Source: a bacterium (GTDB taxonomy: Bacteria > Bacteroidota > Bacteroidia > Flavobacteriales > Schleiferiaceae). Taken from it: a stretch of DNA of 64,000 nucleotides. Both the position numbers and the translations under genes were made by a program. The stretch lies in assembly GCA_016125155.1 (NCBI GenBank), contig WGMI01000008.1:1-64000 (forward strand), in the 5' to 3' direction. Under the pieces are notes generated by a model that saw only the letters and a list, made by a program, of their open reading frames with translations, was not told where the DNA came from and ran no database searches. Shown piece by piece: positions 1 to 64,000 of the stretch (positions are counted from its first letter, which is position 1; every line of letters starts with the position of its first letter).

Positions 1-101
1 CCTTTTTTTAGTCCCTTTTTAGACACGCATCGACTGATTCTAGAAACCAACAGACTCATTCGCATCGTCGAACTCTAAGTCGCTGAGAAAACCATATAAA
101 A

Positions 102-135
102 CAAAAAAACCGCCTCGATATCCCTATCGAGACGG
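102..135 (-). terminator. Intrinsic terminator of the first secreted-protein gene
   Basis: An 11-bp stem (110-120 with 125-135, one mismatch, 4-nt loop) is followed on the minus strand by a run of seven T (seen as A at 103-109 on plus). It lies about 50 bases past the stop of the minus-strand gene ending at 189, so it is well placed to end that transcript. Positions 1-101 show nothing else I can name. Confidence 0.75.
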
Positions 136-188
136 CTTCTTCTTGAAGCGGGGCAACCTGACGGGTGCTCCCCGTGCCGAAAATCACA

Positions 189-1223
189 TCAATGCTGTAC
201 CAAAATCCGACGCGTTTCAGCGTTGTCGCCTTGGCTGATGGTGAGGGTATAGAGACCATTGCTGAGCGAAGCCACGTCCAAGGCAAGCGATTGAACACCC
301 GACACAGCGGTTTCCAGATGCTCGATCACCACACGCCCTTGAATGTCGACCAGCCGCACCTCGGTGCAGTCCAAGTTGTTTCCCAAGAGTTCGATGTGCA
401 ACAGATCGGAGGCAGGAATTGGATATACCTTCAATCCGGCAATGGGTTGAACTTCGGTCTTTGGAATGACTACCGGAGCAGAGCGCAGACAAAAACCACC
501 GATCTGCCACATATTGCCACCGCTTCCGGAGTTGATCAAACTCAGGGTGATGCGGTCTACATCGGTCCAATCAATGCCATGAAAAGCAGGGTTGGAAGTC
601 GAAAACAAAACATCGCCCATAGCAGAAATAGAGCCGGCGATGGTTCTGGTTCTGCGCTGAGTCGTATTCATGCCGCTGGTTACCGTAATCTTGACCAGAA
701 CCGAATTGCCCGATGCGAGCACGCCGTTGAAGTTCTTCAATACGAATGCGGCATTCGGAAAAGTGCTCACGTCGAGGTCGAGCGGCTGGCTGGCCTTGCC
801 ATAGTGAATCACCAAGGTGCCATTCCCAATGCTGGAATTTTCGCTGCTCAAAACGCCATTGCCCGAAAACATCCGAACATTGCCGTTGGGGCTGTTCCGG
901 GTAAACTTCATTTGGCGGTTGCCGCCATAGACTCCGCTTTGGTTGTTTTGGTTTTGGTTTTCGAACGTGCGTCCCACGAACAACACCGGCTGGCCGACCT
1001 GGTGGTTGAAAGGGGCAATGGGTTGGGCCAATTCACCGGCCTCCAGCCCTGCGGCGGTCACGATACCGGTAATGAAACCATTGGTATGCTGGACAAAAGT
1101 TTCGCTGCGAAAGGGGTTGGAGAAATTGTCGATGCACAGCTCGCTCGGTGTTTGTGCCAGCGTTGTTTGCGAGCACAAGGCACTGGCCATGGCCCAAAAG
1201 AACAAGAGAGTAGAGTGTTTCAT
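189..1223 (-). CDS. Secreted protein with T9SS type A sorting domain
   Basis: A 344-residue exported protein of unknown function. A signal peptide is visible (MKHSTLLFFWAMASALCSQ, cleavage near TLAQ). The middle, about residues 25-255, has a beta-rich composition with many Asn, Gly and Ser and no catalytic motif I can name. The last 80 residues have the layout of a type IX secretion C-terminal domain: a KVYPIPASDLLHIEL opening, a DIQGRVV turn and a final GLYTLTISQ strand followed by a short basic tail. Such domains direct proteins through the T9SS to the cell surface or medium. It starts at an ATG and has its own terminator downstream. The next gene upstream, also on the minus strand, is another T9SS cargo. 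Function: adhesin, enzyme or structural protein cannot be told apart. Confidence 0.85.
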   Translation of the reverse strand: MKHSTLLFFWAMASALCSQTTLAQTPSELCIDNFSNPFRSETFVQHTNGFITGIVTAAGLEAGELAQPIAPFNHQVGQPVLFVGRTFENQNQNNQSGVYGGNRQMKFTRNSPNGNVRMFSGNGVLSSENSSIGNGTLVIHYGKASQPLDLDVSTFPNAAFVLKNFNGVLASGNSVLVKITVTSGMNTTQRRTRTIAGSISAMGDVLFSTSNPAFHGIDWTDVDRITLSLINSGSGGNMWQIGGFCLRSAPVVIPKTEVQPIAGLKVYPIPASDLLHIELLGNNLDCTEVRLVDIQGRVVIEHLETAVSGVQSLALDVASLSNGLYTLTISQGDNAETRRILVQH

Positions 1224-1358
1224 TGGTGTGGTTTCGTTGAAAAGGGTGATGGTTTTTGCCGTTCGAAGGTGCGCCCAAGGCTGTTATGTGAATAAAAAGT
1301 TAGAGTTAAATTATTTGAATAATAGGTGGTTAGAATAATATTTCTTCTTTTTATCAAC

Positions 1359-1389
1359 AAAAAAGCCGTTCCCTGATCGGAAACGGCTT
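1359..1389 (-). terminator. Intrinsic terminator after the giant repeat-protein gene
   Basis: Stem 1363-1372 pairs with 1379-1389 with a single bulge, around a 6-nt loop. The minus strand then reads six T. It sits 24 bases after the stop codon of the minus-strand gene ending at 1413, separating it from the gene at 189-1223. Confidence 0.75.
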
Positions 1390-1412
1390 GTCCTGTTCAT
1401 GCGGTACTCGGA

Positions 1413-4400
1413 TTAATCCCGCAGCACTTTTTCTTTCCACAATCGTCCCTCTTTTTCTACCTGGACGATGTAGACGCCCTTGGCGTAGGCGCCCAAGTCG
1501 ATGGGTGTTTCCAGCGCCGTGCACGCTCCGGTCTGAAGAATCCGTCCGCTCAGGTCGGTTACCGTGTAGGTACTGCCCAAGTCTGCGGACAAGTAGACGC
1601 GGTCTGCGGTGGGGTTCGGATAAAGGTATACCTGTTCTCCGGCCAGGAATTCTCCTGAAGCCCCGGCACTGGTTTCCTGATCTTTACACGGACCCGAACC
1701 GTTGTTGTGCCCCCGGCTCAACGGACAGCTTGGAGCACTGGTCGTAGCTGGTCCCGATCCAATCCGGTAGCGCACCCAAACCACAAATTCGTAGTTCCCA
1801 TTGCACAGCGATGCCAGATTGGCCACGTAGCTGGTTGTCGCTGCCCCGAGTAAGGGGCTTTGCACAAAAGGCAAACCGCTGTTTCGCACCCTCCAACCCA
1901 CGCGGTAGCCGATCAAATTGGTACCAGGCGGAAGGCTCACAGCATTCCAGTTGACCGTAAAATTGGCACCGCTCTTGACCACCGAGATCAGACTGGTAGC
2001 ATAGGCGGCACCCGCAGGATCAGTCACCGTAAACGTGTCGCTGGCGCTGCATCCGAGTACATCCGTCACCGTAACCCAATAGGTTCCGACGGGTACTACC
2101 ACAAATTTGGTCGTGGCTCCGGTGCTCCACAAAATGCTCTTGGCACCAATTCCTCCGGTAAATCCGGCGCGCAAGGTGGCTGGATCGCCGGCGCAGAACG
2201 GGGCGTCGGTCAATATGATGCTCAAAGTTATAGGCTTGGGGCAATCGGTAGTAAAGCTGACCTCCGAACCATACGCGGTACCCGAGGCGTTGGTGGCGTA
2301 CGCCCGGGCATAGTAGGTGGTCACCCCGGTAAGTCCCGTCAAGTTGGCCGTAAAGGCGCCTACACCAGATCCACTGCTCGCTATGCCTTTGGTGAGGTCG
2401 GGATTTGGGAGGGTGTCGTACACCACCCCTCGGCTCAGCACAGCGCTGCTTCCGGCACTGACCACCTCTCCCGAAATGGAAGCGGTGGTTTCTGAGACCG
2501 AAAGCACAGCAATGGTATTGACGGTCGGCGGAACCAATCCACCGCAGTTGTTCACTGTGACCAGAATGGGGTTGCTTTGGCCTTGGCAGCCGTTTGGATC
2601 CGTTGCCGTCAGATTGTATTGACCGCTTTGGAATACCCACAGACTGGAAGCGTTTTCTCCGCTCAAGGGCAGTCCATTCCGGCTCCATTGATAGATCAGA
2701 CCGGTTGCGGGCGCGCCCACCAAACGAACCGAATCTCCCGCACAGAACGTGGTAGGTCCCTGGGCTGTAACATTGACCACGACGGTAGAAGAATACCGGC
2801 TGATTACCAAGGCCGGTGATGAGGTCGTATCACAGCTGTTGGTAGCCCGCACCCTCAGGGTATCTACGGTACCCAACCAGCCATTGAAATCCACAGCAAT
2901 CTGATTGGTTCCATTGCCGCTGAGGATTTGCGCACCCGAGGGAAGCTGCCAGACATATCCGGTAGCGCCCGGCACGGGGCTGACAAAATAATTCTGGGTG
3001 ACCAAGGCACCGCACAGCGCAGCTGTTCCATTGATGGCACCCGGAATGCCCGGTGCCACGTCCACCTGAACCCAAACGCTGTCTGGGGCACTCAAACAAT
3101 TCAGGGGCCCCACCGACTGCACCCGATAATACCCTGTTTGCGCAACCGAGGCCATAGCAATCAATGGATCTTCGTCCGAACTGCTAAAGCCATTGGGACC
3201 GGTCCACAGTACCGGATCGGCGCTGCCGGGGGTGCACTGGAGTTGGAATCCTTGTCCCAGACATACCGCAATATTGGCTCCGGCCACTGGTGCTGGAGGA
3301 GGGGTACAGTTGTCGAAGTTGCCTGTTTTGATGAGGCTCCACTGTCCGAATTGGTCTTGGGCACGGAGGGCGAACTTATGGGCACCGCTGCTCAGTCCTG
3401 TGGTTGGCAGGTTGTAGCTCCCGTTCAGCAAGGCCGTGGGGGCGATGGCAATAGGCTGTCCTGCTCCAGGTCCTGGATCGGCATCGTAGAAATATTCCAA
3501 GGCAGCCAGCAATCCCGATGGTTGGGGAGAATAAGCGGGCTCGATCCAGACCCGATGGCTATTTGCGTGGCTCCAAACCCCATCGAAGTCGAGCACGCGA
3601 ATGCCGATTTCGTGGATGCCCGAGGCCCAACCGCTGGTAGAAAGCAAGGCAGACCCCGCTGCCATCATTCCTTGGCTGACGGGAATAGGGGTGCCATTGC
3701 CCACGCCGGGATCGCTGTCTACGAAGTATTCGGCGGCCAGAATTCCATCGGCCACGGTGTTGCTGCCCACGGTATAGGTGACTGTTTCAGGACAATTTCC
3801 ATCGGTTACGGTGACCGTGTACACGCCTGGAGCCAAGCCAGAGCGCACAGGTCCGGTGGGTCCGTCACTCCAGGAGTAGGTGTAGCCAAAGCCCTTGCCA
3901 CCTGTTGTCTGGAGCTGAATCATTCCGTTGTTTAAACCATTCGTCGAAGGCCAAATCTGCGAAGTTACCTGTAGCGTCGGATTGACAGATACATCGACCA
4001 ATCCCGTAACCCGAGGGTTGCCCAACACATCCGTATAGCTGGCCTGATAGGCACCGCTGTTCAAGACCACTATGGATTGGGTGGTTTCTCCCGTATTCCA
4101 CAAATGGTTGGTGCCCGCAGGAGCCGTGATGATTAAAGTGTCGCCTTCGCAAAACACGGTGGCCCCAGACAGTTGAACCACTCCCGAAGGATTAGGGTCC
4201 ACATTGACCATGCCCACCTTGCTCGAAACGCAGGTCCCTCCATTGTCGATTTCGAGGAGGACATCGTACGAGCCGCCTACCGCAAACGTGTGCTGCACTT
4301 GATTGCCCATGTACTCAAAACTGCCATCGGCATGGATGTCCCATCGAACCACAGCCCCGGGTGCTACATTGCTGCTAAAACTGGCCAAGGTGGTCGGCAA

Positions 4401-7400
4401 CCCGGCCATGGCCCCGCCCAATGTGCCAAAGTTGACGGTCGGCATCAAACACCCCGTGGGCACTACGGTAAAGGGTACCGTTCGGATGGCGCTCCAGCGG
4501 CCTGCCAGATCCTGGAACCTCAGGCTGAGTTTGTACGCGCCGGGCGAAAAACTGGATACGTCAAAGGTTCGAATCAGGTTTAGAGCATTCCCTACCGGGA
4601 CGTTGAGCACTTGGGCCTGTCCAACCCCTGGATCGGCTCCATAGAAATATTCTGCCCGAACAATGGGGAATAAGGTGTTGGGTTCGGGAAGGGCAAAATC
4701 GACGTGAACCGTCCTGCCCTGGACAACAGAAGCGTTGCCATCCGTATCGATGGTTCGTATCAACAGCCGATGTTGGCCTGTCGACAGACCGGCGAACGAA
4801 ATCGAGGGGTTTGCATTGATCTGATGACTGGGATAGCTGCCCGGAATGGGGGTTCCCATTCCCAAGCCCGGATCTTCGTCAAAGAAGTACTCCATGGCCG
4901 CAATCGGCGCCCGCGAAGTATCAACGACCGCGCCTGCAGGGTCTCCTACCAAAATCAAGTGCGGTTTGGCATGTCCCCATTGTCCCAGATGGTCGCGGCT
5001 TCTGAGGTTGAGTTTGTGATAACCCGGAACCAGTCCCGTTGTGGGGATGGAGAGCACGGATTGCACCAGCGATCCTTGGGGCAGGAACAAGGCGGATCCC
5101 AATCCAACCCCTGGATCGGTGTCGAAAAAGTACTCGGTTTCCACAATGCCAGGTGCCACTGGAACCACCTGGTTTGGGACCACGACCGATACCACCTTGG
5201 GACATTGGCCATCACTGACCGTTACGGTGTAGTTTCCCGGTGCCAATCCCCCGACCGAAGCCGTAGTAGCCCCCGTGTTCCAGTTGTAGGTGTACAAGAA
5301 TGACCCTCCGCCTGTGGCCGTAATGACTGCGCCTCCATTGTTCTGTCCATTGCTGGCGGGGAAAATCTCCACATCAATGTCCAGTCCGGGGTAGACCGTG
5401 ATGTTCACCAGAGCGCTGGAAGAGGGGTTTCCTTGGGTATTGGTATAAACCACGCTGTAGGCTCCGCTTTCCTTGACCCAAATACGCCGAGTGGACTGCC
5501 CGGTGTTCCAAAGCCAATTGCTGCCCTGAGGCGCCCTCAGCTCTGTGCTGTCGCCTTCGCAAAACACCGTGGGTCCGAGGGGTGCGACGGCCGTGGAAAG
5601 TGCCGGACCCGCCGTGACCAATTTGATCACCGATGTGGCACACCCGTCCAGAGGATCGACCGTGAGCATCACCGGGTAGGTACCCGGGCTCGCAAAGATG
5701 TGTTGGGCTGTATTTCCCGTGTATTCCACGCTGCCATCCGCACCGATGTCCCACTGAAAGGTCGCGCCCGGAGCTACTCCTGTAGACGTGCTCGTCAGTG
5801 TGGTGGGGCTTCCGGCATTGACAGTGGGCGCACTGAAATTGACCGCAGGCGGGGTACAGGCCTGTGTGGTTACCGCGATCAGTTCACTCCGCACGGTCGA
5901 CCAATTGAGCCAGGAATCGCGGACCCGAATCACGAGGCGGTGGTTGCCCGGGGTCAAACCGGTCACTGGTATCGTCCGAGGGAGACTGAGCACATTGCCC
6001 TGAGTCAGCGGAATAGAGGTTCCCATGCCCACACCCGGATCGGTGTCAAAGAAATACTCCGCCTGTATGATGGGAAAGTCGAATGAAAGCAAATTGGGGG
6101 GCGGGAGGATGTCCACAAAAACGTTGGCGGTTTGGGAGATGCTCCATTTCCCATTGCTGTCGCGGGTCCTTAAATTAAAGATGTGAAAACCCGTGCTCAA
6201 ACCTGCCGTTGATGCCGAAAAGGCTTGAGAAAGATTCGAATTCGGCACGATTCCCGGCACGGGCGTTCCCAGACCGACCCCCGGGTCGGCATCGAAAAAG
6301 TATTCGGCTTCGACTACATCGCGCAAAGGTTCTGGAGCCGGGGGGGCAGCGGTGTCGGCCATGTAAAAAAGGTGAAATTGAGCAACACCCCAAATGGAGG
6401 GATCCTCGCGAAAGCGAATTCCCAACTTGTGAAAACCTGGACTGAGTCCAGCCGTGGGGTCTACGATGGCACTTCCGTTCAATGTCGTTCCGGGTCCAAA
6501 GGAGAAGGGTGTGCCCATTCCGGGTCCCGGATCGGCATCGACAAAATACTCGGCCTCAATAAGTCCTTCGACCGGATTGAGTATTTGGTTGGGCACCAAA
6601 AAAGTCCGCATCACCGGGCAAAAAGTGTTTCCGACGGTGACGCTGTACATCCCCGGCGCCAATCCACTGCGCCCCGGCAAGGTGCTGCCATCGCTCCACA
6701 AATAGGTGTAGCCCGATCCGCTGCCTCCGCTCACGCTCAGTTGAATGGAACCATTGGCCAATCCATTGACCGCAGGAGAGATGACCGCCGCAATGTTCAA
6801 CGAAGGCTCAACGGTGATTTCAATAGACGGGGTAATTCGCGGAAAACCGTTGATATCCAAATAGGAACAAGAGAATACTCCAGATTCGCTCACCACAATG
6901 CTCGCCGTGTTGGCACCATTGCTCCATACGGGGTTGCTGCCGGCAGGGGCGGTTAAGACCACGCTATCGCCCGAGCAAAAAGTGGCAGGTCCACTGAGGC
7001 TGATTTGGTTGGTCGGGCTGGGGCCCACCACAACGCGTTTGACCACGGTGCTGCTGATGGCCTCGTCGTACAACAATCCAATCTCGGATGTGTCCAGCAC
7101 ACTTCCAAATAAATAGACATCGTCGAAGACCCCATTCGATTTGGTCGTGGCGTTGGAGCCTACCCATAGTTGCGCAAAACTGCCCAAATTGTTTCCCGTA
7201 GCATTGGTTTGTTGTATCAAGACCCCGTCGAGGTAGGACTTGAACCCATTGACGGCCCCGCTTTGCCAAGTGAGCACGACATGATGCCATTGCCCGTTTT
7301 GAAGGGTATTACCAGACTGGTTGTCGGAGGCCACATTTCGCGTTCCAACATAGTGAAGTTCATTGGTTTCGGTCGAGCGAACATCGGCGTTGTTGGTCTC

Positions 7401-8450
7401 GATGTTGACGCCATAATTGGACGAACTGCCCTTGAACCAGTACGACAGACTGAAATCGCCCAAGGCAATGGAATCGCCCGGCGTACCGACCCGGTGCACA
7501 CCGGCGGGAAGCCCTTCGGTTGAGTACGCTCCTTTTGGATCGCCGTGTCTGCCCAAAACCTCTTGAATAGAACCGGTTTTGACCATATCGCCCAGGGTGC
7601 CTGCCTGTTTGACGAGTTCCCCATTGTAGAAGCGGTACAGCCCCAAGAGCCCGCTGGCGTTGGCCGGTGTACCCGGATTGGAGACCCGTAGAAGGACGTC
7701 GTATTCTCCCGGACTGGGAAAGGTGTAGGTGAGGTCCTTGCCCGCAAACTCGATGCTGCCGTCGGCTCCTATGTCCCAAGCCCATCGCCGGCCCGTTTTG
7801 AAATTGGTCGAGGTATTGACAAAGGTGGCGGGAACCCCCGCATTGATCCCGGACGGCACTGTAAAGTTGGCCACGGGCAGCTCGGTTTGACCGGCCGGGT
7901 CGGAGACCCGAATTTGGGTCCAAAAAGTCTGAGACCATTGGCCGCTCAGGTCTTCCACCCGAACCCCGATTCGGTGCACGCCTGTGCTCAGCCCCGTGGT
8001 GGGGATGGTCCGCAAAACGTTCAGCCCAGTTCCCGATGTAAATGCAATGGGGGTACCGTTGCCGGCACCGGGATCGCTGTTAAAGAAATACTCCGCTCTT
8101 TGAAGCGCTAAAGGTGGAGGAACCGGCTGGGTAGTGTATTGCAGCGGGCTGATGTAAAACAGCCGGTCGTACGCAACGCTCCAGCCATACTGGTCGTCTT
8201 TGACCCGAACCGCCAAGAAATGATAGCCCGGTACGAGACCTGTAAGCGGAAGGTTGAAATTGGCGTTGATCGACAATCCCGGACTGATCGGAAGCGCGTT
8301 GGCAAACCCAATACCCGGATCTACATCGATAAAGTATTCTGCCTCAACCAGCGTGGCCTGAATCCGTGGCATTGAAGCGAGCCAGAGCAACGCGAGCAAT
8401 GTCCAACGGGTCCCTGCGCGCCTGAGAAGGCTGGGGATCGCATGTTCCAT
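1413..8450 (-). CDS. Giant T9SS-exported repeat protein (PKD, LamG, Ig-like, EYF-DPG modules)
   Basis: A 2345-residue surface or secreted protein. After a hydrophobic N-terminal signal (about residues 14-33) there are ten modules opening with E-Y-F-x-x-x-D-P-G, at about residues 37, 119, 632, 714, 797, 1104, 1186, 1266, 1572 and 1651. Each is about 80 residues and closes with a GLSPGFHKLGIR-type strand and a Gly-x-Trp-Ser turn. Groups of two or three modules are followed by a PKD-like domain (WDIGADGS), an Ig-like domain (FCxGDS..L.AP.G) and a SprB-like repeat (YTYxWSDG...GLAPGxYTVTV). The first group also carries a LamG/concanavalin-like domain (about 270-470; FSLSYWFKG, WHHVVLTW). Residues about 1735-2250 hold Ig-like and Fn3-like domains. 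The end (LYPNPTADRVYLS... to ...KEKVLRD) is a T9SS sorting domain. No enzyme domain is visible; adhesion or matrix function is inferred. Confidence 0.9.
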   Translation of the reverse strand: MEHAIPSLLRRAGTRWTLLALLWLASMPRIQATLVEAEYFIDVDPGIGFANALPISPGLSINANFNLPLTGLVPGYHFLAVRVKDDQYGWSVAYDRLFYISPLQYTTQPVPPPLALQRAEYFFNSDPGAGNGTPIAFTSGTGLNVLRTIPTTGLSTGVHRIGVRVEDLSGQWSQTFWTQIRVSDPAGQTELPVANFTVPSGINAGVPATFVNTSTNFKTGRRWAWDIGADGSIEFAGKDLTYTFPSPGEYDVLLRVSNPGTPANASGLLGLYRFYNGELVKQAGTLGDMVKTGSIQEVLGRHGDPKGAYSTEGLPAGVHRVGTPGDSIALGDFSLSYWFKGSSSNYGVNIETNNADVRSTETNELHYVGTRNVASDNQSGNTLQNGQWHHVVLTWQSGAVNGFKSYLDGVLIQQTNATGNNLGSFAQLWVGSNATTKSNGVFDDVYLFGSVLDTSEIGLLYDEAISSTVVKRVVVGPSPTNQISLSGPATFCSGDSVVLTAPAGSNPVWSNGANTASIVVSESGVFSCSYLDINGFPRITPSIEITVEPSLNIAAVISPAVNGLANGSIQLSVSGGSGSGYTYLWSDGSTLPGRSGLAPGMYSVTVGNTFCPVMRTFLVPNQILNPVEGLIEAEYFVDADPGPGMGTPFSFGPGTTLNGSAIVDPTAGLSPGFHKLGIRFREDPSIWGVAQFHLFYMADTAAPPAPEPLRDVVEAEYFFDADPGVGLGTPVPGIVPNSNLSQAFSASTAGLSTGFHIFNLRTRDSNGKWSISQTANVFVDILPPPNLLSFDFPIIQAEYFFDTDPGVGMGTSIPLTQGNVLSLPRTIPVTGLTPGNHRLVIRVRDSWLNWSTVRSELIAVTTQACTPPAVNFSAPTVNAGSPTTLTSTSTGVAPGATFQWDIGADGSVEYTGNTAQHIFASPGTYPVMLTVDPLDGCATSVIKLVTAGPALSTAVAPLGPTVFCEGDSTELRAPQGSNWLWNTGQSTRRIWVKESGAYSVVYTNTQGNPSSSALVNITVYPGLDIDVEIFPASNGQNNGGAVITATGGGSFLYTYNWNTGATTASVGGLAPGNYTVTVSDGQCPKVVSVVVPNQVVPVAPGIVETEYFFDTDPGVGLGSALFLPQGSLVQSVLSIPTTGLVPGYHKLNLRSRDHLGQWGHAKPHLILVGDPAGAVVDTSRAPIAAMEYFFDEDPGLGMGTPIPGSYPSHQINANPSISFAGLSTGQHRLLIRTIDTDGNASVVQGRTVHVDFALPEPNTLFPIVRAEYFYGADPGVGQAQVLNVPVGNALNLIRTFDVSSFSPGAYKLSLRFQDLAGRWSAIRTVPFTVVPTGCLMPTVNFGTLGGAMAGLPTTLASFSSNVAPGAVVRWDIHADGSFEYMGNQVQHTFAVGGSYDVLLEIDNGGTCVSSKVGMVNVDPNPSGVVQLSGATVFCEGDTLIITAPAGTNHLWNTGETTQSIVVLNSGAYQASYTDVLGNPRVTGLVDVSVNPTLQVTSQIWPSTNGLNNGMIQLQTTGGKGFGYTYSWSDGPTGPVRSGLAPGVYTVTVTDGNCPETVTYTVGSNTVADGILAAEYFVDSDPGVGNGTPIPVSQGMMAAGSALLSTSGWASGIHEIGIRVLDFDGVWSHANSHRVWIEPAYSPQPSGLLAALEYFYDADPGPGAGQPIAIAPTALLNGSYNLPTTGLSSGAHKFALRAQDQFGQWSLIKTGNFDNCTPPPAPVAGANIAVCLGQGFQLQCTPGSADPVLWTGPNGFSSSDEDPLIAMASVAQTGYYRVQSVGPLNCLSAPDSVWVQVDVAPGIPGAINGTAALCGALVTQNYFVSPVPGATGYVWQLPSGAQILSGNGTNQIAVDFNGWLGTVDTLRVRATNSCDTTSSPALVISRYSSTVVVNVTAQGPTTFCAGDSVRLVGAPATGLIYQWSRNGLPLSGENASSLWVFQSGQYNLTATDPNGCQGQSNPILVTVNNCGGLVPPTVNTIAVLSVSETTASISGEVVSAGSSAVLSRGVVYDTLPNPDLTKGIASSGSGVGAFTANLTGLTGVTTYYARAYATNASGTAYGSEVSFTTDCPKPITLSIILTDAPFCAGDPATLRAGFTGGIGAKSILWSTGATTKFVVVPVGTYWVTVTDVLGCSASDTFTVTDPAGAAYATSLISVVKSGANFTVNWNAVSLPPGTNLIGYRVGWRVRNSGLPFVQSPLLGAATTSYVANLASLCNGNYEFVVWVRYRIGSGPATTSAPSCPLSRGHNNGSGPCKDQETSAGASGEFLAGEQVYLYPNPTADRVYLSADLGSTYTVTDLSGRILQTGACTALETPIDLGAYAKGVYIVQVEKEGRLWKEKVLRD
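3480..8346 (-). repeat. Protein-coding super-repeat: EYF-DPG modules in blocks of about 1.4 kb
   Basis: Within the giant gene the order [EYF-DPG x2-3] - PKD - Ig-like - SprB-like recurs in three blocks, with a fourth that has two EYF-DPG modules and then diverges. The spacing between the first modules of successive blocks is close to constant after the first (about residue 632 to 1104 to 1572, steps of about 472 and 468). The first block is longer because a LamG domain lies between its PKD and Ig-like parts. The DNA copies have diverged, so this is an old internal duplication and not a recent tandem array. Confidence 0.8.
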
Positions 8451-8495
8451 GAGTGTGTCGTTTTGGCATTGCGCCTTAAACTCAGAAAAATGCGA

Positions 8496-9560
8496 TCAGT
8501 TGCGCGTCTTGGCCTGGATGTTGATCTGGAGTGTTCCTCCAGCAGGAACAGAGCTCACAGGGATGTTGATCTGGGTAACCGCTGGAATTTTGGGCCATTG
8601 GGGCACATTGGCCACCGGAGCATTGCCCCCGGTCAGACCGATGTTCGTCGCGTTGGTACCCGTTCCCAGAGCCGGCGAGCCCGGTTGGGGGGTAAAGTTG
8701 TGCGCCCAATCCATATTGACACCGCCCAAGGCCGGATAGATCTGGAACTGGGGATTTTGATTGATCAAATTGCCCGATCCAATGGCCCCAGCGGGTGGCA
8801 AAGTGTTGTTATTGCAGATGTAGCTGATGTTGTTGTTGAAGGTACAGTTGGTGCAACCCGTGAATTCGTTTTTATAGAAAATGTTGTTTTCGACAATCAA
8901 CTCCTGTGGCCCTTGGAACGACGAGCCAATGTTGTTGATGAATACATTGTTTCGAACAACAACACCCCCATTGATGTCATACGAGCCATCAAAAATGGCA
9001 CTGTTGTGAAAGACGTTGTTGGTGAATAAAGTGGAAGTAATCTGGGGATCGCTCAAATACACCGATCGGATCAGGCAATTTCTCAACGTGACATTGCTGT
9101 ATCCCCCATTGGGAGCAAATTCGAAATTGATGTATTGGGAAATATTACAACGTTCGATCACAATATCATCCAGAGAGCCTTGGTTTCCGGTTTGGCCCGT
9201 GAACGAACCTTTAAGATTGACAAAGGAACTGTGAATTCCATACATACGGCTTCCGTCAGAACCCACGGAACTGTTGAGGCGTTGGAATAGGATCTGAAAG
9301 ATGAAGGTTTCCACGGCCCCTTCTGTAGGAACCGCATTCAACCCTTCGCCGAACAAAACCACCTTTTTGGGAATGGTTACCGATTCCTGGTAGTTGATTC
9401 CACCGGCAATCAGGAGGGTGTCCCCGGGATTGGCCGCATTGACAGCCGCTTGAACGGTGGTGTACTGAGCCGGACGGTCGGGGTTGTTGCTTACGGTGAG
9501 CACAGTGGCTTGGGCGGTGGCGAATCCGGCAACAAGGGCGAGGGCGAAGAACTGCTTCAT
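8496..9560 (-). CDS. Exported right-handed beta-helix protein
   Basis: A 354-residue exported protein. The signal peptide is clear (MKQFFALALVAGFATAQA). What follows is typical of parallel beta-helix proteins: an opening (YTTVQAAVNAANPGDTLLIAGG) like pectate-lyase-fold and chondroitinase-type repeats, then short strands rich in Asn such as VVRNNVFINNI, IVENNIFYKNEF and CTFNNNISYICNNN that form the turns. No catalytic triad of a polysaccharide lyase can be assigned. Unlike its neighbours it has no T9SS sorting domain: the end is a short beta segment. It lies 45 bases upstream of the giant repeat protein on the same strand with no terminator between, so the two may be cotranscribed. Role unknown; a surface carbohydrate-binding or structural part is possible. 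Confidence 0.85.
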   Translation of the reverse strand: MKQFFALALVAGFATAQATVLTVSNNPDRPAQYTTVQAAVNAANPGDTLLIAGGINYQESVTIPKKVVLFGEGLNAVPTEGAVETFIFQILFQRLNSSVGSDGSRMYGIHSSFVNLKGSFTGQTGNQGSLDDIVIERCNISQYINFEFAPNGGYSNVTLRNCLIRSVYLSDPQITSTLFTNNVFHNSAIFDGSYDINGGVVVRNNVFINNIGSSFQGPQELIVENNIFYKNEFTGCTNCTFNNNISYICNNNTLPPAGAIGSGNLINQNPQFQIYPALGGVNMDWAHNFTPQPGSPALGTGTNATNIGLTGGNAPVANVPQWPKIPAVTQINIPVSSVPAGGTLQINIQAKTRN

Positions 9561-9594
9561 GACAAAATCCTTTAATTGAGGTTGGCTGATGAGC

Positions 9595-9625
9595 CCAATA
9601 TATACATCTCAACTTAATTTACCAA
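9595..9625 (-). promoter_or_regulatory. Candidate promoter for the beta-helix/giant protein genes
   Basis: On the minus strand TTG (9623-9625), 20 bases, then TATATTGG (9602-9595), one mismatch from the Bacteroidota TAnnTTTG box. The gene start is 35 bases downstream, with AAAGGA about 10 bases before the ATG. Spacing and position fit; the box is imperfect. Confidence 0.35.
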
Positions 9626-9700
9626 CCCTTTGGTGTTAATTATAGAGATTCTAATTGGTCATTAGTCAATTGAATAGCCACTTAAAGTCGGGATTCTTTG

Positions 9701-12700
9701 TTACAGATAAAAAAGTTCGGTTCGGCCCAACCGAAGTCCTGTCGATTCCAAAAACCGACGGTAGTCCGCCATTTGATCCTCGTGAGATGGCTGGGGTTTC
9801 CCCGTTTTATAGTCGAGGATGTGGAAGGTTCCTTCGGCATCGCGCACCAAGCGATCTGGGCGAATCACCCGATCTCGGTCGACCCACTCGCGTTCGTTCC
9901 AGCCTTCGGGTTGCTCGAAGAAAAACCGAAAGTCGCCCTGCAACACCGCTTCTCGGGCATGTTCGAGGTGCTGTCTGACCTCCTCGTCAAACTCCTGAAG
10001 GTTTAGATGGGTCCAGTCGTCAATGCCGTGTAGCCGAGCCAAGGCCGCATGGACCTCCCGGCCTATTTCAGACTCTGCTTTTTCGACGTGGATGTGGCCA
10101 AGCCGCATTCGATTCCGCCAGGCATAGGAATGGCCCTGAAGCTCGACGCCCGGTTCCGAGGCTTTTTCACGAGGGGCAGGCGGTTCGGGGTTTCCCCAGC
10201 GAAATACCCCATCGGGATCAGACTCAACCTCTTTGACAAACTCTTGAAAAAAGCGGCGCGTTTGGTCTTTGCGTTCGGGCGCACTTCGGCTGTACACATA
10301 CAAGCGCTCGACAGCCCGGGTCATGGCCACATAGACCAGGTTCATTTGGTCGAGCCATTCTTCGCTTTCTTTCTGGCGAATCTGTTCCCGCAGAGCCTCG
10401 CTGTGTGCATTTTCGGCCCAGGTGGCCGAGGCCCGAAAGAAAAACCCCGGCAAGCCCTGGAATCGCGGATCGGTCAAGGGGAACCAGATCTGGCGGTCAA
10501 AGACTTTGATCTTGTCGTCCACGTAGGCGTAGATCACCACGGGATATTCGAGTCCCTTGGCCTTGTGGATGGTCGAAATCACCACAGCCTGTTCGCGTTC
10601 GGGCAGGGGCACTTTGGTCTTTTCGCTCCGCTCTGTCCACCACTGCAGCAGGGCTTGGAGGTCTTTGCGGTTGCCAGGAAGCTGACGGGCCGCATCGAGC
10701 AAATTGAGGTAAAAAGCACCCCCGTTCTCGGTCAATTGAAAAACCCGCGAAAGATGTTCGAGAACATCGTCGGCGGGCCAGGCGGGATCGATGTCGCGCA
10801 AAGCCGAAAACCGCCGACACATCCACTGCCAGGCATGCGGGGTATTGGCCAGAGACTGTGCCCGGTTCAAGGTGTTTTCGCCCTCGCCCAAGGGAATGCG
10901 CTGTTCGAAAAACTCGAGAGCGATTTTCCGGGGATCCAAGAGATGAGGAGCGGTATACAATTCGACCAAGGCCAGCGCAAATCGGCAATCGAGCGATTCA
11001 GACAGTCCGCTGGCATCGTCGGAGGCGCTCTCGATAGGTTCGGGCAATTGACGGAGCGCCGTAGCCAGCAATCGGGCATCGCTGTTTTTGCGCACCAAAA
11101 CAGCGATGTCGCAGGGTCGATAGCCCTCTAGGAGCAAAGCGCGTATGCGTTCGCAGACGGATAAAGTGGTGCGTTCCCTCCATTCTTCGGCCTGATCGCC
11201 TCCGATAAAGGCCAATTCAACCAAACCGATTTGCTGGCTCTGGGGAATCTGCTTCGATTCAGCATAGAGTCTTTGGTGTACAGGCTCGGGCAAAAGTTCG
11301 GCCATTTTGGCAAAAAAGGCGTTGTTGAAGTCGACCACGGTCTTTCGACTACGCCAATTGTGCTCGAGGGCGTTGTAGTGAAGCTGCGGATCGGTGCCCG
11401 CCGAGGCGCGCTCGCGCAGCTCGAGAAACTGCTCCACTTTGCCGTTGCGGAACCGATAAATGGCCTGTTTGCCGTCGCCTACAATCAGTCCGCTACCTCC
11501 GGAACTCAGCGCATTGTCCAGCAGAGGTTGGACATTGTTCCACTGCAGGACCGAGGTGTCCTGAAATTCGTCTATGAGCAGTGCCTGATAGCGTTCACCC
11601 AACCGCTCGAACAAATAGGCCGAGGGTTGGGCCGTGAGTTCGCGGGCGATCAATTGATTAAAACGGCCAATAGGCACCGTATTCCGGGCTTCGGCTTCAG
11701 CCTCGGCCCATCGGGAAATGCGCTGCAACAGGGCAAAGGCATGCGACTTGCGCGCAAGTTCGCCCGCAAAGAAATAAAAGTCGTCAGGGTCTTCGAGCAG
11801 GTCTTCCATGGCCCTGAAGCACCGCAGCAATTCCGGAAATAGCGCGTCGTGCACGGCTGAAAGAGAGGGCGGACAATTCCTCGAGTACAGGAGTCCGCTC
11901 TCGAATTGTTTGACGAGGGTCGGCTTGGCCCGCTCTGCTCTTTTGCGGGCAGCTTTGTCAAAATACCCAAAGGCCATTCCACGGCTAAAGTCCTGAGCGC
12001 GCAAATCCGATATCCGAATCGCCTCAAGGGCTTCTGTTCCCCAACGGGCCAAGGCATTTTTGCGCTGCTCGAGCTGGGCATAGAGTTCTTTTCGGAGCGC
12101 AGAAAAGCGCTCAAAATCCCAATCGGCGAAGAGATCAAACCGTTCGAGAAATTCCTCGCTCACCAGCTGTGCCGAAGCGTGGCGCAATTCCTCTCGCGGA
12201 TTCCAAGAGGTTTCGTCCTCAAAGCGGGTTTCGGCAAAGCGCAGCAAAGCATCGGTTAGAGGGACATCGTATCCGGCTTGTTCCAATATTCGGTCGACCG
12301 CGCGGTCGAGGAGCAGGGCCTCGTCCAGTTCAATTTCATACCCGTAGCTCAATCCCAGGTCGTTGGAAAACTGTCGGGCAATGCGCTGGGTAAAGGCATC
12401 GAGGGTACTGATTGAAAACAGCCCGTAGCGGTGCAGAATATTTCGATGCATCAAGCCCGAGCGCCTGCGGAGTTCGGGCTCGCTGAGGCCAGTATCGCGG
12501 AGCAGTTCCGCGAGCATGGGATGGGGCTGATCCGGTTGGGCGATGGCCTCGAGTACCGACAGAATCCGGTCTTTCATCTCTGCCGTGGCCTTGTTGGTAA
12601 AGGTCATGGCCAGCATTTTTTCGAATCCTTTGCCCTGTTCGTCGAAAGCTAGGGCCATCGACAGGTACTCCCGCACCAAGGCATAGGTTTTTCCTGAGCC

Positions 12701-12742
12701 TGCCGAAGCGTAGTACAAATCGAGGGTAGACGGACGTAGCAT
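9701..12742 (-). CDS. UvrD/AddA-like helicase with C-terminal PD-(D/E)XK nuclease
   Basis: A 1013-residue superfamily 1 DNA helicase-nuclease of the AddA/RecB type, used in end resection and recombinational repair of double-strand breaks. Visible motifs: Walker A ASAGSGKTYALVREYL near residue 12; TFTNKATAEMKDRI (motif Ia); LLIDEFQDTSVLQW (motif II) near residue 390; GDGKQAIYRFRNG (motif III); ISTIHKAKGLEYPVVI (motif V) near 730; YVAMTRAVERLYVYS (motif VI) near 810. Near the C-terminus HILDYKTGKPQ is the D-x-K part of the RecB-like nuclease. Length fits AddA-like proteins of Bacteroidota. An AddB-like partner, often adjacent in this phylum, is not in the window. The gene lies 87 bases downstream of the ClC gene on the same strand. 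Confidence 0.9.
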   Translation of the reverse strand: MLRPSTLDLYYASAGSGKTYALVREYLSMALAFDEQGKGFEKMLAMTFTNKATAEMKDRILSVLEAIAQPDQPHPMLAELLRDTGLSEPELRRRSGLMHRNILHRYGLFSISTLDAFTQRIARQFSNDLGLSYGYEIELDEALLLDRAVDRILEQAGYDVPLTDALLRFAETRFEDETSWNPREELRHASAQLVSEEFLERFDLFADWDFERFSALRKELYAQLEQRKNALARWGTEALEAIRISDLRAQDFSRGMAFGYFDKAARKRAERAKPTLVKQFESGLLYSRNCPPSLSAVHDALFPELLRCFRAMEDLLEDPDDFYFFAGELARKSHAFALLQRISRWAEAEAEARNTVPIGRFNQLIARELTAQPSAYLFERLGERYQALLIDEFQDTSVLQWNNVQPLLDNALSSGGSGLIVGDGKQAIYRFRNGKVEQFLELRERASAGTDPQLHYNALEHNWRSRKTVVDFNNAFFAKMAELLPEPVHQRLYAESKQIPQSQQIGLVELAFIGGDQAEEWRERTTLSVCERIRALLLEGYRPCDIAVLVRKNSDARLLATALRQLPEPIESASDDASGLSESLDCRFALALVELYTAPHLLDPRKIALEFFEQRIPLGEGENTLNRAQSLANTPHAWQWMCRRFSALRDIDPAWPADDVLEHLSRVFQLTENGGAFYLNLLDAARQLPGNRKDLQALLQWWTERSEKTKVPLPEREQAVVISTIHKAKGLEYPVVIYAYVDDKIKVFDRQIWFPLTDPRFQGLPGFFFRASATWAENAHSEALREQIRQKESEEWLDQMNLVYVAMTRAVERLYVYSRSAPERKDQTRRFFQEFVKEVESDPDGVFRWGNPEPPAPREKASEPGVELQGHSYAWRNRMRLGHIHVEKAESEIGREVHAALARLHGIDDWTHLNLQEFDEEVRQHLEHAREAVLQGDFRFFFEQPEGWNEREWVDRDRVIRPDRLVRDAEGTFHILDYKTGKPQPSHEDQMADYRRFLESTGLRLGRTELFYL

Positions 12743-12829
12743 TCAAGGGGAGGATGAGGGCAAACCAGGGCTCAAGATAGCGGAAGACTTCGGTACTCCC
12801 CTTGACCCTACGACCCCAAGGGGGAAGCG

Positions 12830-14614
12830 CTAGGACGACCCCGAGAAGTCGATGAGTTGTTTGCGGTAGGCCGTAAAGAGCTTGGATTTGCTCACAAATC
12901 CTATGTAGACCCCATCTTTGATGACGGGCAAATTCCAAGCGCCGCTGGTTTGAAATCGCTCGATGACCCTGGACATGGGTTCGTCGGCTTGAATGATGGA
13001 AGGCGGGGCGCTCATTAGGTCGCGGACCCAGGTGGTTGCGTAGAGGTTTTGTTCGAACATGATGTGCCGAAAGTCGTCGAGGAGCAAGATGCCCTCGAGT
13101 TTGTGGTCGGCATCGAGGACGGGAAACAGGTTGCGCTTGGATTGGGCCACCACCTGCACCAAATCGCCCAGCGTCATGTCGGGTGCAATGGGGCTGAAGT
13201 CGTTTTCGATCACGGTGTCGAGCTTCATCAGCGTCAAGACCGCCTTGTCTTTGTCGTGTGTAATGAGCTCCCCCCTCTGAGCCAACTGCCGGGCATAGAC
13301 CGAATGCGGCACAAAAGCCTTGACCACGGCAAAACTGAGGGTGCAGACCAGCATCAGCGGCAAAAAGAGCTCGTAGCCCCCCGTTACTTCTGCAATTAAA
13401 AAAATAGCGGTCAGCGGGGCGTGCAGCACCCCGGCCAACAAGGCGCCCATCCCGACCAGACTAAAATTGGATTCAGAAATGGAAGCGATGCCAATCTGGT
13501 TGATGAGCCGCGCAAACACAAACCCCAGAGCCGAGCCCATAAACAGGGTGGGGGCAAAAATGCCGCCCACGCCCCCCGCCCCGAGCGTCAGGGATGTGGC
13601 AAACACCTTGAAAATGACCAAGCCGAGTACAAGCGCAATCAACAGCCAATCGCTCGACACCCCTTCCGAAAACTTCCACCCTTCGACCACCTCGTCCCAA
13701 CGTCCGCTGAGCAATTGGTTGATGGTTTCGTAGCCTTCTCCGTACAGAGGCGGGATGAGGTAAATAAGCCCGCCCAGCAAAGCTCCTCCGACCAAGGCGC
13801 GGATCCAGGCGTTTCCGATGCGCTGAAATTGGTCGTGTACGAAAAAATAAACTTTATTGAAATAGAGTGAAAAGAGCGCGGCCAACACCCCCAAGGCCCC
13901 ATACCAAGGCAGGTCGTTGACCTGAAATAATTCAGTGGGTTCAAAGGGAAAGAGGTAGCCTTCTCCGGTAAAAAAGATGCTCATCACCGCGCCAGAAACC
14001 GACGACAGCAACAGGGGCACCAGCGAAGCCAGCGTTAAATCCAGGCTAAACACCTCGATGGCAAACACCAGCGCGGCAATGGGGGTTTGCAAAATACTCG
14101 ACAGGGCACCGGCCGTGGCGCAGCTGATGAGCAAGATGCGCGAGCGATAGCTGAGCCGCATGCTCCGGGCCAAATTCGATCCGATGGCCGAGCCAGTGGA
14201 TACGGTGGGTCCTTCGAGCCCGACCGATCCGCCAAAACCGACCGTCACGGCACTGGTCAGGATGGACGCCCACATTTTGTAGGCGGGAATCAGCCCGTTT
14301 CTCTTGGAAATGGCGAGCAAGGTGGCCGGAACCCCATCGCCCAGCGGAGCTCGGATGAGATTGCGCACCAGCCAAACCGTCAGAACAATGCCGAACAACG
14401 GGAAGGCATAGCCATACTGTTCGTGGAGTAAGCGGAGTTGGCCTTCACGGATAAAGTGCCCTACGGCATGCACCGTATTCTTGAGCAATACGGCCACCGC
14501 TCCGCTCAATATGCCTACCACCACGGCCAAAAAGAGCACAAAGCGATCTTCCGACCAATGACGCGCTCGCCAGATCAAAAAGCGCCGATAGACCGTTTGG
14601 GCGGGTGCAGACAC
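12830..14614 (-). CDS. ClC-family chloride channel or Cl-/H+ exchanger with CBS pair
   Basis: A 594-residue inner-membrane protein. Residues about 25-440 hold the ClC fold with many hydrophobic segments. Signature pieces are GDGVPATLL (the Ser-containing GSGIP loop is altered here), GSVGLEGPTVSTGS with the gating glutamate, and GGVGGIFAPTLFMG. The gating Glu fits either an exchanger or a gated channel. Residues about 450-594 are two CBS domains (MTLGDLVQVV...FPVLDADHKLEGILLLDD and EPMSRVIERF...LPVIKDGVYIGFV), which usually bind adenine nucleotides and regulate transport. The start codon is GTG, 6 bases after the aspS stop, so it is probably cotranscribed with aspS. Which anion it carries cannot be told from sequence. 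Confidence 0.92.
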   Translation of the reverse strand: MSAPAQTVYRRFLIWRARHWSEDRFVLFLAVVVGILSGAVAVLLKNTVHAVGHFIREGQLRLLHEQYGYAFPLFGIVLTVWLVRNLIRAPLGDGVPATLLAISKRNGLIPAYKMWASILTSAVTVGFGGSVGLEGPTVSTGSAIGSNLARSMRLSYRSRILLISCATAGALSSILQTPIAALVFAIEVFSLDLTLASLVPLLLSSVSGAVMSIFFTGEGYLFPFEPTELFQVNDLPWYGALGVLAALFSLYFNKVYFFVHDQFQRIGNAWIRALVGGALLGGLIYLIPPLYGEGYETINQLLSGRWDEVVEGWKFSEGVSSDWLLIALVLGLVIFKVFATSLTLGAGGVGGIFAPTLFMGSALGFVFARLINQIGIASISESNFSLVGMGALLAGVLHAPLTAIFLIAEVTGGYELFLPLMLVCTLSFAVVKAFVPHSVYARQLAQRGELITHDKDKAVLTLMKLDTVIENDFSPIAPDMTLGDLVQVVAQSKRNLFPVLDADHKLEGILLLDDFRHIMFEQNLYATTWVRDLMSAPPSIIQADEPMSRVIERFQTSGAWNLPVIKDGVYIGFVSKSKLFTAYRKQLIDFSGSS

Positions 14615-14620
14615 AGTGGG

Positions 14621-16381
14621 TTAGGCTGGGGTAGAAACACCCGGTTTCAGACCGAGTTCCCTCCACTGTTCCGGGGCTATGGTGGCCGGGGCGTCGATCA
14701 TCACATCGCGGCCCGCGTTGTTTTTGGGAAAGGCAATGAATTCCCGAATGGTCTCGGCCCCACCCAAAATGGCGCACAAACGGTCGAAGCCCAAGGCGAT
14801 GCCCCCGTGCGGAGGGGCGCCATATTCAAAGGCATCCATTAAAAAGCCGAACTGTTTTTGGGCTTCCTCTTCGGAAAAGCCGAGCAAGGAGAACATCCGC
14901 TTTTGGATGCCTCGGTCGTAGATGCGGATGCTGCCCCCACCGATTTCGTTTCCGTTGAGGACCAAATCGTAGGCATTGGCGCGCACGGCTCCGGGATCGG
15001 TATCGAGCAAGGCGAGGTCTTCGGGTTTGGGGGACGTAAACGGATGGTGCATGGCGTGCCAACGCCCGCTCTCTTCGTCCTGTTCCAACAAGGGGAAGTC
15101 GAGCACCCAAAGCGGGGCGAATACCGCTGGATTCCGAAGACCCAGTTCCTCGCCCAAATGCAACCGCAATTCGCTCAGGGCTTTTCGGGTCTTGTTTTCG
15201 CCCCCGGCCAGGATGAGCATCAAATCGCCGGGTTGACTGTCGAAAGCCTCGGCCCATGCGCGGAGGTCATCGGCGTCGTAGAATTTGCCCACCGAAGCAC
15301 TTAGGGTTCCATCCAGCGCGTGCTTGACCCACACCAAACCCGTCATGCCCCGTTGGGGGCGCTTGACGTAGTCGGTCAAGGCATCGAGTTGTTTGCGGCT
15401 GTATTCGGCTGCCCCATCGACTTTGATGCCCACGATGAGCTCGCTTTGGTCAAAAGCGGCAAAGCCCTTGCCCCGCGCGAGGTCTCCGAGTTCGACAAAG
15501 CGCATACCGAAGCGAATGTCGGGTTTGTCGTTGCCGTAGGTGCGCATGGCTTCGGCATAGCTCATTCTCGGAAACACCCCGTGTTCTTGTCCATGGAGTG
15601 CTTTGAGCAAGTGCCTCAGCAAGCCCTCAAAGGTGTTGAGGATGTCTTCCTGCTCGACAAACGCCATTTCGCAGTCCACTTGGCTGAACTCGGGTTGGCG
15701 GTCGGCGCGGAGGTCTTCGTCCCGGAAGCAGCGCACAATTTGGTAATAGCGGTCATACCCGGCCACCATCAGCAACTGCTTGAAGGTTTGGGGAGACTGG
15801 GGCAGGGCATAGAACTCCCCTTGGTGGATGCGAGAGGGTACGACAAAGTCTCGGGCGCCTTCGGGAGTCGATTTGATGAGGAAGGGGGTTTCAATGTCGA
15901 GAAAACCCAAATCGTTGAGGTAGTTGCGCACCAACCGACCGACATTGTGGCGGTGGATGAGGTTGTCGCGAAGCGGAGCCCTTCTCAGGTCGAGGTAGCG
16001 ATAGCGCATCCGGAGTTCTTCGCCTCCATCGGTTTCGGTTTCAATGGTAAACGGAGGCACCTTAGAACCATTGAGCACGGTGAGCGATTCGACACGCACT
16101 TCGATTTCGCCCGTCGGGAGTTGGGGATTGGCCTTGTCGCGGAGCAGGACTTCGCCGCGAATTTGGAGGACGAATTCCCGGCCACAAGAGCGCGCCTGTT
16201 CGAGCAATTGGGGGTCCCAACCTTCGTTGAACGCGAGCTGGGTGATGCCGTAGCGGTCGCGAAGGTCGATAAAGCTCATTCCGCCCAAATCTCGGCTGCG
16301 CTGAACCCAGCCGCATAGTTGAACAGTTTCTCCCCGGTTAGAGGCGCGTAAATCGCCGCAAGTGTGTGTGCGATAGCCCAT
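14621..16381 (-). CDS. aspS: Aspartate-tRNA ligase
   Basis: Class II aminoacyl-tRNA synthetase that charges tRNA-Asp in the cytoplasm. At 586 residues it has the bacterial-type length. Order: N-terminal OB-fold anticodon-binding domain ([20 protein letters not shown], residues about 19-110), class II catalytic core with motif 2 ([20 protein letters not shown], about 218-237), a GAD insertion (about 285-420) and motif 3 ([16 protein letters not shown] near 530). It starts at ATG. The ClC gene follows 6 bases downstream. A possible promoter and a GC-rich hairpin lie in the 5' leader. The GAD insertion marks the bacterial form as opposed to the archaeal one. Confidence 0.97.
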
Positions 16382-16889
16382 AATGTAGTAGATGCCCGGT
16401 CTTTTGATCGGTGATGAGCCACCGGGCGATTTTCCGTCGCGAAAGTACAGAATGGAGGGGGGTTGATTAGATGAGATCGCGTGGGATCATTGCATGAAGC
16501 ACAATCACAAAGTTCAGCTACCAACTGAATTCGATATCGGGAATCGGGAAATCAGGAAAAATAAAGACCGTACTGTGCGTATTTTAAGTTGGATTTTAAC
16601 AGAGGTATAGAACTTTGGACCGTTTTATTCTTCAACATTTCGGTGATTCAAAAACCGGTTGCCGGCAGCAACTTGGCCCGAGCTCGATAAAGATTGTCCG
16701 AGAATAGGGTTAAGTAATTAAAAATGAATGGTATTATTTTCAATTTAGCTCCTTATGAACCTCTGTAGCAGAGTAGCACATTCTGACTGGACCAATGACA
16801 AAATCGTGCAACGACAAAATGCGCCACTCCAAATGGGGTTTCACATGGGATGCTGTTTTTTTGTTGAGCGGCATAACCCAGAGTAATCC
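16382..16889. other. Divergent intergenic region between aspS and tadA; no firm gene
   Basis: About 508 bases. Close to aspS there is a 7-bp GC-rich stem (16394-16400 with 16421-16427, 20-nt loop) that would lie in the aspS leader. Nearer tadA there is a 43-codon open frame, ATG 16755 to TAA 16884, in frame with tadA and ending 3 bases before its ATG; it resembles nothing I know and may be chance. The middle is AT-rich and holds nothing I can support. Confidence 0.5.
16440..16447 (-). promoter_or_regulatory. Possible aspS -7 box (TACTTTCG)
   Basis: The minus strand reads TACTTTCG, one mismatch from TAnnTTTG, about 60 bases upstream of the aspS ATG. No clear TTG lies at the usual distance upstream, so support is weak. 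The same octamer occurs just before the LUD gene at 32042-32049. Confidence 0.3.
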
Positions 16890-17330
16890 ATGGATTTTCA
16901 GAGCGACGAGTATTTTATGCAGCAGGCGTTGCGCGAGGCAGAGCAGGCCTTTGCGCTTGAGGAAGTTCCGGTAGGTGCCATTGTGGTGAGTGGAACCCGC
17001 ATCGTGGCGCGCAGCCACAACCTCACCGAGCGGCTGAGCGATGCGACCGCCCATGCGGAAATGCAAGCCATAACGGCCGCGAGCAATGCGCTGGGCAGCA
17101 AATACCTTCAAAGTTGCACCCTGTACGTGACCCTCGAACCCTGTGTGATGTGCTCCGGCGCTTTGTATTGGAGCCAAATCGGTCGGGTCGTATTTGGCGC
17201 CTATGACCAGAAAAGGGGATATGCCTCGTGGAAATCGCTCGAACTGCATCCGCGGACCGAAGTGGTCGGGGGGGTGATGGCGGAAGAGTGCGCAGCCTTG
17301 CTCCAGCGCTTTTTCCATATGCGGCGCTGA
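16890..17330 (+). CDS. tadA: tRNA-specific adenosine deaminase
   Basis: A 146-residue zinc enzyme that converts the wobble adenosine 34 of tRNA-Arg(ACG) to inosine. The cytidine/deoxycytidylate deaminase motifs are present: His55-Ala-Glu57 (HAEMQAI) with the proton-shuttle Glu, and Pro-Cys85-Val-Met-Cys88 (PCVMCSGALYW) for zinc. The tRNA-binding stretch SHNLTE follows the first beta-strands. Length matches bacterial TadA. It starts at ATG; a short in-frame open frame ends just before it. It is followed by the secreted peptidase on the same strand, about 200 bases away, so a shared transcript is not evident. Confidence 0.95.
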   Translation: MDFQSDEYFMQQALREAEQAFALEEVPVGAIVVSGTRIVARSHNLTERLSDATAHAEMQAITAASNALGSKYLQSCTLYVTLEPCVMCSGALYWSQIGRVVFGAYDQKRGYASWKSLELHPRTEVVGGVMAEECAALLQRFFHMRR

Positions 17331-17529
17331 TCGTCCCTGCGCTGGAGTACGAAATGGGGTATAGCGATTTTGTATCGGGCCAATTGAATTGTTACTTTCT
17401 CATAATCATAATGTTAACCTCCGTTATACGCGTCATAATCCCAGAGAACGCGCAGAATCGCCTCCGTGCCCCGCTCTGCTTGCTTATCATTGTCGCTTGA
17501 ATCGTCAAAACCACCCAACGTTTTTCCTT

Positions 17530-19734
17530 ATGAAGAAAAGTTTCCTTCTTTTCTTGGCCTTGGTATCGTTCCGGCTCGGTGCCAACGAAGGCAAATGGAT
17601 GCCTCAACTCATTGCGGCGCTCAACTACAGCGAGATGCAGGCCATGGGATTGCGCCTCACCCCAGAGCAGCTCTACAGCATCAATCAGTCGAGTGTCAAG
17701 GACGCAGTGGCCTCTTTGGGCGGATTCTGCACCGCCGAGATCATTTCGTCTGAAGGATTGCTGCTCACCAACCACCACTGTGGCTATGATGCCATTCAAA
17801 ACCACAGTACGGTCGAGCACGACTATCTCAAAGACGGTTTCTGGGCTATGAATCGCTCTCAAGAACTCCCCAATCAAGGTCTTACGGCCAGTTTTGTAGT
17901 GCGTATCGAGGATGTTACCGCCCAAATGCTCGCCGAGTTGAACGAGGGCATGACCGAGACCGAGCGCAATGCCAAGATTGCTGAAGTAGGCAAAAAGTTG
18001 GCCGACAAGGCCTGCGAAGGCACCCACTACAATGGATTTGTGCGGGCGTTTTTCCACGGCAACGAGTTCTACTTGTTTGTGATGGAGACCTTCAAAGACA
18101 TCCGCCTCGTCGGTGCTCCCCCCAGTGCCATCGGAAAGTTTGGAGGCGACACCGACAACTGGATGTGGCCCCGGCACACCGGCGACTTTTCGATGTTTCG
18201 CATTTATACGGGTCCCGATGGCAAACCCGCTGAGTACTCGGCGGACAACATTCCGCTCAAGCCCAAGCACTTTTTCCCCATCAACCTCGACGGGGTACGC
18301 GATGGCGATTTCTCGATGGTCTATGGGTTTCCCGGTCGCACCGACCGCTATCTGAGTTCGTATGGTGTCAAGCAGGCTATCGAACACTACAACCCGGCCG
18401 TGGTCAAGGTGCGCGATGCCAAACTGGCGGTGATGCGGAAGTATATGAAGGCCGATCCCGCTGTCAACATTCAGTATGCCAGCACGTATGCCCAGGTCGC
18501 CAACTACTGGAAATACTACATCGGACAAACCGAGCAACTGGTCAACAACAAGGTATATGACAAAAAGAAGGCGCTCGAAGACCGCTTTGACGAATGGGTC
18601 AAGGCCACTCCGGACCGAAAGGCCCGCTATGGAACAGTGCTTCAGGATTTTGCCTCTGCCTATGCGGCGACAGATCCGTATCAGGAATACGAAGTGTACA
18701 ATCGCGAAGCGCTGTTGACGGGATCTTCGGTCACCCTCTTTGGTCTGCGCTCGGGTCGGTTGATCGGCAACTGGGAAAAAGTAGCCCAAGAGAAAGAGGC
18801 AGCGTATAAGGCGAGTAAAGACCCGGCCGAGCGCGCCAAAGCCGACGAGGCCTACGCCAAAGCCGAAGCGGCAGCGCGTCAGGGGTTGAAGGGCTTGGCC
18901 GAGGTGCATTTCAAGGACTTCTACAGCCCCCTCGAGCAGGAAAGCATGGTGCGCGTTCTCGATCTCTATGCCAATGACATTGCGCCCAATCTGCACCCAG
19001 CCTTTATCGCAAAAAACAAAGGCAAATTCGAGAAATATGTCTCCAAGGCATGGAGCAAGTCGGTGACCACCGATCGCGCCCGTTTTGACGCGGCCTTGGC
19101 AGATCCCGATTTTGACAAGCTGCGCAAGGACCCGATCATTGCCATGGCGGCCGAGGTCTACGATATGTACCTCAAAGGAGCGCCCGGTGTTGAAGCGGCC
19201 GAGGAGCAACAAATCAAGGCCTACAGGAAGTTTTCGGCCGGTTTGCGCGAAATGATGCCCGAGGCGAAGTTTAGCCCCGATGCCAACAGCACTTTGCGGA
19301 TGAGCTACGGCAAGGTGGGCAGCTATGAGCCTCAGGACGGGGTCAAATACCACACGGTGACCACGCTCCAGGGCATTCTGCAAAAGGAAGATCCGAACAA
19401 CGACGAATTCGTGGTGCCTGCCCGGCTCAAAGAGTTGGCGCTGGCCAACGACTACGGCCCCTACGCGGACGAAAACGGTCAGTTGGTGGTCAATTTTATT
19501 TCCGACAACGACATTACGGGGGGCAACTCGGGCAGTCCCGTGCTCAATGCCTACGGAGAACTGATCGGCACGGCTTTCGATGGCAACTGGGAAGCCATGA
19601 GCGGCGACATCTACTTCGAGGATCAGCTCCAGCGAACCATTTCGGTCGACATTCGCTATACCCTGTTTGTGGTAGACAAGTACGCCGGAGCCCGCCATTT
19701 GATCGACGAAATGACCTTGGTTCGACGCCGTTGA
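17530..19734 (+). CDS. Secreted S46 dipeptidyl-peptidase, DPP7-type
   Basis: A 734-residue exported serine peptidase of family S46, which removes dipeptides from the N-terminus of oligopeptides in the periplasm for amino-acid nutrition. I chose the ATG at 17530 because it gives a signal peptide (MKKSFLLFLALVSFRLGAN); the frame extends further upstream without a good start. The catalytic His is in TNHHCGYD (residues 82-83) and the nucleophile is Ser667 in GGNSGSP. Eighteen residues later Gly685 (AFDGNWEAMSGD) occupies the position that is Gly in DPP7 (hydrophobic P1) and Arg in DPP11 (acidic P1), so DPP7-type specificity is inferred. An intrinsic terminator follows 26 bases after the stop. The last residues (HLIDEMTLVRRR) fit the family C-terminus, with no T9SS domain. 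Confidence 0.95.
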   Translation: MKKSFLLFLALVSFRLGANEGKWMPQLIAALNYSEMQAMGLRLTPEQLYSINQSSVKDAVASLGGFCTAEIISSEGLLLTNHHCGYDAIQNHSTVEHDYLKDGFWAMNRSQELPNQGLTASFVVRIEDVTAQMLAELNEGMTETERNAKIAEVGKKLADKACEGTHYNGFVRAFFHGNEFYLFVMETFKDIRLVGAPPSAIGKFGGDTDNWMWPRHTGDFSMFRIYTGPDGKPAEYSADNIPLKPKHFFPINLDGVRDGDFSMVYGFPGRTDRYLSSYGVKQAIEHYNPAVVKVRDAKLAVMRKYMKADPAVNIQYASTYAQVANYWKYYIGQTEQLVNNKVYDKKKALEDRFDEWVKATPDRKARYGTVLQDFASAYAATDPYQEYEVYNREALLTGSSVTLFGLRSGRLIGNWEKVAQEKEAAYKASKDPAERAKADEAYAKAEAAARQGLKGLAEVHFKDFYSPLEQESMVRVLDLYANDIAPNLHPAFIAKNKGKFEKYVSKAWSKSVTTDRARFDAALADPDFDKLRKDPIIAMAAEVYDMYLKGAPGVEAAEEQQIKAYRKFSAGLREMMPEAKFSPDANSTLRMSYGKVGSYEPQDGVKYHTVTTLQGILQKEDPNNDEFVVPARLKELALANDYGPYADENGQLVVNFISDNDITGGNSGSPVLNAYGELIGTAFDGNWEAMSGDIYFEDQLQRTISVDIRYTLFVVDKYAGARHLIDEMTLVRRR

Positions 19735-19759
19735 TCGAAGCGTTGAATCACTCTGAAAG

Positions 19760-19787
19760 GACCCGGACGCGCTCCGGGTCTTTTTTT
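19760..19787 (+). terminator. Intrinsic terminator of the S46 peptidase gene
   Basis: A perfect 8-bp GC-rich stem (19760-19767 with 19773-19780) with a 5-nt loop is followed by seven T. It lies 26 bases after the stop codon. Confidence 0.9.
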
Positions 19788-19895
19788 ACTCATTGTTTAG
19801 ACATCAAAACAACAAAATCCTCTTCTAGGCCGTTTTTTTAAAGAAGTTTCACGTTAATTTGAAGCGCACTTAACACGCGGTACAAACCCTGTTTG

Positions 19896-20513
19896 ATGAA
19901 AATCCTCGCCACTTATATCGGTACTATACTCAGCGTAATCGTATTGGCCGCGGCCCTGCCGGGAACCGAAAACAAGCCGCTCACTCTGGGCGCTGTGGCT
20001 CCTTTATCGGATGTGCCGCTCAAAGACATTTCGGGCAACGCCTACAGCTTACAAGACCTCAAGCGCGAAAATGGCCTTCTCGTCATTTTTAGTTGTAACA
20101 CCTGTCCTTTTGTGCTCGGATGGGAAGATCAATATCCGCATCTTGGTGAATTGGGCGAGCGGAACAAGATTGGCGTGGTGTTGGTCAACAGCAACGAGGC
20201 CAAGCGGGAAGGAGACGACAGTTTCGACGCCATGGTGGCCCATGCCCGGGAAAAGAATTATAACACTCCGTATGTGGTCGATCAAAACAGCCGACTGGCG
20301 AACCGCTTTGGCGCCATTACCACCCCCCACGTGTTCTTGTTCGACAAGGACTTGAAGTTGGTCTACAAAGGCTCGATCAACGATAAGTACGAGCAAAAGG
20401 ATGAAAAACCGCAGAATTATTACCTGCAGAATGCGATTGTGAGCATGATGGCCGGCAAGCCGATCCAGCCTGCTGAAACCCGGCAGATGGGATGCAGTAT
20501 TAAGCGGAAGTAA
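19896..20513 (+). CDS. Exported thioredoxin-like protein (redoxin family)
   Basis: A 205-residue protein with a hydrophobic N-terminus (MKILATYIGTILSVIVLAAA) that is a signal peptide or anchor, so it should act in the periplasm. A redoxin/AhpC-TSA fold follows: APLSDVPLKDISGNAYSLQD, then the active site Cys67-Asn-Thr-Cys70-Pro within FSCNTCPFVLGW, then the later cis-Pro region AITTPHVFLFDKD. The CXXC pair supports disulfide reductase or peroxiredoxin-like chemistry; the partner is unknown. I start at ATG 19896; a TTG lies one codon earlier. A possible -7 box, TTAATTTG, lies at 19854-19861. A wide gap with no clear gene follows. Confidence 0.85.
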   Translation: MKILATYIGTILSVIVLAAALPGTENKPLTLGAVAPLSDVPLKDISGNAYSLQDLKRENGLLVIFSCNTCPFVLGWEDQYPHLGELGERNKIGVVLVNSNEAKREGDDSFDAMVAHAREKNYNTPYVVDQNSRLANRFGAITTPHVFLFDKDLKLVYKGSINDKYEQKDEKPQNYYLQNAIVSMMAGKPIQPAETRQMGCSIKRK

Positions 20514-21126
20514 ATCAGTACGGCTGTGGCGCCTTCGACAGAGCGATAACCATGGTGCCTTCGGTACGTCAAGGCGTTTTCGGGCGGAATCGGTTTATCT
20601 GCGAGATGGAAGCCCCGAGATGAAGGATTCTGTGATGGTGTTCTCGCTCGATTTCAAAATGGCGAGACCGTAGAGCGACAAACCGTAGTTCTCATCGATT
20701 TCATGGACTTGGCGTTGGGGTATGGATTGATTTCTGAGCCCAAATGAGCTGCACAACTGGTGCGCAGGATCGTGGACTGCGGTGCGCGCTCAATCCGGCA
20801 TAGTGATGATGGAGCCTCGCTGTTTTCGGGCGTTTCGGACGCCCAACCCGTCAGCAAACACCAGCAAACTTCTCGGTAGAGGCATAGGGTATTTTCAAGG
20901 AGTGTGTTGCGACGGGACGCTATGAATTGAAGGCTATCAAGGAAATGTTGCTGGTCTTATGATGTAGAAATGGTACCTGAAGTACGATTTTCAAACTCCA
21001 AACGCCATGCCTTATCCGCCATCCGAATATGGAATAGTGCTGGAAGTGAGAAAGATCAGAAAGATGAAGCGGATGCGACGGGCCACTCCAATGGCCGTGC
21101 AGCGCCTTAGATTGTTTTAGCCCAAT
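20514..21126. other. Unassigned 613-base region, possibly a decayed gene
   Basis: No intact gene is convincing here. Two plus-strand stretches read like protein: an open frame from about 20550 to the TGA at 20745-20747 (contains GVLARFQNGETVERQ and LIDFMDLALGYG), and a fragment 20971-21120 ending in TAG (contains YPPSEYGIVLEVRKIRK). They are in different frames with stops between, as in a gene broken by indels. I do not recognise a family. No terminator or promoter is clear. Confidence 0.4.
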
Positions 21127-22620
21127 TCACCGCACCTCATACGCCCCCAAATCGGGCAGACCTTGACGGAAACGCCCGCGGATGTCGATGGGGACTGGGG
21201 CCGCATAAGCTGGATTGCCGAGGTCGATGACCGGGCTGGCGCTGTCCAAATCGCAGTGGTTGTTGAACACATCGAGGAATTCGACATCGGCGTTGATCAA
21301 CATCGACTGGAAACGCATGGGGTCGTTGAGGTCATACCCGAAATTGTCCGGGTCGTTTTTGGCCTTGAGCGCGGTGTGGCGAAAAACGTATTCCAAATCG
21401 GCCCCATCGGCTCGGCCCACTTGCAGCTCAGACACCAGCGATCCATCCACAATGCAATTCGAGAACGTGCAGGCCTTCAAATCGCGGGTGCGGACGGTGC
21501 CAAACCCGTCTTCAAAAAAGTTCAACAGCGCCAGGGAAGGGGTGTTGCGCCCACTCTGAGACCAGTAGTTCGCAAAGGTGCAATGGACGAATTCATACCG
21601 CCCGCCCAAGCCATAAAAATGGTGTAAACCGCTGTTGCTCAACACTACATTCTCAGCCAAAAGGCTCCCGAACCCCCCGTAAATCCCGACCCGAGAAGAA
21701 TTGAAGATCCGCACATTGCGCAAAACCACATTCGGATTGGGATCGTCCAAGCTATCCAAGCGGATCGCAATGCTGGAATTCTTGATAATCGCATTCTGAA
21801 TCAGGTTGTTCTCACTGCCCCCCATCAAAAAGATACCCCCCAATACCCCGCCCCATTGACCGGGGATGTCCTCGTAAAAGGGCTCGAGCCGATCTCCTTG
21901 AAACACCGTGGGTTCCTCGTGCGAACCCATGTTGTTCGGGTCTACTGCCAGCCGACCTCCGTGATAAATCCACAGCCCCGAACCCGCGTGAAAGTGCACC
22001 TCGGCCTTGGCTTCAATGGTCAAGGCACATCCGCTGTCGACCAAGGCATAACCATAGACCACATGCGGTTTATCGGCCGCCCACACCTCGTTGCACGGCA
22101 CCTCGAAATAGGAGATCCCCAGTCCATTCCCCAAATCGAGCCATCGATCAGAAAGGTGGAAATACGCATCCTTGGCCAAGGTGACCAGATTGACCCACTG
22201 CAGACCGCCATTTCCGAGTTCGAAGACCAGGCTGTCGACGTAGAGCAACTCGATGTCGTTGACCACTTCAGGAGTCACTTCGATCAGCACGTACGCACTG
22301 TCGTTGGCCAAAATTTCCAATCCCTCGGCTATTGGCCCTTCAAGGCCATCGGCGTTGAACCGGAAAAAGCTCGCGCTGCCGCGTCCGAGCCGAACCCGGC
22401 TAACGCGCACATTCTCTTCGCTCCGATTGTACACTTTCAAGATGCGGGTCGAAGAACCGATGGTGTGAAACACCGTATCCAAAAAGACGGTATCGATCGA
22501 AAACCCGAGCTGGCTGGCCGGGGCAAAAGACAATGGCTCGCGCCTGCAGCCAGTGTCGAGCAACCATACACCCAACAGCAACACGGGGAGAAAAAACGAA
22601 AGACGGGTAGGTTTCAACAA
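21127..22620 (-). CDS. Right-handed beta-helix lipoprotein
   Basis: A 497-residue exported protein. The N-terminus is a lipoprotein-like signal (FFLPVLLLGVWLLDTGCRRE) with Cys at about residue 25, so attachment to a membrane is likely. The C-terminal two thirds hold repeated short strands typical of a parallel beta-helix (NLIQNAIIKNSSIAIRL, VVLRNVRIFNSSRVGIYGG, LLAENVVLSNSG). The end, ASPVIDLGNPAYAAPVPIDI then GRFRQGLPDLGAYEVR, matches the conserved tail of Bacteroidota right-handed beta-helix or choice-of-anchor proteins. There is no ATG: an in-frame stop lies five codons upstream, so translation starts at TTG 22620 or 22617. It diverges from rpmE2. Function unknown. Confidence 0.85.
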   Translation of the reverse strand: MLKPTRLSFFLPVLLLGVWLLDTGCRREPLSFAPASQLGFSIDTVFLDTVFHTIGSSTRILKVYNRSEENVRVSRVRLGRGSASFFRFNADGLEGPIAEGLEILANDSAYVLIEVTPEVVNDIELLYVDSLVFELGNGGLQWVNLVTLAKDAYFHLSDRWLDLGNGLGISYFEVPCNEVWAADKPHVVYGYALVDSGCALTIEAKAEVHFHAGSGLWIYHGGRLAVDPNNMGSHEEPTVFQGDRLEPFYEDIPGQWGGVLGGIFLMGGSENNLIQNAIIKNSSIAIRLDSLDDPNPNVVLRNVRIFNSSRVGIYGGFGSLLAENVVLSNSGLHHFYGLGGRYEFVHCTFANYWSQSGRNTPSLALLNFFEDGFGTVRTRDLKACTFSNCIVDGSLVSELQVGRADGADLEYVFRHTALKAKNDPDNFGYDLNDPMRFQSMLINADVEFLDVFNNHCDLDSASPVIDLGNPAYAAPVPIDIRGRFRQGLPDLGAYEVR

Positions 22621-22681
22621 CGCGGCTTGAGCGGTCTAAATTAAGGGTGAGTCAGGTCTTGGGCAGAAAACGATGCAAACA

Positions 22682-22714
22682 TTTGAATTGTTGTTGTTCC
22701 ATTTGCTATCTTTG
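22682..22714 (+). promoter_or_regulatory. Bacteroidota-type promoter of rpmE2
   Basis: A perfect -7 box TATCTTTG at 22707-22714 lies 20 bases before the rpmE2 ATG. An upstream TTTG at 22682-22685 gives a 21-base spacer; other TTG triplets overlap at 22688-22696. Confidence 0.7.
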
Positions 22715-22734
22715 CACCCCTCGATTCCAGAGCC

Positions 22735-22986
22735 ATGAAAAAAGACATCCATCCCACCAACTACCGTTTCGTTGTGTTCAAAGACATGGGCACCAACGAT
22801 CAGTTCATTACCCGTTCTTGTGTTGAAACCAAGGACAGCATTGAGGTGGATGGGGTAGAATACCCCCTCGTCAAAATGGAAATCTCGGGTTTTTCGCACC
22901 CGTACTACACCGGCAAGCAGAAGTTGATCGACACCGCTGGACGGGTCGATAAGTTCCGCAACCGCTACGAAAAGTTCAAGAAATAA
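22735..22986 (+). CDS. rpmE2: 50S ribosomal protein L31 type B
   Basis: An 83-residue protein of the large ribosomal subunit. The opening [19 protein letters not shown] and the end [20 protein letters not shown] are hallmarks of type B L31. It has only one cysteine (SCVET), so it lacks the zinc-binding CXXC pair of the type A form; such zinc-free forms are standard in Bacteroidota. It has a strong promoter and its own terminator, so it looks monocistronic. Confidence 0.97.
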
Positions 22987-23014
22987 GTCGGATTTCCTCC
23001 GCGCCCTTCTTCAG

Positions 23015-23051
23015 CGCCCGAGAGCCCCAGCGGTTTTCGGGCGTTTTTTTT
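23015..23051 (+). terminator. Intrinsic terminator of rpmE2
   Basis: A 7-bp stem (23015-23021 with 23037-23043) is followed by eight T. It lies 29 bases after the stop. Confidence 0.85.
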
Positions 23052-23119
23052 GAAGTTGCGGCAATTTGAGAAATTCCACCGGCGGACGTTCGATTCACCT
23101 CATTTTTGTGTTCGGACAG

Positions 23120-23150
23120 ATCGCGTCCCAAATCGCGTCCCAAATCGCGT
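23120..23150 (+). repeat. 12-bp tandem repeat upstream of the GlmU-like gene
   Basis: The unit ATCGCGTCCCAA occurs twice in perfect tandem (23120-23131, 23132-23143) and a third time as its first 7 bases (23144-23150). A further relaxed copy, ATCATGTCCCAA, at 23168-23179 overlaps the first possible start codon. Confidence 0.8.
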
Positions 23151-23191
23151 TTTAGAACGGTTCTTCGATCATGTCCCAAAATGCGTACGCC

Positions 23192-24370
23192 ATGAATACT
23201 GTTCTGTTCGACGGACCCTACCGCAATGCGCTCTTGCCGCTCACCTACACGCGTCCGGTTGGATTGCTGCGCATCGGCATTCTGACGTTGGCAGAAAAGT
23301 GGGAGCGAGAATTGGGCTCGGTTCCCCAATTTTTGACCCAGCCTTATTTGCAGGCGGCTTTTCCCTTTGAGCCCGGGGGAATTCAACGCTACATCCTGGG
23401 CGGTCTGTGCCCGAACCCAGCCTTGGTCGATGCCATTGCCGCGTTGGAGGCCGAGCAATCGCTGTGGAGCGGAGCCGAACTCCTGGCTTGGGTAAGCACA
23501 GCGGAGTGGGATGGGGTGTCTCCCTTGCCTGAGACCGAACGAATCGAGTTCGATGCAGCATGGCACAACCTTCAACGTCCTTGGGATCTCTTCAAAATGA
23601 ACGCCCAAGAGCTCGAGGCTGACTTTGAGCGGATTACCGCGGGAAGGGAGAGTGCCCCGATTTCGTCGACCAACACCGTTCTGGGCCATCGGATTTTTGC
23701 GGAACCTGGAGCCGTGGCCGAGGCTTCGGTGTTCAACACCTTGACCGGCCCCATTTATCTGGGAACCGATTCCGAAGTCATGGAAGGCTGCTTGGTCCGC
23801 GGCGGTTTGGCGCTGTGCGACCACGCCCAACTCAAGATGGGGGCCAAGGTGTACGGAGCCAGCACTGTGGGGCCCCACAGCCGGGTGGGCGGAGAATTGA
23901 GCAATTCGATTTTGACCGGCTACAGCAACAAAGGACACGACGGATTTCTCGGCAATTCAGTCTTGGGCGAGTGGTGCAATCTGGGGGCCGACACCAACAA
24001 CTCCAACCTCAAGAACAACTACGACGAAGTCAAGTTGTGGAACTACGAACGCAGGGGTTTTGAACGCACCGGTTTGCAGTTCTGTGGTCTGATTATGGGC
24101 GACCACAGCAAGAGCGGCATCAACACCATGTTCAATACGGGCACCGTGGTGGGGGTTTCAGCCAATGTGTTTGGATCGGGGTTTCCGCGCAATTTTATCC
24201 CTTCGTTTAGCTGGGGTGGGGCCCAAGGACTCTCCGAATACGCCCTTGACAAAGCCCTGGCCACCGCTGCCCGGGTCAAGGAACGCCGCGCCACCGAGCT
24301 CGACGACATCGACCGGGCCATATTGCAGGCCATTTTTGAACAGAGCGCCGAATTCCGGACGGCTTTTTGA
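23192..24370 (+). CDS. GlmU-like sugar nucleotidyltransferase/acyltransferase
   Basis: A protein of 392 residues from the ATG at 23192; another ATG at 23171 would add seven residues. I prefer the second because family members begin with a short M-x-x-x-LFDGP. It matches the Bacteroidota GlmU-like family proposed to make UDP-GlcNAc for cell-wall and envelope synthesis. The N-terminal half has LPLTYTRPVGLLRIGILT and EKWE in place of the classic nucleotidyltransferase loop. The C-terminal half is a left-handed beta-helix of hexapeptide repeats (GPIYLGTDSEVMEGCLVRGG, GAKVYGASTVGPHSRV) with GADTNNSNLKNNY, like the acetyltransferase active-site turn of GlmU. No classical glmU is in the window, so this may be the main enzyme or a paralogue. 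A tandem repeat lies just upstream. Confidence 0.85.
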   Translation: MNTVLFDGPYRNALLPLTYTRPVGLLRIGILTLAEKWERELGSVPQFLTQPYLQAAFPFEPGGIQRYILGGLCPNPALVDAIAALEAEQSLWSGAELLAWVSTAEWDGVSPLPETERIEFDAAWHNLQRPWDLFKMNAQELEADFERITAGRESAPISSTNTVLGHRIFAEPGAVAEASVFNTLTGPIYLGTDSEVMEGCLVRGGLALCDHAQLKMGAKVYGASTVGPHSRVGGELSNSILTGYSNKGHDGFLGNSVLGEWCNLGADTNNSNLKNNYDEVKLWNYERRGFERTGLQFCGLIMGDHSKSGINTMFNTGTVVGVSANVFGSGFPRNFIPSFSWGGAQGLSEYALDKALATAARVKERRATELDDIDRAILQAIFEQSAEFRTAF

Positions 24371-24471
24371 GCATTTTTTCCAGTTCAACTGACAATTCTG
24401 TTGCGGCACGGCGATTGAATCCAAAGGGGTTCTGCTGCATTGGGCCGCGGACTACTGACATACTGTCCTCT

Positions 24472-26922
24472 ATGGAACGCATTAAAGACCGCTTTGCATT
24501 GACCGCCTCCGTGGCGGGAATCGAGGAAGAGCCGGATTTTATTCCGCTGATGACCTCAGACGACGAAGCGGAAATGAAACAGGGCGATTTGCCCGAAGAA
24601 CTGCCAATCTTACCGCTTCGAAACACCGTTTTGTTTCCAGGCGTGGTCATCCCTATCACGGCGGGAAGAGACAAATCGATCAAGCTGCTTCAGGATGCGC
24701 ACAAGAAGAAATTGCTGATCGGCATTGTGGCCCAACGCGATCTGGAGGTCGAAGACCCCCAGCCCGACGATTTGTTTCCCGTAGGCACGGTGGCGCGAAT
24801 TCTGCGCATGTTCCGGATGCCGGACGGGAATACCACTGTTATTCTGCAGGGATACAAGCGGTTCCGCATGGGCGATATCGTCTCTGAATCGCCCTATCTC
24901 AAGGCCAAAGTGGCTTGGTTGGAGGAGAAAAAGCCCAAGCGGGAAAGCCCACAGTTCAAGGCGCTGATCGATTCGATCAAAGACTTGGCCATCCGCATCA
25001 TTCAGGAGTCTCCGCACATCCCTACCGAAGCCGCCATGGCGGTGCGCAGCATCGACAGCAATGCCATTTTGGTCAATTTTATTTCGGCCAATATGAACCT
25101 CGAAGTGGCTCAAAAGCAAGAGCTGCTCGAAGAGACCGAGTTGAGCAAACGGGCCCAGAATGTGCTGAGACACCTCACCTCTGAGCTGCAAATGCTCGAG
25201 ATGAAGAACGAGATTCAGACCAAGGTCAAAACCGAATTCGACCAGCAACAGCGGGAGTATTTTCTCCATCAGCAGATGAAGACCATCCAGGAAGAGCTGG
25301 GGGGCAGCAGCATCGAAATGGAAATCGAAGAACTTCGGGCCCGGGGCCATGCTAAAAAATGGACCCCGGAATCTTCGAAGACTTTCGACAAAGAACTCCT
25401 CAAACTCCAACGGATCAATCCCCAGGCGCCCGAGTATTCGGTCCAGCGCAACTACCTCGAGCTCATGCTCGACCTGCCTTGGGGCGAGTACAGCAAAGAT
25501 CGCTTTGATCTGAAACGGGCGCGGAAAATCCTCGACCGCGATCACTTTGGCCTCGACAAGGTCAAAGACCGGCTCATCGAACACCTTGCGGTGCTCAAGC
25601 TCAGGGGCGATATGCGCTCTCCCATTTTGTGTTTGTATGGACCTCCGGGTGTCGGCAAGACCTCGTTGGGCAAATCGGTGGCCGAAGCCCTTGGGCGCAA
25701 ATACGTGCGCATGGCTCTAGGCGGGCTCCGAGACGAAGCCGAAATCCGCGGGCACCGCAAGACCTATATCGGTGCCATGCCGGGCCGCATTTTGCAGTTG
25801 CTCAAAAAAGCCGGCACTTCGAACCCGGTCTTTGTGCTGGACGAAATCGATAAACTGGGCTACGGCAATATGGGCGATCCCAGCTCGGCCATGCTCGAAG
25901 TGCTCGACCCTGAGCAAAACAAGGAGTTCTACGACAACTTCCTCGAAATGGGCTATGACCTGAGCAAGGTCTTGTTTATTGCGACGGCCAACAACCTCTC
26001 TTCGATTCAGCCCGCCCTCCGCGACCGGATGGAAATCATCGAACTCAACGGCTATACGGTCGAAGAAAAGCGCGAAATCGCCAAACGGCATTTGGTGCCC
26101 AAACAGCTCGAAGAAAATGGGCTCAAGAAAGACGATCTCAAACTGAGCAACGGGGTACTCGAAATGCTGATTGAGAGCTACACCCAGGAAAGCGGGGTGC
26201 GGGGCCTGGAAAAAGCCATCGCCAAAGTGGCGCGCAAAACCGTGCAAAAGGTGGCTTCGGGCGAGCCGTATTCCGTATCTCCAGACATTGAAGAGATTCG
26301 GAAAATGATCGGAAACGAGCGCCGGGACCGAGAGCGGTACCAGGACAATTCGGTGGCAGGGGTGGTGACGGGCTTGGCTTGGACTCCGGTGGGGGGCGAA
26401 ATCCTCTTTATTGAGAGCAGTTTGAGTCCGGGCGATGGAAAAGTGTCGATTACGGGCAATCTGGGCGATGTTATGAAGGAGAGTGCCACCATTGCCATGG
26501 CCTATCTCAAGTCGAATGCATCCGATTACGGCATTCCGCCAGAAGCCTTTAAGCGCTGGGATGTCCACATTCACGTACCCGAAGGCGCCACCCCAAAAGA
26601 CGGTCCTTCGGCCGGTGTCACCATGCTTACGGCCTTGGCTTCGCTGTTTACCCAGCGCAAGGTGCGCTCGCATCTGGCCATGACTGGTGAGATCACGCTC
26701 CGCGGTAGGGTGTTGCCCGTGGGTGGCATCAAAGAGAAGATTCTCGCCGCCAAAAGAGCGGGTATTCAGCAACTGCTGCTGTGCGAGGAAAACCGTAAGG
26801 ATGTAGAAGACATTGGGGCAGAATACCTCAAGGGTCTTGAAATTCAATTTGTACGCGGTATGCGAGAACTCACCGATCTTGCGTTACTCGAAGAACGCGT
26901 GGCCCATCCAAAGACGATCTGA
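24472..26922 (+). CDS. lon: ATP-dependent protease Lon
   Basis: An 816-residue cytoplasmic AAA+ protease that degrades misfolded and regulatory proteins. I start at ATG 24472 ([13 protein letters not shown]); the frame is open further up but only with a TTG. Order: LON substrate-binding domain ([18 protein letters not shown], residues about 45-250), coiled-coil (about 255-310), AAA+ module with Walker [10 protein letters not shown] near residue 390 and Walker [13 protein letters not shown] near 455, and a C-terminal protease domain with Ser713 (PKDGPSAGV) and the Lys of [11 protein letters not shown] (about 754-756). All catalytic residues are present. It follows the GlmU-like gene by about 100 bases and precedes porQ by 64. 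Confidence 0.97.
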
Positions 26923-26986
26923 TCGCTTGAACAGCGAATCGGGGGATTATCCGGAACAAGCCTGCGGAGATACAGCAATGCAGAGA

Positions 26987-28030
26987 ATGAAGCAGCTCTA
27001 TGGGTGTGTTTCGGGTTTTTTGATGGTGATTGGCGCCCTGATTTCCTCGGGGTTGCGGGCACAGACGGCAGGTCGTTCGGCCTATGCCGTCCTCGATTTG
27101 GTTTCGGCGCCGAGACTGGCCGCCCTTGGCGGGGTGGCGACGGGGTTTGACGCCCCCGATCTGGGGTTGGCGCTGTACAATCCATCGCTCCTGCGACCCG
27201 AAATGGCGGGTCAAATCGGATTGTACAACCTCAACATCAACGTGGGGATTGCCAGTGCTGAAGCGGCCTATGTGCATTCCTTTGAACGGTTGGGCTTGCT
27301 GCAATTCGGAATGCGCTATCTCAACTACGGTCGGTTCGACGAAACCGATGCCTTTGGAAACACCTTGGGCACGTTCGATGCGTCTGATCAGACGTTGTTG
27401 GCGGGTTGGGCCCTTCCGCTCGACAGCCATTGGACCGTGGGCGTTCAGTTTGAGTTGATTCGTTCGGTGTTTGCCGAGTACAGTTCCTGGGGCATGGCCT
27501 GGGATGCCGGGGTGACCTGGCGCAAGAGCCCGCTGCTCGACGTATCGTTGTTGGTGCGCAACGCGGGGTTTCAGCTCGACAGCTATTCAGGAACCCGCGA
27601 ACCGCTTCCGTTCGAGATACAGCTGGGGGTGTCGAACAAATTCGCCCACGCTCCCTTTCGATGGCACCTCGCGCTGCAGCAGCTCCAGAACTGGAATCTG
27701 GCCTTTGTCAACCCGGCCACAGGGCAGTTCGATCCGCTTACCGGGGTGTTTACCGTCGAAGAACCTTCCTTTGGGGACGAATTGCTTCGGCATGTGGTTG
27801 CGGGCATCGAATTCCAGCCTTCTGAATCGTTTCGGGTGGGGGTAGGCTACAATTTTCGGCGCGCAGCCGAATTGGGGCTCACCACGAGGCGTTCTTCGGC
27901 GGGGTTGTCGTTTGGGGTCGGATTCCGCGTGTTTAAAATGGACGTCAGCTATGCGCGCAGCATTCGCCATGTGGCGGGCGGAACCCATCAATTTGGGCTG
28001 GCGCTCGATTTGAAGCGCTACAAAAGCTGA
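26987..28030 (+). CDS. porQ: Type IX secretion system protein PorQ
   Basis: A protein of 347 residues from ATG 26987; ATG 26978 would add three. The signal peptide is MKQLYGCVSGFLMVIGALI then SSGLRAQ. The mature part is a beta-barrel-like outer-membrane protein of the PorV/PorQ (FadL-like) fold: FDAPDLGLALYNPSLL near the start, alternating strands such as FGMRYLNYGRFDETDAFGN, and a final strand GTHQFGLALDLKRYKS. PorQ is required for T9SS function in Bacteroidota, where it is thought to attach to the cell surface machinery. The stop codon shares an A with the start of cmk, a common pairing in this phylum. The two T9SS cargo proteins at 189-8450 would use this system. Confidence 0.88.
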   Translation: MKQLYGCVSGFLMVIGALISSGLRAQTAGRSAYAVLDLVSAPRLAALGGVATGFDAPDLGLALYNPSLLRPEMAGQIGLYNLNINVGIASAEAAYVHSFERLGLLQFGMRYLNYGRFDETDAFGNTLGTFDASDQTLLAGWALPLDSHWTVGVQFELIRSVFAEYSSWGMAWDAGVTWRKSPLLDVSLLVRNAGFQLDSYSGTREPLPFEIQLGVSNKFAHAPFRWHLALQQLQNWNLAFVNPATGQFDPLTGVFTVEEPSFGDELLRHVVAGIEFQPSESFRVGVGYNFRRAAELGLTTRRSSAGLSFGVGFRVFKMDVSYARSIRHVAGGTHQFGLALDLKRYKS

Positions 28031-28725
28031 TGGAGGCCAAGCCCTTGACCATTGCCATCGATGGGTTTTCGTCTACGGGCAAGAGCACGCTGGCGCGGCA
28101 AGTTGCAGCGGCCTTGGGCTATCGCTATGTCGATTCGGGAGCGATGTATCGCGGGGTGGCGTGGTATGGGCTCGAACGGGGCTCGATTGGGTCCGATCGG
28201 GTGGTCGATACAGCGCGGATCATCGCCGATTTGGACGACATCCACCTCGATTTCGAAACGATGCCCGAAGGGGGATCGAGACTGCACGTCAATGGGGTTT
28301 GCGCAGAACCGGCCATTCGCTCGATGCGGGTCAGCGAGGTGGTGAGTCAGGTGAGCTCGATTACCGAGGTACGGCGCAAGCTCGTCGAGCAGCAGCAGCG
28401 CATGGGGCGCGATGGAGGGGTGGTGATGGACGGACGCGATATCGGAACCGTGGTGTTTCCCCAGGCCGAGTTGAAGATCTATATGACCGCCGATCCCGAA
28501 GTGCGGGCGCGCCGGCGTTACGACGAACTGCGTGCCAAAGGCGAACCCGTTCGTTTTGAAGAGATTCTGGACAATTTGAACACCCGCGATCGCCAAGACC
28601 TCGAACGCCTTGACAGTCCGCTCCTCAAAGCCGCAGACGCCATCGAGCTCGACAACACCTTCCTGAGCCCCGATGAACAATTCGATTGGGTGATGGAGCG
28701 GGTGAGGGGGTTGAATCGGGGATAG
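28030..28725 (+). CDS. cmk: Cytidylate kinase
   Basis: A 231-residue enzyme that phosphorylates CMP and dCMP with ATP in nucleotide salvage. The P-loop is IAIDGFSSTGKSTLARQVA (residues 8-26). The CMP-binding parts YVDSGAMYRGVAW and the VVMDGRDIGTVVFPQAELK stretch follow. The LID contains ARRRYDELRAKGEPVRFEEI. Length and motifs fit the bacterial family. Its ATG overlaps the porQ TGA by one base (TGATG), so translation is probably coupled. Confidence 0.96.
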   Translation: MEAKPLTIAIDGFSSTGKSTLARQVAAALGYRYVDSGAMYRGVAWYGLERGSIGSDRVVDTARIIADLDDIHLDFETMPEGGSRLHVNGVCAEPAIRSMRVSEVVSQVSSITEVRRKLVEQQQRMGRDGGVVMDGRDIGTVVFPQAELKIYMTADPEVRARRRYDELRAKGEPVRFEEILDNLNTRDRQDLERLDSPLLKAADAIELDNTFLSPDEQFDWVMERVRGLNRG

Positions 28726-28850
28726 AGGAGGGGCTGGGGGATAAGAGGCCACTTGGGCCGAGCCTGTCGTTGTGCAATGCTCCGCTCCTATTCTATATTT
28801 TGTAAGAATAACGCTCCTTTTATCCTATTTTCGTCGAATTAGGATCGTGT

Positions 28851-29377
28851 ATGACAGCCAACAGTGTAGGGAAGCCACCGGATGTTATCCTTGCCAAAAT
28901 TCACGAGATTGATCGTGCAAAGGTTACGTTGGAAGGCGATTTAGCGGAACTATATCAAGTTCCCACCCGAACGGCTCAACGAACAGGTGAAGCGGAATTC
29001 CGCTCGATTCCGACCTGACTTTAGGTTTCAACTCAATCGGGACAATGGAATCACTTGAAGCCGCATCATGCGACCTCAAGTTGGGCTCGTAGGAGAACCC
29101 TACCCTTTGTGTTCACCGAGCAAGGGGTGTCGATGCTCTCCAGCGTCCTGGGCAGCGAAGTGGCTATTCAAGTCAATATTCGAATCATGCGGGCATTCAT
29201 TCAGATGCGTGAAAGGATGCTCAGCCACCAAGAATTGTGGAACGAGTTGGATTGGTTTCGAAGGCAGTTAAAGGGACATGAAGAGAAAATTGACCGAATT
29301 TTTCTGCGGCCGTAACAGTTTTCCCAAAAGCGCGAAAACCATCGAAAGGCTATGGGTTTCAAAGAATATTTGGATAG
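28851..29377 (+). pseudogene. ORF6N-domain protein, broken by at least three frameshifts
   Basis: The region encodes pieces of an ORF6N-domain protein (KilA-N-related, DNA-binding, found in phages and widely in Bacteroidota). From ATG 28851: KVTLEGDLAELYQVPTRT. Then a shift near 28970 gives LNEQVKRNSARFRPDFRFQL. A shift near 29043 gives WNHLKPHHATSSW, followed by TLPFVFTEQGVSMLSSVLG and then VAIQVNIRIMRAFIQMRER. A third shift near 29300 gives AAVTVFPKARKPSKGYGF, ending at TAG 29375-29377. Read in one frame the gene stops early (TGA after RSIPT). The rest of 28726-28850 holds only AT-rich sequence, and 29378-29518 shows no gene. The call rests on matching the family order across three frames. 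Sequencing error is an alternative to decay. Confidence 0.8.
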
Positions 29378-29518
29378 GAATCTTTCTGAAAGACCGATCG
29401 ATTCTCCAATGTACCGCAGAGGGAAAACTGAACCAGAGAGTAGCCGTACCTCAGAAAAATAAACCACCGACCCCCCCTCTGGGAACCACTTCGGAAGGAG
29501 ACCGCTCCAGCGATACGC

Positions 29519-29803
29519 CTACCCCAACCGCCCTTCTTCCTTGCTCAATGCGACGAGCATCTTTATGTGCGCGATGTAGCCCCGCATGGCCTCTTCTTGA
29601 CTCATCCCCTTGAGCCGCACCCAGGCATCGTGCTTAAACGTTCGGATTACGTCCGAGTGGAGGGGTCGCTGCAGTTCGTTGTCGCCCACCATGGCTTGTT
29701 TATAGTACGCATAGGCAATGAGCATATGGTCGGCACTCTGAGGGGGCAACCCCTTGCCAACGCGCACATGCTCTTCAAAAAGCGCCTTCAGTTCAGCATC
29801 CAT
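29519..29803 (-). CDS. Acyl-CoA-binding protein
   Basis: A 94-residue protein of the ACBP family, which binds long-chain acyl-CoA esters in the cytoplasm. Hallmarks are LIAYAYYKQAMVGDN, KHDAWVRLKGMSQEEAMRGY and the short four-helix length. Start: ATG 29803; a TTG two codons earlier also lies in frame. It is the last gene of the minus-strand run after psd, 70 bases downstream, so acyl carrier or storage for lipid synthesis is a reasonable role. ACBP is common in eukaryotes and less common in bacteria, though seen in several Bacteroidota. Confidence 0.92.
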   Translation of the reverse strand: MDAELKALFEEHVRVGKGLPPQSADHMLIAYAYYKQAMVGDNELQRPLHSDVIRTFKHDAWVRLKGMSQEEAMRGYIAHIKMLVALSKEEGRLG

Positions 29804-29873
29804 AGACAAGGGCAGGCCGGTATATCGAAGTTCTACGAATCAACAATCGAACTACGCGCTGCAAAATTCGCGC

Positions 29874-30542
29874 CTAAACTGATGCAAAATGCGCCAAAAG
29901 AGTCCGATTGCCCTCAACGACCGCTCCCGGTTTCACCAACACCTCTGCATCGAGCGGTAAAAACACATCGACCCGGGAGCCGAAGCGGATAAATCCACAG
30001 TCGTCTCCTTGACGCACCGAGGTGCCTTCTTGGGCATACACGATAATTCTGCGCGCCAAGGCCCCCGCAATTTGCCGATAGAGCACGGCACCCTTGAGCG
30101 GATGTTCTACCACCACGGTACTGCGTTCGTTCAGCAAAGACGACTTCGGGTTCCAGGCCACCAGATACTTACCCGGGTGATGGCGCGCAAAGACCACTTT
30201 GCCCGAAATTGGATAGCGGTTTACGTGCACATTGAGGGGCGACATAAAAATGGAAATCTGGATGCGCGTATCCTGAAAATACTCGGGTTCGTAGACCTGT
30301 TCAACGACCACCACTTTGCCGTCGGCCGGGGCCAGAATCGAAGTAGGGTGTTCGGAGGTGGCGCGGTTCGGATTTCGGAAAAACCACAGGAAAAAACCGA
30401 GCAATCCAATGCCCAGCACCACGACGGACAGCGGCACCCATTGCGCATCAGGCCACAACAATGTAGACGCGCCATAGAGCACAGAAAGTACAAGCAACAG
30501 CACAGCCGTGGGCATTCGGCCCTCTCGGTGGATCAAACTCAT
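29874..30542 (-). CDS. psd: Phosphatidylserine decarboxylase proenzyme
   Basis: A 222-residue membrane enzyme that makes phosphatidylethanolamine from phosphatidylserine. I start at ATG 30542 because this overlaps the cdsA stop as ATGA; the longer frame upstream lies inside cdsA. Residues about 12-55 form two membrane segments (AVLLLVLSVLYGAS; VVVLGIGLLGFFLWFF). The core has NPNRA, APADGKVV, IFMSPLNVHVNRYPISGKV and near the end FGSRVDVFLP, where the Gly-Ser bond is cut to form the pyruvoyl group. The short length marks the PSD-A type of many Bacteroidota and Alphaproteobacteria. Confidence 0.95.
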   Translation of the reverse strand: MSLIHREGRMPTAVLLLVLSVLYGASTLLWPDAQWVPLSVVVLGIGLLGFFLWFFRNPNRATSEHPTSILAPADGKVVVVEQVYEPEYFQDTRIQISIFMSPLNVHVNRYPISGKVVFARHHPGKYLVAWNPKSSLLNERSTVVVEHPLKGAVLYRQIAGALARRIIVYAQEGTSVRQGDDCGFIRFGSRVDVFLPLDAEVLVKPGAVVEGNRTLLAHFASV

Positions 30543-31393
30543 GGGATGGGAAAGCTCAATCCGAAATAAAACACCAGATGCAAGTAGAGGGCCGCTATCG
30601 GCATAATAAATAAGAAGCTGTCCACACGATCGAGTATGCCCCCGTGTCCGGGAATCAAATGGCCCGAATCTTTGACGTCGGCCTTGCGCTTGAGTTTGGA
30701 TTCGTACAAATCGCCCAAGGTGCCAAAGACCACGGTAAACACGGCCAAGGCCGTAAAATGGGCAAAGTAGTTGGCCTCGGCTTTCCAGATCCACGGAATC
30801 ACGATGAGCGCAGCCACCAAGGTCATAATCAAACCACCGGCAGAGCCTTCGATGGTCTTGCGGGGCGAAAGCCTCGGGCTGAGTGGGGTCTTGCCCCAAA
30901 ATCGACCGAACACGTACGCAAACGTATCGTGGGTCCACACCAAGACAAAAAGGGCCGTCATCCAGCTCTGGTAGCGATTTTCAGCGTGAAAGAGTAGCAA
31001 AGGAGCCATAAAACCGAATCCGGTGTAAAGCGCGGCATGAATCCAAGGCGTGCGCACCAGACCCAATTCGCCGGAGCGCCCATAGAGCCGAAGCACCAGC
31101 CACAACACGTGAAAGGCCCCGATCCCTAAAAAAACAAGCCGTGCAGTGGGCGGAATGTCGATGATGCCCAGAAAGTGCAACGCCGAAAGGGTAAAGGGAA
31201 TCAAAGTGGCAAAAAACGCGTTGACACGTGGGGCTACTCGATTGATGTTGAGCAAGGTACCTGCTTCTATCAGGCTCATAATCATCAACAGCCCCATCAC
31301 AAAGACAAACGAACGATCCCTCCACCAGATTCCTCCGAGCAACAAGGCGACATAGAGCACCCCTGAAAGACTGCGCTTCAGGAGGGTATTCAT
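30539..31393 (-). CDS. cdsA: Phosphatidate cytidylyltransferase
   Basis: A 284-residue integral membrane enzyme that converts phosphatidic acid and CTP to CDP-diacylglycerol, the precursor of all phospholipids. It has about eight hydrophobic segments. The CDS signature is near the C-terminus (KADVKDSGHLIPGHGGILDR, then VDSFLF), preceded by SPRKTIEGSAGG. It overlaps the LUD gene upstream by 4 bases and psd downstream by 4 bases, both as ATGA. CdsA feeds the next gene's pathway: CDP-diacylglycerol to phosphatidylserine, then Psd. A pssA is not in the window. Confidence 0.96.
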   Translation of the reverse strand: MNTLLKRSLSGVLYVALLLGGIWWRDRSFVFVMGLLMIMSLIEAGTLLNINRVAPRVNAFFATLIPFTLSALHFLGIIDIPPTARLVFLGIGAFHVLWLVLRLYGRSGELGLVRTPWIHAALYTGFGFMAPLLLFHAENRYQSWMTALFVLVWTHDTFAYVFGRFWGKTPLSPRLSPRKTIEGSAGGLIMTLVAALIVIPWIWKAEANYFAHFTALAVFTVVFGTLGDLYESKLKRKADVKDSGHLIPGHGGILDRVDSFLFIMPIAALYLHLVFYFGLSFPIP

Positions 31394-32025
31394 GAGGCGG
31401 CTTCGGTAAGTAGGAGAAACAGTTCCTTGCGGTTTTGCCCATGACCTGCCGAGGCTACTGTCTCCATTTCAAATTGGGGTGCGTGCAAGGTGGTAATCTG
31501 AGAGGGAATGGCCCCGTTGTAGAGGTCGCGAATGCCTGTGAGCGCCTGATTCAATTTGAGAACCAGTTGATCGGTATACGCTAAAATGAGGACAATAGAG
31601 GGCAAATCGGCGGGTTTACGACCGTCGGTGTGTTTCGAGTTCAGCATGATGCCTCCGTTGTAGGCCACGAGAAAATCGCAACCCGAAATAAACACCGAAG
31701 CCGCATCGGGTTCTACGAAGTCGAGTGCCAGACCGGCGGTGCTCAATTTGACGCGAATGCCGTGATCGGGACAATACACCCGGGTTTGGCCGATTTCCCC
31801 GAAAATGGATCGGAGGTACTCGGTTTCGGCGCGGGCGTCTTCAGCATACACAAAATAGCCGCCCTGGCCACAGAACACCTTGGCAAAGTGGACGTCAACC
31901 GGATCGCTTTCCAGCGGGATCCATTCGGCATCGGTTCGATCTTCCGAAGTCCCCTCTGGTTTGCCGCTCAGGACCGATAAAAACTTGTTGAGTATGCTCT
32001 GACGCTCTTTGTTCCCCTCTTTCAT
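31390..32025 (-). CDS. LUD-domain protein (LutC-like)
   Basis: A 211-residue cytoplasmic protein from ATG 32025 (MKEGNKERQSILNKFLSVLS); a TTG lies three codons earlier. The pattern fits the LUD domain of lactate-utilisation protein LutC: a helix-rich start, then VDVHFAKVFCGQGGYFVYAED, then GLALDFVEPDAASVFISGCD with AYNGGIMLNSKHTDGRK. It has no iron-sulfur cysteine motif and no LutA or LutB beside it, so a role in lactate oxidation is not supported here. It is placed between ftsH and cdsA, an arrangement I recall from other Bacteroidota, which hints at a different, envelope-linked role. Specific function unknown. Confidence 0.85.
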   Translation of the reverse strand: MKEGNKERQSILNKFLSVLSGKPEGTSEDRTDAEWIPLESDPVDVHFAKVFCGQGGYFVYAEDARAETEYLRSIFGEIGQTRVYCPDHGIRVKLSTAGLALDFVEPDAASVFISGCDFLVAYNGGIMLNSKHTDGRKPADLPSIVLILAYTDQLVLKLNQALTGIRDLYNGAIPSQITTLHAPQFEMETVASAGHGQNRKELFLLLTEAAS

Positions 32026-32041
32026 GCGGAGCAATGTTGAG

Positions 32042-32049
32042 CGAAAGTA
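32042..32049 (-). promoter_or_regulatory. Possible internal -7 box before the LUD gene
   Basis: The minus strand reads TACTTTCG in the 42-base gap between ftsH and the LUD gene, 17 bases before the LUD ATG. It is one mismatch from TAnnTTTG and no good -33 TTG is seen. It could let the downstream part of the operon be expressed separately. Confidence 0.3.
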
Positions 32050-32067
32050 CGCAAACGGCGGCTCAGC

Positions 32068-34107
32068 TTACGTAGGGACTGATTCGGAAGCATTGCGCGC
32101 CTCCTCTTCCAATTGCGCCTCCTCTCGAGTCAACCAGGGGCGCTTGCCAAAGATCTCTTCAAGATTTTCCTTGAAAATCACTTCGTTCTCTAAGAGCAGC
32201 TTGGCCAATTGGTCGAGTTTGCTGCGCTCGCGGTTGAGGAGTTCCTTGGCCCGAACGTATTGCGCCTCGACGATGTGGTGGATCTCTTCGTCGATCAATT
32301 GGGCGGTTTTCTCACTGTAGGGCTTGCTGAAACCGTATTCGTTTTGACCGCTTGAATCGTAGTACGTGATGTTTCCGATTTTGTCGTTCAAACCGTATAC
32401 CGTGACCATGGCCAAGGCTTGCTTGGTCACTTTTTCAAGATCGGACAGCGCTCCGGTAGAAATTTTTCCAAACACAACGTCTTCCGCTGCTCGACCGCCG
32501 AGCGTTGCACACATTTCGTCGAGCATTTGCTCGGTATTGGTCAAATGCCGTTCGTCGGGCAGGTACCACGCCGCACCGAGCGAGCGTCCGCGAGGGACAA
32601 TGGTCACTTTGACCAAGGGAGCCGCGTGTTCCAACATCCAACTCACTGTGGCATGCCCGGCTTCGTGGTAGGCAATCACTTCTTTTTCTGCGTTGGTAAT
32701 GATCTTTCCCTTTTTCTCCAAACCGCCTACAATGCGGTCGACCGAGTCGAGGAAGTCTTGTTTTTCGATGAGTTTTTTGTCTTTTCGCGCCGCGGTCAAG
32801 GCCGCTTCGTTGCACACATTGGCAATGTCGGCACCGGAGAATCCCGGAGTTTGACGCGCGAGGAAGTCCACGTCGACATCGGTGCCCAACTTGAGGGGTT
32901 TGAGGTGGACTTCAAAAATCTCTTTGCGCTCGTTGAGGTCGGGCAGATCGATGTAAATGAGACGGTCAAACCGCCCGGCGCGCATCAAGGCACGATCAAG
33001 GATATCGGCGCGGTTGGTGGCAGCCAATACAATTACATGGTCCTTGGTGTTGAACCCGTCCATCTCGGTGAGCAACTGGTTCAGGGTGTTTTCGCGTTCG
33101 TCGTTGCCCCCCGAAAAGGCATTTTTGCCCCGGGCGCGCCCAATGGCGTCGATTTCGTCGATAAAAATGATGGCCGGACTCTTGTCTTTGGCCTGTTTGA
33201 ATAAGTCGCGCACCCTCGAAGCGCCCACGCCTACAAACATTTCGACAAAATCGGATCCGCTCAACGAGAAGAAGGGAACCTTGGCTTCTCCGGCCACCGC
33301 TTTGGCCAACAAGGTCTTGCCTGTGCCAGGAGGTCCAACCAGCAAAGCTCCTTTCGGGATTTTGCCGCCGAGGTTGGTGTATTTGTCGGGATTTTTCAAA
33401 AAGGAGACGATCTCTTCAATCTCCTCCTTGGCCCCTTCGAGTCCCGCCACGTCTTTAAACGTCACCTTGACGTTGGTGTCCTTGTCGAACAGCGTAGCCC
33501 GAGATTTGCCGATGTTGAAAATCTGGGCACCAGGCCCCGCATTGGCCCCGCTGATGCGGCGCATAATAAACAACCATAAACCCACCATAAGCAGAATCGG
33601 GATGACCCAGGTCAATACATCGCTGAAATAGTCGCGCTCTTCGCGAAATTCGAGGGGGACATCGCTGCGTTTGAGTAGGGGATGATCAGCGTAAAACCGA
33701 TCGAGACTTTTTTCGAAACTCTCTGCAGGGAAGACGAAATAAAAGTGAGGGCCCGGATTCAATCCTTCTCCCACGCTGCGATCGCGTACCTTTTCGTAGC
33801 GCGGCTTGCTCTTGAGCGCTTCGGGTTTGATCACCACCTCTACCCGATCCCCGTTGATGAGATCGATGCGCTGCACGTCGCCTTCCTCGAGCATCGTGCT
33901 CAACTCGGTAAAATTGCTCGGCTGTTGGGACTTCATCATGCCCGCAAAGAGCAGATTGGCCATGAACACCACGAACAACAATCCGTAGATCCAGTAAAAA
34001 TTGAACCTGCGGGGGTTGCCCCCTTCGTTGCCAGAGTCGGTATTGCCGTTGCGCGAGAATTGTTGGCGCAGGCGCTCCATTTGATTTTTGTCTGAATTCG
34101 TACTCAT
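32068..34107 (-). CDS. ftsH: ATP-dependent zinc metalloprotease FtsH
   Basis: A 679-residue inner-membrane AAA+ protease that degrades membrane and some cytosolic proteins. ATG 34107 overlaps the rsfS stop as ATGA and gives [16 protein letters not shown]; the open frame extends upstream into rsfS but without support. Two membrane segments flank a periplasmic loop ([20 protein letters not shown] near residue 30; [19 protein letters not shown] near 165). Walker [19 protein letters not shown] is near 255, Walker [16 protein letters not shown] near 310, and the zinc site HEAGH near 480. The N-terminal tail is longer and more polar than in E. coli FtsH, as usual in Bacteroidota. Confidence 0.97.
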
Positions 34108-34544
34108 CCTTCTACTGTGGGGTGGGGAGTCAGTGGGAGGGCGTCGCCCCAAAGGCTTTCGAGATCGTAAAAGGCCCGGGTTTCTGTGCGAAACACATGG
34201 ACAACCGTGTGGACGTAATCGAGCAAAACCCAATCTGCGTGCATGAGACCTTCAACATGCCAAGGGCGTTCATCGTTCACTTCTCGAACCACTTTTTCGA
34301 CGCTGTCGGCAATGGCCTTGACTTGGGTAGAGCTCTGGGCGCTGCACACGACAAAGAAGTCGCACACCGCGTTTTCAATGGTCCGCAAGTCTAAGATCGA
34401 GATGTGCTCGCCTTTAATTTCTTCGATGCCTGCAACAATGGAGGCGAGGATTCCGGGCAATTCCGAAGGGCCAGAGGCGTTCAATGTCGCTCGGCTTTCG
34501 GGGGTGGGTTTGGTTTTGGCCAATGAGGTGGGTGGGGTTTCCAA
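34104..34544 (-). CDS. rsfS: Ribosomal silencing factor RsfS
   Basis: A 146-residue protein that binds L14 of the large subunit and blocks joining of the 30S under starvation. The Iojap/DUF143 core is clear: ISILDLRTIENAVCDFFVVC, ADSVEKVVREVNDERPWHVEG and WVLLDYVHTVVHVFRTETRA. There is no in-frame ATG before the conserved core and a TGA lies directly upstream of the TTG at 34544, so translation starts at a TTG, most simply 34544; a shorter start at a later TTG is possible. It opens the rsfS-ftsH-LUD-cdsA-psd run and diverges from birA with a 94-base gap. Confidence 0.92.
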   Translation of the reverse strand: METPPTSLAKTKPTPESRATLNASGPSELPGILASIVAGIEEIKGEHISILDLRTIENAVCDFFVVCSAQSSTQVKAIADSVEKVVREVNDERPWHVEGLMHADWVLLDYVHTVVHVFRTETRAFYDLESLWGDALPLTPHPTVEG

Positions 34545-34638
34545 TCAGCAGTACCCCTCTGGCGAAGGGTAGTTCAAAAATACGACATTCGCCTGCCAAA
34601 GACTGCGCCCCCTCACAAGATGCACCCCCGACTGATTT

Positions 34639-35421
34639 ATGGACCGATTTACCCTTGAAGAAGTCGATTCGATCGACTCTACCAACGAGGCCCTAAAACG
34701 GCGAATGCGGTGGGGAAGAGCAAGCAGCGGTTTGGTGATACGCGCAGAACATCAAACATCAGGCCGAGGGCAGTTTGGCACGATTTGGGAGAGCCAAGCT
34801 GGCAGGAACCTCTTGTTCAGCCTGCTGTTGATCGAGCCCGACTTGCCTTCTGAGCGGCCATTTCAGCTCAACATGACGATTTGTCGCATTCTGGTCGATG
34901 CACTCCGGGTTTTTGTTCCCGAAGTGCGGATCAAATGGCCGAACGATCTCTATGCCCACGATCGAAAGCTCGGGGGCATCTTGATCGAAAATCAGTGGCT
35001 GGGAACGCGTTGGCAAAGCGCAGTAGTGGGCGTTGGAATCAATGTGGCGCAAAGCGATTTCGGGGCTCCTAGGGCGATTGCACTCAGGACTTTGTGTTCA
35101 GAAGTTCCCGCCCCGGCCGATTTGTTGCGCCTTGTGCTCTCGAAGTTCGATGGGCATTGGGGCGAATGGGGCCGACGGTCGTGGGCCGAGGAAGTCGAAG
35201 ACTATACCCAACGGTTGTTGGGCTTTGGAGCCATGCACGGATATCGATGGGTTCGGGGATCCGACCCTGCTGTCTTTCGTGCAGCCATAGAAGGGGTTTC
35301 CGAGGAAGGAACCCTCCACTTGAAGAGGAGCGATGGGGTGCCCATTCAGGCCCGCTTTAAGGAAATTGCCTGGCTCAACCCAGAGGAAGTACATTCGCCC
35401 CGGCCAAGCTCAGAACCATGA
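34639..35421 (+). CDS. birA: Biotin-[acetyl-CoA-carboxylase] ligase
   Basis: A 260-residue enzyme that joins biotin to the biotin carrier protein of acetyl-CoA carboxylase through biotinyl-AMP. The catalytic GRGQFGTIWESQAGRNLLFS (the Gly-Arg-Gly loop is near residue 43) and KWPNDLYAHDRKLGGILIE with the biotin-contacting Lys are visible, as is VGVGINVAQ. There is no N-terminal helix-turn-helix, so it is a monofunctional ligase and not a repressor like E. coli BirA. It overlaps the next gene by 4 bases (ATGA). Confidence 0.95.
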   Translation: MDRFTLEEVDSIDSTNEALKRRMRWGRASSGLVIRAEHQTSGRGQFGTIWESQAGRNLLFSLLLIEPDLPSERPFQLNMTICRILVDALRVFVPEVRIKWPNDLYAHDRKLGGILIENQWLGTRWQSAVVGVGINVAQSDFGAPRAIALRTLCSEVPAPADLLRLVLSKFDGHWGEWGRRSWAEEVEDYTQRLLGFGAMHGYRWVRGSDPAVFRAAIEGVSEEGTLHLKRSDGVPIQARFKEIAWLNPEEVHSPRPSSEP

Positions 35422-36032
35422 ACCCCCTTTTTTCATCGATACGTCCCGTCTATTTTCTCGCCCTGAGTTGGGTGCTGTATAGCCCTGAGGTCATGGCCCA
35501 GCACGAAGAGGTCCGCCAGAATATCCAATCACTCGAAGAGGCACTCGAGCCGGATTATGAGCCCAAGACTCTGAATTTGACGGCTCCCGATCTCGGAGCC
35601 CTCGGAGAGACCGAGGCGGAGTACACGTATTTTGTCGAGTACAAATCGAAAGAGAAGCGGGAAAACGCGCTGGGCAACAACGCCTATGTGCGGGTCAAAG
35701 TGATGGTGTTTGCCTGGGAAAACGAGGCCGATCTGAAGTATGTCTTTTATCAGTGGACCAAGCGGTTTCTCGAAGGGGGGATCGCCAAACCCGGGCGCAC
35801 TTCAAAGACCTACGAATACGGCAAACCCACCGTGGTGATTGTGGGTCAAAAGAGCATAGCGCTCGCCCAGATCAGTTGCAACGACTACAGCGATGAGCTC
35901 TTCCGCGCCTGGGTCAAGACCATGGAGGGGCACTTCAACGAAGACCAGTCTATGACCATCGAATTGAAGTGTGGAGGGCCGCTCGAATGGACGCGGAATG
36001 CTCCGGACCCCAAGGCCCGCTTCAAGCCGTAA
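35418..36032 (+). CDS. Exported conserved hypothetical protein
   Basis: A 204-residue protein I do not recognise. The N-terminus (FLALSWVLYSPEVMAQHEEV) is a signal peptide with a likely cut after MAQ. The mature part is rich in charged residues, with a Trp/Tyr-rich centre (VFAWENEADLKYVFYQWTKR, TYEYGKPTVVIVGQKSIALA) and no cysteine pair, zinc site or repeat. It overlaps birA by 4 bases (ATGA), so both are likely translated from one message. Its stop TAA (36030-36032) directly abuts the stop of the convergent TolC-like gene. A periplasmic or secreted accessory role is only a guess. Confidence 0.7.
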   Translation: MNPLFSSIRPVYFLALSWVLYSPEVMAQHEEVRQNIQSLEEALEPDYEPKTLNLTAPDLGALGETEAEYTYFVEYKSKEKRENALGNNAYVRVKVMVFAWENEADLKYVFYQWTKRFLEGGIAKPGRTSKTYEYGKPTVVIVGQKSIALAQISCNDYSDELFRAWVKTMEGHFNEDQSMTIELKCGGPLEWTRNAPDPKARFKP

Positions 36033-37439
36033 TCAACGCGCCAATCCCCCGATGAGCTCGAGCATTTCGAGTTCTTTGAGCGCCGTGAGTTCGAGGTTTT
36101 CGATCCATTTGGCCCCCGATTGAATGGCCGATATTTCTCGGCTGTTGACGAGGAACAGGCTGCTTTCACCGATCGAGAATTTTCGGACTTCGGCCTCGAG
36201 GAGCACCGAGTAGTTCCCAAAATTGCGCTCAGCCCGCTCCGCATTGCGGGCATAGGTTTCGAGCGCTGCCCGGGAGGCCAAGGCCTTGTTCGCTATGGCG
36301 ACCCGTTTTTCGAGCAGCAACCATTCGGCCCGTTCTCGTTCCAGCTGATAAAATTGTAAGGAGGAGCGCTCTTTGCGCAGAAACAGGGGCAGTTCTACCC
36401 CCAATCCGAGGTAGTTGTTGCTTCCCGGGTTGTAGGTCTCGGTGTTAAAGGCATCGTCCAGCGGACTGATCCAGCGGTAGCTGAGCTTTGCTTCGGGAAG
36501 CAGGTCGTTAAACCCCTGATTGATGCGTACCTGGGCCTTGTCGATTTCGGTTCGGGTTTTGAGCAGTTCGGGCGAGCGTTCGTCGAGCGAGAGCAGCAGG
36601 GTCTGCAGGCTGTCGAGTGGCATGAGTCCTGGCGCCCGTTCGAGGAGGTCGAAGGGCAAGGTGGTAGGGTCGATGCGCAGCGGAAGCGAATCTGGGGTCC
36701 ACAAATGCGCTTCGAGGAGCAGGCGGGCGGTTTCCCGATCGAGTTCCGCCTTGGCCCTGTCCATCCTTCGATTTTCCAACAGACCCAGAGCTTCTACCGT
36801 GTCTATGGCCGCCGATTGACCGGTTTGGGCGCTGCGCTTTATGGCCTCAAAACGCACAAATGCATTCTGCTCTGCCTGATCGAACAGCTCAAAACGCGCC
36901 TGGGCCGCGGACCAGTTCCAATAGCGAGATAGCGCTTCGCGCACCAAGGCATTGCGCAAAGCCAACCGCTCGGCCTCGTTTTTTTGTGCCACAATGCGGG
37001 CTTCGGCCAAAGCGGTTCGTCTGGTATCGAATACCAGTCCTCGGAGCAGATTGGCATCGGCCCCGAGTTCGACGTTGCCCGGGCCGGGGATAAAGGCCTC
37101 CGGGTTGAGGTATTCCCCCTCGCTGCGCTTCATTTCGGCCTTGAAATCGATCCCCGGCCATGTGGCGACGCTCAGACCCAGCTTTTCGTATCGGTAGTAG
37201 GTTTTGTCGTCGAAATTCTTGGTCGAAAGGTCGTAGTTCAATTTGGGATCAAACGCGCCCTTGGCCTTCATGCGCACAATCCCGCTTTCGCGTTCGAGCA
37301 GTTCCGAGGCTTTAAAGACGGGGTGGTTGGGGAGGAGATTGAGCACGGCCTCCGGTCCAAGCCGAACAGGATCTTCTTGAGCCCGGGCCCATGAACTGAG
37401 AACACACAAGGCTCCGATGCACGATAGGCTCCACCTCAC
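36033..37439 (-). CDS. TolC-family outer-membrane efflux protein
   Basis: A 468-residue outer-membrane channel. After a signal (WSLSCIGALCVLSSWARAQE) there are two copies of the TolC helix-strand pattern: long helices (NEAERLALRNALVREALSRY; AKAELDRETARLLLEAHLW) and beta segments that make the 12-strand barrel. The second copy ends with LFLVNSREISAIQSGAKWIE. It starts at GTG, overlapping the HlyD stop as GTGA. With the HlyD and ABC genes it forms a tripartite export operon. TolC trimers span the outer membrane and periplasm; the substrate is unknown. No terminator is seen; the convergent gene abuts. Confidence 0.9.
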   Translation of the reverse strand: MRWSLSCIGALCVLSSWARAQEDPVRLGPEAVLNLLPNHPVFKASELLERESGIVRMKAKGAFDPKLNYDLSTKNFDDKTYYRYEKLGLSVATWPGIDFKAEMKRSEGEYLNPEAFIPGPGNVELGADANLLRGLVFDTRRTALAEARIVAQKNEAERLALRNALVREALSRYWNWSAAQARFELFDQAEQNAFVRFEAIKRSAQTGQSAAIDTVEALGLLENRRMDRAKAELDRETARLLLEAHLWTPDSLPLRIDPTTLPFDLLERAPGLMPLDSLQTLLLSLDERSPELLKTRTEIDKAQVRINQGFNDLLPEAKLSYRWISPLDDAFNTETYNPGSNNYLGLGVELPLFLRKERSSLQFYQLERERAEWLLLEKRVAIANKALASRAALETYARNAERAERNFGNYSVLLEAEVRKFSIGESSLFLVNSREISAIQSGAKWIENLELTALKELEMLELIGGLAR

Positions 37440-38767
37440 TTCTGATAGCCGGCTTTGGGCTTGGTTTTAATCTTCTCTTCCTTTTCTGTTCCGGTGTAGT
37501 ATTCTGGGGGAAAGCCATTGAGTTGCCTCCAGATTTCGAACCAAACCGGGACCTCATTGAGCAAGAGCATGCCCCGGGCGCCCGAACCGAAACGCAGGGG
37601 CTCAGGCCAGGGAATGTCGGTCGGATCGGGTTGAAGCAGTACCCGATAGCGTCCATTTTCGTCCAGGGATTGATCGACAGCCACCACTTGGGCCCCAAAC
37701 GTGCCGAATGAGGTGTTGGGCCAGCCGGAAAAGACGATGGTCGGCCACCCATCGAACTCGATACGAGCGTGTTGACCTCGCTTAATGAGGGGCAAATCGA
37801 CAGGGCGCACAAAGATCTCGACCCCGAGTTTGGGCGCGGTAGCCACGATTTCGAGGATGGACTCTCCCGCCGAGATGTTCTCGCCCAAACCGGTAATCCG
37901 AGATCGGGTAATCACACCGCTTCTCGGGGCACGCAGCCAATAATAGCCCCGGCGCATGGAGAGGTTGCCCAATTTGACCCGCAGTTTGGCCACTTCGCCC
38001 TCGGCTTCAAGACCCGCACTACGGGCCGAGAACAAATCGGATTGGGCCTTGGCGATTTTTTCGCGGTACTCGGCTTCAATACCGGACCGATCGATCAGGG
38101 CTTTTTGGTAGTCGTTTTGGGCTTTGACCCATTTGGCTTCGGTTTCCTGGGCATATTGCTTGCGCTTTTCCCAGTTGAGGCGGGATTCGATGCCTTCGTT
38201 GAAGAGGGTGTCTACGCGCATGAACTGCAATCGGGCAAGCTCGCGATTGGTTGAGGCCGCGCTTACAGCAATGCGTCGCGCATCGATTTCTTGTTCGAGT
38301 TGCTGCTTTTTGAACACCAAAGAGCGCTCCAATTGCTCCACTTGTTGCCCGAGACTTTCCGCTTTGTTTCGGTAGGCCAAGACCGCATCGTTTTTCGCCT
38401 GGAGTTCTTCTCGGGCGCGGTCTTCGATGCCTTCGTCAAAATACTCTTCTTTGATTTCGGACAAGCGCGCCAGGGTGTCTCCAGTTTGAACCGTATCGCC
38501 TTCTTGAACAAACCACTCTTCGATGCGACCTGGAATGGGACTCTGCACGGTTTGAGGCCGTTGACCCTGATCGATGGCGGTGATGCTTCCCGTTCCGCTC
38601 ACCACTTGAGTCCACGGCAAGAAGAGGATCAAAAGGATGAAAAATCCCCCTGTGTAGAGCCAGTATTTAAAGTACTGTATCTCCTTTCGGGTGCCACTTT
38701 GGTGCAGAGAAGGATAGTGCTCCAGTTTGATGCGCTCTGCAATCGAATTTTCGGAAATATTCAACAT
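37436..38767 (-). CDS. HlyD-family periplasmic adaptor
   Basis: A 443-residue membrane-fusion protein linking an inner-membrane ABC transporter with the outer-membrane TolC-like channel. One N-terminal membrane helix (YWLYTGGFFILLILFLPWT, residues about 34-52) is followed by a lipoyl half-domain (QSPIPGRIEEWFVQEGDTVQ), a long coiled-coil hairpin (about residues 115-260, rich in Glu, Lys, Gln), the second lipoyl half (LRAPRSGVITRSRI) and a beta-barrel (GVEIFVRPVDLPLIKRGQHA). The order matches HlyD/EmrA. It starts at ATG, 6 bases after the ABC gene. Confidence 0.92.
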   Translation of the reverse strand: MLNISENSIAERIKLEHYPSLHQSGTRKEIQYFKYWLYTGGFFILLILFLPWTQVVSGTGSITAIDQGQRPQTVQSPIPGRIEEWFVQEGDTVQTGDTLARLSEIKEEYFDEGIEDRAREELQAKNDAVLAYRNKAESLGQQVEQLERSLVFKKQQLEQEIDARRIAVSAASTNRELARLQFMRVDTLFNEGIESRLNWEKRKQYAQETEAKWVKAQNDYQKALIDRSGIEAEYREKIAKAQSDLFSARSAGLEAEGEVAKLRVKLGNLSMRRGYYWLRAPRSGVITRSRITGLGENISAGESILEIVATAPKLGVEIFVRPVDLPLIKRGQHARIEFDGWPTIVFSGWPNTSFGTFGAQVVAVDQSLDENGRYRVLLQPDPTDIPWPEPLRFGSGARGMLLLNEVPVWFEIWRQLNGFPPEYYTGTEKEEKIKTKPKAGYQK

Positions 38768-38773
38768 GGGCGC

Positions 38774-40501
38774 TTAGGAAATCGAGGTGATGACACTCCG
38801 GGCTCCGGGAATTTGGAGCACTTCGTCCAGGGTACCTTGGGCTTTGATGCGCCCTGCTTCCAGCCAGACAACCCGATCGCATTGTCGGGCCATATGGGCA
38901 TCGTTCGATGCGACCACCAAGGTCCAGGCGCGATTGCGGTCTACGATACACTGAATCAGCCCCTGATAGTTGTCTAAGCTCTCAAATTCGTGGAGGTTAT
39001 CGATGAGCAACAAGGAAGGACGATGGGCCAAACTTCGGGCCAAAATGATACGGGTTATAATGCTGTGGGGCAAGTGCTTGGTGGCCGGTTCTAGCACAGT
39101 ATTCAATCCTTCGGGTAGGCTTTGTACAAACCCGTTCAACCCGGCCACGCTGAGGGCGTTGAGCAATTCGGCTTGTTCAATCCCCTCACGTCCCAGGGTG
39201 ATGTTGTCCAAGAGACTGCCACTAAAGAGGTTTTCCTGATTGAAATTCTCCCCGATGACAAAGCGCAATTGTTCGATGTCGAGGCTTCCTATGGGCATGC
39301 CGTTGTAGGATAGAACTCCTTCAAAATCGTCGTACAGGCTCCCGAGTATGTGCAAAAGGGCTGTCTTGCCACTGCCTTCTTGTCCAATTAAACAACATCG
39401 CTCGCCCGCGTTAATGACGAGATCGATGTCGCTTAAAACAAGCTTTCCGTCTGGGGCAAAGTGCAGTTTCGCCATCCGGCATGCAACACCTTGATTGATC
39501 GGGATTTCAATAGAAGCTTTATCGTTGCGGTGTTCGAGTTCGATATCGCTTACTTGCCCGAGTTTTTCGAGGCCCGTCATGGTGTCGTAGACGGTTTCCA
39601 GCGAAAAAATAATTTTCTCCGTGGCGTTGATAATCAAAATGATGATGATTTCCCCAGCGACAAACTGTCCGATGTTCAACTCGCGCTGCATGACGAGTAA
39701 GCCACCGATAATGAGCAAACCTGCCGTGATGACCACCTTGAATCCAACCGTATACGCATACTGCCCCAGAAGGACTTTAAAATGGTCTTTTCGGGCCTGG
39801 ATGTACGATTGTGCCAGTTTGTCGCTGCGCTGGGTGGCCAGCTCGGTGCGCCCGGCCATTTTAAATGTGATCAGCGATCGAGCCACTTCTTCGAGCCAGA
39901 AGGCGGTTTTGTATTTATAGGAAGATTCTGTGTAGCTGGTTTTCAGGCCTTGGTTTCCGTAGAGGTAAAAAACCAGGGCGAGGAGCAACAAAGCAACCAA
40001 TCCGAAGAAGACGAAAAACGGGTGGTAGAAACTGAGCAAGACCAAGCCAAATACAATGTTGAGCCCGCTGGTGGCAAAGTCGAGCAAGATTTTGGGCAGG
40101 CCTTTTTGAACGGTCAAGACATCGAAAAACCGGTTCATCAAGTCGGTGGGTTCGTACTGTCGAAGGGCTTCTGCCTTAAAACGGGGCGTTCGGTACGCGA
40201 ATTCGATGGCCGCCCGGCTGAATAGGCGCTGCTGGAGCGATTCCAAGACACTGAGTTGGAGAATTTGGAGCACCCCTGTAAGCGCCGTACCGACCAATAC
40301 GACTGTAATCAATATCCACCAGCTCGTCGAAACCGTTGCGCCGTTAATCAGTTGAATGATGGCCTGTACCCCCAAGGGGAGCGACAAATTGACCAGACCG
40401 TTGAACACTGCAAAGACGTAAATCAGGCCCAGATCCTTTCGGTCGGGCTGCAACATCATAAAAAAGCGCCTCAAGGGCGCGAGTTTCGATTCTGATGCCA
40501 T
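38774..40501 (-). CDS. ABC exporter with degenerate nucleotide-binding domain
   Basis: A 575-residue half-transporter: a membrane domain with about six helices (residues 20-310) fused to an ATP-binding domain (350-575). It has no N-terminal peptidase domain. Walker A is intact (LIGQEGSGKTALLHILG), as is the Walker B aspartate (SLLLIDNLHEFES). Other sites differ from the consensus: the Q-loop glutamine aligns with Asn (ENFNQENLFSGSL), the LSGGQ signature reads LPHSI, the catalytic Glu after Walker B is Asn, and the switch His aligns with Asn (VVASNDAHM). ATP binding may remain, but normal hydrolysis is doubtful. It is followed by HlyD and TolC genes, so it belongs to a tripartite exporter. Substrate unknown. 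A possible promoter region lies in the 158-base gap upstream. Confidence 0.88.
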   Translation of the reverse strand: MASESKLAPLRRFFMMLQPDRKDLGLIYVFAVFNGLVNLSLPLGVQAIIQLINGATVSTSWWILITVVLVGTALTGVLQILQLSVLESLQQRLFSRAAIEFAYRTPRFKAEALRQYEPTDLMNRFFDVLTVQKGLPKILLDFATSGLNIVFGLVLLSFYHPFFVFFGLVALLLLALVFYLYGNQGLKTSYTESSYKYKTAFWLEEVARSLITFKMAGRTELATQRSDKLAQSYIQARKDHFKVLLGQYAYTVGFKVVITAGLLIIGGLLVMQRELNIGQFVAGEIIIILIINATEKIIFSLETVYDTMTGLEKLGQVSDIELEHRNDKASIEIPINQGVACRMAKLHFAPDGKLVLSDIDLVINAGERCCLIGQEGSGKTALLHILGSLYDDFEGVLSYNGMPIGSLDIEQLRFVIGENFNQENLFSGSLLDNITLGREGIEQAELLNALSVAGLNGFVQSLPEGLNTVLEPATKHLPHSIITRIILARSLAHRPSLLLIDNLHEFESLDNYQGLIQCIVDRNRAWTLVVASNDAHMARQCDRVVWLEAGRIKAQGTLDEVLQIPGARSVITSIS

Positions 40502-40659
40502 AATAATTCAAAAGAACAAAACTGAGACACGATTGTTTCGCCCTTCTGCCGGCCGCATCAAAACCCTCGGTTTTGCAGCCCATGGACGCATTCGAAGCTA
40601 CACAATTCGTGCCAAAGTCCGTTGGACGGGCTGTCGTGACGAAGGTCCTACGGAAAATT

Positions 40660-41604
40660 TCACTTTGGACCCAACCAACGCAAGGCTTGCCCTGCCCAAA
40701 GGGAACCGAGGGCGCCTGGAAGCGCTGTGTGCAGAAGCCAACAAAACAGCGAAGCCTGAAGGACGGCAGGGGCCGGGCAATCCAGTACATCAAAGGCGAG
40801 TACACCGGCTCCGCCCAACACCAACCCTTCGGTCCAACCCCAACTGGGAATCAGCGAAGCCAAGGTGTATTGGGCTGTGGCGGCTCCCCAATCGATCCAC
40901 AGTGGCGCACAGCCCCCCATGCTCTTCAAGAACAAAGCGAACGAAAGTGCATACAGCAGCCCTTTGAGGATTGAAATCCCCAGCAAAGAACCGTGGGGAA
41001 TTTCGGGCCATGTGCGTTCGGGAAACCACCGTTCGGGGATCCAACGGGGAAGGGGGTGACGCCGGCCTCGGTCGATGATCCAGCCCAAACCCAACGAAGT
41101 ACAGAGCGCAGCAAGACCCAAAACCCCCACCACCCAAGAGAGTTCGAGGAAGAGCCCGATACCGAGTGTGCAGATGCCCCCTAGGCCAATGCGTGCCTGC
41201 CATTTAATGGCTTGAAGCCCAAACAATCCCTGGGCCGCCCGACCGCGCTCTCCGGGCGCAAAGGGCCACAAGCGCGCAGTGTATTCGCTGGCAGGGGCGG
41301 GCAAAAAAAGCTGATAAAAGCCGTACACCGCGGTATTGCGCGCTACAAAACGAATTTCGCGGTGTAGTCCGAAACTGTGCAAACAAATATGCCAAAGCCA
41401 TACTTCCAAGCCAAACACCACCGGGCCGAGTATCAGTTGCGGCCAGAGCCAAACCGGGTCGCCGATGTTTTGGATTCCGGATTCAGCATCAGACGATCCC
41501 CATTGGTGGACAATCACCGCGAGTGCAATGGCCGGGCCGATGGCCATCAACAGCCCGCGTGTCCATCTCTTCAACCCGAGGCCACCCGACGTCTCGAACT
41601 TCAT
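40660..41604 (-). CDS. Integral membrane protein, lysylphosphatidylglycerol-synthase TM-like
   Basis: A 314-residue membrane protein from ATG 41604, chosen because it overlaps the stop of the queuosine-transporter gene as ATGA; an ATG four codons upstream is also possible. About seven to eight hydrophobic segments are visible (LLMAIGPAIALAVIVHQW, LILGPVVFGLEVWLWHICL, WVVGVLGLAALCTSLGL). A loop near FLPAPASEYTARLWPF resembles the membrane part of the flippase-like/LPG-synthase TM family, without the catalytic domain. The family assignment is tentative. In the 158-base gap before the ABC gene there is a small GC-poor hairpin near 40560 but no convincing terminator. Confidence 0.55.
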   Translation of the reverse strand: MKFETSGGLGLKRWTRGLLMAIGPAIALAVIVHQWGSSDAESGIQNIGDPVWLWPQLILGPVVFGLEVWLWHICLHSFGLHREIRFVARNTAVYGFYQLFLPAPASEYTARLWPFAPGERGRAAQGLFGLQAIKWQARIGLGGICTLGIGLFLELSWVVGVLGLAALCTSLGLGWIIDRGRRHPLPRWIPERWFPERTWPEIPHGSLLGISILKGLLYALSFALFLKSMGGCAPLWIDWGAATAQYTLASLIPSWGWTEGLVLGGAGVLAFDVLDCPAPAVLQASLFCWLLHTALPGALGSLWAGQALRWLGPK

Positions 41605-42305
41605 TCGTCGGACCATTCTTCGCCCGGCTTCAGGTCCAGTCTAAGGCGGATAAACGACACCAAAGGATAGATGAGGGCGGTATCGAGCAAGGCCATCAAC
41701 ACTTTAAACAACCATCCGTCCAAGATGAGTTGACCCATTTCGGCGATGGTTTTGGTCCCGACAAAAAGGACCCCGACCACCAAGACGGTGTCGACCCATT
41801 GGGATAGGATGGTCGAGAAATTATTTCGCAACCAAAGATGCCGTCCCCGGGTGAGTCGTTTCCAAAAGTGAAACAGGCGGACATCGACCAATTGCGCCGC
41901 CAAATAGGCCGCCATCGAAGCCCCCAAGACCCTCCAGGCATTGCGAAATACCTGGTCGTAGACCGAATCGCCCACGGGCGAACCCTCTATGGCGGGAAAC
42001 GCCGATCCCAGCCAGAGCACCAACAACACAAAGAGCGATGCGCCAAAACCGGCCAACACGACCCGATTGGTTTTTCGGGCTCCATAGATTTCGGACAACA
42101 CATCGGTCATCAGAAAGGTCAAAGGATACGGAAGAATGCCTGCCGAAACGACAAACTCCTTAAATCCCAAATCGATTCGGACAAATTTGTTTGCAATCAA
42201 GTTGCAGACCACCAGGGCCGCAATAAAAAGGGAAGAGGCCCACAAATACAGCTTTGCGGCCTCTTCTTTTCGCCTGTGCTCTGGCGCCGGTTGGATGAAC
42301 CCCAT
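41601..42305 (-). CDS. YhhQ-family queuosine precursor transporter
   Basis: A 234-residue inner-membrane protein of the VUT family, importing the queuosine precursors preQ0 or preQ1. Six to seven hydrophobic segments. Motifs: NLIANKFVRIDLG, PYPLTFLMTDVLSEIYGARK and, in the middle, RNNFSTILSQWVDTVLVV, which holds the conserved Asn/Gln/Asp residues. Length and order fit. It lies 3 bases downstream of sppA and overlaps the next gene by 4 bases. Confidence 0.9.
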   Translation of the reverse strand: MGFIQPAPEHRRKEEAAKLYLWASSLFIAALVVCNLIANKFVRIDLGFKEFVVSAGILPYPLTFLMTDVLSEIYGARKTNRVVLAGFGASLFVLLVLWLGSAFPAIEGSPVGDSVYDQVFRNAWRVLGASMAAYLAAQLVDVRLFHFWKRLTRGRHLWLRNNFSTILSQWVDTVLVVGVLFVGTKTIAEMGQLILDGWLFKVLMALLDTALIYPLVSFIRLRLDLKPGEEWSDE

Positions 42306-42308
42306 CCG

Positions 42309-44090
42309 TTAGAGAAGGAGTTCTTGTTCGAGGCGATACAATGGCATGCGGTTGTAGCGAACCATTTGCTGATAGGTGGTCAACCAGTGTTGAATGGAGG
42401 CTGGGAGGTCTTTGCTCCACCGGCTGGATTTCCCCTCCAGTTTATTGAGCAGTTGCTGGATGGGATCTTCAATCTCGGGGTATTCCACCACCCGGTAGCT
42501 GCCTTTTTCGAGCCCTGCCATGCGCGCCGCACAACTTTCTGCCCTCCGCAGTCCCCCGAGTGCGTCGATGAGCCCGATGCCCAGGGCGCTGTTTCCCGTC
42601 CAAACCCGGCCTTGGGCAACGCTGTCTACCTCGGCAAAGGTCATTCCGCGCTCGTCTGCGACATGCTGTACAAAGTCGTTGTAATAACGGTCTATTTCGC
42701 GTTGAATGACCTTGCGCTCAAAGGGATCGAGACCGCGGCTAAAGCTGCCCGCCCCGCTGTGCGCCGCAGTTTTAATCTGCTCGTTGCGTATGCCGAGTTT
42801 GTCTTCGAGCAATTCAGAGCCATCGATCAACATGCCGAAGACACCGATGCTGCCTGTGATCGAATTGGGGTGGGCAAAGACGCTGTCGCCCATGGCAGAG
42901 ATCATATACCCTGCGGAGGCGGCCACATCGCCCATAGACACGACTACGGGAATCGAATCGTCGAACAGCGACAGCTCCCGGCAGATTTTGTCGGCGGCAA
43001 AGGCAAATCCCCCCGGCGAATTGACGCGCAACACCACCGCTTTGACTTTTTTATCCTTGCGCACCGTCCTTAAGGCAGAAATCATGCGGTCGGATTGGAT
43101 ATTGTACGCCCCATCCCCTTCGTTGAATTCTCCTTCGGCATAGACCACCGCGATTTTGTCTGATTTGATGCTGGGCTTGGGAGCCCCTTCGGGCAAGGGA
43201 CTCTTGAGGTAACTGCCAATTCCGATGGTGTGGGCTTTTTTGCCTTCTTCGGCCCCAGTCCGTTGCACCAGACGAGCATCGATCTCGTCTTCTTCGAGCA
43301 GGCCATCGACCAGTTTGTGCTCCAGTACACTTTGGGCTTCGCTAATGCTCAGGCTGTCTGCCCAACGCTGCAGATCCTCTGGATTCAAGGAACGCGAGCC
43401 CGCTACGGCGGAGATCACCTCGCCCCAAAGCTCGTCTGCCAACTGCTGCAATTGGGCTCTGTTGGCATCGCTCATGCGGTTGGCAATAAAAGGCTCTCCA
43501 GCACTTTTAAAGCGATTGTTGCTTCCCCGGATCAAATCGACTTTGACCCCGAGTTTGTCGAGACCATCTTTGAGATAGGACACTTCCATGTTCAAACCCG
43601 ACCATTCGAGGGCGCCGTGGGGATTGAGAAACAGGCTATCGGCTGCGCTTGCGAGATACAGCGACTTGGTGCTGACGAACGTACCGTACGCGACAATCGG
43701 TTTGCCGGAAATCCGTTTGAATTCATCCAAAGCCTCCCGGATTTCGCGCACGCTCGCCATGCCCCCGGAAAAACCGCCGAGATCCAGGTAAATGCCCGAG
43801 ATGTCCGGATCGGCTTGAGCGCGTTCGATGGCGCGCAAAATTCTGTTGAGCCCCATGCGCTCTTCTTCTCCGAACAAACTGTTCAATTCAGAGAAGGGAT
43901 CTTCTTCTACGCTGCGGTCGGCCAAGACCCAACCGTTGAGGTCGAGGTTCAGGTAACTGCCTGGTTCCACGGCCACCTTTTCGGTTTTAGAAAGGGCTGC
44001 ACCGAGGCCTATGGCGAGGATGAAAAAGAAGAACAATAAAAATAACCCACCTAAAAAAGCGGCGAGTACCTGGAGGAGAAAACGTCCCAT
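42309..44090 (-). CDS. sppA: Signal peptide peptidase SppA, 67 kDa type
   Basis: A 593-residue membrane-anchored serine protease that digests released signal peptides. One N-terminal membrane helix (LGGLFLLFFFFILAIGLG). Two ClpP-like (S49) domains follow: an N-terminal one with Lys195 in NRFKSAGEPF, and a C-terminal one with Ser392 in GDVAASAGYM. These align with Lys209 and Ser409 of E. coli SppA, and the spacing (197) is near that enzyme's 200, so the dyad is complete. Starts at ATG with a 9-bp perfect hairpin 10 bases upstream. Followed by the queuosine transporter 3 bases on. Confidence 0.95.
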   Translation of the reverse strand: MGRFLLQVLAAFLGGLFLLFFFFILAIGLGAALSKTEKVAVEPGSYLNLDLNGWVLADRSVEEDPFSELNSLFGEEERMGLNRILRAIERAQADPDISGIYLDLGGFSGGMASVREIREALDEFKRISGKPIVAYGTFVSTKSLYLASAADSLFLNPHGALEWSGLNMEVSYLKDGLDKLGVKVDLIRGSNNRFKSAGEPFIANRMSDANRAQLQQLADELWGEVISAVAGSRSLNPEDLQRWADSLSISEAQSVLEHKLVDGLLEEDEIDARLVQRTGAEEGKKAHTIGIGSYLKSPLPEGAPKPSIKSDKIAVVYAEGEFNEGDGAYNIQSDRMISALRTVRKDKKVKAVVLRVNSPGGFAFAADKICRELSLFDDSIPVVVSMGDVAASAGYMISAMGDSVFAHPNSITGSIGVFGMLIDGSELLEDKLGIRNEQIKTAAHSGAGSFSRGLDPFERKVIQREIDRYYNDFVQHVADERGMTFAEVDSVAQGRVWTGNSALGIGLIDALGGLRRAESCAARMAGLEKGSYRVVEYPEIEDPIQQLLNKLEGKSSRWSKDLPASIQHWLTTYQQMVRYNRMPLYRLEQELLL

Positions 44091-44100
44091 GTTGCGCTTT

Positions 44101-44128
44101 GGGTTGAAGGATGATGTAGCTTCAACCC
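44101..44128 (-). promoter_or_regulatory. Hairpin in the sppA 5' leader
   Basis: Perfect 9-bp inverted repeat GGGTTGAAG / CTTCAACCC (44101-44109, 44120-44128), 10-nt loop, its near edge 10 bases from the sppA ATG. No T-run on either strand, so not a standard terminator. Confidence 0.6.
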
Positions 44129-44249
44129 CTGCGAATTTCGTTTGTTTATCTCATTGCTTTGCAGCCGATCGTGATGGGCGCAGAAATGGGGGGATAAACG
44201 GTGGGATAGGCCATGGCCATTTTGTACAATGCACATATTATTCCGCAAT

Positions 44250-44267
44250 GTCACGCCATGTCGTGAC
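44250..44267. promoter_or_regulatory. Operator-like inverted repeat before folK
   Basis: GTCACG and CGTGAC form a perfect 6-bp dyad (44250-44255, 44262-44267) with a 6-base spacer, 17 bases before the folK ATG. It could be a transcription-factor site; none is identified. Confidence 0.35.
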
Positions 44268-44284
44268 CGCATATAGGGTATATC

Positions 44285-44773
44285 ATGATCTCAATCATTG
44301 GACTGGGAAGCGACCAAGGCGATCGGTTGGCCGAAATGCGGCTGGCCCTCGACGCGCTGTCTCGGTGGGGTACGGGGATGATGTGGAGCCGGGTGTTCCG
44401 AGGTCCTGCCCGAGGCAATGGCCCGATGAACGAATTCCTGAATGCGGTCTTGTGGCTGGAGTGCCCGCTGGAGGCCCCCGAATTGCTCGCTCGACTCCTC
44501 GCTCACGAAACCGCCCGGGGCCGAACCCGGATGGAAGGTATGTACACCTCGCGCCCCATCGATTTGGACCTCCTTTATTATGGAGATCATTGCATCGACC
44601 TGCCCGGTTTAATCGTACCCCATCCGCGACGGCTCGAACGCCGGTTTGTCCTCGAGCCATTGGCCGAAATTTGTCCAAATTGGGTCGATCCGGTCACCGG
44701 GCAAACGGTGGGGACCTGTCTGGACCTGTGTCCCGATCGGGCGCCCTTGGTTCCTCTAACAGAAGGATTGTGA
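44285..44773 (+). CDS. folK: 2-amino-4-hydroxy-6-hydroxymethyldihydropteridine diphosphokinase
   Basis: A 162-residue enzyme (HPPK) of folate synthesis that transfers pyrophosphate from ATP to the hydroxymethyl-pterin. The signature SRPIDLDLLYYGD holds the two metal-binding Asp residues, followed by IVPHPRRLERRFVLEPLAEI. Length matches the family. Its TGA overlaps the GTG start of the next gene (GTGA), so the two are coupled; folK beside a deoxynucleoside kinase is common in Bacteroidota. An operator-like dyad lies 17 bases upstream. Confidence 0.95.
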   Translation: MISIIGLGSDQGDRLAEMRLALDALSRWGTGMMWSRVFRGPARGNGPMNEFLNAVLWLECPLEAPELLARLLAHETARGRTRMEGMYTSRPIDLDLLYYGDHCIDLPGLIVPHPRRLERRFVLEPLAEICPNWVDPVTGQTVGTCLDLCPDRAPLVPLTEGL

Positions 44774-45390
44774 TACACATCGCCATAGAAGGCAACATCG
44801 GGGCAGGCAAAACGACTTTGACCAAAATGCTCCTCGATTCTTTGCCCGCCCGAGCTATGCTCGAGCCCTTTGAGGAGAATCCACTATTGCCCCTGTTTTA
44901 CCAAGATCCGTCCAAACACGCCTTGTCGCTCGAAATCAGTTTTATGGCCCAGCGCTTTGTGCAATGGAGCCGTGGAACCACCCAGACCGATTTGTTCAAT
45001 CCTTTTCTGGTGTCTGATTATCACTACGACAAGAGCAAGTTGTTTGCCGCGCTCAATTTGGAAGAAGACACCTTGGCTGTTTTCGATCGACTGTATTTGG
45101 GGATGCGCAAGCACCTCGCCCCTCCAGACGTACTCCTTTATATTCATCGTCCGCTCGAGGTGCTCGAAGAGAACATTGCACAGAGAGGCAGGCCCTACGA
45201 ACAGAACGTAGAACGCGATTATTTGAGGCGTATAGAGCACGCGTACACAGAATGGTTGCCCCAGTGTGGTGCCCATGGCGTGATCCGCTGGGAGCTGAAG
45301 GAAAAAAAAATCGAGGAATTGGGGGAACAATATGCCAGAATCCTTGATTTTGTGCGTGCTCCAGAGAATTCTTTTGTTATCCTATCATAA
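44770..45390 (+). CDS. Deoxynucleoside kinase
   Basis: A 206-residue kinase that phosphorylates deoxynucleosides for dNTP salvage. The start is GTG 44770, overlapping the folK stop; the frame is open far upstream but that part is antisense or out-of-frame sequence in folK. P-loop: IAIEGNIGAGKTTLTKML (residues 4-21). Then FMAQRFVQW, the DRLYLGMR stretch at the position of the family's ERS-type motif, VLLYIHRPLEVLEENIAQRG and a LID-like region RPYEQNVERDYLRR. Which base it prefers cannot be told. No terminator is clear before the next promoter. Confidence 0.92.
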   Translation: MIHIAIEGNIGAGKTTLTKMLLDSLPARAMLEPFEENPLLPLFYQDPSKHALSLEISFMAQRFVQWSRGTTQTDLFNPFLVSDYHYDKSKLFAALNLEEDTLAVFDRLYLGMRKHLAPPDVLLYIHRPLEVLEENIAQRGRPYEQNVERDYLRRIEHAYTEWLPQCGAHGVIRWELKEKKIEELGEQYARILDFVRAPENSFVILS

Positions 45391-45447
45391 ATTGGGTTAA
45401 TCTTTCGTAAACCCAACATCAATCCACGGTTCGTGTTGGATTATTTG

Positions 45448-45455
45448 TACTTTTG
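45448..45455 (+). promoter_or_regulatory. -7 box of the OmpA-like gene (TACTTTTG)
   Basis: TACTTTTG is a perfect match to TAnnTTTG, 70 bases before the ATG. No exact TTG lies 17-23 bases upstream, though the region is AT-rich. The long leader suits a highly expressed outer-membrane protein. Confidence 0.6.
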
Positions 45456-45525
45456 CGGTCAGAAAGAACGAATTGATCCTGACGCATACGCGTCAAAAGT
45501 GCCCTGAAAGAGTAAAAAAACGACC

Positions 45526-46902
45526 ATGAAAAAAAGCGTATTCGGACTTTTCCTCGCCTTGTTGTCTGTTGAAGCTTTCGCACAGAAGAACACTCTGTCC
45601 GATATGGCCAACTTCAGAAATTGGGCGGTTGGCATCAGCTTTGGGCCTGCCATTTCCACCGGTGACCTCATCAACTTCGAAGGCGACAAGAACGCTGAAG
45701 TGAAGGATGGAACCGGAGGTTTTGAGCCCGCCATCGGGATCCATGCAGATTATATGTTCAGCCCGGTGTTCGGACTGCGCCTGGCCTACGATTGGGCCTC
45801 GATGAGCGGTACCCGCGACGTGCGTTCATTTGAGGGTTCGATGAATCAATTCGACCTCGAGTTCGTGATCAGCATTTTGAACATCGGTCCCAGCGGGGGC
45901 GACGCCGAAACCAATTTTGCCCTGTTGGCCACGGCCGGTGTGGGTTTGGGAATCTTCAGTCCCACCACATTTACCCGCGAACAGCAAATCCGCGAATTTG
46001 ATCCCATCAATGCCGCGACGGTTCCCTTGAGCCTCACGGCCAAGTGGAAGTTGAACAACAAGTTCGATTTGGACTTGGGCGTTCGCTACATCTACATCGC
46101 CTCAGACTATGCCGACGGTTTGCAAGCGGGCAAGTCAAACGACGGTTTGGCCATTCCCTTTGTCGGTTTCCGTTACAACTTCGGCAAAGACGGAGAGAAA
46201 TCGGCCGTACACTTTGTCAATCCCTACGACGAAGTCTTTGGCGCCATGGCCGAAACCAAAGCCAAGATGGATGCGATGTCGACCGACGACGACGGAGACG
46301 GCGTAGCCAATATGATGGACAAAGACAACGCTACACCTGCCGGTGCCATTGTCGATGGTTCGGGTAAGGCTGTAGACAGCGACCGCGATGGTGTGCCGGA
46401 CTTTATGGATCAGGATCCCTTCTCGAACATCGGTGCCAAAGTGAACAGTCAAGGCGTGGAGAATGACCAAGACCAAGACGGAGTGGCCGATTCTCGCGAC
46501 CTCGAGCCCAATACTCCTGCGGGTTCTCAGGTGACTGCCCGTGGGCAGCGCATCAGCGAAGGTGGCGGAAGCGGAGCTGTAGGCTTTACGCCCTCGATCT
46601 ACTTCCCTGTCAACAGCACCTCGGTGAACTCAGCCAGCCAGCAACAATTGGCCATCATCGCCAAGCAAATGATCGCCAATCCGAACCTGAAGTACAAGGT
46701 GATCGGATACACCGACAAGTCTGGTTCCGAGTCCTACAATCAGAAACTGGGTGAGCGTCGTGCCAATGCGGTGATCAAAGAACTCGTCAACACCTACGGA
46801 ATTGATTCGAGCCGCTTGAGCGCTGAGTCGAAAGGCAAGTCTTCTCTCCTCGGAAACCGCAACGACGTAAACCGTCGCGTGGATTTCGAACCGATGAACT
46901 AA
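45526..46902 (+). CDS. OmpA-family outer-membrane protein with Asp-rich repeats
   Basis: A 458-residue outer-membrane protein. Signal peptide MKKSVFGLFLALLSVEAFAQ. Residues about 21-235 are an outer-membrane beta-barrel (GFEPAIGIHADYMFSPVFGL, ALLATAGVGLGIF, FDLDLGVRYIYIASDY). Residues about 258-335 hold short Asp-rich repeats of thrombospondin type 3 style (TDDDGDGVANMMDKDN, DSDRDGVPDFMDQDPF, DQDQDGVADSRDLEPN), which usually bind calcium. The last 110 residues are the peptidoglycan-binding OmpA domain (FPVNSTSVNSASQQQLAIIA, IGYTDKSGSESYNQKLGERR, GNRNDVNRRVDF). It anchors the outer membrane to the wall. It has a promoter and its own terminator. Confidence 0.95.
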   Translation: MKKSVFGLFLALLSVEAFAQKNTLSDMANFRNWAVGISFGPAISTGDLINFEGDKNAEVKDGTGGFEPAIGIHADYMFSPVFGLRLAYDWASMSGTRDVRSFEGSMNQFDLEFVISILNIGPSGGDAETNFALLATAGVGLGIFSPTTFTREQQIREFDPINAATVPLSLTAKWKLNNKFDLDLGVRYIYIASDYADGLQAGKSNDGLAIPFVGFRYNFGKDGEKSAVHFVNPYDEVFGAMAETKAKMDAMSTDDDGDGVANMMDKDNATPAGAIVDGSGKAVDSDRDGVPDFMDQDPFSNIGAKVNSQGVENDQDQDGVADSRDLEPNTPAGSQVTARGQRISEGGGSGAVGFTPSIYFPVNSTSVNSASQQQLAIIAKQMIANPNLKYKVIGYTDKSGSESYNQKLGERRANAVIKELVNTYGIDSSRLSAESKGKSSLLGNRNDVNRRVDFEPMN

Positions 46903-46922
46903 GACCTCACAAGGACATGAGC

Positions 46923-46956
46923 AAACCGCCTCCGGAAACAGGGGCGGTTTTTTTTT
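46923..46956 (+). terminator. Intrinsic terminator of the OmpA-like gene
   Basis: An 8-bp stem AAACCGCC / GGCGGTTT (46923-46930, 46943-46950) with a 12-nt loop, then six more T. It lies 20 bases after the stop. Confidence 0.9.
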
Positions 46957-47018
46957 GCTTTCTTTTCACAGCCAGCCGCAAAAGTGAGCCTGGGCCCACG
47001 GAAGAAGGGACCGTTTGT

Positions 47019-47567
47019 TTACCCCAACAGACCAGGTCGTTTGCCCAATCCGAAGAGCAGACTCCAACAGGCAATGCCCGTGGCCACGCTCAAGTTGAGC
47101 GAATGTTTGGTTCCGAATTGTGGAATGACCAACGCTCCATCGCACATCGCGAGGGCGGCATCGGATACCCCACTGATTTCGTGTCCGATCACCAAGGCAA
47201 TAGGGCGTTCATCTACCGACTCGAATGTTTCCAACGAAACCGCGTTTTCGGTCATTTCCAAGGCCAAAAGGGAGTACCCATCGAGCGCCTTCAAGCAATC
47301 GGTAATGTGCGCCCAACGCCTCCATTCGACGCAGTGCTCCGCGCCCAGGGCCGTTTTCGAAACTTCAGGGGTGAGCGGATCGGGCATGGGGCCGCACAGA
47401 TGGACGGCGTTGAGCCGAAAGGCATCGGCCGTGCGCAGAACAGAGCCCAGGTTGTGGGCGCTTCGAACGCCGTCGAGGACCAAGGTCAAGGGGTGTTTGG
47501 GAGCTTCCACAAAGGCTGCAGAAGACAGGCGACCCAATTCGTGGGTTCGGAGTTTGCGAAACTTCAT
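47019..47567 (-). CDS. TrmH/SpoU-family RNA methyltransferase
   Basis: A 182-residue enzyme from ATG 47567 (MKFRKLRTHELGRLS); the longer frame upstream overlaps mutS and lacks support. It is a knotted SPOUT methyltransferase that adds a 2'-O-methyl group to tRNA or rRNA with S-adenosylmethionine. The three motifs are HNLGSVLRTADAFRL, ALVIGHEISGVSDAALAMCD and HSLNLSVATGIACW, the last giving the knot. The substrate (tRNA Gm18 or rRNA) cannot be read from sequence. It diverges from mutS with 82 bases between, an arrangement I recall from other Bacteroidota. Confidence 0.92.
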   Translation of the reverse strand: MKFRKLRTHELGRLSSAAFVEAPKHPLTLVLDGVRSAHNLGSVLRTADAFRLNAVHLCGPMPDPLTPEVSKTALGAEHCVEWRRWAHITDCLKALDGYSLLALEMTENAVSLETFESVDERPIALVIGHEISGVSDAALAMCDGALVIPQFGTKHSLNLSVATGIACWSLLFGLGKRPGLLG

Positions 47568-47649
47568 TCGGTTTTTTGGCTGCGATCTAGGGCTGTTTGG
47601 GTGAAGTCGGCTGTGTGTACCTTGCGCATCACGCCCCGAAAATAGTCCC

Positions 47650-50214
47650 TTGAGTACCGCTGCCGACACTCCATTGATGCGCCAATACCGAGCGCTGAAA
47701 CAACAGCATCCCGATGCGGTGTTGCTGTTTCGGGTCGGCGACTTCTACGAAACATTTGGCCAGGACGCCATTGAAGCTTCTTCCATTCTCGGAATCGTAT
47801 TGACCAAGCGCTCCAATGGAGCGGCGGCTTCGATTGAGTTGGCGGGCTTTCCCCACCACAGCCTCGACACCTATTTGCCCAAGCTCGTCAAAGCGGGGCG
47901 CAAAGTGGCCGTGTGCGAACAACTCGAAGATCCCAAACTGACCAAAAAGTTGGTTGAACGGGGTGTAACCGACGTGGTTTCTCCCGGAGTCAATCAACTC
48001 GAACCCCTGCTCGAAGGCGGAAAGAACAACTTTCTCGCGGCCTGCACCCTTGAACGAGGGTTTCAAGGACTGGCCCTACTCGATGTATCCACCGGCGATT
48101 TTTTCTATATCGACGGAGACGACGACGCCTTAAAGCGGATCGCAGACGCCTATGCACCTTCCGAATGGGTTGTACCCCGGGGAGGGAAGGGGGAGTTTAT
48201 CGAGCGGTTTGGGCCCGTGGCCTCCTTGACTGAATTGCCTGATTGGGCAGGCAGGCCGGAACAATCCAGACAGCTACTTCAGACCCATTTTGGCACCGAG
48301 ACCCTTAGAGGATTTGCCCCAGAGGGAGACACCCCTGGTCTGACCGCTGCGGGAATGGCGATTGCCTACGTGCGTTCCACCGGAAGAACCGAGCTCGAAC
48401 ACATCCATCGGCTCGAGCGCATTCCCGACGAAAAACGCATGTGGATTGACGGTTTTACCCTGAGGAATCTCGAAGTTTTTCAGGCCAACCACGCCGATGG
48501 ACTGAGTTTGAGTTCATCGGTCGACGCCTGTTGCAGCCCGATGGGGAAACGACTGCTCCGCCGCAGACTGGCCGCCCCTTTGCGCGATCAAACCGAGCTC
48601 GGTCAGCGGTTGGACGAGGTCGAAGGTTTGCGCGAGGCCGAAAAGCGATTTGCGCTCCGTGCGCTTCTTCAATCACTGCCCGATGTGGAACGCAGTTTGG
48701 GTCGTCTGGCCACAGGCCGCATCGCACCCCGTGAGCTTCGGGCTTTGGCCGAAGGACTTGCGCGCTCAGAACAGTTGTTTCAGACGGAGGCATGGACGTC
48801 TTGGGCATTGCAGTGGAAGCCTTTGGGTGCGGCGGTCATGACTGTACTCGAACAACTCGAAGATGAGCCCGGTCCCCAGGCGGGAAAAGGCAAAGTAATC
48901 CGTCGCGGGGTTTCGGAAGAACTCGATCGTTTGCGCACGCTTTCGGCCAATGTCAATCGGAAATTGGAGGATATCCAGGAACGTGAGGCGCGAGCCACCG
49001 GCATTGGCAGTTTAAAGGTTGCGTTCAATTCGGTATTCGGCTATTATCTCGAAGTGCGCAACACCCATCGCGATCGGGTTCCACAAGAATGGATTCGCAA
49101 GCAAACGCTCGTCAATGCCGAACGCTACATCACCCCCGAGCTCAAAGAGTTTGAAGCCCAGATTTTAGGAGCCGAAGAGCGCATCATGGCCCTTGAGATC
49201 CAGCTCTATCAAGAATTGATTGTTGGACTCAAGTCGGAAATTGTCCTCTGGGGTCACAATGTTCGGTTGCTGGCTCAATGGGATGTGGCTTCTTCTTGGG
49301 CAGAAATTGCGGGGATTCGAAAGTGGTGTCGACCCGAATGGAGTGAGTCGGGAAGTTTAGAGATTGTCAAAGGAAGACATCCCGTCATTGAAGCGGCATT
49401 GCCTCCGGGGGTACACTATGTTCCCAACGACGTACGTATGGATCCCGAGGGACGACAGATGTTGTTGGTTACAGGCCCCAATATGTCGGGTAAATCAGCT
49501 TTGCTCCGGCAGGTCGCCCTCATGGCCATTTTGGCTCAGACTGGTGGGTTTGTACCCGCCCAATCCGCCCTTTTGCCCCTTTTTGATCGGGTTTTTGTCC
49601 GGGTTGGCGCCTCAGACAATCTGTCGAAAGGCGAATCGACCTTTATGGTCGAGATGATCGAAACCGGAGGCATCCTCAACAATTTGCGCGGTCGATGTCT
49701 GGTGGTCTTGGACGAAATTGGCCGGGGCACCAGTACTTATGATGGTGTCTCGATAGCCTGGTCGATCGCCGAATTTTTACACGATCATCCCAATCGACCT
49801 TTGACGCTCTTTGCCACGCACTATCACGAGCTGAGCGATATGGAAGGCGCCTATCCGCGTATTCGCAACGTCAGCTTGTCGATTCGGGAAGAAGGAGAGC
49901 GCATTGTGTTTTTGCGCACCCTAGTCGACGGGGCCAGCGCCCGGAGCTTTGGCATTCATGTGGCGCGCATGGCGGGTTTGCCAGCCTTGGTGGTCCAGCG
50001 TTCGGCGGAACAACTTCGACACTTTGAGGGCGTGCACAAAGGGGCACCCGCCGCAACCCCTACTCAATTGAGCTTTTTTCAACTCGGCGACCCTTTGCTC
50101 GAGGAAATCCGCGAGACGTTGAGCGCGGTCGATCCGGAACATATGACCCCTATGGAGGCCTTGATCTTGGTTCAACAACTCAAAAGGAGAATGGGCAAAG
50201 TAGGATCAAAATAA
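47650..50214 (+). CDS. mutS: DNA mismatch repair protein MutS
   Basis: An 854-residue mismatch-recognition ATPase. Motifs: the mismatch-binding Phe-x-Glu in VGDFYETFG near residue 30, connector and core domains (FNSVFGYYLEVRNTHRD), Walker A TGPNMSGKSALLRQ near 608, and Walker B VVLDEIGRGTSTYDGVSIAW near 690. Start: TTG 47650 gives the N-terminus MSTAADTPLMRQY, which fits relatives starting some residues before TPLMxQY; the in-frame ATG at 47677 would cut this off. I therefore prefer the TTG. It ends 60 bases before tRNA-Gly. No mutL is in the window. Confidence 0.97.
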   Translation: MSTAADTPLMRQYRALKQQHPDAVLLFRVGDFYETFGQDAIEASSILGIVLTKRSNGAAASIELAGFPHHSLDTYLPKLVKAGRKVAVCEQLEDPKLTKKLVERGVTDVVSPGVNQLEPLLEGGKNNFLAACTLERGFQGLALLDVSTGDFFYIDGDDDALKRIADAYAPSEWVVPRGGKGEFIERFGPVASLTELPDWAGRPEQSRQLLQTHFGTETLRGFAPEGDTPGLTAAGMAIAYVRSTGRTELEHIHRLERIPDEKRMWIDGFTLRNLEVFQANHADGLSLSSSVDACCSPMGKRLLRRRLAAPLRDQTELGQRLDEVEGLREAEKRFALRALLQSLPDVERSLGRLATGRIAPRELRALAEGLARSEQLFQTEAWTSWALQWKPLGAAVMTVLEQLEDEPGPQAGKGKVIRRGVSEELDRLRTLSANVNRKLEDIQEREARATGIGSLKVAFNSVFGYYLEVRNTHRDRVPQEWIRKQTLVNAERYITPELKEFEAQILGAEERIMALEIQLYQELIVGLKSEIVLWGHNVRLLAQWDVASSWAEIAGIRKWCRPEWSESGSLEIVKGRHPVIEAALPPGVHYVPNDVRMDPEGRQMLLVTGPNMSGKSALLRQVALMAILAQTGGFVPAQSALLPLFDRVFVRVGASDNLSKGESTFMVEMIETGGILNNLRGRCLVVLDEIGRGTSTYDGVSIAWSIAEFLHDHPNRPLTLFATHYHELSDMEGAYPRIRNVSLSIREEGERIVFLRTLVDGASARSFGIHVARMAGLPALVVQRSAEQLRHFEGVHKGAPAATPTQLSFFQLGDPLLEEIRETLSAVDPEHMTPMEALILVQQLKRRMGKVGSK

Positions 50215-50223
50215 AAAATCTGC

Positions 50224-50254
50224 TTTGCACACCTGCGGAAAGCGTCTATCTTTG
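50224..50254 (+). promoter_or_regulatory. Consensus promoter of the tRNA-Gly gene
   Basis: TTTG at 50224-50227, a 19-base spacer and TATCTTTG at 50247-50254. This matches the Bacteroidota TTTG/TTG-N19-TAnnTTTG promoter exactly. The tRNA begins 20 bases after the box. Confidence 0.88.
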
Positions 50255-50273
50255 CGCTCCCGTTTTTAACGAC

Positions 50274-50349
<76 letters not shown>

Positions 50350-50356
50350 CACCCAC

Positions 50357-50383
50357 AACCCCCGCTCTTGTCGGGGGTTTTTT
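50357..50383 (+). terminator. Intrinsic terminator after tRNA-Gly
   Basis: An 8-bp stem AACCCCCG/CGGGGGTT (50357-50364, 50372-50379), 7-nt loop and a run of six T to 50383, starting 8 bases after the CCA. Confidence 0.9.
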
Positions 50384-50434
50384 CATGGGGGGTTTTTGTA
50401 GACCTTGGCGGCTCCGATGAAGGGTGTACTCGAG

Positions 50435-50520
50435 GTCCGAGTGGTGAAACAGGTAGACACGAGGGACTTAAAATCCCTTGACCCGCAAGGGTCGTGCGGG
50501 TTCGATTCCCGCCTCGGGCA
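50435..50520 (+). tRNA. tRNA-Leu (anticodon UAA)
   Basis: Acceptor GTCCGAG (50435-50441) pairs with CTCGGGC (50513-50519), with one T-G wobble. The anticodon stem AGGGA/TCCCT encloses CTTAAAA, giving TAA. A long variable arm (TTGACCCGCAAGGGTCGT) marks the class II tRNA-Leu. The T-arm has GGTTCGATTCC. The discriminator is A and CCA is not encoded (the next bases are CAA), unlike tRNA-Gly. It is separated from tRNA-Gly by a terminator, so it may need its own promoter, which I do not see clearly. Confidence 0.95.
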
Positions 50521-50564
50521 CAAATCCATTGGACTGGTACCGAACCCCCGACTGCAGAAGCCAT

Positions 50565-51272
50565 TTAGTGCAAAGGCACTTCGATGGCAATGACATCGAG
50601 GGCGGTCTGGGCGTTGATCGAGAAGCCGGGGGTTTCGAATATGCCTATCGCATCGCGGGTGTTGAGCAGTTGTTCTCCGATCGCCGCGGTTCCATCGACC
50701 ACCATGGCATATACCCCGCGTTCGGCATGTTCCAAAGTGTAGTCGGCCGTTTGTCCGGGCTCGAGTTGAATGCGGCGAATCCGGGCCTGCTGATGGATTT
50801 CAAGCCCCGTCGTGTGCCCCATGGGTCCGGCCAGTTCGGTCCAAATGCCCGCAGCCTCCATTGGAATGGCCCTTTGGTCGTAGCGCGGACTGTGGCCTTG
50901 TTGGTCGGGAAAAATCCATATTTGAAACAACCGCAGCGGTGTACGGGGATCTGGATTGATTTCGCTGTGCTCAATTCCGGTTCCGGCCGACATCACTTGA
51001 ACCTCTCCGGCGCGGATTTCGCCTTCGCTCCCGAGGTTGTCGCGGTGCCGAAGCCGTCCTTCGAGCGTAATGGTAATGATTTCCATGTCGTTGTGTGGGT
51101 GCTTAGAGAAGCCGGTTCCCGGGGCCACCCAGTCATCGTTCCACACCCTCAAAGCGCCAAATTGAATCCGGCCGGGGTCAAACCAAGAACCAAAGCTGAA
51201 ACTGTGCTGGGCTTTGAGCCAACCGTAGTCGGCTCCGCCCCGGGTATGCGCTGGGTGGAACAGAGTTTTCAT
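50565..51272 (-). CDS. Pirin-family protein (YhhW-like)
   Basis: A 235-residue bicupin from ATG 51272; the longer frame upstream enters the promoter region and is not supported. Pirins bind a metal in the N-terminal cupin: His residues in SKHPHNDMEIITITLEG and GTGIEHSE are visible. The start, MKTLFHPAHTRGGADYGWLK and SFSFGSWFDP, is characteristic. Members include quercetin 2,3-dioxygenases and redox-linked regulators; the physiological role is uncertain. It is divergent from the YifB gene with 70 bases between, and carries a -7 box 16 bases before its ATG. Confidence 0.93.
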   Translation of the reverse strand: MKTLFHPAHTRGGADYGWLKAQHSFSFGSWFDPGRIQFGALRVWNDDWVAPGTGFSKHPHNDMEIITITLEGRLRHRDNLGSEGEIRAGEVQVMSAGTGIEHSEINPDPRTPLRLFQIWIFPDQQGHSPRYDQRAIPMEAAGIWTELAGPMGHTTGLEIHQQARIRRIQLEPGQTADYTLEHAERGVYAMVVDGTAAIGEQLLNTRDAIGIFETPGFSINAQTALDVIAIEVPLH

Positions 51273-51287
51273 GGGAATTTGTTTATT

Positions 51288-51295
51288 CAAAGTTA
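51288..51295 (-). promoter_or_regulatory. -7 box of the pirin gene (TAACTTTG)
   Basis: Perfect TAnnTTTG on the minus strand, 16 bases before the ATG. No good -33 TTG upstream. Confidence 0.5.
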
Positions 51296-51330
51296 TAACA
51301 TTAATATGCGCTATAAATACAGAATATTCA

Positions 51331-51338
51331 TACATTTG
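51331..51338 (+). promoter_or_regulatory. -7 box at the YifB start (TACATTTG)
   Basis: Perfect TAnnTTTG, but only 4 bases before ATG 51343. A transcript from it would begin at or just before the ATG. Confidence 0.45.
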
Positions 51339-51342
51339 AACC

Positions 51343-52881
51343 ATGTATTGTACATTGAACAGCGGGACCGTAATGGGCATAGACGCCCATGCCGTTCAGG
51401 TGGAAGTGCATTTGAAGCGCGGGATTAAGTTCTTCTTGGTCGGGTTGCCGGACAGCGCGATCAAAGAGGCTCAACACCGCGTCTACAGCGCCATATTGAC
51501 TTCTGAGTACTTGTTTCCGGGCAAGCGAATCACCGTCAATTTGGCCCCGGCCGATGTGCGCAAAGAAGGTTCGGGATTCGACTTGCCGATCGCCATCGGC
51601 ATTTTGTTGGCCTCAGGCCAGTGCGATTCGGAGAAGGTAAAGGACTACCTTTTTTCAGGAGAGTTGAGTTTGGACGGCTCACTCAATCCCGTCCGGGGGG
51701 CTTTGCCCTTGGCGCTGCTGGCCAAAAGTCGGGGGCTCAAAGGGGTGGTTCTTCCCCGGGCCAACGCAGCTGAAGCCCGACTGGTTGAGGGTTTAGAGGT
51801 GTTTCCGGCCGATTCGCTCAGGCAGGTGGTGGATTGGCTGGGTGGGGTTGAGCCCGTTCTAGACGTTGTTGTAGAGACAGAATGGCTCAAACCCCCGGAC
51901 GAAGTTTGGGTGGAGCCCGACGATTTGAGCGACGTCAAAGGACAGCAAGCCGCCAAGCGCGCCCTCGAAATTGCTGCGGCAGGAGGACACAATCTCTTGC
52001 TGATCGGCCCCCCAGGGGCGGGAAAAACCATGTTGGCGCGCCGATTGCCCGGCATTTTGCCCCCCATGCGGTTTGAAGAGGCCATCGAAACTACCCGCAT
52101 CCACTCGGTGACCCGCAAGGGGCTCAGCCTCGATGCCTTTCGGGGCAAACGGCCTTTCCGCGCTCCCCACCACAGTATTTCTGACGTGGCCTTGGTAGGG
52201 GGGGGCAGTCATCCGCAGCCCGGAGAGATTTCTTTGGCGCACAACGGGGTGCTGTTTCTCGACGAATTGCCGGAGTTCAAGCGGGCGGCGCTCGAGGTGT
52301 TGCGCCAGCCGATGGAAGAGCGCAAAGTGACCATTTCCCGGGCGCAGTCGATTGTAGAGTTTCCCTCGGGATTTATGTTGGTGGCATCGATGAATCCCTG
52401 TCCTTGCGGATTTCACAACCACCCTACGCGCTCTTGTGTTTGCCCTCCCGGGGCGGTGCAGAAGTACCTCAACCGCATCAGCGGACCCTTGCTCGATCGG
52501 ATCGATTTGCACATCGAAGTGGCCCCGGTGGCCCATGCGGAGTTGCACGGGGCTCCGGCAGAGCCCTCTTCTTCCGTTCGGGCCCGGGTATGCGCGGCCC
52601 GAGGCATTCAGGAACGGCGGTTTGCCCATTTCCCGGGGATTTATTCCAACGCCCAGATGAACAGTGCATTAATGGTTCAGCATTGCCGTCTCGATGCCGA
52701 TAAAAAAAGCCTGTTGTCCAAAGCCATCGAAAAGCTTCGGCTCAGCGCCCGGGCCCACGACCGCATTTTAAAGGTAGCCCGGACCATCGCCGACCTCGAC
52801 GCAGCGGAAGAGATCGGAATGCACCATTTGGCCGAAGCCATTCAATACCGCAGCCTCGATCGGGAAGACTGGGCCGCGTAA
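51343..52881 (+). CDS. YifB/ComM-family Mg-chelatase-like AAA+ ATPase
   Basis: A 512-residue protein. ComM relatives are helicases that help integrate donor DNA during natural transformation; in non-competent bacteria the role is less clear. Order: N-terminal ChlI-like domain (GIDAHAVQVEVHLKRGIKFF, LVGLPDSAIKEAQHRVYSAI, GSGFDLPIAIGILLASGQ), AAA+ core with Walker A GPPGAGKTMLARRLPG near residue 223 and Walker B VLFLDELPEFKRAALEVLRQ near 303, the zinc-ribbon-like stretch MNPCPCGFHNHPTRSCVCPP, and the C-terminal Mg-chelatase domain. Starts at ATG 51343; an ATG at 51373 (MGIDAHAVQ) would remove ten residues. Length fits. Confidence 0.93.
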   Translation: MYCTLNSGTVMGIDAHAVQVEVHLKRGIKFFLVGLPDSAIKEAQHRVYSAILTSEYLFPGKRITVNLAPADVRKEGSGFDLPIAIGILLASGQCDSEKVKDYLFSGELSLDGSLNPVRGALPLALLAKSRGLKGVVLPRANAAEARLVEGLEVFPADSLRQVVDWLGGVEPVLDVVVETEWLKPPDEVWVEPDDLSDVKGQQAAKRALEIAAAGGHNLLLIGPPGAGKTMLARRLPGILPPMRFEEAIETTRIHSVTRKGLSLDAFRGKRPFRAPHHSISDVALVGGGSHPQPGEISLAHNGVLFLDELPEFKRAALEVLRQPMEERKVTISRAQSIVEFPSGFMLVASMNPCPCGFHNHPTRSCVCPPGAVQKYLNRISGPLLDRIDLHIEVAPVAHAELHGAPAEPSSSVRARVCAARGIQERRFAHFPGIYSNAQMNSALMVQHCRLDADKKSLLSKAIEKLRLSARAHDRILKVARTIADLDAAEEIGMHHLAEAIQYRSLDREDWAA

Positions 52882-52921
52882 GGCCATCGATTTTCGGTGG
52901 TTCAAAGCTTAGGTTTGTGCA

Positions 52922-54013
52922 ATGTCCGTCGACGTTTTGTACACCCACCGCCAAGACGCGTTTACCCATCTTGGGGGAGACAGCCTGCATGCTTTGGAAT
53001 GCCTTCGTCTGATGAACGAACGGGGGTTTCGGGCCGTGGGGGCATGGGAGGAACTGCCGAAGGATTTTCATCCCCGGCTCATTCACCATTTTAATGTTTC
53101 CAGACCCGATCAGGCGGTGGCCGCTCTCGGTCGCTTTCCTCAAGCACGGTTGATCCTCCACGCGCTCTATGTCGATTATGCCTCCACCGAACGCCGAGCC
53201 AGGGGGGGGCGGGCGCTTCTGCAAAATGCGTTGGGTTCCGATGGGATGGAATACGCCAAAACCTGGGGTCGTTGGCTCAAAGGGCAGCGTCCGTTTCCGG
53301 GCGTGCGCTATGCCCTGAGCGGACATCGAAGAACCGTGCTCGGATTGCTCAAAAAGGCTGCAAGGGTCGTATTCGCTACGGAAGATGAACGTTCCAGGCT
53401 GTTTGAGGATTATCAAATCCAAGCCCCGGCTTCAATTGTCCCCCCCCCGTCTCGGTTTCCACCTCTGAAACTGGAGCGCACAGGCCGCGTTGTTTTGTGC
53501 GCTGCCCGTTTGGAGCCGCTCAAAAATCAGTTGAATTTGATTCGGGCCGTGCGCAACACGACTTTCGAATTGGTCTTGGCCGGAGCCCCGGCACCCCAGC
53601 ACGCAGCTTATGAGCGATTGTGTCGGGCAGAAGCGGGACCGAATGTGCGTTTTACCGGTTCCTTGGGGCCCGAGGCGCTGTGGGCGGAATACGCCCGGGC
53701 CCGTATCCACGCATTGCCGAGTCACTTTGAAACCACTGGATTGAGTACGGTCGAGGCCATGGGAGCGGGTCTGGGAACGGTAGTCGGGGCTGGAGGCGGG
53801 GTCAGGGAGTTGTTTTCTGACCGATCGGAGATTGGCCATCCCGATCAACCCGACGACATTGCCCAGGCGCTGGAGCGTGCTTGTGCACACACGCAGGAGC
53901 AGAGAAGCGAAAACGCGCATTGGGCGCGGACCTACTTTGGGGCCGAAACCGTCGGATCTGCCCTCGAGCAGGTGTATCGCTCTGTTCTGGTTCCCAACGC
54001 CCCCCGCGCATGA
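52922..54013 (+). CDS. Glycosyltransferase family 4-like
   Basis: A 363-residue sugar transferase, probably of the GT-B fold. The N-terminal half contains FTHLGGDSLHALECLRLMN and IHHFNVSRPDQ. The C-terminal half has the retaining GT4 pattern: RVVLCAARLEPLKNQLNLIR, then SHFETTGLSTVEAMGAG, holding the E-x7-E pair. Donor and acceptor are unknown. The gene overlaps the next glycosyltransferase by 4 bases (ATGA), so the two likely serve the same glycan, surface polysaccharide or glycoprotein. It lies 40 bases after yifB. Confidence 0.88.
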   Translation: MSVDVLYTHRQDAFTHLGGDSLHALECLRLMNERGFRAVGAWEELPKDFHPRLIHHFNVSRPDQAVAALGRFPQARLILHALYVDYASTERRARGGRALLQNALGSDGMEYAKTWGRWLKGQRPFPGVRYALSGHRRTVLGLLKKAARVVFATEDERSRLFEDYQIQAPASIVPPPSRFPPLKLERTGRVVLCAARLEPLKNQLNLIRAVRNTTFELVLAGAPAPQHAAYERLCRAEAGPNVRFTGSLGPEALWAEYARARIHALPSHFETTGLSTVEAMGAGLGTVVGAGGGVRELFSDRSEIGHPDQPDDIAQALERACAHTQEQRSENAHWARTYFGAETVGSALEQVYRSVLVPNAPRA

Positions 54014-55098
54014 AGCCCTTGTCCATCGCCATCGTTGGAACCCGGGGCATTCCCAATCGGTACGGGGGCTTTGAAGAATGCGCCGAGCAGCTCTCGGTGC
54101 GTTGGGCGGCACAGGGAATTCGGGTCCGGGTCTATCACCCGCATCACCATCCCGTGGTCGATCCGGTGTGGAAAGGGGTAGAGCGGGTCGCTCGCTGGGA
54201 TCCAAGGCGGTGGGGCAGCCTTTCGCAGTTCGTCTACGATGCGCTGTGCATCCTTCACCTCCGTCACCACCCGGTCGACGCCATGCTACAACTCGGGTAT
54301 ACTTCGAGCGGGGTGTGGCAAGTGTTGATGCCTCGAAATGCACGACTGGCGACCAATGTGGACGGGCTCGAGTGGATTCGGCCCAAGTATGCGGCCCCGG
54401 TTCGGGCCTTTTTGAAGTGGTCTGAAAAGCAGGTCGTGAAGCGGAGTGACGTCTTGATTGCCGACGCCCCAGAAATAGCCCGTTTGCTGAAGCAGCATTG
54501 GGGGGCTCCATCGCTGTGCATTCCCTATGGAGTTCAATTGGAACAACCCGAGTCAAAGGCCGCCTTGCAACAGTATGGGCTAACCCCCAAGGGCTATGAT
54601 CTCGTCTTGGCGCGCATTGAACCCGAGAACCAAATCGAACTCATCGTTCGGGCGCACCAAAAGAGCGGTTCCAAAATCCCGCTGATTGTGGTTGGTGGTT
54701 TGAACCACGGCTATGCCCGTCGATTGGCGAAGGACTGCGGAAGCGAAACCGTTCGGTTTGTTGGCGGTTGTTACGAAAAGCCGATCGTTGAAACCTTGAG
54801 AAGACAATGTCGATGGTATATCCACGGTCATTCGGTGGGGGGGACCAATCCCTCCCTGCTCGAGGCCATGGCTTCGGGCTGTGCGATTTTGGCGCACCGT
54901 AATCCATTTAACGAGTGGGTTTTGGGTGACTTTGGTCATTATTTTGAGAGTATTGATGCATTGAGCAGTGCCTTGGCGGCCCATCCTCTAGCAGTCGGCA
55001 ATTTGGAAAGGCACCGCTCTCGGCTGGAATGCGAATTTGACTGGGATCGAATCGCGCAAGACTACCTTGACATTTTGACGGGAAAAGGAGCACCCTAA
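54010..55098 (+). CDS. DUF1972-domain glycosyltransferase (rhamnosyltransferase-like)
   Basis: A 362-residue GT-B enzyme from ATG 54010, overlapping the previous gene's stop; the longer frame is an artefact of that gene. The N-terminus IAIVGTRGIPNRYGGFEE is the hallmark of DUF1972, found in rhamnosyl- and other sugar transferases of S-layer, O-antigen and capsule synthesis. The C-terminal half has YDLVLARIEPENQIELIVRA and HSVGGTNPSLLEAMASGC, the GT4-type nucleotide-sugar site. Sugar specificity unknown. Paired with the preceding GT4 gene. Confidence 0.9.
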   Translation: MKPLSIAIVGTRGIPNRYGGFEECAEQLSVRWAAQGIRVRVYHPHHHPVVDPVWKGVERVARWDPRRWGSLSQFVYDALCILHLRHHPVDAMLQLGYTSSGVWQVLMPRNARLATNVDGLEWIRPKYAAPVRAFLKWSEKQVVKRSDVLIADAPEIARLLKQHWGAPSLCIPYGVQLEQPESKAALQQYGLTPKGYDLVLARIEPENQIELIVRAHQKSGSKIPLIVVGGLNHGYARRLAKDCGSETVRFVGGCYEKPIVETLRRQCRWYIHGHSVGGTNPSLLEAMASGCAILAHRNPFNEWVLGDFGHYFESIDALSSALAAHPLAVGNLERHRSRLECEFDWDRIAQDYLDILTGKGAP

Positions 55099-55113
55099 GG
55101 CCGTGGGCTGCCG

Positions 55114-55121
55114 TATATTCG
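55114..55121 (+). promoter_or_regulatory. Possible -7 box before the PpiD-like gene (TATATTCG)
   Basis: One mismatch from TAnnTTTG, 26 bases before the ATG, in the 49-base gap after the glycosyltransferases. No clear -33 element. Confidence 0.3.
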
Positions 55122-55147
55122 CCACCCGTTGAACGAACCTCTCTGAA

Positions 55148-57334
55148 ATGGCAACCTTAGAACGGATCCGGCAGCGTTCGGGCCTCTTAATTGTGGTGAT
55201 CGGGCTTGCAATGCTCGCCTTTATTCTGACCGACTTGTTTTCTTCGGGCAATTCATGGCTCCGGGGAACCGCCAATCTGGTCGGTTCCATCAATGGAGAG
55301 CCCATTACCCGCGAAGCTTTTGATGAGAAGCTGAACCAATACATCAACCAGTACAAGCAGAGCACAGGCGACGTGGCTATGGAGCGCGCCACCACCGTTC
55401 AGTTTGTTGAACAAGTGTGGAACGAGTTCAAGCGCGAAGGGCTGATGGCCAAAACCGTCGAAGCCAACGGCTTTGAAATTGGAGAAGCCGAGTTGTACCT
55501 GCGCATTATCGACAATCCGAACATCCGGGGAAACCAGACCTTTGCTGACCCCAATACAGGTCAATTCAGCGAAGGACGGTTCAGTCAGGCGGTAGCCAAT
55601 TTGCGCGACAACCAAAGCGATCCTCAGGCAGCTGAAATGTGGAAGCAGTGGGTGGACTTTGAAAAGGCCGTCCGCGACCAAGCCAAGAGCGACAAAGTCT
55701 ACGTTGCCATTGAAAAGGCGCTGATCTGGCCCAAGGCACTGGCCGAGGCCGATGTGAACCGGAACAACCAGAGTTTCAAGGCCCGTTTTGTGGCGCTGCG
55801 CTTCGACGAAATCGCCGATTCCACACTCACCATTACCGATGCCGATATTCGGGATCACGTCAGAAGGTTTCCCCATCTTTTTGAGCGCAAGGCACAGCGC
55901 GAAATCACCTTCGTGAATTTCCCCATTGTCGCATCCGAAGCCGATCGGGCTCAATTGCGGGAAGAGTTGCAGAGCCTCATTTCCGATCGGTATCTGCCGG
56001 GGGCCAATGGGGTGATGGACACGGTCAAAGGATTCGGCAGTACCGACGAAGACAGTCTGTTTGTTACGGCCAACAGCGATTTGCCTTATGACGCCGGTTT
56101 TTATCAGCGTACAGCGCTTTCGCCCCTGCTCGACTCGAATTTGTGGAATGCGCCAACGGGTCAAGTGTTTGGTCCCTACGAAGAAGACGGTCATATTCAG
56201 TTGGCCAAAGTGGTTAAGCGCATCAGTCTGCCCGACAGCGCCAAGGCTCGGCATATTTTGATTGCCTATCAAGGCGCCGAGCGCGCTGCCCCGACGGTGA
56301 CTCGGGCTCCGATGGAGGCCAAGGCCATTGCCGATAGTTTGCTCGAGTATGTCAAGGCGGATCGCAGCCGGTTCAACGCGGTGAGCGAACAATTCTCCGA
56401 CGATGCCGTGGCCAAGACCAAGGGGGGAGATTTGGGCTGGTTTCAACAGAACAGCATGGCCAAGGAGTTTGGCGACTACTGCTTCTACAACAAGAAGGGC
56501 GATTTCGGATTGGTGATTACCAATTTCGGATTCCACTTGGTTGAGATAATCGATCAGAAAGGGGGCACCGAGTCGATTCGGGTGGCCCGGGTGGCCAAGA
56601 AGGTGCAGCCTTCGGAGACTACGCTGAACGATCTGTACCGCAAGGCTTCGGACTTTGCCTCGGGAATTGGCGAAGTGTCGCTGGGCGAAAAAGCATCGCA
56701 AATGGGATTGGAGGCCCGACCGGCCAAAGGGGTGGAGGCCATGACGGAGAACATTCCGGGATTGGGGAACAACCGTGAACTGGTGCGTTGGGCCTTTCAA
56801 CCTGAGCGCAAGGAGGGCGATGTTCAGCTTTTCTCCAACGGAACATCTTCGTATATCGTCGTACAGCTCGATCAAATTTTGAAGAAGGGGTTGCCCGAGC
56901 CGGATGAGTTTGAAGAGATCAACAAGGAGCGGATTTACAAAGAGAAAAAGCAAAAATTGACCCTGGCCAAAATTGAAGAGGCGTCTAAAGGCGCGGCTGA
57001 TTTGGACGCTGTAGCGGCCAAGCTGGGTCTTTCTGACCGAATTTTTGAGATGAACCTCGGGTTTATGCAGGTCAATGTGCAGGGAATTGGGGGCGAACCA
57101 GATTTGTGTGCCTACCTGAGTGGGTTGCCGCTGAACCGTTTGAGCCGCGCCTATCCAGGCGAACGCGCGAGCTTTATTGGGGTGGTGGTCGATCGTCCCG
57201 CTTCGGCTCCCGGCGACGCCCAAATGTGGATTGATCAGTCTGAGCGCCAGGTGCAGAGCCGCCTGCGGGGTGGATTGATCGATGCGCTCGAAATGGCGGG
57301 TAAGGTGGTCGACAACCGCGACAAGCACTTCTAA
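55148..57334 (+). CDS. PpiD-like periplasmic peptidyl-prolyl isomerase/chaperone
   Basis: A 728-residue membrane-anchored foldase that should assist newly exported outer-membrane proteins. One N-terminal helix (GLLIVVIGLAMLAFILTDLF, residues about 12-31), then a SurA-like N-domain (GEPITREAFDEKLNQYINQY and so on) with long helices. A parvulin (rotamase) domain lies at about 360-470: SAKARHILIAYQGAE, FSDDAVAKTKGGDLGWFQQN, FGLVITNFGFHLVEIID. The C-terminal part is mixed, with a second chaperone-like segment. Length and layout fit PpiD-like/SurA N-terminal proteins in Bacteroidota. It starts at ATG and the GNAT gene follows by 8 bases. Confidence 0.93.
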   Translation: MATLERIRQRSGLLIVVIGLAMLAFILTDLFSSGNSWLRGTANLVGSINGEPITREAFDEKLNQYINQYKQSTGDVAMERATTVQFVEQVWNEFKREGLMAKTVEANGFEIGEAELYLRIIDNPNIRGNQTFADPNTGQFSEGRFSQAVANLRDNQSDPQAAEMWKQWVDFEKAVRDQAKSDKVYVAIEKALIWPKALAEADVNRNNQSFKARFVALRFDEIADSTLTITDADIRDHVRRFPHLFERKAQREITFVNFPIVASEADRAQLREELQSLISDRYLPGANGVMDTVKGFGSTDEDSLFVTANSDLPYDAGFYQRTALSPLLDSNLWNAPTGQVFGPYEEDGHIQLAKVVKRISLPDSAKARHILIAYQGAERAAPTVTRAPMEAKAIADSLLEYVKADRSRFNAVSEQFSDDAVAKTKGGDLGWFQQNSMAKEFGDYCFYNKKGDFGLVITNFGFHLVEIIDQKGGTESIRVARVAKKVQPSETTLNDLYRKASDFASGIGEVSLGEKASQMGLEARPAKGVEAMTENIPGLGNNRELVRWAFQPERKEGDVQLFSNGTSSYIVVQLDQILKKGLPEPDEFEEINKERIYKEKKQKLTLAKIEEASKGAADLDAVAAKLGLSDRIFEMNLGFMQVNVQGIGGEPDLCAYLSGLPLNRLSRAYPGERASFIGVVVDRPASAPGDAQMWIDQSERQVQSRLRGGLIDALEMAGKVVDNRDKHF

Positions 57335-57342
57335 ACCCGGCC

Positions 57343-57816
57343 ATGCCGCTTGTATTGAACAGACTGAACTCCGGCCCCGAGCCGGAGTTTTTGTTGGCGG
57401 CCGAACGGGCCTTGGATTTGATGGCGGCATTTTATACGGGAGAGGGGTATCCTTTCCAACGCGAGCGTAGTACGGCCTTGATTCAGCAGTTTGTGCAGGA
57501 GCCTTGGTTCGGCGATTTTTTTCTCATTCAATGGGATTCTGAGGTCGTAGGCTACGCCATTTTGGCCTATGGGTTCAGCTTCGAATACGGGGGCAAAGAT
57601 GCGTTTGTGGACGAGCTGTTTGTGGTGGAGTCCCACCGCAATCGAGGCATTGGTTCAGCGGTCTTGGACAGGTTATTTGAACACGCCATACGGCAGGGAA
57701 TCCGGGTACTCCACCTCGAAACCGAGGCCTACAACCCCGAGGCCAAGGCGCTCTATCTCCGAAAGGGGTTTATCGACCGCTCCCGGAGTTTGTTGAGTCG
57801 GGTTTTGGAGGGGTAA
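57343..57816 (+). CDS. GNAT-family N-acetyltransferase
   Basis: A 157-residue acetyltransferase. Visible GNAT parts: motif D/A with KDAFVDELFVVESHRNRGIG (Arg/Gln-x-x-Gly-x-Gly/Ala loop, here RNRGIG) and GSAVLDRLFEHAIRQGIRV, then motif B HLETEAYNPEAKALYLRKGF. Acetyl-CoA binding is supported; the acceptor (protein, antibiotic, metabolite) is unknown. It begins 8 bases after the PpiD-like gene, so they are likely cotranscribed. Confidence 0.88.
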   Translation: MPLVLNRLNSGPEPEFLLAAERALDLMAAFYTGEGYPFQRERSTALIQQFVQEPWFGDFFLIQWDSEVVGYAILAYGFSFEYGGKDAFVDELFVVESHRNRGIGSAVLDRLFEHAIRQGIRVLHLETEAYNPEAKALYLRKGFIDRSRSLLSRVLEG

Positions 57817-58186
57817 GGGGGATGCCAAAAGAGGGAAGAGAAATTGTAGTTTGGTTCAGGGTGGATTTTTGGAGAGAATGGGTTGGCTAGACGAATTCGA
57901 ATTTGTGTCCTTATTGCACTATTACGAAACAATGTGCATGGAATCGGGCATTACAATTTCCAAATTCCGGCAGCAGTCTTGCCCAAACCCGCTTGTCGAT
58001 GTTTGATCATCCGGATATTCCACCCTTCAGCATTGATCGAATTACTTAGAACGTATTTGCTACGAGCGTACACTTCCTTTTTCTCATGAAAAGGTTTTTG
58101 ACCAGCCTCTCTGTTGTTTAATTGGGGTTCCAATAGTGGTCACTCGGACCGACCCAAACCAAGAAGAGCTGTTCAACTACCCTCCC
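57817..58186. other. Region with short open frames, no firm gene
   Basis: About 370 bases between the GNAT gene and the end of rodA. A 42-codon plus-strand frame runs from ATG 57878 to TGA 58004-58006 (MGWLDEFEFVSLLHYYETMC opens it); another coding-like stretch begins near 58040 in a different frame (YERTLPFSHEKVFDQPLCCL). They may be remains of one broken gene. I do not recognise a family, and no repeat or terminator is clear. AT content is higher than in the flanking genes. Confidence 0.4.
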
Positions 58187-59461
58187 TTACAAAATCTGCA
58201 TCCGATACGCATCGAGGCGGATGAAAATGAAAAACAAGAGCGTAAAACCCCAAAGCGAAGAGCCACCATAGCTAAAAAAGGGCAGGGGGATGCCAATCAC
58301 CGGCGCCAGGCCAATGGTCATCGCAATGTTGACGGCAAAGTGCAGAAAGAGCACCGAGGCCACGCAATAGCCGTAGATCCGGCCAAAACTGCTCCGCTGA
58401 CGCTCGGCGAGGAGGATGAGCCGCACCAAAAGCGTCGAAAACAGCAGGACCACCAACAGGCTTCCCAAGAAGCCAAATTCTTCGCCGATGGTGCAGAAAA
58501 TAAAGTCGGTGCTTTGTTCGGGGACAAAGTCAAATTTGGTCTGGGTCCCTTGGAGAAATCCCTTGCCCGCAAACCCCCCGGAACCAATGGCAATCATGCT
58601 TTGATTCGTATTGTAGCCAATCCCCGTAGGGTCTTCGGCCTTGCCAATCAAGATGTTGATCCGATTGCGGTGGCGGTCTTCGAGCAGGTTGTTGAACGCG
58701 TAATCGACGCTCAGCGCCACCCCCAAGCTCAAGACCCAAATAACCCCCAGAACCAACCAGGACCCCCGCTCTTTGCGGAAGAACCACAAGGCCCCCAGCG
58801 CCACGGCGGTCATGCCCCCCATCAGCCAGGTCGAATCGATCAGCAAACTCAACAAAAACAAAGCACCCGCCCACATCAGGCTGAAGATGACCCAGGCCGG
58901 CATCCCCTCCCGGTGCAAAGGGAAGAGAAAGGCCGTGTAGACCAAAGCTGAACCCAAATCGGGCTGGGGCAAGATGAAGGCCACCGGGAGCAAAATCACC
59001 AGCGCGATCAGCGCCTTGTTCGGCATTTTTTTTCGGGCTCCGGTTCGGTTTTCGCGCCCATCGCCCGAAAGCAGTTTTGAGAGCGCCAAAGCGGTGGCAA
59101 ACTTCATAAACTCCGAGGGCTGGAGCGAAAATCCCCCAAACTGATACCAAGAACGCGCCCCGCTCACGGTCGTTCCCGCCACCAAGACGCCCGCCAGCAC
59201 CAACAGACTGATTCCATAGACCGGCCAGGCCAACTTTTCAAACAATCGGCCATCGGTAAACAGAATCAACACGATCAAAACAAACGAACCCCCGATAAAC
59301 ACCAATTGCCGACCATATTCCTGGCTCAAATCGGTAATCCGGTTGTGCTCCTCGTTGTAGACCGCCGAATAGATGCTGATCCACCCGAGAAAGACCAAGA
59401 TGAAATAGATCAAAATGCTGATCCAGTCGAGGTTGGCAAAAATGCTCCGGTTCTCCCTCAT
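58187..59461 (-). CDS. rodA: Rod-shape-determining protein RodA (SEDS glycosyltransferase)
   Basis: A 424-residue polytopic membrane protein of the SEDS family that polymerises lipid II into glycan strands for cell elongation with PBP2. ATG 59461 overlaps the mrdA stop (ATGA); the longer frame upstream is inside mrdA. About ten membrane segments. Family motifs: SWYQFGGFSLQPSEFMKFAT, FILPQPDLGSALVYTAFLF and ILIGKAEDPTGIGYNTNQSM, then EQSTDFIFCTIGEEFGFLGS and PLPFFSYGGSSLW near the end. It is the last gene of the mre cluster; no terminator is clear. Confidence 0.95.
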   Translation of the reverse strand: MRENRSIFANLDWISILIYFILVFLGWISIYSAVYNEEHNRITDLSQEYGRQLVFIGGSFVLIVLILFTDGRLFEKLAWPVYGISLLVLAGVLVAGTTVSGARSWYQFGGFSLQPSEFMKFATALALSKLLSGDGRENRTGARKKMPNKALIALVILLPVAFILPQPDLGSALVYTAFLFPLHREGMPAWVIFSLMWAGALFLLSLLIDSTWLMGGMTAVALGALWFFRKERGSWLVLGVIWVLSLGVALSVDYAFNNLLEDRHRNRINILIGKAEDPTGIGYNTNQSMIAIGSGGFAGKGFLQGTQTKFDFVPEQSTDFIFCTIGEEFGFLGSLLVVLLFSTLLVRLILLAERQRSSFGRIYGYCVASVLFLHFAVNIAMTIGLAPVIGIPLPFFSYGGSSLWGFTLLFFIFIRLDAYRMQIL

Positions 59462-61305
59462 GGTTCGGCCCCCGGTTTTTTGCGCACCAAACGGCGGTCG
59501 GCATTCTGGAGGTATTCCTGGCTCAAATCGCCTTCCATCATGCGCTTTTCGAGTTCGGGACGGCTGATGCTGTCGTGCAGATAGCGCTCCATCAACAAAC
59601 TCGCAATTGGAGCCGCCCAACGCGAGCCCCAATACCCATTTTCGACAATGATCGAAATGGCAATTTTCGGTTCGTCTTTAGGTGCAAAGGCAATAAAAAT
59701 GGAGTGGTCTTGACCGTGGGGGTTTTCGGCCGTACCCGTCTTGCCGCACATTGGAATCGACTCGATCCGCGACCCCCGTGCTGTACCCGCTTCAAAGACT
59801 TGGTGCATGCCCTCGACCACGGGTTCAAAGTGTTTGGGGTCGACCAGGGTTCTCCGGGGTTTCGAAAAGCGAGCAATGGCCGTGTCGCCCGCGGAGCGCA
59901 CAATATGGGGCGTATAGAAATAACCCCGGTTCGCGATCGTAGCCGCCACATTCGCCATTTGCAAGGGCGTTAGCAGCAATTCTCCCTGACCGATGCCGAG
60001 CGAAATCGTACTTACCGCTTTCCACTGGGTATAGCCAAAGGCCTTGTTGTAGTAGTCGGCATCGGGGACAAACCCCTTGCGCCCGGTCGGAAGGTCGTTG
60101 TCGAGAAACTGCCCCAAGCCAAAACTCTTGACGTGTTCCGACCAGGTATTCATCCCCTCCCGGCTCGTAGGGCGGCTGTTGATGATGTCTCGAAAGGTGC
60201 TGCAAAAGAAGTTGTTGCACGATTTCGCAATGCCCGGAATCAACCGAAGCGGGTAGGATGTTCCACAGTGGCAGGCCACGTGCAAACTGCCCGCGTGGAA
60301 CCCGTGGTGGCAGGTATAGGTCTTGAGGGTGTCCATCACCCCCAACTGCAGCCCCACCAAGGCATTGATGAGCTTAAACGGCGACCCGGGCGGATACTCG
60401 GCCAACAGCGCGCGGTCATACAATGGCTTCGCAAAGCTATCGCGCTCGAGGGCGTTGTAGTTGGCCGAACGCGCCCTGCCCACGAGCAGATTCGGGTCGA
60501 ACGTCGGGCTGGAGACCAATAGGATGATTTCGCCCGTAGAAGGCTCGATGGCCACAATGCTTCCGCGCTTGTTGCGCATCAGTTCTTCGGCATAGCGCTG
60601 GAGTTCGAGATCGATGGTGGCCACCAAATCGACCCCAGGAACCGCCGTGGTGTCGTAGAGCCCATTGCGGAAGCTGCCTTTTTCTCGGTTGTGGACATCG
60701 ACCAACACGTAGCGCGTCCCCTTGATGCCCCTCAATGCTTTTTCGTACGACTTTTCGATTCCGGTCACCCCGTGCAAATCGCCTCGATCGTATTCTGGAT
60801 TTTTCTGGATGTAGGCATCCGTGACCTCTCCGACAAAGCCTACCACATTGGCGGCCCCCCCTTCGGGATACCGCCTCAAGGTGCGCTTTTGAATGTAAAA
60901 TCCCTTGAAGGCATAGAGCTGCTCCCCCAATCGGGCGTAGTCTACTTGGTTCATTTGTTGAACAATGGGACTGGGTTTGAAGCGGGAATACGCCCGGGCA
61001 TCGCGCAGTTTTTGCCGGAGTTCGCGCGGTTCAATGCCCACCAAGGTGCAGAGCTTGAGCGTGTCGAAGGTCTCGACCTGGTTGGGAATGGCCAGCAAAT
61101 CGTAGGCGGGTTTGTTGGCCACCATGACCCGACCCTCCCGGTCGTAGATGGTTCCGCGGGGGGCATAGAGTTTGAGTTTGCGGATGGCGTTGGAGTCCGC
61201 GTTGAGCTTGTAGGAGTCGTCAATAATTTGGAGGTAGAACAGCCGGATCAAAAAGAGCAAGGCCGTTGTGCCAATCAGACCGAAAAGCAGGGTCGATCGC
61301 TTCAC
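59458..61305 (-). CDS. mrdA: Penicillin-binding protein 2
   Basis: A 615-residue transpeptidase of the elongation complex. One N-terminal membrane helix (LLFGLIGTTALLFLIRLFYL). A dimerisation/non-catalytic domain (about residues 50-235) precedes the penicillin-binding domain, whose three motifs are intact: Ser-x-x-Lys in PGSPFKLINALVG near residue 307, Ser-x-Asn in AKSCNNFFCS near 361, and KTG in CGKTGTAENP near 520. It starts at GTG overlapping the mreD stop (GTGA), and its stop overlaps rodA. It works with RodA and the MreBCD scaffold. Confidence 0.96.
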   Translation of the reverse strand: MKRSTLLFGLIGTTALLFLIRLFYLQIIDDSYKLNADSNAIRKLKLYAPRGTIYDREGRVMVANKPAYDLLAIPNQVETFDTLKLCTLVGIEPRELRQKLRDARAYSRFKPSPIVQQMNQVDYARLGEQLYAFKGFYIQKRTLRRYPEGGAANVVGFVGEVTDAYIQKNPEYDRGDLHGVTGIEKSYEKALRGIKGTRYVLVDVHNREKGSFRNGLYDTTAVPGVDLVATIDLELQRYAEELMRNKRGSIVAIEPSTGEIILLVSSPTFDPNLLVGRARSANYNALERDSFAKPLYDRALLAEYPPGSPFKLINALVGLQLGVMDTLKTYTCHHGFHAGSLHVACHCGTSYPLRLIPGIAKSCNNFFCSTFRDIINSRPTSREGMNTWSEHVKSFGLGQFLDNDLPTGRKGFVPDADYYNKAFGYTQWKAVSTISLGIGQGELLLTPLQMANVAATIANRGYFYTPHIVRSAGDTAIARFSKPRRTLVDPKHFEPVVEGMHQVFEAGTARGSRIESIPMCGKTGTAENPHGQDHSIFIAFAPKDEPKIAISIIVENGYWGSRWAAPIASLLMERYLHDSISRPELEKRMMEGDLSQEYLQNADRRLVRKKPGAEP

Positions 61306-61814
61306 CGGGTCGAGGGGGTTTTGCGGAAGGGCAGCAAAATCAGCAAGGCGACCAAAAAGGTCAAGATGCTACCGACCGTGGTAAACAACAACACCCGACC
61401 CATCAGCCTCCACGAAAAAGCCTCGAGGGTATAGAGCAATACGTGGTGGGCGAGGGTGGCAATCCCGGCATAGACTGCAAAGCGCCGAAATCCAAGATCG
61501 TAGAGACCGAGTCGTTCAAATTCAAGCCCGCCTTGGGTGGCGATCAAGCGGATAAACCAGGGCCGTGCAAAGGCAATGGCGGTGCTGGCCGCGGCGTGCA
61601 AACCGCCCGTATCGTTAAAGGCATCGACCCCGAGACCCAACAGAAAGGCGAGCACCAGGAGCAGTCGCTTGTCGAAATCGGGGGGCAACAACAAAATCCA
61701 GAAAAAGTAGGGATAGGGATTCAGGGCCCCGAAGAGCAGGGCGTAGTCAAAGACCCAAACCTGCGACAACAACGCCGCAATCCCACTCGCGATTAAGAGT
61801 ACGGTTTTGTTCAC
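61302..61814 (-). CDS. mreD: Rod-shape-determining protein MreD
   Basis: A 170-residue membrane protein of the elongasome. GTG 61814 overlaps the mreC stop (GTGA); the open frame is longer upstream but lies within mreC. Five hydrophobic segments are visible (VLLIASGIAALLSQVWVFDY, PYFFWILLLPP, LLLVLAFLLGLGVDAFNDTG, VYAGIATLAHHVLLYTLEAF, ILTFLVALLILLPF). MreD is poorly conserved, so the call rests on hydropathy, the GLGVDAF-type motif and its place between mreC and mrdA. Confidence 0.9.
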   Translation of the reverse strand: MNKTVLLIASGIAALLSQVWVFDYALLFGALNPYPYFFWILLLPPDFDKRLLLVLAFLLGLGVDAFNDTGGLHAAASTAIAFARPWFIRLIATQGGLEFERLGLYDLGFRRFAVYAGIATLAHHVLLYTLEAFSWRLMGRVLLFTTVGSILTFLVALLILLPFRKTPSTR

Positions 61815-62641
61815 GGTTCGGTTTCCACAGAGGTTTCGAGTTCCTGCCGCTCGGTCCAAAGCATGTTTTCGATCACCTGAACGTGCTTGAGGCGGGTAAA
61901 GTCGGTCAACAGTTCGATCCGGGCTTTCACGAAGAGGCCGTCGTCGGTGCGCTCCAACGTTCGCACAATCCCAATGGGAATGCCCTTGGGGAAAATGCCC
62001 GAGAACTCTGTGGTAAACACCGTGTCGCCCGGGGCCGCTCCGGCCTGATCGGGCAAATCGACAATTTCCGCATCCCGAGACCGCCCACCGCCCCAACGGA
62101 CGTTGCCGTAGAGTCCAGACTTGAGCGCTCCACTGGTCGAGAACCGATTGTGCAACACCGTATGCCCCGAGGCGAAGTGGGGGGAGACGCTGCGCACTAC
62201 ACCGACAATGCCCTGATCGCCCACAATGCCCATACCCGGTTTGACCCCGTGGATGCTGCCTTTGTTGAGCGTGATGTAGTTATTCGCCTTGTGGTGGGTC
62301 AATTTGACCACTTCGGCTTCTCGATAGCGGTATTGTCGCTGCAAGACGGTGTCGACCACGGTGTCCTGTTGGGTGAAGAGCTCGGCGTAGTTCGAGCGCA
62401 AAGCGTTGCGCAATCGGTTGTTTTCGCGGTTGAGCCGTTCGTTTTGCTCGCGAAGACCGAAGTAGTCGATCCAACGGCTGCGCGTTTCAAGAGCGGCTCC
62501 TATGGCTGCGCGACGGGTATTGAACACCGTCGATTGCGGATAGGCGTGGTTGCGGATAAAGAGCCCGAGCGCCAATAACTCCAGCGCGATAAAGAGGAGC
62601 GTAAAGTGGTGGCGGGCTAAAAACCCGAGGAGTTTATTCAT
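61811..62641 (-). CDS. mreC: Rod-shape-determining protein MreC
   Basis: A 276-residue periplasmic scaffold protein. One N-terminal membrane helix (FTLLFIALELLALGLFI), a coiled-coil (LREQNERLNRENNRLRNALR, about residues 62-81) and a beta-rich C-terminal part: NYITLNKGSIHGVKPGMGIV, then GIVGVVRSVSPHFASGH and later PGDTVFTTEFSGIFPKGIPI. These match MreC. It lies 10 bases downstream of mreB and overlaps mreD. Confidence 0.94.
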   Translation of the reverse strand: MNKLLGFLARHHFTLLFIALELLALGLFIRNHAYPQSTVFNTRRAAIGAALETRSRWIDYFGLREQNERLNRENNRLRNALRSNYAELFTQQDTVVDTVLQRQYRYREAEVVKLTHHKANNYITLNKGSIHGVKPGMGIVGDQGIVGVVRSVSPHFASGHTVLHNRFSTSGALKSGLYGNVRWGGGRSRDAEIVDLPDQAGAAPGDTVFTTEFSGIFPKGIPIGIVRTLERTDDGLFVKARIELLTDFTRLKHVQVIENMLWTERQELETSVETEP

Positions 62642-62651
62642 CCAAAAGCGA

Positions 62652-63677
62652 CTAGCGCATCAGGAAATTATATTTTTCGAGATTCTTGAGCGCAATGCCC
62701 GTTCCGCGAACAACGGCGCGCAGGGGGTCTTCCGCCACATAGACCGGAAGTTCGGTTTTACGGGAAATTCGCATGTCGAGTCCGCGGAGCATCGATCCGC
62801 CTCCGGCCATGTAAATGCCGCTGTTGTAGATGTCGGCGGCCAATTCGGGAGGGGTCATCGAAAGCGCTTCCAAAATGGCGTCCTCGATGCGCGTAATCGA
62901 TTTGTCGAGGGCCTTGGCGATTTCTTTGTAGGTTACGATCACCTGTTTGGGCTTGCCCGAGAGCAAGTCCCGGCCTTTGACCGCGTATTCGGCCGGTGGA
63001 TTCTCAATGTCTTCGAGGGCCGAGCCAATCTCGATTTTGATTTGCTCTGCCGTGGGTTCCCCTACGTAGAGGTTGTGGTGGGCCCGCATATAAAACGCAA
63101 TGTCGTTCGTGAACACGTCACCGGCCACCTTGATGCTCTTGTCGCACACAATGCCCCCCAGTGCCAGTACGGCAATTTCGGTGGTTCCGCCCCCAATGTC
63201 GATAATCATATTCCCCTTGGGCTCTTGCACATCAACCCCGATGCCGATGGCAGCCGCCATGGGTTCGTGGATCAGATAAACTTCCTTGGCCCCGGCATGC
63301 TCGGCCGAGTCGCGCACCGCGCGCTTCTCCACCTCGGTAATCCCAGAGGGGATGCAAATCACCATGCGCAACGAGGGCGCAAACCAACGGCTTTTGAGCC
63401 CGGGTATGCTCTTGATCATTTCCCGGATCATGTGTTCCGAGGCGTTGAAGTCGGCGATGACCCCGTCTTTGAGCGGGCGAATGGTCTTGATGTTTTCGTG
63501 GGTCTTTCCGTGCATCATGCGCGCGTCGTGCCCCACGGCAATAATCTTGTTGGTCGCCCGATCGATGGCCACAATAGAGGGAGCGTCGACCACCACCTTG
63601 TCGTTGTGGATAATCAGGGTGTTGGCGGTCCCGAGGTCGATGGCTATGTCTTGGGTAAAGAGGTCAAAAACGCCCAT
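62652..63677 (-). CDS. mreB: Actin-like rod-shape protein MreB
   Basis: A 341-residue actin homologue whose filaments guide wall synthesis. The ATP-binding motifs are IAIDLGTANTLI (phosphate 1), NMIIDIGGGTTEIAVLALGG (phosphate 2, near residue 158) and YMAGGGSMLRGLDMRI (adenosine). Length and the VAIDRATNKIIAVGHDARMM segment match bacterial MreB. It is the first gene of the mre-mrdA-rodA run, 31 bases downstream of purH. A promoter is not evident, so transcription may come from purH. Confidence 0.97.
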   Translation of the reverse strand: MGVFDLFTQDIAIDLGTANTLIIHNDKVVVDAPSIVAIDRATNKIIAVGHDARMMHGKTHENIKTIRPLKDGVIADFNASEHMIREMIKSIPGLKSRWFAPSLRMVICIPSGITEVEKRAVRDSAEHAGAKEVYLIHEPMAAAIGIGVDVQEPKGNMIIDIGGGTTEIAVLALGGIVCDKSIKVAGDVFTNDIAFYMRAHHNLYVGEPTAEQIKIEIGSALEDIENPPAEYAVKGRDLLSGKPKQVIVTYKEIAKALDKSITRIEDAILEALSMTPPELAADIYNSGIYMAGGGSMLRGLDMRISRKTELPVYVAEDPLRAVVRGTGIALKNLEKYNFLMR

Positions 63678-63708
63678 GTTCGCGGTTCAAGGTGGTTGGG
63701 GGAGAGGC

Positions 63709-64000
63709 TCAATGTTTGAAATGACGAATGCCCGTAAAGACCATCGGCAGCCCGTGTTCGTTGCAAAAATCAATCGACAGGGCATCTTTGACCGATCCGC
63801 CGGGTTGAATGACCGCCCCAATGCCTGCGCCGTGGGCGATTTCTACGCAGTCGGGAAACGGAAAAAAGGCATCGGAGGCCATGACCGATCCCTGCAGTTC
63901 CAAACCAAAGTTGCGCGCCTTGTCGATGGCCTGTTCGAGCGCATCGACCCGAGAGGTCTGTCCGGTTCCCGAGGCCAGCAAGGTGTTGTTTTGGGCGAGG
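63709..64000 (-). CDS. purH: PurH C-terminus (AICAR formyltransferase/IMP cyclohydrolase), cut by the window edge
   Basis: The last 96 or so residues of the bifunctional enzyme for the last two steps of IMP synthesis; the rest lies beyond position 64000. Family residues visible are [31 protein letters not shown] and [16 protein letters not shown], ending [12 protein letters not shown]. These belong to the formyltransferase domain. The stop is at 63709-63711. purH beside mreB is a pairing I recall from Bacteroidota. Confidence 0.93.

Follow-up and report, generated by a model that had tools for sequence, protein, structure and literature searches.

Incomplete Ig-like folds that are completed in trans are known from chaperone–usher pili and from the FimA/Mfa1 pili of Bacteroidales. 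Secreted scaffolds with repeated receptor modules are known from cohesin–dockerin systems, and SprB-like giant cargo proteins of the T9SS (type A or B) combine a signal peptide, repeats, PKD/SprB-type spacers, and a sorting domain. Through the T9SS, periplasmic proteins cross the outer membrane in a folded state (PMC9251779), and the system depends on a C-terminal domain of the cargo protein (PMC11285876). Here, we analyzed a window, by which we mean the whole stretch of 64,000 nucleotides at the start of contig WGMI01000008.1 from a member of the Schleiferiaceae, where a giant protein with repeated EYF-DPG modules is encoded directly downstream of a secreted beta-helix protein (Table 1). Our reading is that the products of these two genes probably share a single Ig-like domain.

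EYF-DPG modules in the window and across Bacteroidota

The original prediction, that the giant protein is a T9SS cargo with ten EYF-DPG modules of about 80 residues, was borne out. The motif EYFxxxDPG occurs exactly 10 times in the 2,345-residue ORF, starting at residues 38, 120, 634, 716, 798, 1106, 1187, 1267, 1574, and 1652, and the modules are clustered 2+3+3+2 with neighbors 78 to 82 residues apart. The C terminus matches both TIGR04183 (36.6 bits, with a curated cutoff of 23) and Por_Secre_tail (E = 2e-9), while the N terminus, as read from the sequence, is hydrophobic and signal-like. When aligned over 74 to 76 columns, the 10 modules show a mean column identity of 51 to 52%, with E5, Y6, F7, D11, P12, G13, G15, G42, and R49 invariant in all of them. 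Two further features that had been proposed as shared held only in a looser form: the G-x-W-S turn is found in its strict form in five of the 10 modules, although W57 is kept in nine, and the GFHKLGIR strand is exact in module 3 only, although its general form, G-x-H-x-L-x-hydrophobic-R, stands.

The spacers between the module groups hold PKD, Ig-like, and SprB segments; PKD_4 (PF18911) matches three stretches of the protein, and PKD_4 stretches are located in the later spacers. Many repeats of Aureispira GhpA (PDB 9flp) resemble the PKD-like stretch at residues 1709 to 1926 (residues 1717 to 1926 of it correspond to window 2673 to 3302, minus strand). We considered GhpA as a relative of the module and rejected it, because the PDB match (1e-72, phmmer) is confined to these PKD-like repeats and the EYF modules lie outside it. 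Directly downstream of the giant gene, window positions 189 to 1223 (minus strand) encode another T9SS type A cargo of 344 residues, whose matches in other loci fall mostly within its sorting domain region.

Table 1. Features of the two-gene locus, in window coordinates
Feature	Position	Strand	Basis
Secreted protein of 354 aa with signal peptide; right-handed parallel beta-helix, no T9SS C-terminal domain	8496..9560	-	ORF, AF2, Foldseek
C-terminal tail (putative plug), WPKIPAVTQINIPVSSVPAGGTLQINIQAKTRN followed by the stop	8499..8597	-	Conserved among partners; AF2 strands A, A', and B at high pLDDT
Giant EYF-DPG protein, 2345 aa	1413..8450	-	In frame with beta-helix gene, start 45 nt past its stop
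EYF-DPG module 1, adjoins signal peptide	8130..8351	-	Profile alignment and AF2 models
EYF-DPG module 2	7884..8105	-	Profile alignment; without strand E in AF2 model
PKD domain, after module 2	7656..7856	-	Pfam PF00801, aa 199-265
Laminin_G_3, within first spacer	7080..7484	-	Pfam PF13385, aa 323-457, E=1.7e-12
SprB repeat, best-scoring of three	6681..6767	-	Pfam PF13573, aa 562-590
EYF-DPG module 3	6342..6563	-	Profile alignment
EYF-DPG module 4	6096..6317	-	Profile alignment
EYF-DPG module 5	5850..6071	-	Profile alignment
EYF-DPG module 6	4926..5147	-	Profile alignment
EYF-DPG module 7	4683..4904	-	Profile alignment
EYF-DPG module 8	4443..4664	-	Profile alignment
EYF-DPG module 9	3522..3743	-	Profile alignment
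EYF-DPG module 10	3288..3509	-	Profile alignment
PKD-like (PKD_6) region, after last module	2814..3050	-	Pfam PF19408, aa 1801-1879; inside GhpA-like part
T9SS type A C-terminal sorting domain	1425..1625	-	TIGR04183, aa 2276-2342, E=3e-9

The suggestion that the modules form an undescribed family also stood. A profile was built from 561 copies in 114 loci, which include the window and come from among the matches listed. It spans about 70 residues and reads I..AEYFFDTDPG.GNGT.I.I......I...F.I....L..G.H.L.IRVKD..G.WS....R.FYV. Scanning the genome collection revealed at least 567 confirmed module stretches, and in a sample of 297 genomes from the phylum of the window, about 27 have full-length modules. 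A search of Pfam and NCBIfam found no model dedicated to the module, profile searches of the PDB with modules or with tail plus module gave nothing significant, and the motif strings returned no paper in the openly available literature. Only Y_Y_Y (PF07495) gave a weak match to the C-terminal half of two of the 10 modules (best E = 0.0099), and its whole-protein sum was 44.8 vs. 26.6 bits, no single module reaching the gathering score. With 561 copies matched, the pattern does not stem from chance; the EYF-DPG module is a coherent, widespread, and unnamed domain family.

Module proteins mostly contain three to five modules, the first of which usually follows directly after the signal peptide, and tandem modules are joined by linkers of about 10 residues with no visible A–B strands. 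A giant subfamily with a 2+3+3+2/3 plan comprises the window protein and those of L042, L045, L049, L052, L061, L065, L074, L089, L105, L106, and L109; the module starts flanking a spacer are 305 to 310 residues apart, and the first spacer is about 200 residues longer in the window, L041, and L045. Some giant orthologs (L074, L106, and L089) end in acidic stretches without an obvious T9SS tail, and the C termini of L074 and L106 carry dockerin-like repeats such as GDVNGDGVVDGSDMALIEN. In the 561-copy alignment, hydrophobic residues have been lost from columns 43 and 66 in the last module of arrays, where column 70 has often become a Cys, changes that probably mark the contact to a next module.

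Pairing with an upstream beta-helix gene

The product of the upstream gene was modeled by AF2 as a helix of short strands, and Foldseek matched it to pectate lyase and pectin methylesterase. A Pfam search of this protein gave no match, and the NosD/CASH model TIGR04247 scored 18.5 bits on it where 300 are required. Among 115 ORFs with at least two modules, 88 have a homolog of this beta-helix protein directly upstream on the same strand, typically tens of bases away. The remaining module ORFs are nearly all too close to the end of their locus, L077, L090, and L095 being exceptions with ample room. Conversely, when coordinates are compared across the 297 genomes, 35 of the 36 strong matches to the beta-helix profile lie beside an EYF gene. 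As for EYF genes without a strong match, those of G006, G057, G266, G016:C9, and G001:C17 have a divergent beta-helix gene directly upstream, and those of G039 and G131 sit at contig ends. The upstream gene, which the original prediction had not linked to the modules, most likely belongs to the functional unit.

The beta-helix partners share a C-terminal tail with the consensus P.IP.V..LNI.N..VP.GGTLNV.IKA..NN, then the stop codon, which in 38 of 47 partner tails falls four residues past the conserved Ala. In terms of a bacterial Ig domain, this tail would supply strands A and B, ending where strand C is due; strand C is also where the EYF module starts. The divergent tails of L188 to L193 look alike by eye, at nonsignificant E values of 0.04 to 6 with the tail HMM. 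The only strong beta-helix match without an EYF partner is L170, in genome G137, where no full-length EYF module was found. The body of this protein is matched with E = 5e-62 (model positions 6 to 318 of 349), and the last 31 model positions, i.e., the tail, are unmatched; by eye, it has its own LamG and a sorting-domain-like C terminus. This exception fits the pairing, the tail being gone where the EYF partner is gone.

Several variants of the gene pair were seen. Two tandem beta-helix genes precede one EYF gene in L195, L196, G049, G186, and G123; one beta-helix copy in G146 has an in-frame TAA inside its tail; and the same gene pair is present in L097 and L112, on contigs labeled Verrucomicrobia, which reflects either transfer or a binning error. 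A natural unsplit fusion of beta-helix and module was sought in the 297 genomes, and none was found.

A putative Ig-like domain divided between two proteins

In an order test, 36 tail residues and module 1 were joined and searched against Pfam Big_7 (PF17957). In this order, Big_7 was matched in 8 of 22 loci, with a best E value of 4.1e-5. In contrast, the reversed order, module followed by tail, gave Big_7 in none of 23, and five modules on their own gave none either. The two matches shown in detail cross the junction (residues 13 to 82 and 15 to 81, corresponding to profile positions 3 to 68 and 5 to 66 of 70). The better of these two scores 21.8 bits, below the Pfam cutoff of 24.1, and no single natural chain among the window modules and the five modules reaches the Big_7 gathering score.

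Since the two genes of the window are in one frame and separated by a single TGA, their natural read-through could be folded. A first AF2 job covered the beta-helix, the linker with the signal peptide, and modules 1 and 2, using an alignment of 118 rows, 21 of which, query included, contain both proteins (pLDDT 87.4, pTM 0.77). Confident strands were modeled in the tail (residues 327 to 332, 337 to 339, and 343 to 351) and in module 1 (404 to 411, 421 to 423, 430 to 438, 445 to 455, and 464 to 471). Module 2, to which no tail was available and which is the only internal control for a tail-free module, was modeled at high pLDDT without a strand matching 430 to 438 (strand E). A second job, from the last 58 beta-helix residues through module 1, gave eight strands, nearly all with a block pLDDT above 90 (pTM 0.73). 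Both chains are covalent read-throughs of the stop codon, so association is favored by tethering, and strand pairing was deduced from DSSP and TM-scores rather than from PAE or coordinates.

When the second model was submitted to Foldseek, single Ig/FnIII-type domains were aligned over about 150 to 170 columns, from the tail to the end of the module. These include the FnIII domain of CbhA (3pe9_D, TMt 0.57, rmsd 4.7), alpha-2-macroglobulin (2p9r_B, TMt 0.52), and NPC2 (1nep, 0.50), with a high rmsd in some cases (10.6 Å for 3pe9_A). The best TMq, 0.41 of 185 residues, corresponds to 76 residue-equivalents and therefore extends beyond the 73-residue module alone. Thus, what had been taken for a stand-alone domain of unassigned fold was modeled instead as strands C to G of an Ig/FnIII-like sandwich; the upstream tail and module 1 together gave a confident Ig domain with strand E formed, and module 2 has no strand E. 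The module is most likely such a sandwich without strands A and B, and a distant relative of Y_Y_Y and Big_7. On these models and the order test, we consider it probable that one Ig-like domain is shared between the two adjacent genes' products, which would bind each other in trans.

How many modules would accept a tail is a separate question. The hairpin might plug module 1 only, giving a 1:1 heterodimer in which modules 2 to 10 are complemented otherwise or act as spacers. Module 1 is indeed the nearest and the one completed in the model, and first modules are slightly better conserved than middle ones (58% vs. 36% for T36 and 57% vs. 26% for S40). We nevertheless regard this version of the split domain as unlikely, because the hydrophobic pattern of the core and strand E (columns 20, 22, 28, 34, 46, 48, and 65) is common to first, middle, and last modules, so that all could accept the tail, and because some operons place a pair of beta-helix genes with tails ahead of a single EYF gene, which fits more than one socket.

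It is more doubtful still that the modules are complete five-stranded mini-domains, serving as spacers or ligand binders, with a merely coexpressed beta-helix whose tail caps the helix. This would account for the high pLDDT of module 2 in the absence of a tail and for the short linkers between tandem modules, where A–B strands are not visible. However, it leaves strand E partnerless in module 2 of the model, and it does not predict that a known complete Ig family is matched by tail plus module and not by the reverse, that the tail ends where strand C would begin, or that it is missing from L170.

Finally, we consider it least likely that D-x-D-P-G binds calcium and that the modules are calcium-stiffened adhesin repeats. 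The acidic D9 and D11 are conserved, but in both models the motif is flanked by strands C and C', a position comparable to that of the DPG turn in the V domains of antigen receptors, which favors the turn role that the original prediction had offered as the other option. In a PDB search with the tail-plus-module profile, EYF..DPG.G aligned to a turn, DPGKGL, in the V domains of T-cell receptors at a nonsignificant E of 0.4; the two are possibly convergent C–C' hairpins.

Proposed export and comparison with known systems

Returning to the split Ig-like domain, the upstream gene would give a beta-helix protein that is secreted and ends in strands A and B, formed by its last 33 or so residues, and the downstream gene a protein with up to 11 modules that each comprise strands C, C', E, F, and G. 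In the periplasm, the A–B hairpin would act as a plug and an EYF module as its socket, the hairpin pairing with strand E there, and the sandwich thus completed would hold the beta-helix protein noncovalently on the EYF scaffold. T9SS sorting domains were found in most of 67 EYF C termini, type A in 60 and type B in 14 (the counts overlap), and in none of the 36 beta-helix proteins searched with the type A and B models. Since the beta-helix protein brings a signal peptide while the sorting domain is found on its partner, the two would probably leave the cell as one folded complex and be presented at the surface. Export of the beta-helix bound to the EYF protein would also agree with a system that moves folded cargo and needs its C-terminal domain. 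The beta-helix itself probably binds glycans or a surface. If modules 2 to 10 also serve as sockets, as we infer, these proteins might be multivalent half-Ig scaffolds that take up beta-helix tails in several sockets in the periplasm and export them as hitchhikers on a single sorting domain, which would amount to a general means of surface display in Bacteroidota, a tentative extension to which we give somewhat less than even chances. We found no description of hitchhiker export by T9SS in the openly available literature.

If our reading is true, a widespread unnamed repeat becomes a defined protein–protein connector, which accounts for two genes traveling together across Bacteroidota. The T9SS would gain a possible route for partners without a sorting domain, and a natural split-Ig plug and socket would be usable in protein engineering.

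Big_7 and Y_Y_Y share the Ig-like strand pattern of the module, but they are contained in one chain, whereas strands A–B and C–G would here belong to two gene products. As in chaperone–usher and FimA/Mfa1 pili, an incomplete fold would be completed in trans; unlike in these donor-strand pili, this would be done by a C-terminal A–B hairpin rather than one extended strand, the beta-helix partner shows no sign of polymerizing, and the sockets are in tandem on one scaffold. Like cohesin–dockerin scaffoldins, the EYF proteins could show several partners, but a search for dockerin repeats in the 36 beta-helix proteins found none, and recognition would consist of fold completion. Finally, the giant protein has the overall plan of SprB-like T9SS cargo, from which it differs in having a constant partner that lacks a sorting domain, and this suggests a complex exported on one signal.
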